From an uncultured Roseburia sp. (GTDB lineage: Bacteria; Bacillota; Clostridia; Lachnospirales; Lachnospiraceae), in the NCBI GenBank assembly GCA_947573605.1, contig CANPGM010000029.1:1-45327 (forward strand): a stretch of DNA of 45,327 bases. Reading direction: 5' to 3'. Positions 1 to 45,327 of this stretch are shown in pieces. Both the position numbers and the translations under genes were made by a program. Position 1 is the first letter of the stretch. Each line of letters opens with the position of its first letter. The notes under the pieces are model-generated. The model had not been told where the DNA came from. It searched no databases and saw only the letters and a program-made list of their open reading frames with translations.

Positions 1-180
1 ATTTCGTTTCACACAACCGGATTGTGCGGCGAAAGCCGGACAATGGCGGGACGAAGTCCCGTCATCTGCCCGTAAGAGACTGAAAGGGAAAGAATTCAAG
101 CGAATTTATTCGCAATGAATTTCGTTTCACACAACCGGATTGTGCGGCGAAAGCCGGACAATGGCGGGACGAAAGTCCCA
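1..180 (+). repeat. Two direct copies of a ~60-bp hairpin-rich element
   Basis: Positions 1-60 and 119-180 are nearly identical; the second copy has one extra A near its end. The 58-bp spacer holds a GCGAA/TTCGC hairpin (101-114). Each copy can form either CACAA/TTGTG, or TTGTGCGGC paired with GCCGGACAA across a GAAA loop (one G-G mismatch). These two folds compete for the same TTGTG. A GGGAC/GTCCC hairpin follows. No reading frame here resembles the end of PheS, so I read it as non-coding leader or intergenic sequence, probably between pheS (outside the window) and pheT. A role in control of pheT is inference. Confidence 0.7.
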
Positions 181-234
181 GGCCGGTAATAGAACCGGAA
201 ACGCCGTTTAAAAAGCGGCAGAATGGAGGAAGAT
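181..234 (+). promoter_or_regulatory. pheT leader: tandem hairpins and GAATGGAGG element
   Basis: A CCGGT/ACCGG hairpin (183-198) is followed by GCCG/CGGC (203-219), then AGAATGGAGG carrying the Shine-Dalgarno sequence. The start codon follows 15 nt after the second hairpin. This is one of five copies of a leader element also found before icd, rex, alr and folD; this copy has a longer loop and lacks one base of GAATGAGAGG. Confidence 0.6.
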
Positions 235-2652
235 ATGAATACATCATTAAATTGGATAAAAGATTTAGTCCCAGGGCTGTCCTGTACGCCCCAGGAATAT
301 ATAGACGCGATGACCTTGTCCGGCACAAAAGCCGAGGGATATGAGTGTATGGACGCCGACCTTGATAAAATTGTAATCGGTCAGGTGAAAACAATCGAGA
401 AGCATCCGGACGCCGACAAGCTGATTATCTGTCAGGTGGATATCGGAACGGAGCAGATTCAAATTGTAACCGGCGCTTCTAACGTAACAGAGGGATGTAA
501 GGTTCCGGTCGTTTTAAGCGGAGGAAGCGTTGCGGGAGGCCATGACGGCACCAGGACAAAAGGCGGAATTAAAATTAAAAAGGGGAAGCTGCGCGGCGTG
601 GAATCGGACGGTATGATGTGCTCGATTGAGGAACTTGGTTCCAATCGGGATATGTTTCCGCTTGCTCCGGAAGACGGATTGTACCTTTTACCGGACGATG
701 CTCCGGTGGGGGAAAGCGCCGTCACATATCTCGGACTGGATGATACAATTGTAGAGTATGAAGTGACTTCCAATCGTGTCGACTGTTTTTCGGTTTTGGG
801 AATAGCCAGAGAAGCGGCCGCAACCTTTGGAAAAGACTTTGTTCCTCCCGTCGTAACAAAAACGGGAGATGAGGACGATGTAAATAATTACATCAAAGTA
901 ACGGTTAAGGATACGGATCTTTGCTCCCGCTATACGGCGAGAGTTGTAAAAAATATCAAGATTGCACCGTCGCCGGAATGGATGCAGAAACGCCTGCGTT
1001 CCCAGGGAATCCGTCCCATTAACAATATTGTAGACATTACAAATTATGTGATGGAAGAATACGGACAGCCGATGCACGCTTACGATTTAGATACGATTGC
1101 AAACCGTGAAATTATCGTAAGAAGAGCAGAGAAAGACGAAAGTTTTGTGACATTGGACGGACAGGAGCGCAAAATGGACGATTCTGTGCTGATGATTTGC
1201 GACGGCGAAAAAGCGGTCGGCATTGCAGGCATTATGGGCGGAGAAAACTCCATGATTACCGACAGCGTAACGACGATGCTGTTCGAGGCGGCTTGCTTTG
1301 ACGGAACCAATATCCGTTTGTCCGGCAAAAAAATCGGATTAAGAACAGACGCTTCCTCTAAATTCGAAAAAGGGCTTGATCCAAACAACGCGATGGAGGC
1401 GATGAACCGCGCCTGCCAGTTGATTGAGGAACTCGGCGCGGGCACGGTAGTCGGCGGAGCGGTTGACGTCTATACGAAGAAAAAAGAGGGAAGAAGGATT
1501 CCGTTTGAACCGGAAAAATATAATAAGCTGCTCGGCACGGAAATGGAGCGGGCGTTTATGCTTTCCTGTTTTGAAAAAATCGGTCTTTCGTACGACGGCG
1601 ATACAAACGAGATCCTGGTTCCTTCGTGGAGACAGGATTTAGAGTGCGATGCGGATTTGGCGGAGGAGGCAGCCAGGTTTTACGGATACGATAAAATTCC
1701 GACGACGCTGCCGAGCGGAGAAGCAACCACCGGAAAATTATCCTTTAAACTGCGTGTGGAAAATATCGCAAAGGAGACAGCTGAGTTCTGCGGTTTTTCA
1801 CAGGCGATGTGCTACTCCTTTGAAAGCCCGAAAGTATTTGATAAATTACGGATACCGGAAAATTCGACGCTTCGAAAAACGGTGGATATCAGCAATCCGC
1901 TCGGAGAGGATTTTTCTGTAATGAGAACAACTCCGCTGCACGGGATGCTTACTTCTCTGTCGGCGAACTATAACCGAAGAAATAAGGATGTACGTCTGTA
2001 TGAACTGGGCAATATTTATCTGCCGAAGCAGGTTCCGGTGACGGAACTGCCCGAGGAGCGGATGCAGTTTACACTCGGCTTTTACGGAGCGGGTGATTTT
2101 TACACCATGAAAGGTGTCGTGGAAGAATTTTTTTACAAGGCTGGAATGAGGCGGAAACCGGAATATGAACCGGATGCGGGAAAACCGTTTTTACATCCCG
2201 GACGTCAGGCTAATATTATCTATGACGGAACGATCGTTGGATATCTGGGCGAGATTCATCCGGAGACGGCGGCCAATTATTCGATTAAGGACCGTGTTTA
2301 CGTTGCGGTAATCGACATGCCGGAAATCGTAGAAAGAGCTGATTTTAACCGGAAATACGAAGGAATTGCAAAGTTCCCGGCTGCGGTGCGTGATATTTCG
2401 ATGGTAGTTCCGAAACAGGTGCTGGCTGGTGAGATCGAACGGATTTTTGTACAATGCGGCGGTAAATTACTGGAAAAATACGAGTTATTCGATATCTATG
2501 AGGGCGCGCAGATTCAGGCAGGTTACAAGTCGGTTGCCTATTCTCTGACCTTCCGGGCGAAGGACAGAAATCTGGAGGAGGCAGACATTACGGGCGCGAT
2601 GGAGCGCATCATCGGCGGTCTGGAAGGGATCGGGGCAAAGCTTCGGGAGTAA
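235..2652 (+). CDS. pheT: Phenylalanyl-tRNA synthetase beta subunit
   Basis: PheT is the large subunit of the alpha2-beta2 cytoplasmic enzyme that charges tRNA-Phe; it carries the B3/B4 editing module and tRNA-binding parts. The 805-residue product has the usual order: an N-terminal EMAP-like tRNA-binding domain (about residues 40-155, with HPDADKL), B3/B4 editing domain, B5 domain, a catalytic-like core, and a C-terminal anticodon-binding fold (FPAAVRDIS onward). Length is normal. I start at 235 (MNTSLNWIKDLVPG) rather than the in-frame ATG at 223, because GGAGG lies between them at the right distance for 235. pheS is not in the window and probably lies just upstream. A terminator follows. 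Confidence 0.95.
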   Translation: MNTSLNWIKDLVPGLSCTPQEYIDAMTLSGTKAEGYECMDADLDKIVIGQVKTIEKHPDADKLIICQVDIGTEQIQIVTGASNVTEGCKVPVVLSGGSVAGGHDGTRTKGGIKIKKGKLRGVESDGMMCSIEELGSNRDMFPLAPEDGLYLLPDDAPVGESAVTYLGLDDTIVEYEVTSNRVDCFSVLGIAREAAATFGKDFVPPVVTKTGDEDDVNNYIKVTVKDTDLCSRYTARVVKNIKIAPSPEWMQKRLRSQGIRPINNIVDITNYVMEEYGQPMHAYDLDTIANREIIVRRAEKDESFVTLDGQERKMDDSVLMICDGEKAVGIAGIMGGENSMITDSVTTMLFEAACFDGTNIRLSGKKIGLRTDASSKFEKGLDPNNAMEAMNRACQLIEELGAGTVVGGAVDVYTKKKEGRRIPFEPEKYNKLLGTEMERAFMLSCFEKIGLSYDGDTNEILVPSWRQDLECDADLAEEAARFYGYDKIPTTLPSGEATTGKLSFKLRVENIAKETAEFCGFSQAMCYSFESPKVFDKLRIPENSTLRKTVDISNPLGEDFSVMRTTPLHGMLTSLSANYNRRNKDVRLYELGNIYLPKQVPVTELPEERMQFTLGFYGAGDFYTMKGVVEEFFYKAGMRRKPEYEPDAGKPFLHPGRQANIIYDGTIVGYLGEIHPETAANYSIKDRVYVAVIDMPEIVERADFNRKYEGIAKFPAAVRDISMVVPKQVLAGEIERIFVQCGGKLLEKYELFDIYEGAQIQAGYKSVAYSLTFRAKDRNLEEADITGAMERIIGGLEGIGAKLRE

Positions 2653-2660
2653 ATATAAAT

Positions 2661-2682
2661 AAGCCCAAACGGGCGTTTTTTT
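2661..2682 (+). terminator. Rho-independent terminator after pheT
   Basis: A short GCCC-AAAC-GGGC stem is followed by GTTTTTTT, 9 nt after the pheT stop codon. The stem is small, so termination may be partial. Confidence 0.6.
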
Positions 2683-2708
2683 GCCTCGGATGCATAGTCA
2701 GGAGAAAA

Positions 2709-2732
2709 GGCCGTAATGGAATGTGAGGATAT
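2709..2732 (+). promoter_or_regulatory. queA leader with decayed copy of the GAATGAGAGG element
   Basis: GCCG is present but its partner arm is missing. The tail from 2719 (GAATGTGAGGATATATGG) matches the alr leader tail at 29203 in 17 of 18 positions. GTGAGG serves as Shine-Dalgarno for the ATG at 2733. Confidence 0.45.
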
Positions 2733-3758
2733 ATGGATGTAAAAGATTTTTATTATGAATTGCCGCAGGAGCTGATTGCGCAGGACCCGCTCTCAGACCG
2801 TGCGGCCTCCCGTCTGATGGTACTGGATAAAAAAACAGGAGAAACGCAGCACAGAAGCTTTCGGGATATCGTTACTTATTTAAAGCCGGGAGATTGTCTG
2901 GTACTGAACAATACAAAGGTTATTCCGGCCAGACTTTTCGGAAGAAAGGAAGATACGGGAGCGAATGTTGAAATTCTGCTTCTGAAGAGAAAAGAGGAGC
3001 GGATCTGGGAGACGCTTGTGAAACCCGGTAAAAAATGCCGGCCGGGCGCAAGATTTGTTTTCGGAAACGGGATACTGACCGGAGAAGTAATCGAGGTGGT
3101 GGAAGAGGGCAATCGGCTGATTCGTTTTACTTATCAGGGAATTTTTGAGGAGATTTTGGACCGGCTGGGACAGATGCCGCTGCCGCCTTATATTACGCAT
3201 CGACTGGAGGATAAAAACCGTTATCAGACCGTTTATGCAAAATATGACGGTTCCGCCGCCGCCCCGACGGCAGGCCTTCATTTTACGCCGGAGCTGCTTT
3301 TGCAGATAAAGGAAGCTGGTGTCGATATTGCGGAAGTAACGCTTCATGTGGGACTTGGGACCTTTCGTCCGGTGAAAGAGACAGATGTCTTAAAGCACCA
3401 TATGCATTCGGAATTTTATCGGATTGAGCAGGAGGCTGCCGATAAAATCAACCGTGCGAAAAAAGAAGGCCGTCGTGTGATTGCAGTCGGGACGACCAGT
3501 ACAAGAACGCTGGAATCGGCTGCGGATGAAAACGGATATTTAACCGCAAAAAGCGGATGGACGGAGATTTTTATTTATCCGGGTTATCAATTTAAAGTGA
3601 TAGACGCTTTGATTACCAATTTTCATCTGCCGGAGTCTACACTTGTAATGCTTGTTTCCGCGCTTGCCGGAAGGGAGCATGTGCTTTCCGCGTACGAGGA
3701 AGCCGTACGGGAGAAATATCGCTTTTTCAGCTTTGGAGACGCGATGTTTTTGGTGTAA
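2733..3758 (+). CDS. queA: S-adenosylmethionine:tRNA ribosyltransferase-isomerase
   Basis: QueA transfers and isomerises the ribosyl group of S-adenosylmethionine onto 7-aminomethyl-7-deazaguanine in tRNA, giving epoxyqueuosine in the queuosine pathway. The 341-residue product starts with DFxYELPxELIAQ and has [11 protein letters not shown], the APTAGLHFT segment, [20 protein letters not shown] and the C-terminal TNFHLPxSTLxMLVSA, all typical of QueA. Length is as expected. No other queuosine gene is in the window. It is separated from pheT by a terminator and ends at a strong terminator facing thrS. Confidence 0.97.
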
Positions 3759-3787
3759 GCAGTATTTTTTGGCTTTTGGCGCTTCGT

Positions 3788-3834
3788 AAAAAAGCGGGTA
3801 TCCCGGCCATTTTGGTTTCGGGATACCTGCTTTT
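3788..3834. terminator. Bidirectional terminator between queA and thrS
   Basis: A 13-bp stem, AGCGGGTATCCCG with CGGGATACCTGCT (one G.U pair), is flanked by an A-run on the left and a T-run on the right. It can terminate queA (plus) and thrS (minus). Confidence 0.85.
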
Positions 3835-3845
3835 GGTTGAAAGAA

Positions 3846-5606
3846 TTATTCTCGGATACCTTCCTCATGAAGAATTTCCATTAGTCGTTCTATTGGCATA
3901 CTTCCTAAATCGCCGCCGTCTCTGCTGCGGACAGAAACACTGTCAGCGTCAACTTCCTTCTCGCCAATGATAAGCATATAAGGTACTTTTTCCAGTTGTG
4001 CAGTTCTTATTTTGTAGCCTATTTTTTCAGCTCTTCCATCCACTTCGCAACGTAATCCCTCTTTTTTCAGGGTCATTTCAATTTGTTTTGCATATTCAGT
4101 GTATTTTTCCGAAATGGATAAAATTTTTATCTGTACCGGTGAAAGCCATAACGGAAATTTACCGGCAAAATGTTCAATCAAAATACCTATGAACCGCTCA
4201 ATAGAACCAAATACAACCCTGTGTATCATAATGGGACGATGTTTGGTTCCATCTTCTCCGATATACTCTGCCTCAAAACGCTGCGGCAACTGAAAATCCA
4301 ATTGAATTGTCCCGCATTGCCATGTTCTTCCGATAGAGTCTTCCAGGTGGAAATCAATTTTCGGCCCATAAAACGCCCCGTCTCCATCGTTTACAACATA
4401 GGGCAGGTTCAGATCTTCCAGCGCATTTTTCAAACCGTCTGTCGCCGTTTTCCATTCTTCGTCGCTTCCGATGGAATTTTCCGGTCTTGTGGATAACTCC
4501 ACATGATATTTAAATCCAAAATTTGAATATACTTCGTCTATCAGGCGGGCGACTCCCTTTATCTCGTCCTGTATCTGTTCCGGCGTCATAAAAATGTGGG
4601 CGTCGTCCTGCGTGCAGCAGCGGACGCGCATAAGACCATGCAAAGTACCTGATTTTTCGTTTCTGTGTATCAGTCCCAGCTCACTGATGCGCATAGGAAA
4701 ATCACGATAAGAGTGCGGTTCCATTTTATATACAAGCATACCGCCCGGACAACTCATCGGTTTTACGGCAAAATCTGCCCCGTCAATTGACGTCGTATAC
4801 ATTTTATCCATATAATGCTCCCAATGGCCGGATGTTTCCCAAAGCTGCCGGTTGAGCATAATCGGAGTGGATATTTCGACATATCCCTCTCGTATGTGCA
4901 GTTTTCTCCAATAGTCAATCAGTAAATTTTTTAAAATCAATCCTTTTGGAAGAAAAAAGGGAAATCCCGGACCTTCTTCAAATAGCGCAAATAAGCCTAA
5001 TTCTTTTCCTAATTTTCTGTGATCCCTCTTTTTGGCTTCTTCGAGCCGGTTCAGGTATTCCTCCAACATAGCCTCGCTTGGAAAGGACGTGCCGTAAATT
5101 CTGGTGAGCATTTTGTTTTTTTCGTCACCGCGCCAGTATGCGCCCGCAACGGACAATAGCTTAAATGCCTTAATTACACTGGTGTATGCCACATGCGGTC
5201 CGGCACACATCTCTAAATATTCGCCCTGCTGATAAAAACTTATTTCCTCATTTTCCGGTAATTCATGTAACAGTTCGATTTTATAGGTTTCTTTTCTTTG
5301 TTCCATTAACTGTATTGCTTTTTTCCGGTCCGTCGTAAAATGTTTTAACTGCAAATTTTCCTGTACGATTTTTTTCATCTCTGCTTCTATTTCGGCAAAG
5401 TTTTCCTCCGAGAAGTGAAAATCAAAGTCGAAATCATAATAAAAACCGTCTGCAATAGACGGACCTATCGCGCATTTGACCGATGGATACAGTCTTTTTA
5501 CTGCCTGTGCCAGGATATGTGCGGACGTATGCCGGAATGCATTTTTTCCCAATTCTTCGTCGAAGCCAGTCTCCCTGATGGAACCGTCTTTCATTTTAAC
5601 TTTCAT
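3846..5606 (-). CDS. thrS: Threonyl-tRNA synthetase lacking the TGS domain
   Basis: It charges tRNA-Thr with threonine in the cytoplasm. The 586-residue product is about 50-60 residues shorter than common bacterial ThrRS: after about 20 residues it goes straight into the editing domain (H26/H30 of HTSAH, C134/H138 of CAGPH), so the N-terminal TGS domain is absent. The class II catalytic core is present (motif 2 region RVRCCTQDDAHIF, motif 3 HRVVFGSIERFIGILIEH), followed by the anticodon-binding domain. The usual NCPGH reads SCPGG and the usual RGFTQDD reads RCCTQDD; the Cys and both His zinc-ligand positions look preserved. It is transcribed alone behind a T-box leader, as expected for a starvation-induced ThrRS. 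A second, TGS-bearing ThrRS elsewhere in the genome is possible but not visible here. Confidence 0.95.
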   Translation of the reverse strand: MKVKMKDGSIRETGFDEELGKNAFRHTSAHILAQAVKRLYPSVKCAIGPSIADGFYYDFDFDFHFSEENFAEIEAEMKKIVQENLQLKHFTTDRKKAIQLMEQRKETYKIELLHELPENEEISFYQQGEYLEMCAGPHVAYTSVIKAFKLLSVAGAYWRGDEKNKMLTRIYGTSFPSEAMLEEYLNRLEEAKKRDHRKLGKELGLFALFEEGPGFPFFLPKGLILKNLLIDYWRKLHIREGYVEISTPIMLNRQLWETSGHWEHYMDKMYTTSIDGADFAVKPMSCPGGMLVYKMEPHSYRDFPMRISELGLIHRNEKSGTLHGLMRVRCCTQDDAHIFMTPEQIQDEIKGVARLIDEVYSNFGFKYHVELSTRPENSIGSDEEWKTATDGLKNALEDLNLPYVVNDGDGAFYGPKIDFHLEDSIGRTWQCGTIQLDFQLPQRFEAEYIGEDGTKHRPIMIHRVVFGSIERFIGILIEHFAGKFPLWLSPVQIKILSISEKYTEYAKQIEMTLKKEGLRCEVDGRAEKIGYKIRTAQLEKVPYMLIIGEKEVDADSVSVRSRDGGDLGSMPIERLMEILHEEGIRE

Positions 5607-5650
5607 ATTCTTATTTCCTTTCTTAAAATAAAGATATTAGCAAACATAAG

Positions 5651-5912
5651 AAAAGCACCCTTAAAGATACTTATTATGTATCTCTAAGGGTGCTTATTGC
5701 ACGGTTCCACCTTAATTTTTTACTTCAGATTCTATCAAATCCTAACCTTTAACGCAGGTGTACGATAATACTTACTCTACTTTCAGTATTACAGCTGGGG
5801 AATGGTTTTCACATATCATCCGCATAAACATCTTCCACCAAATGATGCTCTCTCTGTCTGCAATTAATATGCTACTTGTTTCCGTCATCGCTTTTTCTTA
5901 TGTTGACTTGTT
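5651..5912 (-). promoter_or_regulatory. T-box leader (tRNA-Thr sensing) with terminator
   Basis: Read on the minus strand, the leader has a Stem I region with the AGAGAGAG segment, an ACT triplet (plus 5785-5787) followed by GAAAGTAGAGTAAG at the usual specifier position, the antiterminator sequence GGTGGAACCGTGC (plus 5699-5711), and then a terminator stem AAGCACCC...GGGTGCTTTT (plus 5651-5695). ACT is a threonine codon, matching thrS downstream. In this family uncharged tRNA pairs with the T-box bulge and favours antitermination. Boundaries are approximate. Confidence 0.93.
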
Positions 5913-5916
5913 TGAA

Positions 5917-5945
5917 ATAATAGCATTCACATCATAGATTGTCAA
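5917..5945 (-). promoter_or_regulatory. Sigma-A promoter of thrS
   Basis: On the minus strand TTGACA (plus 5940-5945) and TATTAT (plus 5917-5922) are 17 bp apart, just upstream of the T-box leader. Confidence 0.8.
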
Positions 5946-5954
5946 TAACAAAAT

Positions 5955-5977
5955 ACCGGTTTTTTCATTTTTCCGGT
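5955..5977 (-). terminator. Weak candidate terminator after the MFS gene
   Basis: An ACCGG/CCGGT stem with a 13-nt loop holding the MFS stop codon is followed on the minus strand by ATTTTG. It is only 5 bp long and may not act alone. Confidence 0.3.
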
Positions 5978-7149
5978 CTTTTATTTGTTCTGTCCAGGAT
6001 AAAAAGCATGACTAATAAGATAATCGGGAATAGAAGACCTACGCTCATTCCTGCGCGAATATTGTTTCCTGCCTTTTGCGTTATGCGTCCAACAATGCCG
6101 GGTCCGATGCTGCCTCCTAAATCGCCTGCCATAGCGAGCAATGCAAACATAGCGGTGCCGCCTGTGGGAAATTTTTTGGAGGAAATACTAATTGTTCCGG
6201 GCCACATAATTCCAACGGAAAACCCGCATACGATACAGCCGATCAGCCCTGATAATGGATGGGACGTAAACGACGCCAGAAGATAACATACCACACACAG
6301 GATTCCGGAACCTGTCATAAATCTCATCAAATTCAGTCTTTCACCGTATTTTCCATAGATTACACGACTAATTCCCATTGTTGCCGCAAACAGACAGGGA
6401 CCCGCCAAATCTCCTGTCGTTTTTGACAATCCCAACGCCGCCTCTGCGTACGCCGACGCCCACTGTGCCATTGCAAGTTCCGATGCGCCGGAGCAAATCA
6501 TCAGACAAATGGCCAGCCAGAACAAGGGTTTTTGAAACAGTGTTCTGATTCCCATTCCGCCCCCTTTTTCTAACAAATGTTCCATCGGACATGTTGCAAA
6601 ATTGTAGATATTTACGGCAGGAATCAGCGCCCATAATACAGCAAGCCATTTCCAGCTGTTCATTCCGAATACCATAAAAAATAAGGTTGAAATCAATATC
6701 GTTCCTACCGACCCCCAGCAATAAAAGGAATGGAGGAGACTCATGGTCGATTCCTTATTTTGAAACGGACATGCCTCTATAACAGGACTGCAGAGCACCT
6801 CAATTAATCCGCTTCCGGTTGCATATGTGATTACACTGCATAAGATTCCCGTAAACGGATTCGGTAAAATTTCCGGGAGAAATGCCAGACCGATCAGTCC
6901 GGCTGCGGCGAATACCTCAGAGGCTACAATACATACGCGATATCCAATCCTGTCCACGAACTTTGCGCAAAACAAATCTACCAAAATCTGTGTAAAGAAA
7001 AAGCAGGTAGATATCAATGCAATATTCCCGAGAGATATTTGGTAGTCATTATGAAATTTTAAAAATAACAGCGGTGCAAAATTAGCTGCTATTGCCTGTG
7101 TAATAAATCCTAAATAACAGGCTGTTTTTGTTTTTCGATAGTTTGGCAT
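5965..7149 (-). CDS. Major facilitator superfamily transporter
   Basis: A predicted polytopic inner-membrane carrier of about 394 residues with roughly twelve hydrophobic segments, a loop after TM2 of the MFS type (CAKFVDRIGYR, resembling the GxxxDRxGRR motif) and a central cytoplasmic loop near residue 195. The fold suggests proton-coupled uptake or efflux of a small solute; the substrate cannot be read from sequence. I prefer the ATG at 7149 (MPNYRKTKTA) because GAGAGG lies 8 nt upstream; a GTG at 7158 is also open. It is divergent from an AraC-family regulator 121 bp away, a layout common for sugar or metabolite transporters controlled by their neighbour. Confidence 0.85.
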   Translation of the reverse strand: MPNYRKTKTACYLGFITQAIAANFAPLLFLKFHNDYQISLGNIALISTCFFFTQILVDLFCAKFVDRIGYRVCIVASEVFAAAGLIGLAFLPEILPNPFTGILCSVITYATGSGLIEVLCSPVIEACPFQNKESTMSLLHSFYCWGSVGTILISTLFFMVFGMNSWKWLAVLWALIPAVNIYNFATCPMEHLLEKGGGMGIRTLFQKPLFWLAICLMICSGASELAMAQWASAYAEAALGLSKTTGDLAGPCLFAATMGISRVIYGKYGERLNLMRFMTGSGILCVVCYLLASFTSHPLSGLIGCIVCGFSVGIMWPGTISISSKKFPTGGTAMFALLAMAGDLGGSIGPGIVGRITQKAGNNIRAGMSVGLLFPIILLVMLFILDRTNKRPEK

Positions 7150-7188
7150 CAGAAACACCTCTCATTTTGTTTTTTTGCATTATATATT

Positions 7189-7207
7189 ATGAAAATCCTG
7201 ATTTCAT
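7189..7207. promoter_or_regulatory. Inverted repeat in the MFS/araC divergent region
   Basis: ATGAAA-N7-TTTCAT lies between the two divergent genes and abuts the -35 of the araC-type promoter. It is a candidate operator; binding by the neighbouring AraC-type protein is inference. Confidence 0.35.
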
Positions 7208-7236
7208 TGATTTATATCTTATATTTGTTGTATAAT
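7207..7236 (+). promoter_or_regulatory. Promoter of the AraC-family gene
   Basis: TTGATT (7207-7212) and TATAAT (7231-7236) are separated by 18 bp. On the opposite strand a TATAAT (plus 7179-7184) may serve the MFS gene, but it has no good -35. Confidence 0.55.
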
Positions 7237-7270
7237 ATCGTAAGAACTTATTTGGAGAGATAGTCTGCTT

Positions 7271-8179
7271 ATGAATGAGAACACGTCCTATAATAAGATT
7301 ATGACGGATGAAAATTTAATGGAGACGATTCAACACGGCAGTAATAGCTATCCATTCAATTTTTATTATGACAATTTAGCGCAATATGAATTTAACTGCA
7401 TCGAATGGCACTGGCATACCGAATTAGAATTTGTTTACATTGAATCGGGAACCGTAATGTTCCAGATTGGAGAAAAACAGATTACGCTATCTAAAGGATG
7501 CGGATTGTTTATTAACTCCAAAATTCTGCACCGTTTTTCTTCTCCGGATAAAGCCGTTATACCAAATTTTGTATGTATGCCTTCTTTTATTGCCGCGCCT
7601 GACAGTTTTATATATCAGAAATATGTCTTACCTGTTCTCTCTTCCTCTTTCCCTTTTCAGACTTTTTATGCTGAAATTCCCTGGCAGGAGAAGGTTTTAT
7701 CCATTATAAAGCAGATCATTGCAGTACAGGACTGCGTTTCAACCGGCGAGCTTGCGACAGCCGCTCTTATGCAAAGGCTTTGGCTGGAAATATATGAAAA
7801 TGCGGATTTTTCCTTTAGCAAGGATCAGGTTCATGATTCCGCTTCTTCTCAGGCAAGATTACAGCTAATGCTGCAGTACATCCATCAGAATTATACGCAT
7901 GATATTTCATTGGACGAGATTGCCTGTCATGTACGGATTAGCAAGAGCACTGCGTTGAATCTTTTTCATAAATATTTACATATTACGCCAATAAATTATC
8001 TGATAAATTATCGTTTAAATGAAGCTGCTTTACTGCTTTCAAAAACTGAGAAAAAAATCACCGCCATTTCGAATGAAACGGGATTTAATAATGTAGATTA
8101 TTTTTGCAGATTATTCAAAAAGCATTATCGTTTAACGCCAACCGAGTACCGGAAAAAGAAAGTATCGTTCTTATCATAG
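7271..8179 (+). CDS. AraC-family transcriptional regulator, cupin N-terminus
   Basis: A predicted cytoplasmic DNA-binding regulator of 302 residues. The N-terminal half looks like an AraC-type cupin sensor (EWHWHTELEFVYIESGTVMFQI, histidine-rich strand near residues 45-50). The C-terminal hundred residues hold two helix-turn-helix motifs (ISLDEIACHVRISKSTALNLFHKYL, and ITAISNETGFNNVDYFCRLFKKHYRLTPTEYR, the AraC signature). It is divergent from an MFS permease and most likely controls it in response to a small molecule. The ligand is unknown. GGAGAG lies about 14 nt before the ATG, a long spacing. Confidence 0.92.
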   Translation: MNENTSYNKIMTDENLMETIQHGSNSYPFNFYYDNLAQYEFNCIEWHWHTELEFVYIESGTVMFQIGEKQITLSKGCGLFINSKILHRFSSPDKAVIPNFVCMPSFIAAPDSFIYQKYVLPVLSSSFPFQTFYAEIPWQEKVLSIIKQIIAVQDCVSTGELATAALMQRLWLEIYENADFSFSKDQVHDSASSQARLQLMLQYIHQNYTHDISLDEIACHVRISKSTALNLFHKYLHITPINYLINYRLNEAALLLSKTEKKITAISNETGFNNVDYFCRLFKKHYRLTPTEYRKKKVSFLS

Positions 8180-8206
8180 TGATATCAAAGCAGGAGGAAA
8201 TGAATT

Positions 8207-8392
8207 TTGGAACTTGTAAAGTTAACGCATGAGAATATTGACCGCGAGCACATTTGCTGTGCAATATCGAATGGAACGCAGGGCAGAAGACCGGAACGTT
8301 GTTTTTCGGACCTGTCATATTCAGACCGGGGAGGAGGCACAGAGCCGACCGATATGCTGCGGATGAATTTAAAATCAAACAAAGGAAGATGA
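8207..8392 (+). pseudogene. Probable truncated GNAT acetyltransferase remnant
   Basis: A 61-codon frame with TTG start and GGAGG 9 nt upstream. Its first 20 residues (KLTHENIDREHICCAISN) look like the N-terminus of a common clostridial GNAT-family N-acetyltransferase, which is normally over 200 residues. After ISN the expected continuation is lost in all three forward frames and the ORF ends. I read it as a 5' fragment left by a deletion. The family match is from memory; alternatively it is a small lineage-specific protein. The next gene starts 16 nt after its stop. Confidence 0.4.
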
Positions 8393-8408
8393 TTAGGAGG
8401 AAGAAGTT

Positions 8409-11400
8409 ATGAAACAAACGAGGCGGTTACTGTCAGTATTGATTTTATTGGCGCTTTTGGTTGCAAACAGCGGTTTTACCGGGAGTGTTTATGCAGAGGA
8501 AATAAAATCGATGCCAACGGAAACGCAGCAGGACGGAGCGGGAGAGGTCGAAATAAAGGGGACAAATTCCGCGGGAGCGCTGCTTGCCGACTCTTTTTGG
8601 GAAAAGATGGACGAGCAGGAGGAGAATAACGGCTGCAATATTTTTTCTGTGGAGATGGACGGAAACACAGCATCTGTCACGTATGAAACGACGCAGTATG
8701 CGGAAATTGTGATCGGAATATATGACGATGAGGGTACGGCGCTGTTTGCTACAGGCACGGCGGAGGCCGTTCCGGGGGAAACGTATGCCGAGGTTTTAAT
8801 AGAAACGGACCGTATGCCGGACTATTTTTATATCAGAGGGTTTCTGGCGGATAAAGAGTGCAAGCGTCCGTTGTGTACCGTTTATGGCTCTCCGAATTAT
8901 ACGAAGGAGATGCAGGAATTTCTGGCAAAGACGACAGCGGACTTTGATGCGGACAGAGTGTTAAATTTTGACGCAGATCAGACCAATAACTTTGCCGTAT
9001 ACGGAGAAGAAACCGTGATTCTGGACGAAAACGGCAGTACGAATATCGTAACGGAAATTCGGGAAGAGACTAATACATATGTAATTGAAAAGATCGACGA
9101 ATCTGTAGCGTCGTGCAAAGCCGGAGATATTTTTGTCTATGAATACAAAGCCGGGACAGTCTTAATTGTTAAAATTGCTTCGATCGAAATAAAAGGAACG
9201 ACTGCTGTAATTACGGGAGCCGAGACTTCTTTGGAGGAAGTTTTTCAATTCGTTAAAATAAACGAAACTTCATATACGGAGGATATTACGGTAGACGATT
9301 CCGCCTGTGAAGAGGGTGTTACTTATAAAGGAGTCGTTGAAGCACACGAGGATGGGTCAGAAGGCGTTTTGCTGCCGAATAAGCTGGAGGGGGATGGCAG
9401 TATCGGCTATGAGCATCAGTTCGACTTTGATAAAGAACTGGGAAATCATGCAAAATTAACCGGAAGTCTCAATGTCCAAATCACAACTTCGGTGAAGTTT
9501 TATTATGAAGCTCTGGGAAGCAAGTACGTGGAGGTGATATTGGATTATTCCGCGAAAGCGGCGGTTACTTTTTCCGGTGAAGCGTCCTGCAGCGTGCCGA
9601 TCGGTTATTTTATTGCCGTACCGGTTCCGGGAGTAACGTTGGAGTTTACCCCTTCTTTTGTGGCGGAAATTAGCGCGGAGGTAGAACTGAGCGGAACGTT
9701 AAGCGGTTCTGTCGGATTTCGTGCGGACAAAAAAGAAGGGATAACAAACCTCTCTACCATGCCGGAGTTTAAGACGGAGCTGAAAGGAGAGGTAACGATT
9801 TTTATCGGTCTTGCTTTGAAACCGGAAATCACGTTTATTGATGACTGTATTGCGCACGCAAGTCTGGAAGCGAAACTCGGAGCCGAGATATGTGGAACAA
9901 TTGTTTATACGATTGAGTTCGGCGCCCGGCCCGGTATGGAATATCATGAGTGCGAATCCTGTCTGGATGGCGATATCAATGCGAAATTAGAAATAAATTT
10001 TGAAGCGGAGTTTTTAAGCTTTTGGGATGAGACAGGACTGAAATGGGAATATTCGATTGATCTTGTGAAAAAATTGAAGGATTTTTATTATTCCTTTGAC
10101 TTTAATGAGTTTGATTTCGGTTCCTGTCCGCACAATCGGTATAAAACGGGATTTACGGTTACAGACGCCAAAGGAGTGGGGTTAAAGGATGCTTCTATTC
10201 ATATAAACAGAGGTGATTTTGTAATCTTTGCCGCAAACGGAGAGAAAGTGAAGACGCAGGAGCTGACTGCCGGCTCCGGGGGAAAGTCCGAAGGATATCT
10301 TCCGGCGGGGAACTATTCTCTGCAGGTTCGCGCAGACGGATATGTTACGAGGAGCGTGAATATTCAGATATCTGACGAGGCCAAGTCGTACAGAGTCTTG
10401 CTTACGAAACAGAGTATCCCGGAGGAAGAACCCGGCGACGGAAGCGAGGAAGAACCCGGCGACGGAAGCGAGGAAGAACCAGGTGATGGAAGCGAGGAAG
10501 AACCCGGCGACGGAAGCGAAGAGCCGGATAAAATGAAAACATTTTTTGGCGGTCAAAATTCGGCTGCGATTATGGCAGACGGCAGTCTGTATATGTGGGG
10601 ATGTAATGGCACGGCAGGAACCGGCAGTACGGAGGATGTAGCGGTACCCACAAAGATATTGGAAGATGTGGAAACCGTATCCATAGATCAATACACCAGT
10701 ACGGCAATTACAAAGGACGGCAGTCTATACAGGTGGGGATACAACAGTGGAGGCCAGGTAGGAAACGGTAGTACAGAAGATGTGCCAATACCTGCAAAAA
10801 TATTGGATCATGCAAAAACTGTGCTGACAAATCAGGATATTTCTGCAGAGAGAACAGGGGTGATTACGACAGACGGCAGTTTGTATATGTGGGGCAGGAA
10901 TCCGTATGGCGAGGTAGGAAACGGAACGACAGAGTTTGTAGCCGTACCGGTAAAAATATTAGATAATGTGGAAACCGCTGAATTTGGTTATCATACAGGG
11001 GCTGCGATTACAACGGATGGCAGTTTATATATGTGGGGCGCGAATTCGTCCGGCGAGGTAGGAAATGGAACGACAGATATTGTGGCTGCACCGGTAAAAG
11101 TATTGGATCATGTAAAATATGTTGATATTAGCGATAGTTTTAGTATGGCAGTTACAGAGAATAATGACTTATATACATGGGGCAAAAATGTAACAATACC
11201 TACAAAGATAATGGAAGATGTGAAAACGGCTTCGATATATGAATCTACATATGTAGTGATTACAAATAATGGAGATCTGTATATATGGGGAAACAATAAA
11301 TATGGTCAGGTTGGAAAAAGCGATGAAGAATATATCACAGCGCCTTGTAAAGTCTTAGAGAATGTGGAAACGGTGTCAGCGGACCAAATTGGGTTTACCA

Positions 11401-13445
11401 TTATAGCGATTACAAAAGATGCCAGTCTTTTTATGTGGGGAAGCAATATAGATGGTCAGGTCGGAAATGGGAAAGGTTCTGGAGTAGAAAGAGAACCATT
11501 TAAAGTCTTAGAAAATGTCGAAACCGCTTCATTATATAACGGTACCAGTATCGCTGTTACCAAAGATGACAGCTTGTATATGTGGGGATATAGTTTTCAT
11601 GGCGAGGTAGGAAATGGCAGTGATACAAAAGTATACGAACCATTCAAAGTCTTAGAAAGTGTGGAAACTGCTTCAACCTATGAAGGTACCAGTGTGGCAG
11701 TTACGACAGACGGCAGTTTGTATATGTGGGGAGATAACAGGTACGGCCAGGTAGGAAATGGCAGGATCGATACGGTAAAAGAACCGTTTAAAGTTTTAGA
11801 AAACGTGGAAACGGTGTCAATTTTCGGAGATGTCAATTTTCCCGTTGCACGTAGTACCAGCGCAGCATTAACAAAAGACGGAAATCTGTATATGTGGGGC
11901 TACAATGATTGCGGTCAGACAGGAACCGGCAGTAAAGAGCTCCGTATAACGGTACCGACAAAAGTAGAATTTCCGCTCGCGATACAAACGAATAGAGCAG
12001 AGGAACAGATGAAGTCGTCTCATCCTCTCGATCCGTATACGGTTGCAGAATCTGCAGTAAATTTACCGCAGGCGGAATTTACGGGTCTGACGCCAAACGG
12101 AATCTATAACTTCTACGTTATGGAGAACAAAGATGCGGCGGAGCCGTTCGGTTCTGCGAATCTGCTGTATCTGACGCAGGAGAGGGCGGACAAAAGCGGC
12201 GTTTTAAAACTTTCCTATCTGCCGGTAAGACAGCAGGAGGGAGCGGCATGTTTTGTTGTTCCGATGGAACAGTACGATCTGTCGCAGGCGCAGGTTGTGC
12301 TGGAAGATCTGCCCTATACCGGAGAGCTGCAATATGTAAATCCGGCGGTAACGCTGAACGGAAATACGCTCGTTGAGGGAGTGGACTATGAGCTGGGCGG
12401 AGATTACGGCGTAAGGGAAGAAGGGACGTATCAGGTGACGGTAAACGGAACCGGCCTTTATAAAGGAACAAAAAGCGTTTCCTTCCGGGTGCTGAAAGAT
12501 TCGGAGCCGGATACGCCGGAAGAACCGCAGACGGTCCGCATTGCGGGAATCACCCGTTATGCGACTGCAATTCAGTGCGCGGAACAGATGAAGAAAATCG
12601 GGAACGAAACGTTTGAAGGATTTCCGTCCGTTGTAGTCGCTTGTGCAGATAATTTTCCGGACGCGCTGGCGGGCTGCCCGCTGGCGGCGCAGAAACACGC
12701 GCCCATTCTTCTGGCCGGGAAATCGGCGGACGGCACAAAAGAAACGATCTCCTATATTAAAACAAATGTAATATCCGGCGGCACGGTCTATCTGCTTGGC
12801 GGTACGGGTGCGGTTCCGGAAACGGTAAGCGGCGAACTTACGGAAGCGGGATATGAAGTTAAGCGTCTTGCCGGAAACAACCGTTATGAGACTAATCTGC
12901 AGATAATTGAGGAAATGGAATGGGAGCAGGGCACGGACGTCGTCGTTGTCAGCGGCAAAAACTATGCGGACAGCCTCTCTGTTTCCGGTATTGCAGGGGC
13001 GAAAAACCTGCCGATACTCCTGACGTCGGGGACGCTGACACAAGAGCAGCAAAACCTTCTTGACCGGATTCGCCCGTCTAATCTGTTTGTTATCGGCGGT
13101 ACGGCGGCGGTCAGTGAAGAAACGGAAGAACAGCTTGGAAAGACAGGCGGAGCGGTTGTCAGGATTGCGGGAGAGAACCGGTACAAAACATCTGTAAAGA
13201 TTGCGGAATATTTCGGCATGGAAAAAGCAAATGCCGCGGTATTTGCTTATGGCGGAAATTTCCCGGACGGACTGACAGGCGGCGTGCTTGCGGCGGAAAT
13301 GAACGCCCCGGTGCTTTTGATTTCCAATGCGGATTATGGAATGGCAAATGAATTCTTAAAAAAGAGCAGGATCAGGGATACTTATTTTATGGGAGGAAGC
13401 GCGGTAATTTCGGATGAGACGATTAAAGCGCTGACAGAACCGTAA
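8409..13445 (+). CDS. Secreted wall-binding protein with RCC1 and CWB2 repeats
   Basis: A 1678-residue predicted surface protein with unknown ligand. A signal peptide (residues 1 to about 29, ending VYAEE) is followed by about 540 residues of beta-rich sequence I do not recognise, a carboxypeptidase-regulatory-like beta-sandwich (about 578-670), an acidic linker of four exact EEEPGDGS units (675-706), ten RCC1-like repeats of about 50 residues each with GSLYMWGxN and VGNG cores (about 710-1195), a further beta-sandwich stretch, and three CWB2 cell-wall-binding repeats (about 1375-1678; RIAGITRYATA, RLAGNNRYETN, RIAGENRYKTS). CWB2 triplets hold proteins non-covalently to wall polymers in Clostridia. 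AGGAGG precedes the start and a strong terminator follows. It appears monocistronic. RCC1 repeats usually form seven-bladed propellers, so ten is unusual. Confidence 0.9.
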   Translation: MKQTRRLLSVLILLALLVANSGFTGSVYAEEIKSMPTETQQDGAGEVEIKGTNSAGALLADSFWEKMDEQEENNGCNIFSVEMDGNTASVTYETTQYAEIVIGIYDDEGTALFATGTAEAVPGETYAEVLIETDRMPDYFYIRGFLADKECKRPLCTVYGSPNYTKEMQEFLAKTTADFDADRVLNFDADQTNNFAVYGEETVILDENGSTNIVTEIREETNTYVIEKIDESVASCKAGDIFVYEYKAGTVLIVKIASIEIKGTTAVITGAETSLEEVFQFVKINETSYTEDITVDDSACEEGVTYKGVVEAHEDGSEGVLLPNKLEGDGSIGYEHQFDFDKELGNHAKLTGSLNVQITTSVKFYYEALGSKYVEVILDYSAKAAVTFSGEASCSVPIGYFIAVPVPGVTLEFTPSFVAEISAEVELSGTLSGSVGFRADKKEGITNLSTMPEFKTELKGEVTIFIGLALKPEITFIDDCIAHASLEAKLGAEICGTIVYTIEFGARPGMEYHECESCLDGDINAKLEINFEAEFLSFWDETGLKWEYSIDLVKKLKDFYYSFDFNEFDFGSCPHNRYKTGFTVTDAKGVGLKDASIHINRGDFVIFAANGEKVKTQELTAGSGGKSEGYLPAGNYSLQVRADGYVTRSVNIQISDEAKSYRVLLTKQSIPEEEPGDGSEEEPGDGSEEEPGDGSEEEPGDGSEEPDKMKTFFGGQNSAAIMADGSLYMWGCNGTAGTGSTEDVAVPTKILEDVETVSIDQYTSTAITKDGSLYRWGYNSGGQVGNGSTEDVPIPAKILDHAKTVLTNQDISAERTGVITTDGSLYMWGRNPYGEVGNGTTEFVAVPVKILDNVETAEFGYHTGAAITTDGSLYMWGANSSGEVGNGTTDIVAAPVKVLDHVKYVDISDSFSMAVTENNDLYTWGKNVTIPTKIMEDVKTASIYESTYVVITNNGDLYIWGNNKYGQVGKSDEEYITAPCKVLENVETVSADQIGFTIIAITKDASLFMWGSNIDGQVGNGKGSGVEREPFKVLENVETASLYNGTSIAVTKDDSLYMWGYSFHGEVGNGSDTKVYEPFKVLESVETASTYEGTSVAVTTDGSLYMWGDNRYGQVGNGRIDTVKEPFKVLENVETVSIFGDVNFPVARSTSAALTKDGNLYMWGYNDCGQTGTGSKELRITVPTKVEFPLAIQTNRAEEQMKSSHPLDPYTVAESAVNLPQAEFTGLTPNGIYNFYVMENKDAAEPFGSANLLYLTQERADKSGVLKLSYLPVRQQEGAACFVVPMEQYDLSQAQVVLEDLPYTGELQYVNPAVTLNGNTLVEGVDYELGGDYGVREEGTYQVTVNGTGLYKGTKSVSFRVLKDSEPDTPEEPQTVRIAGITRYATAIQCAEQMKKIGNETFEGFPSVVVACADNFPDALAGCPLAAQKHAPILLAGKSADGTKETISYIKTNVISGGTVYLLGGTGAVPETVSGELTEAGYEVKRLAGNNRYETNLQIIEEMEWEQGTDVVVVSGKNYADSLSVSGIAGAKNLPILLTSGTLTQEQQNLLDRIRPSNLFVIGGTAAVSEETEEQLGKTGGAVVRIAGENRYKTSVKIAEYFGMEKANAAVFAYGGNFPDGLTGGVLAAEMNAPVLLISNADYGMANEFLKKSRIRDTYFMGGSAVISDETIKALTEP
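10432..10527 (+). repeat. Four 24-bp tandem repeats encoding an acidic linker
   Basis: Four in-frame 24-bp copies encode EEEPGDGS. Copies 1, 2 and 4 are almost identical; copy 3 has synonymous changes. Such repeats can change copy number by slippage, which would lengthen or shorten the linker without breaking the frame. Confidence 0.9.
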
Positions 13446-13520
13446 AAGGAAAAGACTGCCTTTTGAAACCCGAATCCTTATAGTGCTATTTTGCATCTGA
13501 TTTCCTTGTACAGGGGAAGA

Positions 13521-13563
13521 AAAAAAGAGTACTGCAGAATGAAAGACTGCGGTACTCTTTTTT
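13521..13563. terminator. Bidirectional terminator
   Basis: A 12-bp stem, AGAGTACTGCAG with CTGCGGTACTCT (one U.G pair), has an A-run before and a T-run after it. It sits between the surface-protein gene (plus) and the FMN-binding gene (minus). Confidence 0.85.
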
Positions 13564-13572
13564 GATGGGATT

Positions 13573-14016
13573 TTAATGTGCGGCGTTTACGATAACGATA
13601 CTGGAGTCCCCTTTCCGGGCCTGCTCCAGAACAGCCTGAACCAGCGCCTGAAAGGTTGCATGAGAAGATGACGCCCCTGAGATGGCATCGATGCCGCCTT
13701 CGCCCTGCCCCTCAAGGAGCTGGCCTGCATAATAGCGGGTATATTCATTGGGATAGGTACCGTTGGTATGGAGCATTGTCTGCATATAGGCGTTATCCCA
13801 GCTCTTGATGAAACCACTGGCATTTTCAGCATTGTATTCTACAGAGATAATACTCCCACCTTTTACTAAAATCGTGATATATTCCTTCCACCCGTGACTG
13901 AACTCAGATACCTGAGCGGTATAATATCCGTCCTGAAGTCCTGCTTCCTTTCCACAGGCCGTCAGTAGAGATGTCATCGACAACAGGCATAATAATATGG
14001 CAAAAATCCGTTTCAT
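13573..14016 (-). CDS. FMN-binding domain lipoprotein
   Basis: A predicted exported lipoprotein of 147 residues: hydrophobic signal with lipobox LLTAC (lipidated Cys near residue 21), then a single FMN_bind domain ending in [10 protein letters not shown]. This resembles the SGA(T/S) site where ApbE-type flavin transferases attach FMN covalently; the acceptor would be the serine after SGA. The family works in membrane or extracellular electron transfer. Its start overlaps the stop of the upstream chemoreceptor by 4 nt (ATGA), so the two are translationally coupled. No apbE gene is in the window. Redox partner unknown. Confidence 0.85.
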
Positions 14017-16049
14017 CTGCTGCAGTTCTCCTTTAAAATAAATTTCTGTACCTGAGACTGGAGCGCCTCGGCTTCTCTCGCCAGCGAACCGCTGGATTGT
14101 TCTGTTTCTTTTGCGTTTTGCAGGTTGCGGTCTGCGATGTCAGAAATGGTCGCAATTCGCGCTTCCATAGCGGACAGGGCAATCTCCTGACTCTGCACTG
14201 CTTCCGCCAGTTGATCCGAAATAGTGCTGATCTGTGCAGAAACATCGAAAATTGCACGAAGCGAACCGGCTGTATTCGCTGTCAGCACAACGCCGTTTTG
14301 AATGATTGTTTTGGTATTATTGACCATTTCAGTAGCGCTTTGCGCGGCCTCGGCGCTTCTGGCAGCCAGCTGCTTAACCTCATTCGCGACAACGGCGAAG
14401 CCTTTTCCGGCGGATCCGGCGCGGGAGGCCTCCACAGAGGCGTTAAGAGCCAGGATATTGGTCTGGAACGCAATGTCTTCAATGTCTTTGGCACTTTTTG
14501 TAATATGCTGCGCATTGGCGCTGATTTCGTCCATTGCGGAGGACAGAGCAGCCATTTGTTCGTTGGCGGTTTGGATACGCTGCGTGATTTCCTCTGTCTG
14601 GGAACGTGTTCTGTCGCTGCTATCCGTGACGTCCGCCAGCCGATCTTTTACATGGGTCACTTCGTGAACCAGCTCTTCGGTAGATTGATTCTGCTCCAAA
14701 GAAGCCTGATGCAGCTGTACGGACTGACTGCTTAACTGCTCAGCCATTTCTGTAAGCCGGTCTGCGGCGGCGCGGAACCCGGAGAGTGTTTCGTTCATGG
14801 AACCGGTGATTGTGTACAGGCTGTTGCGGATTAATACAAAGTCGCCTTTGTAGTCAACCTGGGGTCCGGTACGCAGGTCGCCGTCTGCAACATGCGTCAA
14901 TACCTGCTGAATGTCGGATATGTATCGCTTCAGGATTTCCAGCGTGGCATCAAGCGTCTGTGTCATAACTTCCAGCTCATCTCCGGTGTGAACAGGGACT
15001 ACATCCGTGTGCAAATCTCCGTCGGAGAGGGCGACCATTCGATCCGTTACGCGCTTTACCGGATTAGAGATGGAGCGGGCAAGGCGGAGAACCAGCAGTA
15101 TGGAGATAACCAGAATCGCCATCGTTGCCAAAATTGATACAAGCATGGCTCCGTTGATGAAATGATTGTAATCCGACTTGGGAATCTGAATCACAAGTGA
15201 CCATTGTGTTCCTCGAATGGGGGAAAATGCTACCAGCATCTGTTCCCCGTCGATGGGAAATTCCGTTGCTCCCGTTTCTCCGGTCGTGACTCGCTCTACC
15301 GCATTTATGTTTCCGTCGCTCAGTTGAGCCAGGGAACTTTTGCTAAGCGCCAAAGACTGGTTCGGATGACCGGTAACGATTCCCTCCCGGTTGACCATAT
15401 AGGCCATACCGTTTTTTCCTAAATTGATACTGCTAATAACGTCATTGAGCGTGTCGTATTTATATACGCCCATTACATAAAGAATTGTTTCGCCGTCCGC
15501 CTTCACCGGCATTCCGATTGTAATGCCCAGATTGTCCTGATAGATGGTGGAGGAGTCGATTGTCAGATTATCCGTTTCCTTTAAAAGCGCAAAGAAACCG
15601 CTGTCCAGGTTTTCAGGAGCATTGTGAATCCCCTGTACCTGCCGGCCGTCTAAGTCGTACAGTGCAATGGTATAAAGTTCATAAATCTCTGACGCTTCTT
15701 CCAGCACCGCATTGCGGCTCTCCGTAACGGCGTCAGTATTCGAATCAGATGCACCGGTTCCGTCTGATCCGACGGACGTCGGATACATCCGGGGATCGCC
15801 GGCAATGGTCATCATGCGGTCCGCCAGCATATGGATGTTGGCCTCCACTGTCTTAGCTGCCTGCCGGGCCATTGGCTGAAGGCTGTCCAACAAAATGTTG
15901 TTGGCAAGTGATTGCATGGAAAGGGCCATAATCGCACAGCAAATAATTACCAAAATCAGAATATTCAGCGTAGTGTTTCGCAATATCCGTCCATTCAGGC
16001 TTCGTTTTTTCCCCCGATCGGCGAGGGAGTCTGCATGTTTTCCCGTCAC
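14013..16049 (-). CDS. Methyl-accepting chemotaxis protein (Cache-HAMP-MCP)
   Basis: A membrane chemoreceptor of 678 residues. TM1 lies at about 24-48. An extracytoplasmic Cache-type sensor domain follows (about 50-290, with a YPTS segment and a [14 protein letters not shown] segment). TM2 is at about 292-316, HAMP at about 317-370 (repeated helices to about 430), and the signalling domain at about 440-665 contains the highly conserved hairpin tip ([35 protein letters not shown]). There is no C-terminal CheR-docking pentapeptide. The start is GTG with AGGAGA upstream. Coupling to an FMN lipoprotein suggests sensing of, or taxis toward, a redox-related signal, but the ligand is unknown. No other chemotaxis genes are in the window. 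Confidence 0.93.
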
Positions 16050-16480
16050 GTTCCTGTCTCTCCTTTTGTCTTATTTTTTGTCTATAGACAGAATAAAAGC
16101 CGCTCGTCCTTCTTCCGGTAAGCGTCAGGCTATTTGGAATCAGCGAACGATAGACTTTGTAAAACAATATACCATAAATTGTAAAGAAAAAAAAGTACTT
16201 TTTGAACGATTCAGGTAAAGTCAAAACGCGGATCTGTTATGACGGAGTTTATGCCGCAAAATGTCTATTGCCATAGGTTCTATGCAGAAAATTTTGATAA
16301 GGAGAAGGGAAGGATTCGAAGCCGAATGTATTATTTAGCCTTGATGTAAACCGGGTATTGTCATAATATTAATTGTACATTATATTTAACGGCATGAAAC
16401 GCAGTGTAAATGCTTCTTTGCCTTTGTAGCAGACTGCAGTTATGATAAGCGGGACTGGAACGCAAAAGATGAATTTTTTC
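16050..16480. other. Intergenic region with no recognised gene
   Basis: AT-rich sequence between the divergent chemoreceptor and PilZ genes. I find no ORF with a ribosome binding site, no strong hairpin and no recognisable RNA. The chemoreceptor promoter should lie here, but I could not choose one with confidence. Confidence 0.5.
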
Positions 16481-16509
16481 TTGTCACAGGCCGTGACTTG
16501 TTATAAAAT
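16481..16509 (+). promoter_or_regulatory. Promoter of the PilZ gene
   Basis: TTGTCA (16481-16486) and TAAAAT (16504-16509) are separated by 17 bp. Confidence 0.6.
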
Positions 16510-16566
16510 ATACCTGTATCGGCGCGTCAAATGCGCATCGGAGCGAAAGAACAAGGAGAAAAAGCA

Positions 16567-16905
16567 ATGGAAGAGAAGAGAAAACATAAGCGGCTGGATT
16601 TGGACGTATCCGTAGAGCTGGAGCGTTTGAATCAGGACGGGGTCACTACCTTGAAGTATATTCATGTGGAAGTGACGGACATTTCACGCAGCGGTCTTGG
16701 CTTTAAATCCAGTCAGGAGCTTGCAATCGGTACCTACTATGATACAAAAATCCAGATTTGGACGAAAGAGGTTATAAACGTCGTAATCGAAATCGTTCGT
16801 GCGGATAAGGAAGAGGACGGTTATAAATATGGCTGTGTCTTTATTGGAATGATGGACACGGATGCGTTAAAAATCGATATCTATCAGATTTTTAAAGATG
16901 TGTAA
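16567..16905 (+). CDS. PilZ domain protein (cyclic-di-GMP receptor)
   Basis: A stand-alone PilZ domain of 112 residues. It carries the two signatures of cyclic-di-GMP binding: RxxxR at the N-terminus (RKHKR, residues 4-8) and DxSxxG (DISRSG, about residue 38). Stand-alone PilZ proteins pass the second-messenger level to motility, exopolysaccharide or transcription machinery. I start at 16567 (MEEKRKHKRL), where AAGGAG lies at a suitable distance; an in-frame ATG at 16531 has no Shine-Dalgarno. It is divergent from a chemoreceptor, which fits a link with motility. Confidence 0.9.
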   Translation: MEEKRKHKRLDLDVSVELERLNQDGVTTLKYIHVEVTDISRSGLGFKSSQELAIGTYYDTKIQIWTKEVINVVIEIVRADKEEDGYKYGCVFIGMMDTDALKIDIYQIFKDV

Positions 16906-16933
16906 GTGTGAAGCGCTCAATCCGATTTGCTGC

Positions 16934-16949
16934 GCCGGCGTAAGCCGGC
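16934..16949 (+). other. Perfect GCCGGC hairpin with GTAA tetraloop
   Basis: GCCGGC-GTAA-GCCGGC lies 29 nt after the PilZ stop codon. It has no T-run, so it is not a terminator by itself; it may protect the 3' end of the mRNA. Confidence 0.4.
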
Positions 16950-16985
16950 CGTGATTCTGATTGATACAGAAGACAACACAGAAAG

Positions 16986-17046
16986 AAAAAAGCAGGAACT
17001 GCGGCGCCGGATGATAAATTTCCGGCATGAGGCAGTTCCTTTTTTT
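16986..17046. terminator. Bidirectional terminator between PilZ gene and tyrA
   Basis: GGAACTGC pairs with GCAGTTCC, with a nested GCCGGA/TCCGGC stem. A-rich sequence precedes it and seven T follow, so it can serve both strands. Confidence 0.85.
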
Positions 17047-17080
17047 ATACCAAATCAATAGGTGGAAAGATGCAGTGCTT

Positions 17081-18178
17081 TTATCTCTTATAAATTACAT
17101 AATGATGCGTTTGAAGCAGCATGACAGAGCGTTCAAGCGCTTCTCTGTCGTAGAGTTCGAGCCGCAGAACGCCGTCTTCAAATTCCCGATTATGAATAAT
17201 GCCGATATTTTTAATACTGATGCCGCTTTCGGCAAGAATTGCAGCGACAGCCGCAATCTGGCCTGCTTTATCGATTAAATCGAGGTAGAGTTCGTAGACT
17301 TCCTTTATCACGCTTGGACCCGTGACGGCAAATGAGTCGCGGTAATCTTTGGCGGATTGAAAGGAGGTAAGCAGCGCGTCCCCGTTCTCCGCTGCGATTT
17401 TATCCCGCATATCCGTAAGAGACGCACGATAGGCGTCTAACAGCTTTAATAGCTGTTCCCGGTTGGAGAGACAGATGTTCTGCCACATCACGGGAGAAGA
17501 AGAGGCGATTCTGGTTAAATCTTTAAATCCTCCTGCCGCGATTGTTTTCATAGTTTCATCGTTATCGTCCGATTCCCTAATTAGATTGACAAGGCTGTAT
17601 GCAATAATATGAGGCAGATGACTGATTGCGGCAGTCGCATAATCGTGCGCCTCATAATCAAGTACAAGCGGAACCGCTCCGAGAGACGCGATGAATGTCT
17701 GAAACTCCGCAAGTTTTTCCCGGTTTGTGGCGGCAGTCGGTGTAATAATATACCAGGCGTTTTCCAAGAGGTATTCATTTGCATTGGAAAGGCCTGTTTT
17801 TTCGGAACCCGCCATCGGATGGCCGCCGATAAAGCAGTGTTCCATTCCAAGTGAAATCACTTCCCGGTGTATTTCCGTTTTTACACTACCTACATCTGTA
17901 ATAATACAGCCGTCTTTGATATGATTTTTTAATTGTCTTAAATATTCCATATTTTTCCGTACCGGCGTACATAAAAAAATATAATCGCAATGATAGAAAT
18001 CGCTTATTTCGCAGATAGTCCGGTTTGAAATCAGTTTCTCCCGATAGGCCTCTTCAATTGTAGAGAGACGGCCCGCTGTTGCGATAAGCTCGGTATCCGG
18101 GTAGAGCGAGCGGATTCTTTTTGCGATAGAACCGCCGATCAGCCCAAGCCCGATAAATCCGATTTTCTGAAAGGACAT
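17081..18178 (-). CDS. tyrA: Prephenate dehydrogenase with C-terminal ACT domain
   Basis: It converts prephenate and NAD(P)+ to 4-hydroxyphenylpyruvate in tyrosine synthesis. The 365-residue product opens with a Rossmann motif (GFIGLGLIGGSIAKRI, residues 7-22), has the conserved prephenate-binding segment HPMAGSEKTG and ISHLPH, and ends in an ACT domain (about 298-365; DKAGQIAAVAAILAESGISIKNIGI), which usually gives feedback control by tyrosine. It stands alone with its own promoter; no other aromatic-pathway genes are nearby. Confidence 0.96.
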   Translation of the reverse strand: MSFQKIGFIGLGLIGGSIAKRIRSLYPDTELIATAGRLSTIEEAYREKLISNRTICEISDFYHCDYIFLCTPVRKNMEYLRQLKNHIKDGCIITDVGSVKTEIHREVISLGMEHCFIGGHPMAGSEKTGLSNANEYLLENAWYIITPTAATNREKLAEFQTFIASLGAVPLVLDYEAHDYATAAISHLPHIIAYSLVNLIRESDDNDETMKTIAAGGFKDLTRIASSSPVMWQNICLSNREQLLKLLDAYRASLTDMRDKIAAENGDALLTSFQSAKDYRDSFAVTGPSVIKEVYELYLDLIDKAGQIAAVAAILAESGISIKNIGIIHNREFEDGVLRLELYDREALERSVMLLQTHHYVIYKR

Positions 18179-18209
18179 AATTGTTTCCCCCGTTTTTTCT
18201 TCTCACGCT

Positions 18210-18239
18210 ACTATACCGCAGTCAACACGAATAAGTCAA
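18210..18239 (-). promoter_or_regulatory. Promoter of tyrA
   Basis: On the minus strand TTGACT (plus 18234-18239) and TATAGT (plus 18210-18215) are 18 bp apart. A second TTGACT falls within the spacer. Confidence 0.6.
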
Positions 18240-18275
18240 CCAGGTAAAATATATTGGTAAAAGTGAATAAATTTG

Positions 18276-18304
18276 TTGTAATAAACGCAGAGATTTAGTA
18301 GAAT
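18276..18304 (+). promoter_or_regulatory. Promoter of the EF-G-like gene
   Basis: TTGTAA (18276-18281) and TAGAAT (18299-18304) are separated by 17 bp. Confidence 0.55.
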
Positions 18305-18388
18305 ATAACCATCAGGTGAGAGCGGGGGCAGGCGGCGTGTTGTTCGTCTTATGCGTTCCACAAAAAAACCAGTATTGGAGGATTTTCT

Positions 18389-20479
18389 ATGAATGTTTAC
18401 ACAACTGACAAAATACGAAATGTGGTTCTCTTAGGCCACGGCGGGTGCGGTAAGACAAGTCTTACGGAAGCGATGGCTTATCTTGCCGGAATGACTACGA
18501 GGATGGGAAAAGTAACGGACGGAAATACCATCAGTGATTATGACAAAGAAGAGACAAAGCGTCTGTTTTCAATTAATACTTCCGTTGTTCCGATTATCTG
18601 GGAGGATACGAAGATTAATATTCTGGACGCGCCCGGTTATTTCGATTTTGTGGGAGAGGTAGAAGAGGCTGCAGGCGTTGCAGACGCGGCGATTATTGTT
18701 GTATCCGGCAAGGCGGGAATTGAAGTCGGCACAAAGAAGGCATGGGAACTCTGCGAGAAATATAAGCTCCCCCGTATGGTTTTCGTTACGGATATGGATA
18801 TTGACGAAGCAAGCTACCGCCAGATTGTCGAGGATTTGCAGCAGCTTTACGGGAAAAAAATTGCGCCGTTCCATCTTCCGGTGCGCGAGGACGGAAAGTT
18901 TGTCGGCTATGTCAATGTACTCCAGCAGAGGGCGAAACGCTGGAAGGACGACGGTACGGTAGAAAAATTCGACGTTCCCGATTATTCAAAAGAAAATCTT
19001 GAAATCTGCAGAGAGGCTTTGATGGAGGCCGTGGCGGAGACGAGCGAGGAATTTATGGATCGTTATTTCGGCGGCGAGGAGTTTTCCGAGGACGAAATCC
19101 GTCAGGCGTTGCGTGTAAACGTAGCGGAAGGCAGCATCGTTCCTGTTTTAATGGGTTCGAACACGCTTGCACGCGGAGTTTATACACTGCTGGTTGACAT
19201 TGTAAAATACCTTCCGAGCCCGGAAAAGCGTCCCTGTACCGGTATCAACGCAAAAACAAACGAAGTTTACAGCGCGGACTACGACTTTGCAAAGCCGAAA
19301 TCCGCATATGTATGGAAGACGATTGTTGATCCGTTTATCGGAAAATATTCGTTGATAAAAGTGAACTCCGGCGTATTAAAGACGGACGATGTTCTGTTTA
19401 ATCACCATAAAGAAACGGAAGAGAAAATCGGTAAGCTCTATGTGCTGACCGGAAACAAGCCGGAAGAAGTAAAGGAACTGCATGCAGGCGATATCGGAGC
19501 GCTCGCAAAGCTTACGGCGACTGCAACGACGGACTCTTTGTCGACAAAGGCAAATCCGATCCTTTACATCCGCTCGACGATTTCCACACCGTATACATAT
19601 ATGAGGTATACGGCTAAGAACAAAGGAGACGAGGACAAGATTTCCCAGGCTCTTCAGAAGCTTATGGCGGAGGATTTGACGCTTCGCGCGGTGAACGACA
19701 GCGAAAACGGACAGACGCTGCTTTACGGCATGGGCGATCAGCATTTGGAAGTTGTGGTCAGCAAATTATTAAACAGATATAAAGTCGAAGTGGAATTAAA
19801 GAAGCCGAAGGTTGCGTTCCGGGAGACGATTCGTAAAAAAGCTGATGTGGAATATAAATATAAAAAGCAGTCCGGCGGACACGGACAGTACGGTCATGTA
19901 AAGATGACATTTGAATCTTCCGGCGATCTGGAGCAGCCGTATGTATTTGAACAGACTGTAGTCGGCGGCGCCGTACCGAAGAATTATTTTCCGGCGGTTG
20001 AAAAGGGAGTGCAGGAGTCCTGTTTAAGAGGACCGCTTGCCGCTTATCCGGTAGTCGGCGTGAAAGCGGTGCTTTACGACGGGTCTTATCATCCGGTCGA
20101 TTCTTCTGAAATGGCGTTTAAAACGGCTGCGCGCCAGGCGTTCAAAAAAGGCTTTATGGATGCGTCTCCGGTTCTGCTTGAGCCGATTGCGTCCTTAAAG
20201 GTACTGGTTCCGGACAAATATACAGGCGATATTATGGGCGATTTAAATAAGCGCCGCGGCCGCGTGCTTGGCATGAACCCGGTAGAAGGCGGTTACCAGG
20301 AGATTTGCGCCGATATTCCGTTTATGGAATTGTTCGGTTACAATACGGATCTGCGTTCTATGACGGGAGGAAGCGGCAACTATTCTTATGAGTTTGCAAG
20401 ATATGAGCAGGCTCCGTCCGACGTACAGGAAAAAGAAGTGGCAAGCAGGGCAAGCAAGCTGGATAATATAGACGAATAA
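18389..20479 (+). CDS. Elongation factor G-like GTPase paralogue
   Basis: A 696-residue translation-factor GTPase with the EF-G domain order. The P-loop is GHGGCGKTS (16-24) and G3 is DAPGY (80-84), where canonical EF-G has DTPGH. The G4 position reads TDMD (134-137) instead of NKxD. Domains II-V are complete, including GGHGQYGHV and the domain IV segment YHPVDSSEMAFKTAARQAF. From memory, the bacterial EF-G paralogue subfamily carries DTPGY and NKMD, so the Tyr is a family trait while the G4 change is distinctive and may alter guanine specificity. The canonical fusA in the str operon must be elsewhere. The role is unknown: possibly ribosome rescue, recycling or a stress form. Single-gene unit. 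Confidence 0.88.
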   Translation: MNVYTTDKIRNVVLLGHGGCGKTSLTEAMAYLAGMTTRMGKVTDGNTISDYDKEETKRLFSINTSVVPIIWEDTKINILDAPGYFDFVGEVEEAAGVADAAIIVVSGKAGIEVGTKKAWELCEKYKLPRMVFVTDMDIDEASYRQIVEDLQQLYGKKIAPFHLPVREDGKFVGYVNVLQQRAKRWKDDGTVEKFDVPDYSKENLEICREALMEAVAETSEEFMDRYFGGEEFSEDEIRQALRVNVAEGSIVPVLMGSNTLARGVYTLLVDIVKYLPSPEKRPCTGINAKTNEVYSADYDFAKPKSAYVWKTIVDPFIGKYSLIKVNSGVLKTDDVLFNHHKETEEKIGKLYVLTGNKPEEVKELHAGDIGALAKLTATATTDSLSTKANPILYIRSTISTPYTYMRYTAKNKGDEDKISQALQKLMAEDLTLRAVNDSENGQTLLYGMGDQHLEVVVSKLLNRYKVEVELKKPKVAFRETIRKKADVEYKYKKQSGGHGQYGHVKMTFESSGDLEQPYVFEQTVVGGAVPKNYFPAVEKGVQESCLRGPLAAYPVVGVKAVLYDGSYHPVDSSEMAFKTAARQAFKKGFMDASPVLLEPIASLKVLVPDKYTGDIMGDLNKRRGRVLGMNPVEGGYQEICADIPFMELFGYNTDLRSMTGGSGNYSYEFARYEQAPSDVQEKEVASRASKLDNIDE

Positions 20480-20491
20480 GTAAAAAAGAAC

Positions 20492-20524
20492 AAAAAAAGG
20501 GCGGGGTATCAACCGCCCTTTTTG
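20492..20524. terminator. Bidirectional terminator overlapping a stop codon
   Basis: AAAAAGGGCGG/CCGCCCTTTTT stem of 11 bp. It serves the EF-G-like gene on plus, and its right arm overlaps the final codons of the minus-strand gene ending at 20509. Confidence 0.85.
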
Positions 20525-20793
20525 TTACTGTTCATAAGTGCAATAATCCGATCCGCTTTCTGCGCCTCTTCCGGAGACATATTCTGCTTTAAAATCTGAA
20601 TCAGCAAATCGGTTTCCGACTGAGAAAACTGAATATTTTTCTTTTTTGCATTGTTTAAAGTTCCGAATAGAAAAGGAGCCATATCTTTCATTTGCGTGGG
20701 TTTTCCGGCATTTGCAAAATTCATCAGAAATTCCAGTTTTTCCGGGGAAAGATTTCCCAATGCCGGATTGTTTTTAAAAAAATTCATATCCAT
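20509..20793 (-). CDS. Small conserved-type hypothetical protein, 94 aa
   Basis: I do not recognise a named family. The soluble, mostly helical product has an N-terminal NFFKNNPALGNLSPEKLEFL segment, a central MKDMAPFL, and a C-terminal ETDLLIQILKQNMSPEEAQKADRIIAL that looks like a short helical bundle. No membrane segment or metal motif is visible. It follows the 112-residue gene by 18 nt on the same strand, so they probably form one operon. It resembles small Lachnospiraceae proteins I recall as uncharacterised; function unknown. Confidence 0.75.
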   Translation of the reverse strand: MDMNFFKNNPALGNLSPEKLEFLMNFANAGKPTQMKDMAPFLFGTLNNAKKKNIQFSQSETDLLIQILKQNMSPEEAQKADRIIALMNSNKKGG

Positions 20794-20811
20794 CGTCTGA
20801 TACTTCCTTAC

Positions 20812-21150
20812 TTAAGTTGTAAAAATCGTTTCGTAGGTTTCCAACATAGAAAACATATTTGTCAGCATATCAATCGTTTCCGCCTCTCTCGGCGTACAGA
20901 ATTTTCGCAGATCGTTTAACATTGCTACCGTATTATTTTCTTCTTCCGGGAGAGAACATATGGAGAGAGCGCTTTCTTCGGTAGAAAAAAGCTGAATGGT
21001 CTTTTGAAGCTCCATATATTTTATTAATATGGCGAATTGTTTTTTTTGTGCGTTTTTCATGTAAGGAATTACTGTTTTCAGCATTTGAATTTCACGGGTC
21101 TGCGTAATATTGTCAAATGCAGTCATTTTAATATCGTTTTCCGCTTCCAT
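20812..21150 (-). CDS. Small helical hypothetical protein, 112 aa
   Basis: Unrecognised family. The product is predicted largely helical, with ETIDMLTNMFSMLETYETIF near the C-terminus and no membrane segment or signal peptide. It is the first gene of a two-gene minus-strand unit with the 94-residue gene. Both products end with methionine- and leucine-rich helices, which would suit a small complex or coat-associated proteins, but that is inference. Confidence 0.7.
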   Translation of the reverse strand: MEAENDIKMTAFDNITQTREIQMLKTVIPYMKNAQKKQFAILIKYMELQKTIQLFSTEESALSICSLPEEENNTVAMLNDLRKFCTPREAETIDMLTNMFSMLETYETIFTT

Positions 21151-21248
21151 CCAGGTACCTTTTTTCTTTTATTTTATGTATGCGCCAATTACTTTATAAC
21201 CGTTTCTGCATAAGATATAAGGGTAATAAGAAGTTAAAAAAGAAAGGG

Positions 21249-21431
21249 ATGGCGGGAACGATGCTGATAATTGAAAAAAACAGCGTTTATGAAATAGATG
21301 AGGAATGTTTGAAAAAGAAAAGAGTGCCGGCGGAATGCGAGGTTTACAAACGGTTTGCAAATCGGCAGAACGAGACGGGAGAAAAGGAAAATAAAAGAAA
21401 AGCGGAGCCTGTGCGCCGCGGCCGATCATAA
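21249..21431 (+). CDS. Small basic hypothetical protein
   Basis: About 60 residues with the core IIEKNSVYEIDEECLKKKRVPAECEVY and a highly charged tail rich in Lys, Arg and Glu. Start choice is uncertain: ATG at 21249 has AAAGGG directly before it, ATG at 21261 has only a weak GCGGGA, and an ATG at 21180 is open but has no Shine-Dalgarno. A strong terminator follows immediately, which supports a real gene. Function unknown. Confidence 0.55.
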   Translation: MAGTMLIIEKNSVYEIDEECLKKKRVPAECEVYKRFANRQNETGEKENKRKAEPVRRGRS

Positions 21432-21433
21432 AA

Positions 21434-21460
21434 GAAAAGAGCGGTAAAACCGCTCTTTTC
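21434..21460. terminator. Bidirectional terminator
   Basis: An 11-bp GAAAAGAGCGG/CCGCTCTTTTC stem, A-rich to the left and T-rich to the right, between convergent small genes. Confidence 0.85.
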
Positions 21461-21472
21461 TTATTAGCGAAA

Positions 21473-21700
21473 TTAGCAGCCAAAGCCGCATCCGCCGCCA
21501 AAGTTTCCACCGCCGCAAAGAAGAAGCAGGATAATCCACAGGCAGCTGTTGTTTCCACAGCAGTCACCGCCGCCGTTGTTGAAGAATCCGCCGCCGTTTC
21601 CTCCGCAGCAGCACAGTAACAGAATGATCCAGAGAATGGAGCCACATCCGTTGTTGCAATCGCATCCTCCACCACAGTTTGTTGCAGCTAAATCACTCAT
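21473..21700 (-). CDS. Cysteine/glycine-rich small protein with duplicated hydrophobic core
   Basis: A 75-residue protein with 13 cysteines and many glycines. Two similar modules, ILWIILLLCCCGGNGGG and CLWIILLLLCGGGNFGGG, suggest an internal duplication; each has a short hydrophobic stretch. It resembles the clostridial 'chorion-class high-cysteine' or YjcZ-like small proteins often tied to spores or the cell surface. GGAGG precedes the ATG. The leader contains CATAAGATA (minus strand, near plus 21735), which fits the sigma-K -10 pattern CATAnnnTA, so mother-cell expression during sporulation is possible. No enzymatic motif is seen. Confidence 0.75.
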   Translation of the reverse strand: MSDLAATNCGGGCDCNNGCGSILWIILLLCCCGGNGGGFFNNGGGDCCGNNSCLWIILLLLCGGGNFGGGCGFGC

Positions 21701-21846
21701 ATCATAACCTCCAGGTTTTTTTATTTACACTCTATCTTATGAGGCAGGAGGAAATGTGTTACAATATTTTTTAAAAGATAAAAAAGAGAGGATTTTTATA
21801 GAAACGGGTTCGGCAGGGAAGCGTCTATAACTTCGTATTATAGCCG

Positions 21847-21862
21847 GCATAAATTATTATGC
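21847..21862. promoter_or_regulatory. Inverted repeat before the citrate synthase promoter
   Basis: GCATAA-N4-TTATGC ends 1 bp before the -35 hexamer, a position suited to an operator. The regulator is unknown. Confidence 0.45.
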
Positions 21863-21863
21863 A

Positions 21864-21893
21864 TTGACAGAAGCGGCGGATTACGCGTAAAAT
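21864..21893 (+). promoter_or_regulatory. Promoter of the Re-citrate synthase gene
   Basis: TTGACA (21864-21869) and TAAAAT (21888-21893) are 18 bp apart. ATTGACAGAAGC around the -35 is identical to the rex promoter at 26649. Confidence 0.7.
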
Positions 21894-21950
21894 GGGGACG
21901 GCACAGGTACATCTATGACGATCAGATATTTGGGTGAAGGAGTGACAGCT

Positions 21951-23378
21951 ATGAAAGAAGTAATCGTGAATCAGAAGACAAATCTGCTGCAGCTGGAAGA
22001 GCATTTTTACCAGCTTGCGGACGTAAAGGAACCGAATGTGTTCCATAATCTCTTTCCCTACCATGAGATTCCCAAAATTGCATTTAACGACCGGATTGTT
22101 CCGCATAATATGCCGGAGCAGATCTGGATTACCGATACGACGTTTCGGGACGGACAGCAGTCGAGAGAACCCTATACGACGGAACAGATCGTGACGATCT
22201 ATGATTATCTGCATAAGTTAGGAGGGCCAAACGGACTGGTACGCCAGAGCGAATTCTTTTTATACAGCAAAAAAGACCGCGATGCTGTTTATAAATGTCT
22301 TGAAAGAGGTTATCAGTTTCCGGAAGTGACAAGCTGGATTCGGGCAAGTAAACAGGATTTTATGCTGGTTAAGGATATCGGGCTGCGGGAAACCGGTATT
22401 TTGGTAAGCTGTTCGGATTATCATATCTTCTATAAAATGAAGATGACGCGGCGGGAGGTTATGAACCTCTATTTAAGTGTAATCCGAGAGTGTCTGGAAA
22501 CCGGAATCAGTCCGAGATGTCATCTGGAAGACATAACAAGATCTGATATCTATGGATTTGTTATTCCGTTTTGCCTGGAGCTAATGAAGCTGATGGAAGA
22601 ATATCAGATACCGATTAAAATACGCGCCTGCGATACAATGGGATACGGCGTAAACTTTCCGGGAGCCGTTATACCGAGAAGCGTTCCGGGTATTATCTAT
22701 GGTTTGACGACACATGCGGGAGTGCCTTCCGAGCTGATTGAGTGGCACGGACATAATGACTTTTACCGGGCGGTTAACAATTCTACGACTGCATGGCTTT
22801 ACGGAGCGAGCGGGGTCAACTGTTCGCTGTTCGGAATCGGGGAGCGTACCGGAAATACGCCGCTGGAAGCGATGGTATTTGAATACGCCCAGCTGAAAGG
22901 GACGCTCGACGGTATGGATACTACGGTTATTACTGAACTTGCAGAGTATTTTGAAAAAGAACTGGGCTATGTTCAGCCTCCTCAAACGCCGTTTGTAGGC
23001 AGTAACTTTAACGTGACAAAGGCGGGAATCCATGCAGACGGTCTATTGAAAAATGAGGAAATATATAATATATTCGATACGGAGCGGTTTTTAAACCGTC
23101 CGCCGTTAGTGGCGGTTTCCAACACTTCCGGGCTTGCGGGAATTGCGCACTGGCTTCATACATATTACCGGCTTCCGAAGGAGGAAGGCCTTGATAAAAG
23201 CAGTGAGCTTGTAAAGCAAATCAAGCAATGGGTGGATAAGCAGTATGAGGACGGACGGGTAACGGTAATTACGGACGCTGAGCTTGACGCGGTGACAAAA
23301 AAATGCGCGAAGGCGCTTTCTGTATCGATTCCCGGAATTACGATGTGTGACACAGCCGTAAAAGAACGGCATATCTGA
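21951..23378 (+). CDS. Probable Re-type citrate synthase
   Basis: A 475-residue HMGL-like/isopropylmalate-synthase superfamily enzyme. The TIM-barrel start ITDTTFRDGQQSREPYT (about residue 60) and the metal-binding EWHGHND (about 263) are clear. The N-terminal extension and overall sequence fit the group that contains the Clostridium kluyveri Re-citrate synthase, which makes citrate from oxaloacetate and acetyl-CoA with opposite stereospecificity to ordinary citrate synthase. The next gene is icd, which supports citrate over homocitrate or isopropylmalate as product; no leu or nif genes are nearby. I start at 21951 because GAAGGAG is well placed; the in-frame ATG at 21915 lacks one. Isopropylmalate or homocitrate synthase remain alternatives. 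Confidence 0.82.
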   Translation: MKEVIVNQKTNLLQLEEHFYQLADVKEPNVFHNLFPYHEIPKIAFNDRIVPHNMPEQIWITDTTFRDGQQSREPYTTEQIVTIYDYLHKLGGPNGLVRQSEFFLYSKKDRDAVYKCLERGYQFPEVTSWIRASKQDFMLVKDIGLRETGILVSCSDYHIFYKMKMTRREVMNLYLSVIRECLETGISPRCHLEDITRSDIYGFVIPFCLELMKLMEEYQIPIKIRACDTMGYGVNFPGAVIPRSVPGIIYGLTTHAGVPSELIEWHGHNDFYRAVNNSTTAWLYGASGVNCSLFGIGERTGNTPLEAMVFEYAQLKGTLDGMDTTVITELAEYFEKELGYVQPPQTPFVGSNFNVTKAGIHADGLLKNEEIYNIFDTERFLNRPPLVAVSNTSGLAGIAHWLHTYYRLPKEEGLDKSSELVKQIKQWVDKQYEDGRVTVITDAELDAVTKKCAKALSVSIPGITMCDTAVKERHI

Positions 23379-23397
23379 AAGAAAATCGCTTTCAACT

Positions 23398-23469
23398 TGG
23401 AATTTGTGCCGACGCACAAAGTTCCTCCTTATTTAAGAAGCCGCTAAAGCGGCAGAATGAGAGGTAAAA
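23398..23469 (+). promoter_or_regulatory. icd leader: tandem hairpins and GAATGAGAGG element
   Basis: A GGAA-TTTGTGC/GCACAAA-GTTCC hairpin with a CGAC loop (23398-23425) is followed by GCCGCT-AA-AGCGGC (23440-23453), then AGAATGAGAGG and the start codon 16 nt after the stem. In this copy the ATG inside the element is out of frame with icd. Confidence 0.6.
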
Positions 23470-24684
23470 ATGGATAAAATTAAGATGACAACCCCGATTG
23501 TAGAAATGGACGGAGACGAAATGACCAGGATTCTCTGGCAGATGATTAAGGACGAGCTGCTTACGCCGTTTCTGGAACTGAATACGGAATATTATGACCT
23601 GGGGCTTGCACACAGAAACGAAACAAACGACCAGGTGACCGTCGATTCTGCGAATGCGACAAAAAAATACGGTGTGGCGGTGAAATGTGCTACGATTACG
23701 CCGAATGCTGCGAGAATGACGGAATACGATTTAAAGGAAATGTGGAAAAGTCCGAACGGGACGATTCGCGCGATGCTGGATGGTACGGTGTTCCGTGCGC
23801 CGATTATTGTAAAAGGTATCGAACCCAATGTAAAAACGTGGAGAAAACCGATTACGATTGCAAGACATGCTTACGGCGACGTCTATAAAGCAACTGAAAT
23901 GAAAGTTCCGGGGCCGGGCAGATGCGAACTGGTTTATACCGGGGAAGACGGAACAGAGGTAAGAGAACTGATTCATGAATTTGCAGGCCCAGGCGTCGTA
24001 CAGGGACAGCATAACCTCTGCGGATCGATCGAAAGCTTTGCAAGAAGCTGTTTTCACTATGCGCTGGATACGAAGCAGGATTTATGGTTTGCGACGAAAG
24101 ATACAATTTCCAAAAAGTATGATCATACGTTTAAGGATATTTTTCAGGAAATTTTCGATATGGAATTTAAAGATAAATTTGAAGCCGCAGGCATTACGTA
24201 TTTTTATACGCTGATTGACGATGCGGTAGCGCGCGTGATGAAGTCGGAGGGAGGCTATATCTGGGCTTGTAAAAATTATGACGGCGACGTAATGAGCGAT
24301 ATGGTATCAAGCGCATTCGGTTCGCTTGCAATGATGACTTCCGTTCTGGTATCCCCCGATGGACATTATGAGTACGAAGCGGCTCACGGAACCGTACAGC
24401 GTCATTATTATAAGCATTTAAAGGGAGAGGAAACATCAACCAACTCCGTGGCTACGATTTTTGCATGGAGCGGCGCGCTTCGTAAGAGAGGAGAACTTGA
24501 CGAAAACGAAGCGCTGAAAACATTTGCGGATTTACTGGAGCAGGCATGTATTAAGACGATTGAAGAAGGACAAATGACAAAAGACCTTGCGCTTATGACC
24601 ACGATTCAGAATCCGGTCGTATTAAGCAGCGAAGGCTTTATCCGGGCAATCCGCGCCAACCTTGAGGAGCTTTTGGGATCATGA
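23470..24684 (+). CDS. icd: NADP-dependent isocitrate dehydrogenase
   Basis: It oxidatively decarboxylates isocitrate to 2-oxoglutarate, yielding NADPH. The 404-residue product matches the eukaryote-like subfamily (short form) of homodimeric enzymes: [13 protein letters not shown] at the start, the substrate loop [16 protein letters not shown], the metal-binding [29 protein letters not shown], and [11 protein letters not shown]. Together with the upstream citrate synthase it forms the oxidative arm to glutamate; aconitase is not in the window. The leader element between the two genes suggests separate translational control or mRNA processing. The stop overlaps the next start. Confidence 0.96.
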
Positions 24685-26618
24685 TTTTATCGTGTCAGAA
24701 TATCTCAAAGTCCTTTGGGACAGACGAGATATTAAAAAATATCAGTTTTCATTTGGAAGAAAACGAAAAAGCTGCGATTGTCGGCATCAACGGCGCCGGC
24801 AAATCTACGCTGCTTAAAATTATTATGCAGCAGGAGAGTGCGGACGAAGGCCAGACAGTTATTGCAAAAGACAAAACCGTAGGCTATTTATCGCAGTATC
24901 AGGACATTACCGGGCATCAGACAATTTATGAAGAAACGCTTTGCGCAAGACCCGAAATTACGGCGGCGGAAACGAAACTGCGCGCAATGGAAGAAGAGAT
25001 GAACATGCGTTTTGGCCCGGAACTGGAGCGTCTTTTGGAATCGTATCACCGAATAAGCCGCGAGTTTGAACAGGCCGGGGGGTTGTCCTACCGAAGTGAA
25101 GTGACAGGCGTCTTAAAAGGGCTTGGGTTTACGGAAGAAGAATTTGAAAAGAAAATGGAGGAACTTTCCGGCGGCCAGAAGACACGGGTATCCCTCGGAA
25201 AACTTTTAGTGACAAAGCCGGATATTCTTCTTTTGGACGAGCCGACGAATCATCTTGACATTGAATCCATCCGATGGCTGGAAAATTATCTGATGAATTA
25301 TAAGGGCGCCGTATTGATTGTGTCTCATGACCGCTATTTCTTAGATCGAATCGTAACAAAAATTATAGAAATATTTCAGCATAAAGGCGCTGTTTATCAG
25401 GGGAATTACACGGATTTTTCAAAGAAGAAGGCAGCGGTCCGCGAAGCGCTGTTAAAACAGTACTATAATCAGCAGCGTGAGATTAAACATCAGGAAGAAG
25501 TCATTGCAAAACTAAAATCCTTTAATCGGGAAAAATCGATTAAGCGTGCGGAAAGCCGGGAAAAGATGCTTGATAAAATCGAGCGTCTGGAAAAGCCGAC
25601 AGAAGAAAAAACAGATATTAAGCTTGCGTTAGAGCCGAATGTGTTAAGCGGGAACGACGTACTGACTGTTGACGGGCTTTCCAAATCGTATTCGCCTGTC
25701 ACGCTGTTTTCGGAACTTCACTTTGAAATAAAGCGAGGAGAACGCATCGCGCTGATTGGTAATAACGGAACGGGGAAAACGACGATATTAAAAATAATAA
25801 ACGGGTTAATCCGTCCCGACTGCGGTACGGTTGCATTAGGAAGCAATGTCCATATCGGATACTATGATCAGGAACATCAGCTTTTGCATATGGAAAAAAC
25901 CATCTTTGAAGAAATTGCCGATGCCTATCCGCTGATGAATAATACAAAGGTGAGAAACGTTCTCGCCGCATTTTTGTTTACCGACGACGACGTATTTAAA
26001 AGAATCGGGGATTTGAGCGGAGGCGAGCGCGGGCGCGTATCGCTTGCAAAACTAATGCTTTCGGATGCCAATTTTCTGATTTTGGATGAACCGACAAACC
26101 ACTTAGACATTACGTCTAAAGAAATTTTAGAGGATGCACTCAGAAATTACGAGGGAACGGTTTTCTTTGTTTCGCACGACCGTTATTTTATCAACCGTGT
26201 CTGTACGCGGATTTTGGAACTGACGGGAGAAACGCTTGTAAACTATCTTGGAGACTACGATTATTATCTCGAAAAACGGGAACATTTAAACGAAGTATAT
26301 CTGAAAAAAGAGGATCTTACTTCGAATACCCAGGCGGCTGCATCGGAGCAGAAGGTGAACTGGCAGGCAAAAAAAGCGGAGCAGGCGCGCATCAGAAAGT
26401 TACATAACGATCAAAAAAAAGCAGAAGAACGGATCGCGCAGCTTGAAGAGCAGATTGCAGCGATTGACGCCGAGTGCGCAAAACCGGAAAACGCGGTAAA
26501 TTCCGCGAAGCTTGGGGAATTGGTGAAACGTCAGGAAGATTATAAAAAAGAGCTGGAAAACTGTTACGAACGATGGGAGGAATTATCTGTCGAACTGGAA
26601 GACTGCGCCGGCCGTTAA
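24681..26618 (+). CDS. ABC-F family ATPase
   Basis: A soluble 645-residue protein with two ABC nucleotide-binding domains and no membrane segments, typical of ribosome-associated ABC-F factors. Walker A motifs are GINGAGKST (35-43) and GNNGTGKTT (about 360-368). Signatures are LSGGQ (about 160) and LSGGE (about 445), and both Walker B regions read [11 protein letters not shown] charged linker of about 70 residues lies between the domains and a C-terminal coiled coil rich in Glu and Lys is present. This resembles the YdiF/Uup-type group. ABC-F proteins act in the ribosomal E site in translation or antibiotic protection; which applies cannot be told here. ATGA overlap with icd indicates coupled translation. 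Confidence 0.92.
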
Positions 26619-26630
26619 TGTCCGGACGGA

Positions 26631-26648
26631 TAGTGAAACATTTCACAC
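26631..26648. promoter_or_regulatory. Candidate Rex operator
   Basis: GTGAAA-CA-TTTCAC with flanks TA and AC matches the Rex consensus TTGTGAA-N4-TTCACAA at 12 of 14 defined positions. It ends 1 bp before the -35 of the rex promoter, so binding should block RNA polymerase when NADH is low. Confidence 0.7.
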
Positions 26649-26649
26649 A

Positions 26650-26678
26650 TTGACAGAAGCAGATGTAATCACTATAAT
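26650..26678 (+). promoter_or_regulatory. Promoter of rex
   Basis: TTGACA (26650-26655) and TATAAT (26673-26678) are both consensus hexamers, 17 bp apart. Confidence 0.85.
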
Positions 26679-26758
26679 TAAATATAAATAGAAGGAATTA
26701 CGGGGACTCAGATCTGTTCGTTTCGGCAATTTGAAGGAATTTCCTATATGGCGAAGAA

Positions 26759-26787
26759 GCCGCTGAAGCGGCGGAATGAGAGGAATT
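26759..26787 (+). promoter_or_regulatory. rex leader: hairpin and GAATGAGAGG element
   Basis: GCCGCT-GA-AGCGGC (26759-26772) is followed by GGAATGAGAGG and the start codon 15 nt after the stem. The element's ATG (26776) is in frame with rex and would add MRGI. Confidence 0.6.
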
Positions 26788-27432
26788 ATGGAAGAAAAAG
26801 AGATTTCTCAGGCGGTAATCCGAAGAATGCCGAGGTATTACCGATATCTGGGCGAGCTGATAGAAGACGGCGTGGAACGAATTTCATCCAACGATTTAAG
26901 CGGCAGAATGAATGTTACCGCATCTCAGATCCGTCAGGATTTGAACAATTTCGGCGGTTTCGGACAGCAGGGTTACGGCTATAACGTAAAATATCTATAT
27001 GAAGAAATCGGTAAAATACTCGGCTTGAACCAACAGCATAATATCATTGTAATCGGTGCGGGAAATTTGGGACAGGCGCTTGCGAATTACGTAAAGTTTG
27101 AAAAACTTGGTTTTGTCATTACCGCCTTGTTTGACGTAAATCCGGCGATGGAAGGGATTACCGTACGTGGGATAAAGATTCATATGTTAAATGAGTTGGA
27201 GGATTACTGCGGAAAAAATCGTGTAGACATTGCGGCGCTTACAATGCCTAAGGCAAAGGCGGACGCAATTGCAAACCGACTTGTAAGTCTTGGTATTCAT
27301 GCCATTTGGAATTTTGCACATGTCGATCTGGATTTGATTGATAAGGATGTTGTCGTTGAAAGTGTGCATCTTTCCGACAGTTTGATGCAATTATCCTATA
27401 ATATTGAAAAGAATAAAAAAAAGAACGGGTAG
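26788..27432 (+). CDS. rex: Redox-sensing transcriptional repressor Rex
   Basis: A homodimeric repressor that reads the NADH/NAD+ ratio and controls fermentation and respiration genes. The 214-residue product has an N-terminal winged helix (SQAVIRRMPRYYRYL; SNDLSGRMNVTASQIRQDLNNFGGFGQQGYGY), a Rossmann domain with GAGNLGQAL (about 89-97), and a C-terminal domain-swapped helix (SVHLSDSLMQLSYNIE). I start at 26788 (MEEKEISQAVIRR), the usual Rex N-terminus, not the in-frame ATG at 26776. A Rex-type site overlaps the promoter region, so autoregulation is likely. nnr follows. Confidence 0.97.
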   Translation: MEEKEISQAVIRRMPRYYRYLGELIEDGVERISSNDLSGRMNVTASQIRQDLNNFGGFGQQGYGYNVKYLYEEIGKILGLNQQHNIIVIGAGNLGQALANYVKFEKLGFVITALFDVNPAMEGITVRGIKIHMLNELEDYCGKNRVDIAALTMPKAKADAIANRLVSLGIHAIWNFAHVDLDLIDKDVVVESVHLSDSLMQLSYNIEKNKKKNG

Positions 27433-27456
27433 CGGGCACAATCGGCGAAAGGAAAA

Positions 27457-27495
27457 AACGGGCGGATTAATCAGGACGATTAATGCGTCCGTTTT
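27457..27495 (+). terminator. Imperfect terminator-like hairpin after rex
   Basis: AACGGGCGGATTAAT pairs imperfectly (two mismatches) with ATTAATGCGTCCGTT and is followed by a short T-run. It could attenuate transcription into nnr. Confidence 0.45.
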
Positions 27496-27553
27496 CACGG
27501 AAAGTCAGATTTTCGTGTCCCCGCAGCAGAGTGTTTTGAAAGGAAAAATTGCG

Positions 27554-29086
27554 ATGAGATATCTGGTAAACAGTCGCGAAATGAAGCGGTATGACGCTAA
27601 TACGACAGAATATTTTAAAATCCCGTCTCTGCTTTTGATGGAGCGTGCGGCTGTTGCGGCGGCGGAAGAATTGAAAAGCAGACTTTCAGGGGGACGTGTG
27701 CTGATTGTATGCGGAACGGGAAACAACGGCGGAGACGGGCTTGCGGTCGGTCGTATTTTAAAACTTTCCGGAATAAACGCAGATCTGGTTTTATACGGCA
27801 ATCGTGGAAAGGCGACAGAAGAGAACAAAAAGCAGCAGGAGATTTTGGCGGCCTACCGATTTGAACTGTCTGAGCGGATTCCGGAAGGAATCGAATATGA
27901 AATGGTTGTGGATGCGGTATTTGGCGTCGGACTGACAAGGCCCATAGAGGGCGGATATTACGATTTGATTGAATACATGAATACGCTGCACGGACTAAAG
28001 GTGGCGCTCGATATTCCTTCCGGCGTATCCGCCGACAACGGAGCGATACTCGGAACGGCTTTTCGTGCAGACGTAACCGTTACGTTTGCGTTTGAAAAGG
28101 CTGGTTTGTATCTCTGGCCGGGATGCGGGGCGGCGGGAACGGTTGTATTAAAAGAGATTGGGATAACGGAAGAAAGCTTTTTCGGAGAGAAGCCTGCAGT
28201 ATGCGTGCTGGAGGATGCGGACCTTGCGCTTCTTCCGAAGCGTCCGTCTCATTCCAATAAGGGTACGTTCGGTCATTTGCTGGTGATTGCCGGAAGTCCC
28301 GGAATGGCAGGCGCCGCATATCTGGCCGCGAAGAGCGCGTATGCCTGCGGAACGGGACTGGTACGTATTTTTACGCCGGAGGAAAACAGACAGATCCTTC
28401 AAACCGGACTGCCGGAGGCGGTACTAACCGTATATGATGCGAAGAATCCGGATATGGCGGAACTGGAACGTGCGATGAACTGGGCCGACGCGGTCTTATG
28501 CGGTCCCGGACTTGGGCAGACAACGGCGGCGATGCGGCTGGTGGAAGCGGTATTACATTTTGCCGTATCTCCGGTTGTGTTCGATGCGGATGCGCTCAAT
28601 CTGATTGCGAAAAAGAGAGAACTCTTTTCACAGATTCGAACGGAAACCGTGATTACGCCGCATTTGGGTGAATTTAGCAGGCTGACCGGGGAAGATATTT
28701 CCGATATTGCGTCGGCGTTTCTTGAAAAGGCAAGGGAGACGGCGGAAAAATATAACATAATCTGCGTTTTAAAGGACGAACATACGGCAGTCGCCGTACC
28801 GGGCGCTCTGACCTGTTTAAACCTTTCTGGCAATTCCGGAATGGCGACGGCAGGAAGCGGAGACGTGCTCGCCGGATTGCTTTCGGGCTTATTGGCACAG
28901 GGAATCGGCGGAAATCTGGCCGCTCCGCTTGCCGTATATCTTCATGGAATGGCCGGAGATGCGGCGGCGGAAAAGACCGGAGAAGCAGGGCTAATGGCCT
29001 CCGACTTAATCTGGGGAATCAGGGATGTTTTAGCAGATTTGGAGAAAACGACCTGTCCGGAAACGCTTTCCGGGTTATTTTCATGA
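27554..29086 (+). CDS. nnr: Bifunctional NAD(P)H-hydrate repair enzyme
   Basis: It repairs damaged, hydrated NADH and NADPH. The N-terminal YjeF domain (epimerase; residues 1 to about 210, with CGTGNNGGDGLAVGRIL and IPSGVSADNG) interconverts the two epimers, and the C-terminal ribokinase-like domain (about 230-500, with VIAGSPGMAGAAYLAAKSA, GPGLGQ and NSGMATAGSGDVLAGLL) is the ATP/ADP-dependent dehydratase. The 510-residue length fits the fused bacterial form. I choose ATG 27554 (MRYLVNSREMKRYD) with GAAAGGA upstream; the frame is open to 27404, but that stretch overlaps rex and holds the hairpin. Its place behind rex ties NADH sensing to NADH repair. Confidence 0.95.
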   Translation: MRYLVNSREMKRYDANTTEYFKIPSLLLMERAAVAAAEELKSRLSGGRVLIVCGTGNNGGDGLAVGRILKLSGINADLVLYGNRGKATEENKKQQEILAAYRFELSERIPEGIEYEMVVDAVFGVGLTRPIEGGYYDLIEYMNTLHGLKVALDIPSGVSADNGAILGTAFRADVTVTFAFEKAGLYLWPGCGAAGTVVLKEIGITEESFFGEKPAVCVLEDADLALLPKRPSHSNKGTFGHLLVIAGSPGMAGAAYLAAKSAYACGTGLVRIFTPEENRQILQTGLPEAVLTVYDAKNPDMAELERAMNWADAVLCGPGLGQTTAAMRLVEAVLHFAVSPVVFDADALNLIAKKRELFSQIRTETVITPHLGEFSRLTGEDISDIASAFLEKARETAEKYNIICVLKDEHTAVAVPGALTCLNLSGNSGMATAGSGDVLAGLLSGLLAQGIGGNLAAPLAVYLHGMAGDAAAEKTGEAGLMASDLIWGIRDVLADLEKTTCPETLSGLFS

Positions 29087-29169
29087 AATTCTTTGAGGGA
29101 CGGGAACCATATTTACGACGAGTAATATGATAATCATAGATTAACCGGAAAATGTCTCCGGCGAATGGG

Positions 29170-29216
29170 TGCTTCCGAAACGGAAGAGCCGTTAAAGCGG
29201 CAGAATGAGAGGATAT
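29170..29216 (+). promoter_or_regulatory. alr leader: tandem hairpins and GAATGAGAGG element
   Basis: CTTCCG-AAA-CGGAAG (29172-29186) is followed after 1 nt by GCCGTT-AA-AGCGGC (29188-29201), AGAATGAGAGG, and the start codon 15 nt after the stem. The element's ATG (29205) is in frame and would add MRGY. A CCGGA/TCCGG hairpin lies further upstream. Confidence 0.6.
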
Positions 29217-30386
29217 ATGGAGAAACACAGCAGGGTTTGCGCCGAAATTGATCTGGACGCCATTCTATATAATATGGAATCTATGAGAAAAAAAATTCCG
29301 GAACATACAAAAATCATGGCCGTAGTAAAAACTGACGGGTACGGGCACGGCGCTGTCCCGATTGCGAAAGTGCTTGAAGAACTGCCATATTTATACGGCT
29401 ATGCGGTTGCAACCGTGGAGGAAGGGCTGATTTTAAGAAAAAACGGAATCAAAAAGCCGATTCTGGTATTGGGATATGTATTTCCCGAGCATTATCAAAG
29501 GGTAATAACGGAAGAGATTGATCCTACCGTTTTTACGTATGAAATGGCAAAGGAGTTGTCTGAAATTTCGGAGTCGGAAGGAAAAAGCTGTCGGATTCAT
29601 TTCGCAGTCGATACCGGAATGAGCCGAATCGGGTATCAGGTCACAAGAGAAGCGGCAGAGGAAATGGCACGGATTTCCCGACTGCCTCATATCATAGTAG
29701 AAGGGATTTTTACACATTTTGCAAGGGCGGATGAAGCGGATAAAACGCCTTCTTATCTTCAGATGGAACGCTTTTTTAAAATGATAGAGATGCTGGAGGA
29801 ACGAGACGTTTCTATACCGTTTAAACACTGTGCGAACAGCGCCGGAATTGCAGAGCTTCCGGAAGCAGCGCTTGATCTGGTGCGGGCGGGCGTTACGCTT
29901 TACGGCATGTGGCCTTCCGATGAGGTTGACCGGTCGCATATGGATTTAAAACCTGCGTTATCTTTAAAATCCCATGTGGCTTTTGTAAAACGGCTTCCCG
30001 CAGGCCGTGAAATCAGCTATGGCGGTACGTATACGACAACGGAGGCGCGGATAATCGCGACAATACCGGTTGGTTACGGCGACGGCTACTGCCGCGGACT
30101 GTCGAGTCGGGGACGCGTACTGATTCACGGGAAATCGGCTCCGATTCGAGGAAGAATCTGCATGGATCAGTTTATGGTGGACGTAACGGACATAGAAAAT
30201 GTAAAAATCGGAGACGAAGTAATTCTGATTGGCAGGGACGGGGCGGAAGAGATTACAATGGAAGAGGTCGGAAATATTTCGGGCAGGTTTCATTATGAAT
30301 TTGCATGTGCGCTCGGAAAACGGGTTCCCCGTATTTTTTTTAAAAACGGAAAAGAAATTTGTACGAAAGATTATTTTTCGGAATAA
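29217..30386 (+). CDS. alr: Alanine racemase
   Basis: A PLP enzyme that interconverts L- and D-alanine and supplies D-alanine for peptidoglycan. The 389-residue product has the PLP lysine in VVKTDGYGHG (K38; most family members read KADGYGHG), the catalytic tyrosine region ISYGGTYTT (Y268), and the C-terminal beta domain with RGRICMDQFMVDVT. Start 29217 (MEKHSRVCAEIDLDAI) fits the family and the GAGAGG site. It precedes mazF, the usual order in Firmicutes. Confidence 0.96.
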   Translation: MEKHSRVCAEIDLDAILYNMESMRKKIPEHTKIMAVVKTDGYGHGAVPIAKVLEELPYLYGYAVATVEEGLILRKNGIKKPILVLGYVFPEHYQRVITEEIDPTVFTYEMAKELSEISESEGKSCRIHFAVDTGMSRIGYQVTREAAEEMARISRLPHIIVEGIFTHFARADEADKTPSYLQMERFFKMIEMLEERDVSIPFKHCANSAGIAELPEAALDLVRAGVTLYGMWPSDEVDRSHMDLKPALSLKSHVAFVKRLPAGREISYGGTYTTTEARIIATIPVGYGDGYCRGLSSRGRVLIHGKSAPIRGRICMDQFMVDVTDIENVKIGDEVILIGRDGAEEITMEEVGNISGRFHYEFACALGKRVPRIFFKNGKEICTKDYFSE

Positions 30387-30458
30387 AACAGAATACACCC
30401 GTAAAAATTGGCAATACTATCCGTAAACAGAAAAAAATGATTTATGGAGTAAGAGTAT

Positions 30459-30806
30459 ATGATGATTCGACGAGGTGACATTTTTTATGCGGATTTAAGG
30501 CCGGTTGTCGGTTCCGAACAGGGCGGCGTAAGACCGGTTCTCATAATTCAAAACGACGTAGGAAACCGGCACAGTCCTACGGTAATCTGCGCGGCAATTA
30601 CTTCACAGATGAATAAGGCAAAACTTCCTACTCACGTAGAGCTTGACTGCCAGAAATACGATTTGGTAAAGGACTCGGTTGTTTTGTTAGAGCAGCTTCG
30701 CACAATTGACAAAAAGCGGTTAAAGGATAAGGTCTGCCATTTGGATAACCAGATTTTGTTTCAGATTGACAAAGCGCTTGAAATCAGCCTTGAGCTTCTT
30801 ACATAA
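30459..30806 (+). CDS. mazF: MazF/PemK-family endoribonuclease (EndoA-like)
   Basis: A 115-residue sequence-specific mRNA interferase. The conserved start [30 protein letters not shown], the central [10 protein letters not shown] and the C-terminal [17 protein letters not shown] are typical of the Bacillus EndoA group. In Bacillus the antitoxin gene lies between alr and the toxin gene. Here the 72-bp gap between alr and mazF holds no antitoxin, so the toxin is an orphan at this locus. Control must come from an antitoxin elsewhere or from low expression. Start could also be the next codon (30462). Confidence 0.95.
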
Positions 30807-30824
30807 GGAACAATATGACATTGC

Positions 30825-30853
30825 TTGACTAATCCGCCGTGAAATGGTATGAT
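30825..30853 (+). promoter_or_regulatory. Promoter of the CNNM/CBS gene
   Basis: TTGACT (30825-30830) and TATGAT (30848-30853) are 17 bp apart. Confidence 0.7.
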
Positions 30854-30902
30854 TTCAAAGGTTTTATTGTAGGCATTGTCATAGGAGAAGAAGGAGAAGC
30901 TT

Positions 30903-32270
30903 ATGGAGGATGGTGTCAGTCCCAGTACGGGGATAGTTGTATTTTTTGTGTTATTGTTTTTGGATATAGTGATTTTCGGTTTTCTTGCCGCGATGCAGAA
31001 TCTGAATGAGGCTTCCGTTTTAAAGAAGGCGAAGGACGGAGATAAGAAAGCCGGACGCTTAATGCATTATCTGGACAAAACTTCCGGATATACGCATATC
31101 TGCCAGCTTTTGACGCTGGCAGTACATATGACGATGGGACTTGTGGAGATTCCGTTGTGGAAGGCGTTTTTTTTCTCGAACGGGACGCCATACTGGCTTT
31201 CCGTCTTACAGAGCATTCTGATTTTTGCGGCGCTTATGATTCTGACTTTGATTTTCGGAATTTATTTTCCGGAAAAGCTTGCGGCGGGAAAAGCAAATCA
31301 ATGGGCGCTTGCGCTTGTAACGCCGTTTCGTGTGATACAAATCATTTTTTCCCCGCTTGTGATCGGTATGGATTTTCTGTCCGGCCTGATTTCCCGGTTA
31401 TTTGGCGTCGACCCGTCGAAGCTTGGAGAGGACGTCACGGAAGAAGAAATTATTTCTATGGTCAAGGAAGGCCATGAACAGGGAGTTCTCTTAGCCAGTG
31501 AGGCCGAAATGATACATAATATTTTTGAATTCGGCGATAAAGAAGCGAAGGACATTATGACGCATCGCAAAAATATTATAGCGATGGACGGAATGATGAC
31601 CTTCCTTGATATGCTGGATTTTTTAAAGGAGAATAATTATTCCCGATTTCCGGTTTACCTGGAGGACATCAACAACATTATCGGCGTGCTTCATATCAAG
31701 GAAGCTTTGGCAATGAGCCAGGAGCATGAGTTGTTTGAACGTCCGGTGAAGGACATTCAGGGGCTGGTACGCGAGGTGGATTTTATACCGGAAACAAGAA
31801 ATATCAATAACCTTTTTAAAATGATGCAGACCGAGAAAACACATATGGTGATCGTAGTTGACGAGTACGGGCAGACATCCGGAATTGTCGCAATGGAGGA
31901 TATTTTAGAGGAGATTGTCGGAAATATCGAAGACGAGCACGATGAAGAAGAAAAGCTGATAGAAAAGCTTTCGGACGGTTCGTATCTGATGGCGGGCATG
32001 ACACCGGTGGAAGACGCGATGGAAGCACTAGGGGCCGCTTATCAGGAAGAGGATGAATTTGAAACGTTAAACGGACTTTTGATTTCGCTGCTTGACAAGA
32101 TTCCGAACGAGGAAGAGGAATTTAAAGTTTCGGCGTTCGGTTATCTGTTTGAGGTTCTGTCCGTTGAAAATAAAATGATTAAGAGCGTCAGAGTCCAAAA
32201 GCTTCCTGAGGAAGCAGAGGCAGGAGAGACGGACAGCCCTTGTCAGAACAGAGAAATAATGGTAGAATAA
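30903..32270 (+). CDS. CNNM/CorC-type membrane protein with CBS pair
   Basis: An integral membrane protein of 455 residues of the 'hemolysin C'/CorC group. It has a CNNM (DUF21) domain with about four hydrophobic segments (near residues 10-30, 55-78, 92-117, 130-155), a tandem CBS module (about 205-335, with DIMTHRKNIIAMD and MVIVVDEYGQTSGIVAMEDILEEIVGNIEDEHD), and a C-terminal CorC_HlyC domain (about 345-440). Relatives are linked to magnesium efflux or cation homeostasis; true haemolytic activity is doubtful. The tail after residue 435 is acidic and variable. yebC follows 33 bp later. Confidence 0.9.
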   Translation: MEDGVSPSTGIVVFFVLLFLDIVIFGFLAAMQNLNEASVLKKAKDGDKKAGRLMHYLDKTSGYTHICQLLTLAVHMTMGLVEIPLWKAFFFSNGTPYWLSVLQSILIFAALMILTLIFGIYFPEKLAAGKANQWALALVTPFRVIQIIFSPLVIGMDFLSGLISRLFGVDPSKLGEDVTEEEIISMVKEGHEQGVLLASEAEMIHNIFEFGDKEAKDIMTHRKNIIAMDGMMTFLDMLDFLKENNYSRFPVYLEDINNIIGVLHIKEALAMSQEHELFERPVKDIQGLVREVDFIPETRNINNLFKMMQTEKTHMVIVVDEYGQTSGIVAMEDILEEIVGNIEDEHDEEEKLIEKLSDGSYLMAGMTPVEDAMEALGAAYQEEDEFETLNGLLISLLDKIPNEEEEFKVSAFGYLFEVLSVENKMIKSVRVQKLPEEAEAGETDSPCQNREIMVE

Positions 32271-32303
32271 GTCAGATTTTTAATATTTTGGGAGGAAATG
32301 CCA

Positions 32304-33032
32304 ATGTCAGGACATTCAAAATTTGCCAATATTAAGCATAAGAAGGAAAAAAACGACGCGGCAAAGGGTAAGATTTTTACGATTATCGGAAGAGAGATTG
32401 CCGTTGCGGTTAAGGAAGGGGGACCCGACCCGGCGAATAATTTTAAGCTTGCGCAGGTGATTTCTAAGGCGAAAGCGAACAATATGCCCAACGACACAAT
32501 TGAACGCGGAATTAAGAAAGCTGCGGGGGATGGAGCGGCCGTCAATTACGAGTTCTGTACATATGAGGGGTATGGACCGGGCGGAACCGCGATTATTGTG
32601 AAATGTTTAACGGATAATAAGAACCGTACTGCTGCAAATGTCAGAAATGCGTTTACAAAAGGTCACGGCAGTATCGGGACGCAGGGCTGCGTATCCTATA
32701 TGTTTGACGAAAAGGGACAGATCATTATAGCGAAAGAGGAGGTAGCGCTTTCTGCGGACGATCTCATGATGATGGCGCTTGACGCAGGCGCGGAAGATTT
32801 TTCAGAGGAAGAAGACAGCTTTGAGATTTTAACGTCTCCGGAGGATTTTGAAACGGTAAAGAGTGCGCTTGACGCAGAAAAAATTCCGATGGTGGAGGCG
32901 GAGGTGACGATGCTTCCGCAGAATTATGTAGCGCTTTCTGCAGATGAAGATATTACAAATATAAATCGTATTCTTGATCTTCTTGACGAAGAGGACGACG
33001 TACAGCAGGTATATCATAACTGGGACGAGTAG
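32304..33032 (+). CDS. yebC: YebC/PmpR-family protein
   Basis: A 242-residue cytoplasmic protein with the family start MSGHSKFANIKHKKEKNDAAKGK, the central EFCTYEGYGPGGTAIIV and a C-terminal acidic segment. YebC proteins were described as transcriptional regulators and, more recently, as translation factors that help ribosomes through polyproline stretches. I start at 32304, 8 nt after GGAGG; the in-frame ATG at 32298 is too close. It probably shares a transcript with the CNNM gene. Confidence 0.94.
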   Translation: MSGHSKFANIKHKKEKNDAAKGKIFTIIGREIAVAVKEGGPDPANNFKLAQVISKAKANNMPNDTIERGIKKAAGDGAAVNYEFCTYEGYGPGGTAIIVKCLTDNKNRTAANVRNAFTKGHGSIGTQGCVSYMFDEKGQIIIAKEEVALSADDLMMMALDAGAEDFSEEEDSFEILTSPEDFETVKSALDAEKIPMVEAEVTMLPQNYVALSADEDITNINRILDLLDEEDDVQQVYHNWDE

Positions 33033-33045
33033 TTTCGTTTGACGC

Positions 33046-33068
33046 TTTGAATTTTTGGAAAATTCAAA
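33046..33068. other. Perfect 10-bp inverted repeat after yebC
   Basis: TTTGAATTTT-TGG-AAAATTCAAA. There is no T-run directly after it on plus, so it is at best a weak terminator; it might be a protein site or a 3'-end stem. Confidence 0.4.
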
Positions 33069-33138
33069 AAATAAAAGTGGTATTTTCTGTAAAAATGTTA
33101 TATGATAAAAGCAGATAATCTATCTGTGGAGGTAAGCG

Positions 33139-34590
33139 ATGAAAAATATACTTTTTGCAGCTTCGGAATGTGTCCCCTTTATAAAGACAGGAGGACTCGC
33201 CGATGTATGCGGTGCGTTACCAAAGGAATTTAACAAAGAGGAATGGGATGTGCGCGTTGTAATTCCAAACTACACATGTATTCCAGAGAAGTTCCGCAGC
33301 CAGTTTGAATATGTTTCGCATTTTTATATGGGAACAGGGGTTTACAATGCCAATAAGTATGTCGGAATTCTGAAATACTATTATAACGGGATTACGTATT
33401 ATTTTATTGACAATCAGGAATATTTTTCGGGCGATACCCCCTACGGCGATACCCGCTATGACATCGAAAAGTTTATCTTCTTTGACAAAGCGGTTCTGTC
33501 TATGTTAAAGCAGGTTGATTTCCGTCCGGAACTGATTCACTGCCATGACTGGCAGACGGGTCTGATCCCTGTTTTTTTGAAAAATGAGTTTCAGGCCGAT
33601 TCTTTCTACTGGAATATCAAAACGATTATGACGATTCATAATTTAAAATTCCAGGGAGTATGGGATATTAAAACAATAAAGGGATTGACCGGTTTTGCAG
33701 CCAGCCTGTTTACGCCGGACAAGCTGGAGTTTAAGAAAGACGCCAATATGTTAAAGGGCGGACTGGTTTATGCAGATTACATTACGACAGTAAGTGAAAC
33801 TTATGCAAATGAGATTCAGACGCCGCAGTACGGAGAAGGGTTGGACGGTCTTTTATCGGCGAGACATTACGATATGCAGGGTATTGTAAACGGAATCGAT
33901 TACGATGTTTACAATCCGCAGACGGATCCCAAGATTTATACCACTTATAATGCGGAGGACTTCAGAAAGAAGAAGGCGAATAACAAGACGAGGCTGCAGG
34001 AAGAACTGGGGCTTGCGGTCGATAAGAAAAAGTATATGATCGGACTGATTTCCCGTCTGACCGATCAGAAGGGATTGGATCTGATCAATTATGTAATCGA
34101 TCGTATCGTGGATGATTATACACAGCTTGTAGTAATCGGAACCGGCGATACGAAGTACGAGAATATGTTCCGCCATTATGCATGGAAATACGGCGATCGG
34201 ATATCCGCGAATATCTGTTATTCCGATGATCTTGCGCACAAGCTTTATGCGGCTGCAGACGCGTTTTTAATGCCGTCAAGGTTTGAACCCTGCGGGCTGA
34301 CGCAGTTGATTTCTTTCCGTTACGGAACAGTGCCGATCGTAAGAGAGACGGGAGGTCTCAAAGATACGGTGCAGCCGTTTAACGAATATGAGAATACGGG
34401 AGACGGATTCTCTTTTGCAAATTATAACGGAGAAGAAATGCTTAGCGTAATCAATTATTCCAAGCATGTGTTCTTTGACAGGAAAAAGCAGTGGAATCAG
34501 ATGGTAGACCGGGGAATGGCGAACGATTATTCCTGGTATACTTCAAAGGGCAGATACGAAGGACTTTATAATTATCTGCTTGGCTATTAA
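33139..34590 (+). CDS. glgA: Glycogen synthase (ADP-glucose type, GT5)
   Basis: It extends alpha-1,4-glucan chains from ADP-glucose. The 483-residue GT-B enzyme opens with the ADP-glucose-binding KTGGLADV (K16), has HCHDWQTGLIP, and in the C-terminal half SRLTDQKGLDL and the catalytic SRFEPCGLTQL (about residue 380). Length is typical. No other glg genes are adjacent, which is common for scattered glycogen genes in Lachnospiraceae. A terminator follows. Confidence 0.96.
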   Translation: MKNILFAASECVPFIKTGGLADVCGALPKEFNKEEWDVRVVIPNYTCIPEKFRSQFEYVSHFYMGTGVYNANKYVGILKYYYNGITYYFIDNQEYFSGDTPYGDTRYDIEKFIFFDKAVLSMLKQVDFRPELIHCHDWQTGLIPVFLKNEFQADSFYWNIKTIMTIHNLKFQGVWDIKTIKGLTGFAASLFTPDKLEFKKDANMLKGGLVYADYITTVSETYANEIQTPQYGEGLDGLLSARHYDMQGIVNGIDYDVYNPQTDPKIYTTYNAEDFRKKKANNKTRLQEELGLAVDKKKYMIGLISRLTDQKGLDLINYVIDRIVDDYTQLVVIGTGDTKYENMFRHYAWKYGDRISANICYSDDLAHKLYAAADAFLMPSRFEPCGLTQLISFRYGTVPIVRETGGLKDTVQPFNEYENTGDGFSFANYNGEEMLSVINYSKHVFFDRKKQWNQMVDRGMANDYSWYTSKGRYEGLYNYLLGY

Positions 34591-34643
34591 TTTTGATTTC
34601 CCGGATGTTTTGAATGAATAAAACTTAATAGGAATGGTGAGTA

Positions 34644-34677
34644 TAAAAACAGGATGCCGATCGGTATCCTGTTTTTG
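34644..34677 (+). terminator. Terminator after glgA
   Basis: An ACAGGATGCC/GGTATCCTGT stem (one mismatch) with a GATC loop, preceded by A-run and followed by TTTTT. Confidence 0.85.
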
Positions 34678-34712
34678 TTATATAGAGAATTACGCAGTAT
34701 GACATATGCGAT

Positions 34713-34727
34713 AGCGGCAGAACGAGA
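34713..34727 (+). promoter_or_regulatory. Decayed copy of the leader element before the ClpP-like gene
   Basis: AGCGGCAGAACGAGA matches the alr leader (AGCGGCAGAATGAGA) in 14 of 15 positions. The left arm of the hairpin is shortened, and translation uses a separate GGGAGGA site 19 nt further on. Confidence 0.4.
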
Positions 34728-34745
34728 AAAATTGGGAGGAAGAGA

Positions 34746-35438
34746 ATGGACGGGAATCAAAAGGAAGAGAATCAGAAGGAAAAAAATAAAAAGGAAGAAA
34801 ACGAAAATATCAGAGAATTCGGTGAAATTGAAGTGGGAGACGACGAACACCGGATTTCTCTGCTTACCATAATAGGTGAAATAGAAGGACATGAGTGTCT
34901 TCCAAGCGCAACAAAGACGACAAAATATGAACATGTGCTGCCAAAACTTGCGGAAATAGAAGAAAACAAAGACGTAGACGGACTTTTGCTGCTGCTGAAT
35001 ACGGTAGGAGGAGACGTAGAGAGCGGCCTTGCAATTGCAGAAATGATTGCTTCAATTGAAAAACCGACGGTTTCACTTGTTCTTGGCGGGAGTCATTCGA
35101 TCGGCGTGCCGCTTGCCGTTTCAACCGATTATTCTTTTATTGTGCCGTCCGGTACGATGGTGATTCATCCGGTACGCATGAACGGTACGGTAATCGGGGC
35201 GCAGCCAACTTACGATTACTTTAAACAGATGCAGACCAGAATTCTGGGATTTATTGCAAAGCATTCAAAGGCAAAGGAGGAAAGGCTTGAGAAGCTGATG
35301 ATGAATACCGGAATGCTGACAAAGGACTTGGGAACTATACTTGTAGGAGAAGAGGCTGTGAAAGAGGGGTTGATTGATGAAGTCGGCGGAATTCACGAAG
35401 CTTTTCGGAAACTGCATGAGATTATTGGGAAAAAATAA
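34746..35438 (+). CDS. TepA-like ClpP-family serine protease
   Basis: A 230-residue member of the ClpP/SppA-like superfamily, closest to Bacillus TepA (translocation-enhancing protein). After a lysine- and glutamate-rich N-terminus of about 25 residues comes the protease fold, with NTVGGDVESGLAIAEMI, the serine in GGSHSIG (S118) and the histidine in MVIHPVR (H141). There is no signal peptide. TepA is cytoplasmic and is thought to help degrade signal peptides or aid secretion; the natural substrate is unresolved. It lies upstream of uppP and ftsK, but uppP has its own promoter. Confidence 0.87.
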   Translation: MDGNQKEENQKEKNKKEENENIREFGEIEVGDDEHRISLLTIIGEIEGHECLPSATKTTKYEHVLPKLAEIEENKDVDGLLLLLNTVGGDVESGLAIAEMIASIEKPTVSLVLGGSHSIGVPLAVSTDYSFIVPSGTMVIHPVRMNGTVIGAQPTYDYFKQMQTRILGFIAKHSKAKEERLEKLMMNTGMLTKDLGTILVGEEAVKEGLIDEVGGIHEAFRKLHEIIGKK

Positions 35439-35477
35439 CCAAAAACAGGTGATTCGAGCCGGAATCGAAAGCTTTTA

Positions 35478-35506
35478 ATGACAATCCGGTAGAAATATGT
35501 TATCAT
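35478..35506 (+). promoter_or_regulatory. Promoter of uppP
   Basis: ATGACA (35478-35483) and TATCAT (35501-35506) are 17 bp apart. The predicted start of transcription falls at the base of the following hairpin. Confidence 0.6.
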
Positions 35507-35510
35507 AGCT

Positions 35511-35566
35511 ACATAGCGTCTATGGGCAGGGAGCAGTCAGACTGCAGGTTTTCATAGACGCTATGT
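35511..35566 (+). other. Long hairpin at the 5' end of the uppP mRNA
   Basis: A perfect 14-bp stem, ACATAGCGTCTATG with CATAGACGCTATGT, encloses a 28-nt loop that itself holds GCAGT-CAG-ACTGC. It lies directly downstream of the -10 box. A-rich sequence follows on plus, not a T-run, so it is not a standard terminator. It may be a 5' stabilising stem, an unknown regulatory RNA, or a DNA operator. I do not recognise a known riboswitch consensus. Confidence 0.7.
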
Positions 35567-35606
35567 AAAAGATACAGAGGAAAGCGGACATACAAAGGAG
35601 ACAGCT

Positions 35607-36530
35607 ATGTCATTGTTTCAGGCAATTTTAATGGGAATCATTCAGGGTCTGACTGAATTTCTGCCGGTCAGCAGCTCCGGCCATCTCGCATTGTTCAAAA
35701 TTCTGTTTCATGTGGAGACGGAGACAGGGATGTTGTTTGACGTATTGCTTCATGCGGGAACTCTGATTGCAATTTTTGCGGTGTACTATAAGGATATCTG
35801 GAAAATGTTCCTCGAAGGATGCGGTATCGTCTGCGATGCGGCGGTAAATACGGCGCTGTTTTTCAATAACTCCTTTTTATTTTTAAAACATAAAACCGGA
35901 GGGAATCGGAAAAAAAAAGAGAAAGTCATCTATGGAGAATATCGAAAAATTGTAACAGGAAGCTATCGTAAATTTGTACTCTTGATTCTTATTTCCACGG
36001 TTCCGACCGGAATTATCGGAATATTCGGTAAAAATGCGGTGGAGCTGGCCCAGGAGATTTTAATTGTTCCGGGGATCTGTCTGCTTATAACGGCTGTGCT
36101 GTTATTTGCTGCGGATAAAATGAAAGGCGGCGATAAGCTGCCAAAGGATATTACATATACCAATGCTTTCGGAATCGGAATTGCACAGGGGATTGCAACG
36201 CTGCCGGGATTGTCACGCAGCGGTACGACCATTACCGCTTGTCTTTTTAGCGGTTTTAACAGAAGCTTTGCGGTAAAGTATTCGTTTTTAATGTCTGTAC
36301 CTGCCATACTTGGAGCAATGATTCTGGAGCTTAAGGATTTTTCAGAATTGTCTTTAGACGGGACGCAGATTTTTTATTATGCGGTCGGAACGGCGGTTGC
36401 GGCTTTTGTCGGATATATCTGTATTAAAATGATGTTAATTGTTGTCAGGAAAAAAAGTTTTCGCATTTTTTCCGTCTATTGTCTTGTGATCGGGCTTGTT
36501 TCGATAATTGGATATTTCTATATTTCTTAA
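35607..36530 (+). CDS. uppP: Undecaprenyl-diphosphate phosphatase
   Basis: An integral membrane enzyme of the BacA/UppP family that recycles the lipid carrier for wall synthesis; high levels confer bacitracin resistance. The 307-residue product has GIIQGLTEFLPVSSSGHL near the start and PGLSRSGTTI about residue 205, the two catalytic signatures, with about eight hydrophobic segments. It is about 35-40 residues longer than the usual 265-275 because of a basic loop (LKHKTGGNRKKKEKV, near residue 95-110). AAAGGAG precedes the start. ftsK starts 18 bp after its stop. Confidence 0.96.
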   Translation: MSLFQAILMGIIQGLTEFLPVSSSGHLALFKILFHVETETGMLFDVLLHAGTLIAIFAVYYKDIWKMFLEGCGIVCDAAVNTALFFNNSFLFLKHKTGGNRKKKEKVIYGEYRKIVTGSYRKFVLLILISTVPTGIIGIFGKNAVELAQEILIVPGICLLITAVLLFAADKMKGGDKLPKDITYTNAFGIGIAQGIATLPGLSRSGTTITACLFSGFNRSFAVKYSFLMSVPAILGAMILELKDFSELSLDGTQIFYYAVGTAVAAFVGYICIKMMLIVVRKKSFRIFSVYCLVIGLVSIIGYFYIS

Positions 36531-36548
36531 TAAAACGGAGGTTATATT

Positions 36549-39224
36549 TTGGCATCAGGGAAAGAAAATCGTGTTTCTTCCGGGAAGAAATCGCCCTCGA
36601 AAAAGGCGCCCGGAGGAAAATCGAACTCGGGACAGAAACAGGCGGGCAGGCAGGAACAAACAGTCCATGAAAATTTTACAGGAGAGATTCTGTTGTGGAT
36701 TGTACTTGCGGCGTCTATTCTTTTATTTATCAGTAATTTCGGCATCGGAGGCAAGGTCGGCAATTCGGTAAGCGGTTTCTTTTTTGGAGTTTTCGGACTG
36801 GTTGCCTATATATTTCCCATTGTATTAGTGGTGGGAACCTTTTTTTTCATTTCAAACAGGGGAAATCGGATAGCAGCCGTAAAGATTGCGGCGGCCTGTA
36901 TATTCGTCCTGTTTTTCTGTATGTTTCTCGAATTGATTGTGCGTGGAAAAGATGCGCCGGGCGCAATGGAAGTGTTTCAGGAATGTTTTGAAACGAAAGT
37001 GGGCGGCGGCCTGCTCGGAGGATTCTTAGCAAAGCTGTGCTGTCCCAATTTCGGATTGATCGGCGCCTATGTAATTGACATTATAGTGATGATTATCTGT
37101 ATTGTTCTTGTTACGGAGCGTTCGGCGCTTCGGGGCGTGCAAAAGGGCGGCAGAAAAGTATACGAGACGGCAAAAGAAAACAGCGAGAGACGCCGGGAGA
37201 TCTCAGAAACCAGAAGAGAAGAGAGAGCGCTTCGGCGGATGGATAAAAAAGTCGAAGGCGTGGCGCTTGATACGACGATTCCGGAAAAGAAAAAAACGGG
37301 TATCTCCGATGAAGTCAGCGAAATTCATATTGAACAGTTTCAGGATGTGCCGGAGGTAAAGGAAGAACATCATGTTACCTTAACTTCCGTACAATCGGAG
37401 GAGCCAAAGAAACCGGCGGCAGCGGCGCCTGATATTCCTTCCATTAATATGATGCCAAGAGAGATCGAACGGGCGGCGGAACGGGTGGACAGAATACACG
37501 GCATATCAGGCAGGAAAGAAACCGTTCTGGACGAAGCCCTTCCGGAACTCGACCTGGATATAATCCGTGAAACGAAGCTGGAGGAAATGCCGGAGTTTGA
37601 AAGGATGGCAGAGGAAGCTCCTGTTCTGTCAGAGGCTTCTGCGGTTTCTGCGGCGCCGGAGCAAATGCCTCTGAAAGCAGCGTCCGAGACAAAGCTTTTA
37701 GAGAAATCCGTCGAGCCGGAAACGGAGCCGGTTCAGGCAAATTCTTTCAGACCATACATATATCCGTCGCCGGATTTGTTAAAGAAGGCGGCAAATAAGC
37801 GGGGAGATTCCAGACAGCAGATTCAGGAAACGGCTGTAAAGCTGCAGCAGACACTTAAGAATTTCGGTGTAAACGTAACAATTACTAATGTAAGCAAAGG
37901 CCCCGCAGTTACCCGATACGAAATACAGCCGGAGCAGGGAGTAAAAGTCAGCAAAATTGTAAACCTGACAGACGACATTAAACTGAATCTGGCTGCCGCT
38001 GATATTCGAATCGAAGCGCCGATTCCGGGAAAGGCGGCGGTCGGAATTGAGGTTCCGAATAAGGAGAATGTAGTTGTTTCATTCCGCGAACTCGTGGAGT
38101 CGCAGGAGTTTGAAAGTCAGACTTCAAACATTGCATTTGGCGTCGGGAGAGATATCAGCGGTAAAGTAATGATAGCGGATATCGCTAAAATGCCGCATCT
38201 GTTAATTGCCGGCGCGACCGGATCCGGGAAATCGGTTTGTATCAATACCATTATTATGAGTATTCTCTATAAGGCCGATCCGAAAGACGTAAAACTGATT
38301 ATGGTAGATCCAAAGGTTGTGGAATTAAGCGTGTATAACGGGATTCCGCATTTGATGATTCCGGTTGTAACAGATCCGAAAAAGGCTGCGGGCGCGCTGC
38401 ATTGGGCTGTTGCGGAAATGATGGACCGCTATCAGAAGTTTGCGGAGACGGGGGTTCGTGACCTGAAGGGTTATAATGCAAAAATACAGGAATTGGATGA
38501 AATAGAAGGAGAAGATAAACCGCAGAAGCTTCCGCAGATCGTAATTATCGTGGATGAGCTTGCGGATTTAATGATGGTAGCTGCGGGAGATGTGGAAGAG
38601 GCGATCTGCCGTCTGGCACAGCTTGCAAGAGCCTGCGGCATTCATCTGATTATTGCGACGCAGAGACCGTCCGTTAATGTGATCACCGGATTAATTAAAG
38701 CCAATATGCCCAGCCGGATTGCATTTGCGGTTACCTCCGGTATTGATTCGAGAACGATTCTTGATATGAACGGTGCAGAAAAGCTGCTTGGAAAAGGAGA
38801 TATGCTTTTTCATCCGCAGGGAGCGCCGAAACCGATTCGCGTACAGGGAGCGTTTGTTTCGGATAAGGAGGTATCGGATGTCGTTAAGTTTTTAAAGGAA
38901 CAAAACGGTTCCGTTTCTTACAGTGAAGAGATTGAGGAAAAGGTAAACAGCATGGATACGGGAAGCGGAGCCGTTGCCATTGACGGTAAGGGAGACAGTA
39001 CGGACGGACGGGATTCTTACTTTACGGAGGCGGCGAAACTTCTGATTGACAAGGAAAAAGGCTCTATTGGTATGCTGCAGCGGTATTTTAAAATAGGATT
39101 TAACCGCGCGGCGCGTATTATGGATCAGTTGGAAGAAGCGGGAATTGTGGGACCGGAGGAAGGAACAAAGCCGCGGCGTATTTTAATGACGGCAGAAGAG
39201 TTCGAGCAATATGAAAAGGAGTGA
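36549..39224 (+). CDS. ftsK: FtsK/SpoIIIE-type DNA translocase
   Basis: A membrane-anchored hexameric ATPase that pumps DNA through the division or sporulation septum. The 891-residue product has a basic N-terminal tail (1-45), four hydrophobic segments (about 48-190), a charged proline- and glutamate-rich linker (about 200-405), and the motor: alpha and beta domains with Walker A GATGSGKS (about 554-561) and Walker [13 protein letters not shown] (about 664-675). The C-terminal gamma winged helix (about 830-891; [31 protein letters not shown]) reads DNA polarity. The start codon is TTG, 7 nt after GGAGG. fhs starts 9 nt after its stop. Confidence 0.96.
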
Positions 39225-39232
39225 AGAGGATG

Positions 39233-40903
39233 ATGAAAAGCGATATTCAGATTGCACAGGAAGCAAAGATGCTGCCAATCCGTGAAGTTGCGGAGAAATT
39301 AGAAATAGCAGAGGATGATTTGGAATTATACGGAAAATATAAGGCGAAGCTGTCCGACGATTTAATGGAACGCATAAAGATAAGACCCGACGGGAAGCTG
39401 ATTCTGGTAACGGCCATTAATCCGACGCCTGCGGGAGAAGGAAAAACAACTACAAGTGTAGGATTGGGTCAGGCGTTCGGCAGACTTGGAAAAAAAGCAG
39501 TCATTGCGTTAAGAGAGCCGTCTTTGGGACCGTGTTTCGGAATCAAAGGAGGCGCGGCAGGCGGCGGATATGCGCAGGTCGTTCCGATGGAAGAATTAAA
39601 CCTTCATTTTACGGGTGATTTTCATGCGATTACATCCGCAAATAATCTTCTGGCGGCTGTTTTGGATAATCATATTCAACAGGGGAATGAACTCGGAATC
39701 GATCCGAGGCAGATTGTATGGAAACGTTGTCTGGATATGAATGACCGTGTCCTGCGTAATATTGTAGTGGGTCTGGGCGGTAAAATGGACGGTACGGTAA
39801 GGGAGGATCATTTTGTCATTACCGTTGCTTCGGAAATAATGGCGATTCTGTGCCTTTCGGATGATATGCATGATTTAAAGCGGCGCCTCGGAAAAATTAT
39901 CGCGGCATATACGTATGACGGCAAACCCGTTACGGCTAAAGATTTAAAAGCGGCGGGCGCAATGGCGGCGCTGTTAAAAGAAGCGTTAAAACCCAATCTG
40001 ATTCAGACGTTAGAGCATACGCCTGCAATTGTACATGGCGGACCGTTTGCCAATATCGCGCACGGCTGCAACAGTGTAAGGGCGACGAAAACCGCTTTAA
40101 AACTTGCCGATTATGTAATTACGGAGGCGGGCTTCGGCGCGGATTTAGGAGCTGAAAAGTTTTTTGACATTAAGTGCCGCAAGGCGGGCTTAAAACCGGA
40201 TGCGGTTGTACTTGTAGCAACTATACGCGCATTAAAATACAACGGCGGCGTTGCAAAAGCGGAATTAAATAATGAAAATTTAGAGGCTTTAAGAAACGGA
40301 ATCGTAAATCTGGAAAAACATATCGAAAATCTTCAGAAATACGGCGTTCCGGTTGTTGTGGGTTTAAATTCTTTTGTGACGGACAGCGAAGCCGAGACAA
40401 ATTTCGTAGAAAAATTCTGCCGTGAAAAGGGCTGCGAGTTTGCGGTGTCAAGAGTTTGGGAAGCAGGCGGCGAGGGCGGAATCGCGCTTGCCGAGCAGGT
40501 ACTGAAAACGCTTGAAACCAGAGAAAGTCATTTTAAGCCCATTTATGAAGACGGAATCAGCCTGGAAGAGAAAATTGAAACGGTTGCAAAAGAGATCTAC
40601 GGCGCCGGTCATGTGACTTATTCTCCTGCGGCAAAACGGGAGTTAAAGCGGATTGCGGAGCTTGGAATGTCGGAATTTCCGGTGTGCATAGCAAAAACCC
40701 AGTATTCGCTGTCGGATGATGCCTTAAGGCTTGGAAGGCCGGAAGGATTTACAATAAACGTCCGTGAAGTTTATGTGTCTGCCGGCGCAGAGTTTGTCGT
40801 TGCAATAACCGGAGCAATTACTACAATGCCCGGGCTTGGCAAGACTCCTGCGGCATACAGTATTGACGTAGATGATAACGGCGTCATTACCGGATTGTTT
40901 TAA
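39233..40903 (+). CDS. fhs: Formate-tetrahydrofolate ligase
   Basis: It makes 10-formyl-tetrahydrofolate from formate, ATP and tetrahydrofolate, an entry step of one-carbon metabolism and of the Wood-Ljungdahl methyl branch. The product from 39233 ([16 protein letters not shown]) is 556 residues, matching the usual length. It has the ATP loop [17 protein letters not shown] (about 61-77), the [23 protein letters not shown] segment and the C-terminal [15 protein letters not shown]. Upstream in-frame starts (39221 GTG, 39230 ATG) are possible; 39230 is the nearest rival. It follows ftsK closely and pairs with folD. Confidence 0.96.
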
Positions 40904-40923
40904 AATCGATGAATAAATACAGT

Positions 40924-40952
40924 GCCGTTCATACGGCGGAATGAGAGGGAAT
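40924..40952 (+). promoter_or_regulatory. folD leader: hairpin and GAATGAGAGG element
   Basis: GCCGT-TCAT-ACGGC (40924-40937) is followed by GGAATGAGAGG and the start codon 15 nt after the stem. Here both sides of the fifth pair differ from icd and rex (U-A in place of C-G), keeping the stem. The element's ATG (40941) is in frame and would add MRGN. Confidence 0.6.
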
Positions 40953-41792
40953 ATGGCGGAGATTATTGACGGAAAGAAAATTTCACAGGAAATAAAAGAG
41001 GAATTAAAAGAGCGTGTTTTGCGCCTGAAGGAACAGGGAAAAGAAGCTGCATTAGCGGTCATTCAGGTAGGCGACGACCCGGCTTCCTGCGTATATGTAA
41101 ATAATAAAAAGAAAGCGTGTCAGTATATCGGGATTACGTCTCTTTCGTATGAACTGCCGGAAGATACGACGGAAGAAGATTTGCTTGCGTTGATCGATAA
41201 GCTGAATAAAGATACGCGGGTAAACGGAATTTTAGTACAGCTTCCCGTACCGGAGCAAATCGACGCGGACAAAGTGATAAGAGCAATTTCTCCGCAAAAA
41301 GACGTCGACGGATTTCATCCCGAAAATGTAGGAAGGCTTGTAATCGGCGAGGAGGGTTTTGTCTCTTGTACGCCTGCGGGAATTATTGAGCTGCTTAAGC
41401 GAAGCGGTATTGAGATTGCAGGAAAACATTGTGTAGTTGTTGGCCGTAGCAATATTGTCGGAAAACCGATGGCGCTTCTGATGCTTCGTGAAAATGCGAC
41501 CGTAACCGTTGCCCATTCCAAAACGCAGCATTTAAAAGAGCTGTGCAAAGAAGCGGATATTTTAATTGTGGCTATAGGGAAACCGCAGTTTATCACCGCG
41601 GAATATATTAAAGAGGGAGCTGTTGTAATTGATGTCGGAATTCACCGGAACGAAAACAATAAGCTTTGCGGCGACGTAAAATATGAGGAAGTTTCAAAGC
41701 TTGCTTCTGCAATTACTCCGGTGCCGGGCGGCGTCGGACCAATGACAATCGCAATGCTAATGCATAATTGCGTTGCGTCCATGCAGATGTAA
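40953..41792 (+). CDS. folD: Methylene-tetrahydrofolate dehydrogenase/cyclohydrolase
   Basis: A bifunctional enzyme linking 10-formyl- and 5,10-methylene-tetrahydrofolate with NAD(P). The 279-residue product starts MAEIIDGKKISQEIKEE, has the catalytic YVxxKKKAC region (YVNNKKKACQYIGI, about residues 50-63), GILVQLPVP, the dinucleotide-binding GRSNIVGKPMALLM, and the C-terminal PGGVGPMTIAML. It continues the pathway begun by Fhs, the gene before it. Confidence 0.97.
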   Translation: MAEIIDGKKISQEIKEELKERVLRLKEQGKEAALAVIQVGDDPASCVYVNNKKKACQYIGITSLSYELPEDTTEEDLLALIDKLNKDTRVNGILVQLPVPEQIDADKVIRAISPQKDVDGFHPENVGRLVIGEEGFVSCTPAGIIELLKRSGIEIAGKHCVVVGRSNIVGKPMALLMLRENATVTVAHSKTQHLKELCKEADILIVAIGKPQFITAEYIKEGAVVIDVGIHRNENNKLCGDVKYEEVSKLASAITPVPGGVGPMTIAMLMHNCVASMQM

Positions 41793-41825
41793 GAGGTCAT
41801 ATTCGGAAAGAAAGGCATGTTTTCT

Positions 41826-43022
41826 ATGGTGTGTTCAAACTGTGGCGCAGAGCTGAAAGAGGGATGTGTATATTGTTCTATATGCGGAAAGGAACAGCTT
41901 ATAAACGGACTTTCGGATCTGGAGGATGATTATCTGCGTTCCATTTTAAAAGAGGAAGCAGGAAAAACCGAACAGGAGAAAAAGCAGGGACGAAAAATTA
42001 CGGCATCGCCTCATCTGGATGAGGAAAAAAAACAGGCGGCGGAGCAGAAAAAGAAAATCAGACAGATGCTGCCAATGATAATCGTAGCAGGCGTTCTTGC
42101 AGCCGCAATGATAACCGGCATTTCCGTGAAAACGTATATCGATTACGAGAACGATCATTCGTATGATTTTCAAATGGACATGGCGGAGCAGGAATTAAAA
42201 AATCTCAATTTTGAAAAAGCGCTTGGTTTTTATTCCAGAGCGCTTACGCTTCAATCCGGTGATATTACGGCTCGAATGAAAATGGCGGAAATCTACCTGC
42301 AGCAAAAGAACTATGATGCGGCGGCAGTTTTACTGAAAGAGATCATCAATCTGGATAAAAACAACAAATCCGCTTATGAAAATCTGATTTCCATCTATGA
42401 TCAACAAGGGGATTTTCATAAAATAAAGGAGCTGTCGGAAGGGGTAGAGGACGAGAGCATTTTGGAATTATTTGCGGATTATCAGGTTCTGACGCCTGTC
42501 TTTTATCCTTCAGGAGGTACCTATGATACATATGTAATGGTAACTTTGATTTCCGTAAAGGACGAAGCCGAAATATATTATACGCTGGACGGAACGGATC
42601 CGATTGAGAATGGAGTGCTTTATGAATCTGAAGGAATCCGAATGGAGAAATCGGATTCGTATGTATTAAAGGCGGTCTGTAAAAATGAACGCGGTATCTA
42701 CAGTGATGTTGTGGAACATAAATATAAGGTCTCGATTCAGGCTCCCGGCTACCCGAATATTGACCCCAACGGAGGCAGTTTTACGGAACCGACATATGTA
42801 ACGATAGATGCGGATGAGGAATGTTCCGTTTATTATACCTGGGATGGAACGGATCCCAATACATCGTCGGAATGTTACAGTGAACCGATTCTCGTGCCGG
42901 AAGGAAACAATATTTTATCTTTGATTGTGTATGACAGCCGTTCCGGTCTTTCCAGTAAGATTTATCGTGCGAACTATATTTATGATCCGCCGACGGAACC
43001 GGTATCCGGATTTAACCCTTAA
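41826..43022 (+). CDS. Zinc-ribbon, TPR and chitobiase-C-like membrane protein
   Basis: A 398-residue single-pass membrane protein of unknown function. It has an N-terminal zinc ribbon (CxxC at 3/6 and 17/20), a charged linker, one hydrophobic segment (about 82-101), two or three TPR-like helical repeats (about 118-205; EKALGFYSRALTLQSGDITARMKMAEIY), and two beta-sandwich repeats of the CHB_HEX_C type (about 225-300 and 308-380; YYTLDGTDP and YYTWDGTDP). The topology suggests a cytoplasmic zinc ribbon with the TPR and beta domains outside. The ATG at 41817 is also in frame, but AAAGG is almost adjacent to it. It follows folD by 33 bp and ends at a strong terminator. Confidence 0.8.
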   Translation: MVCSNCGAELKEGCVYCSICGKEQLINGLSDLEDDYLRSILKEEAGKTEQEKKQGRKITASPHLDEEKKQAAEQKKKIRQMLPMIIVAGVLAAAMITGISVKTYIDYENDHSYDFQMDMAEQELKNLNFEKALGFYSRALTLQSGDITARMKMAEIYLQQKNYDAAAVLLKEIINLDKNNKSAYENLISIYDQQGDFHKIKELSEGVEDESILELFADYQVLTPVFYPSGGTYDTYVMVTLISVKDEAEIYYTLDGTDPIENGVLYESEGIRMEKSDSYVLKAVCKNERGIYSDVVEHKYKVSIQAPGYPNIDPNGGSFTEPTYVTIDADEECSVYYTWDGTDPNTSSECYSEPILVPEGNNILSLIVYDSRSGLSSKIYRANYIYDPPTEPVSGFNP

Positions 43023-43093
43023 AGAACGGATACGAAGTTTTTATACGGTGATGTTTGGAAAAAGGGACAACAATTGAAAACGTGATAAATTAT

Positions 43094-43132
43094 AAAAAGC
43101 GTGGAATCCGGATTCGGATTCTACGCTTTTTT
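43094..43132. terminator. Bidirectional terminator
   Basis: A 12-bp stem, AGCGTGGAATCC with GGATTCTACGCT (one G.U pair), flanked by an A-run and a T-run. It closes the zinc-ribbon gene (plus) and xpt (minus). Confidence 0.88.
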
Positions 43133-43192
43133 GTCTTACCTGCTTAAATAGAGTTTTTGACGACGCATCTTTTTTCGTTCTGCAACACAGGC

Positions 43193-43774
43193 TTATTCGG
43201 ATTCCGGGATAAATGTAATAGCGCCGTCTTTCAATGAGGAAATTCTTGCCAATGAATAGACATCAATTCCCTGTTCAATCAATTTTTCTCTGCCCGGCTG
43301 GAAGGATTTTTCGATTAAAATACCCAGACCGGCGACGGTAGCATGCGCCATTCGAAGCAGTCTGATTGCTCCGGTAGCGGCCTCTCCGTTTGCCAGAAAA
43401 TCGTCGACAATCAGTACATGATCCATTTCCGTAATAAAGCGCTTCGAAAGCGTCAGCTCATAACTTGTCCCTTTCGTAAACGAAGTGACCATTGTCTGTA
43501 AAAGTCCCTCATTTAACACTTTCGAAGGTTCTTTTTTTAAAATTACCATCGGAACTTCTAAAGCAAGCGCAGTCATTAACGCAGGAGCGATACCGGAACT
43601 TTCAATAGTCACGACCTTTGTAACGCCTTTATCCTTAAAATGAGCCGCTAGCGCTTCGCCGATTTGTTTCATCAGACCGGGATCCGCCTGATGATTGATA
43701 AAGCTGTCCACTTTTAAAATATCTTCGTTAATGATATAACCGTCTTTTAAAATTCTTTCTTTCAGTTCTTTCAT
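43193..43774 (-). CDS. xpt: Xanthine phosphoribosyltransferase
   Basis: A purine-salvage enzyme making XMP from xanthine and PRPP. The 193-residue product has MKELKERILKDGYIINEDILKVDSFINHQ at the N-terminus and the PRPP-binding VLIVDDFLANGEA (about residues 120-132), matching the Bacillus Xpt group in length and motifs. In many Firmicutes xpt follows a purine riboswitch; here the 39-bp gap to the upstream membrane-protein gene has no room for one, so it is probably transcribed from the promoter of that gene. Confidence 0.95.
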   Translation of the reverse strand: MKELKERILKDGYIINEDILKVDSFINHQADPGLMKQIGEALAAHFKDKGVTKVVTIESSGIAPALMTALALEVPMVILKKEPSKVLNEGLLQTMVTSFTKGTSYELTLSKRFITEMDHVLIVDDFLANGEAATGAIRLLRMAHATVAGLGILIEKSFQPGREKLIEQGIDVYSLARISSLKDGAITFIPESE

Positions 43775-43813
43775 AAGCCCCTCCCGTTTTTATAAATAGT
43801 AAGCCCGGCCGGA

Positions 43814-44284
43814 TTAATCGGGAAACAGTTCTCCGTAAAGCTGTTCTATGATATAATCCAGAAATGCTTCTTCTCTGTCGTCACATTTTTCCGTAAGAAG
43901 TTCCGACATGATCTCATATCGGTTGAAGTAAAGCTGCTCTGGTTCCGTTTCGGATTCGATCCTGGCGTCAATGTCGGAAGCGGAATAGTTTTTCTTAAAC
44001 CAGCCGGTAATTTCCGTATACGCTTCCTGTTCTTCTTCCGCTTCCTCTCTGGCCTTCTTGATCTGAAGAAAAGAGCGGATACCGATAGCAAAGAAGATAA
44101 GGAACATGATTCCTAAAATAACGCCGAGCATGATTTTCGTATAGGAGGACGCCTGAATCGGAAGTACGCCTGTAAGAAAAAGTCCCAGGAATATAAATCC
44201 GGCGATACTTACAAGTAAAAAACTATAGGCGGTGGATTTTAAATCCTCTTTTTTGTTATCCTTTGAAATATAAATATGTGACAT
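43814..44284 (-). CDS. Two-TM hypothetical membrane protein
   Basis: 156 residues with no recognised family. A short polar N-terminus is followed by two hydrophobic segments (about 22-41 and 51-73) in a hairpin, then an acidic cytoplasmic-type tail of about 80 residues (KKAREEAEEEQEAYTEITGWF and a C-terminal DYIIEQLYGELFPD). It is the first gene of a unit with xpt and shares a divergent promoter region with rlmH. A link to purine uptake is only a guess from position. Confidence 0.75.
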   Translation of the reverse strand: MSHIYISKDNKKEDLKSTAYSFLLVSIAGFIFLGLFLTGVLPIQASSYTKIMLGVILGIMFLIFFAIGIRSFLQIKKAREEAEEEQEAYTEITGWFKKNYSASDIDARIESETEPEQLYFNRYEIMSELLTEKCDDREEAFLDYIIEQLYGELFPD

Positions 44285-44315
44285 AATATGTTACCTCTTT
44301 CTTATTCTTAACTAA

Positions 44316-44344
44316 AGTATAAAAGATTCCCGGATTCTTGGCAA
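44316..44344 (-). promoter_or_regulatory. Promoter of the membrane protein-xpt unit
   Basis: On the minus strand TTGCCA (plus 44339-44344) and TATACT (plus 44316-44321) are 17 bp apart. The -35 overlaps that of the rlmH promoter. Confidence 0.65.
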
Positions 44345-44366
44345 TAGAAATATGATGTGCTACAAT
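44338..44366 (+). promoter_or_regulatory. Promoter of rlmH
   Basis: TTGGCA (44338-44343) and TACAAT (44361-44366) are 17 bp apart. The -35 shares five of its six base pairs with the divergent -35 on the other strand. Confidence 0.65.
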
Positions 44367-44450
44367 AGGAAAATAAAAGATTCGCTCGTTTCGGGTTCAA
44401 AGGACGGGCGGCAGGAAGAGAACAGATAAGATAAGGAATGCATTGAAACC

Positions 44451-44930
44451 ATGAAAATTACACTTATGTGCATCGGAAAAATAAAGGAAAAATTTTATCG
44501 TGAAGCAGTCTGTGAATTTGAAAAACGTTTAAGCCGTTACTGCAGGCTGGAAATAATTGAGGTGTTGGATGAGAAAACGCCGGATCATGCCGGATCGCTC
44601 ATGGAAAAGCAAATCAAAGAAAAGGAAGCGTCGCGTTTGTTAAAATATCTGAATCAGGACGCATATGTGATTGCTCTTGCAATTGAGGGAAAGCAGCTTA
44701 ATTCGGTGGAACTTTCCGAAAAATTGGAAAATCTGGGGACTTCCGGCGTCAGCCACATTATCTTTCTGATCGGAGGGTCTCTGGGATTATCAGACGGCAT
44801 TTTAAGCGACGCAGATTTTGCGCTCAGTTTTTCTAAAATGACGTTTCCGCATCAATTGATGCGGGTGATATTGCTGGAACAGATATATCGGGCATATCGG
44901 ATTATGAATGGAGAACCGTATCATAAGTAA
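44451..44930 (+). CDS. rlmH: 23S rRNA pseudouridine-1915 N3-methyltransferase
   Basis: A SPOUT-class methyltransferase that modifies pseudouridine 1915 in helix 69 of 23S rRNA. It is 159 residues, exactly the usual length, with MKITLMCIGKIKEKF at the start, the SAM-binding trefoil knot IIFLIGGSLGLSDGI and the C-terminal MTFPHQLMRVILLEQIYRAYRIMNGEPYHK with the conserved terminal YHK. Single gene with its own promoter. Confidence 0.97.
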   Translation: MKITLMCIGKIKEKFYREAVCEFEKRLSRYCRLEIIEVLDEKTPDHAGSLMEKQIKEKEASRLLKYLNQDAYVIALAIEGKQLNSVELSEKLENLGTSGVSHIIFLIGGSLGLSDGILSDADFALSFSKMTFPHQLMRVILLEQIYRAYRIMNGEPYHK

Positions 44931-45141
44931 GGGCGGAAGAGAACGGATATTCTGGAAATAAAAGAGAATAAGTGTTGTATTTTACCTCCTGAGAGTTTGT
45001 AGCTTTTATGGGGGTAGTATTATGGACTTATAGTTAAGATTCACTAAAAGATGGTTCTAAAAATAAGAATACATATTATGTTTGTGGCAATTGGAACACC
45101 GGATATTAAAGGAAAATGCCAGGAGACAGGTTCTTGGCTTA
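44931..45141. other. AT-rich intergenic stretch, no gene seen
   Basis: No ORF with a ribosome binding site, terminator hairpin or recognisable RNA between rlmH and the next promoter. Confidence 0.5.
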
Positions 45142-45170
45142 TTGTAATTTACCGAATGGCTGTGTATAAT
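45142..45170 (+). promoter_or_regulatory. Promoter of the gene at the right edge
   Basis: TTGTAA (45142-45147) and TATAAT (45165-45170) are 17 bp apart, about 75 bp before the last start codon. Confidence 0.65.
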
Positions 45171-45246
45171 AGAAATAGATAACAGGGTTTTTGGAACATG
45201 CAGAGTTTTCCGGCAGTGATTTGTTGAAAGAAAGCAGGTGGACAAA

Positions 45247-45327
45247 ATGGGAAACATGGAAACAAAGCAGACAAAATGGGAAGAATTAAGCATATCCAAC
45301 GATTTCCTGTTTGGAAAGGTCATGCAG
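45247..45327 (+). CDS. Rpn/PD-(D/E)XK transposase-like nuclease, 5' end only
   Basis: Only the first 27 codons are in the window. The segment ISNDFLFGKVMQ is the characteristic N-terminus of Rpn-family recombination-promoting nucleases, also annotated as PD-(D/E)XK nuclease family transposases, which are numerous in gut Clostridia. A GCAGGTGG ribosome binding site and a good promoter precede it. Domain content beyond the N-terminus cannot be seen. Confidence 0.6.
   Translation, partial: MGNMETKQTKWEELSISNDFLFGKVMQ

Follow-up and report, generated by a model that had tools for sequence, protein, structure and literature searches.

Five unrelated genes on one contig of a Roseburia genome are preceded by the same short hairpin, which is followed by nearly the same leader and then by the start codon. 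Two readings of this arrangement had been offered from the sequence: an RNA element that controls housekeeping genes, or a mobile repeat that carries its own ribosome-binding site. The question was which of the two describes the motif. The stretch analysed here (the window) is 45,327 nt long and corresponds to contig C29 of the host genome (Roseburia sp., 3.08 Mb in 71 contigs).

Copies of the motif in the window

The genes downstream of the five copies were identified as PheT, Icd, Rex, Alr and FolD with NCBIfam. Direct reading of the sequence located a hairpin and leader before pheT, icd, rex, alr and folD exactly where they had been placed, and the fifth stem pair was as described, C-G in icd and rex, U.G in alr and pheT, and U-A in folD. 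The distance from stem to start codon, given as 15-16 nt in the original prediction, was 15 nt in every copy except that of icd, where it was 16 nt.

The icd copy is of full length, composed of a TTGAAA-type hairpin, a second hairpin, the GCCGC hairpin, RGAATGAGAGG and the start codon, all on the plus strand. In the order of transcription it reads HP1 (GGTTGAAAG...CTTTCAACC), HP2 (GGAATTTGTGC...GCACAAAGTTCC), CCTCCTTAT, HP3, leader and start. Two of its hairpins lie upstream of the part described earlier. HP1 (TGAAAG-AAAATCG-CTTTCA, 23376..23394) was recognized from the sequence, its fold and the alignment with the other class A copies described below, while HP2 (GGAATTTGTGCCGACGCACAAAGTTCC, 23399..23425) was recognized from its fold and from 11 host-genome copies with at most three mismatches, with 0 for the reversed control. 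HP3 (GCCGC-TAAA-GCGGC, 23440..23453) was found by sequence and covariance model, and the leader read from the sequence behind it (AGAATGAGAGG, 23454..23464) contains the Shine-Dalgarno of the element (GAGG), 5 nt before the ATG at 23470.

The other copies, also on the plus strand, are short and consist of HP3 and the leader. Sequence and covariance model together placed them before rex (26759..26783, with HP3 at 26759-26772, GGAATGAGAGG at 26773-26783 and ATG at 26788), alr (29188..29212, with HP3 at 29188-29201, AGAATGAGAGG at 29202-29212 and ATG at 29217) and folD (40924..40948, with HP3 at 40924-40937, GGAATGAGAGG at 40938-40948 and ATG at 40953). A variant short copy stands before pheT, where HP3 (GCCGT-TTAAAAA-GCGGC, 203-219) is followed by AGAATGGAGG (220-229) and ATG at 235, with 25.9 bits in the covariance model. 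One weak and possibly decayed copy was revealed before queA on the plus strand (2703..2735, GAATGTGAGG at 2719-2728, ATG at 2733; 18.2 bits, E 0.0046).

Several other features were observed in the window. Extra GC-rich hairpins (e.g. GGGACGAAAGTCCC) occupy positions 100-222, upstream of the pheT short copy. AAATGAGAGG occurs at 7158-7167 on the minus strand, ahead of the minus-strand ORF 5965-7158, and has no hairpin. When the spacer fits, the ATG within GAATGAGAGG (or GAATGGAGG) at 40941 and 223 shares the reading frame of the true start, so that a simple list of ORFs begins there and adds a few residues. A search pattern with a fixed 6-nt loop returned three matches and was abandoned, the loop being mostly 4 nt. 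At the gathering score no Rfam family matched the copies in the window; the sole match there was a T-box leader (5683-5897, minus strand, 112 bits), ahead of the minus-strand ORF 3846-5606.

Abundance and placement in the host genome

Inside the window the 10-mer with at most one mismatch gave 11 matches against 7.3 expected, which was not significant. In the whole host genome, GGCNGAATGAGAGG was found exactly at 68 sites, compared with 1 for the reversed control, and with at most one mismatch at 114 sites, compared with 2. The pattern GAATGAGAGGN{3,7}ATG gave 74 matches (73 sites) and none in the control. GGC immediately preceded the leader in 65 of these 73 sites, which means that the hairpin arm and the leader occur together, and a stem of at least 5 bp ending at GGC was present at 53 of the 68 exact sites, compared with 117 of 2000 random GGC sites.

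The placement of the exact sites is strict. An ORF (at least 60 aa, or running off the stretch) followed 67 of the 68, and the last one, at locus L028, precedes another repeat hairpin instead. The leader was separated from the start codon by 4 nt in 49 sites and by 5 nt in 15. All 68 had the same orientation as the downstream gene, and a check for copies inside genes or on the wrong strand found none. The original prediction had noted that all copies are on the plus strand; this holds inside the window, because the genes concerned are on that strand, and does not hold genome-wide, where 39 exact sites are forward and 29 reverse, tracking the genes. Among 96 sites that were read, no separate non-coding complement was seen that could be an antisense sRNA.

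Exact matching covers a part of the copies. Relaxed forms of the leader, among them GAAATGAGG and GAACGGGAGG, also occurred before ORFs in the 445 kb of host sequence that was scanned. The 371 predicted ORFs of this 445 kb included 44 near-start hairpins above the score limit, of which 19 ended 15-16 nt before the start. A covariance model, anchored on GGC and used for counting only, gave 25 matches at E < 0.01 in the same 445 kb, and at E <= 1, in a search of six genomes with 150 candidates scored, at least 145 matches in the host genome, at least 151 in genome G107 and at least 148 in G173. From the rate in the 445 kb, the host genome is estimated to hold 150-200 copies, before 5-7% of its genes.

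Full units and short copies

The full unit is about 60-95 nt long. Its 5' end is HP1, a hairpin of the form G-N-TTGAAA...TTTCAA-N'-C, and its 3' end comprises the GC-rich HP3, a linker and the start codon; HP2 (...TTTGTGC...GCACAAA...) is optional. The linker is RGAATGAGAGG in the host genome and several others, and RGAYGGGAGC in another.

About 66 nt upstream of the icd leader were shared with 8 other exact sites of the host genome, and the nine sites together form class A. Near-identical class A copies stand before unrelated genes and have a sharp 5' border. With a profile made from the nine sites, 16 of the 68 exact sites (the nine included) reached at least 10 bits, compared with 0 of 345 control leaders. 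Adding a second profile, of the class found in G107, raised this to 19 of 68, compared with 2 of 345. The remaining 49 sites had no HP1 or HP2 remnant at 10 bits or more with either profile, thus the majority of copies are short forms. Short copies may be decayed units that kept the needed ribosome-binding site alone, or they may be a smaller form able to spread on its own.

When the icd region was used as a BLAST query, four other loci of the host genome and loci in G282, G300, G274 and G296 were obtained, among weaker ones. G274 had, among others, two copies 93 bp apart. Two further elements were observed in the host genome. One is another repeat at L028 and L131, composed of GTTTGAAAG...CTTTCAAAC (or close) and then ATTCAGGGCAGTTCACAGG, directly behind Shine-Dalgarno-like sequences; the other is a TPP riboswitch (L137, 10236-10342, plus strand).

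Empty and shared sites at orthologous genes

Orthologous loci in congeners were mostly empty. In the host genome the mreB stop and the mreC start are 108 nt apart; in congeners, 10 of 10 of which lacked the element, this distance was 8-19 nt. It was likewise absent at ireB in 9 of 9 congener genomes and at tlyA in 8 of 8. For ireB, genome G306 has GGTATAAGGGCGTGACAAATATGCAG, where the host genome has GGGGTATAAGG, then TTGAAAG...GAGAGGAAAA, then ATGCAG. Part of the native sequence between Shine-Dalgarno and ATG is missing here, so the insertion was not a clean cut, and no target-site duplication was recognized. Short copies gave a similar picture: all six congeneric rex loci examined carry a plain Shine-Dalgarno and no element, and the element of a miaB-like gene was absent in most genomes examined.

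The leader was found before icd in none of 28 readable congeneric loci, and by eye in none of 79 loci with upstream sequence among 80 loci from named organisms. The upstream gene, similar to isopropylmalate/homocitrate synthase, is 94 nt from icd here (window 23379-23470), compared with 641-696 nt in those congeners where it was found. Thus icd does not offer a clean empty site, and its neighbourhood has been rearranged; something between the two genes was lost, either along with the arrival of the repeat or separately.

A few sites are shared. L041 is shared with G260, the relaxed form at L131 with G274, and the relaxed form before the miaB-like gene with G306, while one further site was present in both G308 and G310. 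Some copies are therefore old or selected. In the reverse direction, five element-bearing genes of congeners with an orthologue in the host sequence were examined, and a related leader was found in two and none in three; in a sixth comparison (L154) the match lies inside the gene in both genomes.

Distribution among Lachnospiraceae genomes

Among the 40 genomes of the genus, exact sites numbered 68 in the host genome, 23 in G274 and 0-4 in each of the other 38. Exact sites were present in 44 of 250 genomes of the family, and the reversed control in 22, counted by eye. The richest were G107 (74), G173 (45), G161 (16), G003 (14), G022 (8) and G037 (5); the others had 0-3, with single sites there being near chance. 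An ORF followed the site in 15 of 16 sites examined in G107, 16 of 16 in G173, 3 of 4 in G161, 7 of 7 in G003, 4 of 4 in G274 and 24 of 24 in other congeners. In motif-poor family genomes this was the case for 14 of 25, so these are partly chance matches.

A viral, phage or plasmid source was also considered. The leader pattern occurred in nine viral contigs, none with a convincing arrangement of hairpin, leader and start. The HP1 26-mer had 0 matches. A TD-2-like query (see below) had no match in phages or plasmids, and its HP2 pattern had 0 in viral contigs. These few patterns and the one query thus gave no convincing copy from a virus, phage or plasmid.

Upstream Shine-Dalgarno sites, tandem arrays and covariation

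A second Shine-Dalgarno was observed at the 5' side of the units. GGAG or GAGG occurred 3-10 nt before the TTG of the unit in 25 of 37 isolated full units, compared with 5 of 185 control windows further upstream. The 37 were those of 99 units that were isolated and sense, had a TTGAAA core and had HP3 within 90 nt, though two G107 rows among them (the second row of L449, and L457) look antisense. It follows that the unit sits where a start codon is expected and brings a new ribosome-binding site.

Units were also found in tandem, with arrays of period 94 nt (4.1 copies), 67 nt (3.6 copies) and 67 nt (2.3 copies). G107 and the sister genome G317 carry different repeats before the start of one orthologous gene, between flanks that are 83-87% identical. 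The units of these two genomes use other HP3 stems (GCGCGC, GCCCGC and GCGTGC) and the other linker, RGAYGGGAGC, often several in a row. Rows of several units precede, for example, an nrdR-like gene (L394) and, in G274, a flavodoxin-like gene (L485), both named from reading the sequence. Related leader repeats were observed at L505-L531 in G253, G300, G312 and G317, with HP2 stems CAAGTTTG/CAAACTTG and GTGAATTTG/CAAATTCAC and, in several loci, GGAG-type Shine-Dalgarno sites near start codons.

Covariation was analysed in 87 of the 99 units, which had been found partly by their stems, a choice that favours pairing. The HP1 pair beside TTG was Watson-Crick in 78 of 86 units, compared with at most 60 in 2000 shuffles, with AT in 60, GC in 13, TA in 3 and CG in 2. 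Position 6 of HP1 was paired in 68 of 75, compared with at most 55 in shuffles. No covariation signal was seen at pair -2, with 72 of 86 paired and a mean of 70.3 after shuffling, and the AAA core adjoining TTG was nearly invariant. A GC-rich hairpin, with many different stems, ended 12-23 nt before the TTG in 46 of 86 units, compared with 10 of 86 for a window placed more distantly upstream. In the GGC-anchored stem alignment there was little covariation (83.1% paired, 82.0% after shuffling), since one arm is fixed by the search. As to whether the two arms vary independently, which would have spoken against a paired stem, they covary across subfamilies and do so barely in the GGC-anchored alignment.

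Four copies were folded. In the predicted fold of L015 (-40.3 kcal/mol, z -5.45) the old Shine-Dalgarno pairs with the CCTCC of the unit. This pairing encloses HP1 and HP2 in a single domain that does not include HP3 and the new Shine-Dalgarno. A copy from G107 (L221/L249) folded much like it (z -5.00). In the L394 unit and the icd copy the old Shine-Dalgarno region was not paired with the unit. A switch, operated by pairing with either the old or the new Shine-Dalgarno, may be kept as an idea from these models.

Comparison with known repeats and RNAs

In behaviour, the mycobacterial interspersed repetitive units (MIRU) are the closest known kind. MIRU often occur in tandem at gene junctions, have the same orientation as the downstream gene and obey a DTGA target rule. 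The Lachnospiraceae units resemble them in their tandem arrangement (here with periods 94 and 67) next to start codons in gene-sense orientation, and in the possible small ORF and stop/start overlap (TTGA in these units). Passages of a review (PMC12548453) that refer to Supply et al. (1997) describe MIRU as short repeats, said to be mobile and to enter start codons while hardly affecting the gene. An ORF inside the MIRU is described there as coupled to the gene, with a spacing of -4. Insertion at the start codon and absence in relatives are matched here by mreC, ireB, tlyA and the upstream Shine-Dalgarno. Only some Lachnospiraceae units stay open into the gene. The likeness is one of behaviour. 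The Lachnospiraceae units differ in carrying covarying hairpins and their own Shine-Dalgarno in front of the gene, and they occur in other bacteria.

A similar plan of three hairpins is found in TD-2 RNA (RF03162), a Treponema denticola RNA that reportedly came from a candidate-RNA paper of 2017. Full-length matches to it had 52.3 bits in G312 (cut-off 48.7), 48.2 in G317 and 44.7 at locus L485 of G274. Of 30 genomes, one (G312) passed the gathering cut-off, and in the host genome there was no match at E <= 0.05 among 94 candidates scored. Rfam lists TD-2 as an sRNA and, unlike the units described here, its matches can lie either antisense to the gene, as at L507, or sense, as at L508. The resemblance is thus a lead and not membership.

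REP/BIME palindromes, which go with a RAYT transposase, are likewise intergenic hairpin repeats with many copies per genome. The Lachnospiraceae units differ from them in having one direction, in standing at start codons and in the lack of a Y1 match in the unit-rich G107 and G317. The enterobacterial RU are not known to have a tie to the junction of Shine-Dalgarno and start codon or to import a ribosome-binding site. They are similar to the present units in being short mobile sequences across many intergenic regions. The paper on RU (PMC2759123) speaks of small mobile sequences in multiple intergenic regions, and its title says that they carry open reading frames. No description of the Lachnospiraceae repeats was found in the open-licence papers searched.

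Function and origin of the repeat

As an element controlling housekeeping genes, the motif would be a conserved cis-regulatory RNA whose RGAATGAGAGG is recognized by a trans-acting protein or sRNA. The linker is in fact conserved strictly, beyond what a Shine-Dalgarno needs. The target genes make such a regulon very improbable. Pfam analysis of 40 downstream proteins (30 from the host, 10 from G107) gave no common theme, with a range from MreC, IreB, FtsJ/S4 (TlyA-like), CDP-alcohol transferase, IPP transferase and shikimate kinase to Sua5, glycosidases and ABC transporters, and two host proteins without a Pfam match. The gene sets also mostly differ between genomes. No orthologue-like pair was found between the 68 element genes of the host and those examined from G274 (16), G107 (33), G173 (19), G003 (9) and G161 (6), three weaker matches being all that was obtained; one orthologue-like pair was found between G003 and G107. 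Most orthologues are without the element, so this half of the original prediction is not supported. Another reading is a benefit for the single gene. The hairpin, lying just outside the 30S footprint, would keep the Shine-Dalgarno free, and the leader would act as an insulator, enhancer or mRNA stabiliser, spread or kept for better expression. The fixed distance from stem to start, the conservation of GGCRGAATGAGAGG even in copies without an HP1 or HP2 remnant, the maintenance of the stem by compensating changes and the few sites shared by several species are all consistent with it. Near-identical upstream parts of about 66 nt before unrelated genes, tandem arrays, presence and absence at orthologues and the patchy abundance (two congeners with 68 and 23 sites, 38 others with 0-4) are the pattern that a repeat produces as it spreads, and such a benefit is rather unlikely as the explanation of the motif. 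It could have been acquired by host genes later, after the spread.

Translational coupling of the MIRU type was weighed at about the same rather low probability. Here the old Shine-Dalgarno would start a small ORF at the TTG of the unit, and terminating ribosomes would be passed to the gene. TTG stands at Shine-Dalgarno spacing in the same 25 of 37 isolated units, the stop codon of the upstream gene falls in the TTGA of the unit before tlyA, and the frame of several G317 units continues into that of the gene. However, TAG replaces TTG in the G107 array at L253, with both arms changed, and in 52 of 79 units the TTG frame reaches a stop ahead of the following start; the lengths of the 79 modulo 3 are distributed 32:23:24. 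These 79 were taken from the 99 units, and the frame-1 control is trivial because TTGA itself holds a stop. Some 66-nt units of G317 (L392, L469, L475 and L476) were observed to have a TTG frame that runs on into the gene without a stop; the protein would then gain the N-terminal extension LKIDIFNLxDLYAR... As for the mover, REP-like palindromes could be moved by a Y1 transposase of the IS200/IS605 type that recognizes hairpins in single-stranded DNA. Hairpin ends, a single orientation relative to a short target-like sequence and the lack of a recognized target-site duplication fit this, and PF01797 matches were present in the unit-bearing G274, G173 and G003, with a short one (59-aa frame) in the host genome. 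Against it, PF01797 matched neither of the unit-rich genomes G107 and G317 (both drafts) nor G161, and was present in the motif-poor G275 and G292. It occurred in 7 of the 15 genomes searched, among which this search found no mover, and a Y1 origin is improbable.

A repeat that brings its own ribosome-binding site, the other half of the original prediction, agrees much better with the data. As an insertion-derived repeat it is well supported by the number of copies, the empty sites and the upstream Shine-Dalgarno; its movement is inferred. The motif is probably the 3'-terminal part of an interspersed repeat, one of a superfamily of such short repeats in Lachnospiraceae that are located at translation start sites and bring a replacement ribosome-binding site. 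The units are in sense orientation, just before start codons and in tandem, and a native-looking Shine-Dalgarno lies 5' of most isolated ones. A unit would have been inserted between the Shine-Dalgarno of a gene and its start codon, and the old Shine-Dalgarno would thereby be cut off, facing the TTG of the unit; some copies would also allow it to pair with the unit. The gene would then be translated from the Shine-Dalgarno of the unit, which HP3 may keep free of upstream structure and at a fixed spacing. In this case the insertion would cost little, which might explain the survival of copies at starts.

The wider form of this proposal is held tentatively, at somewhat below even chances. According to it, the superfamily would be selfish and targeted to the gap between Shine-Dalgarno and start, would replace the ribosome-binding site, and would stack by re-insertion behind its own Shine-Dalgarno. 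The mover would recognize translation starts, possibly at the RNA level, and in some Lachnospiraceae roughly 5-7% of genes would have had their 5' leaders rewritten. The mover could be sought by comparing unit-rich with unit-poor sister species. The units could also serve as ready-made ribosome-binding-site parts, and the variable tandem repeats could be used for strain typing. If the reading as an inserted repeat is right, MIRU-like insertion at start codons would have a second home outside mycobacteria, and hundreds of bacterial ribosome-binding sites would have been imported by a repeat instead of evolving in place. The reading of leaders, gene starts and "conserved" 5' hairpins would then change in Lachnospiraceae, a major gut family.
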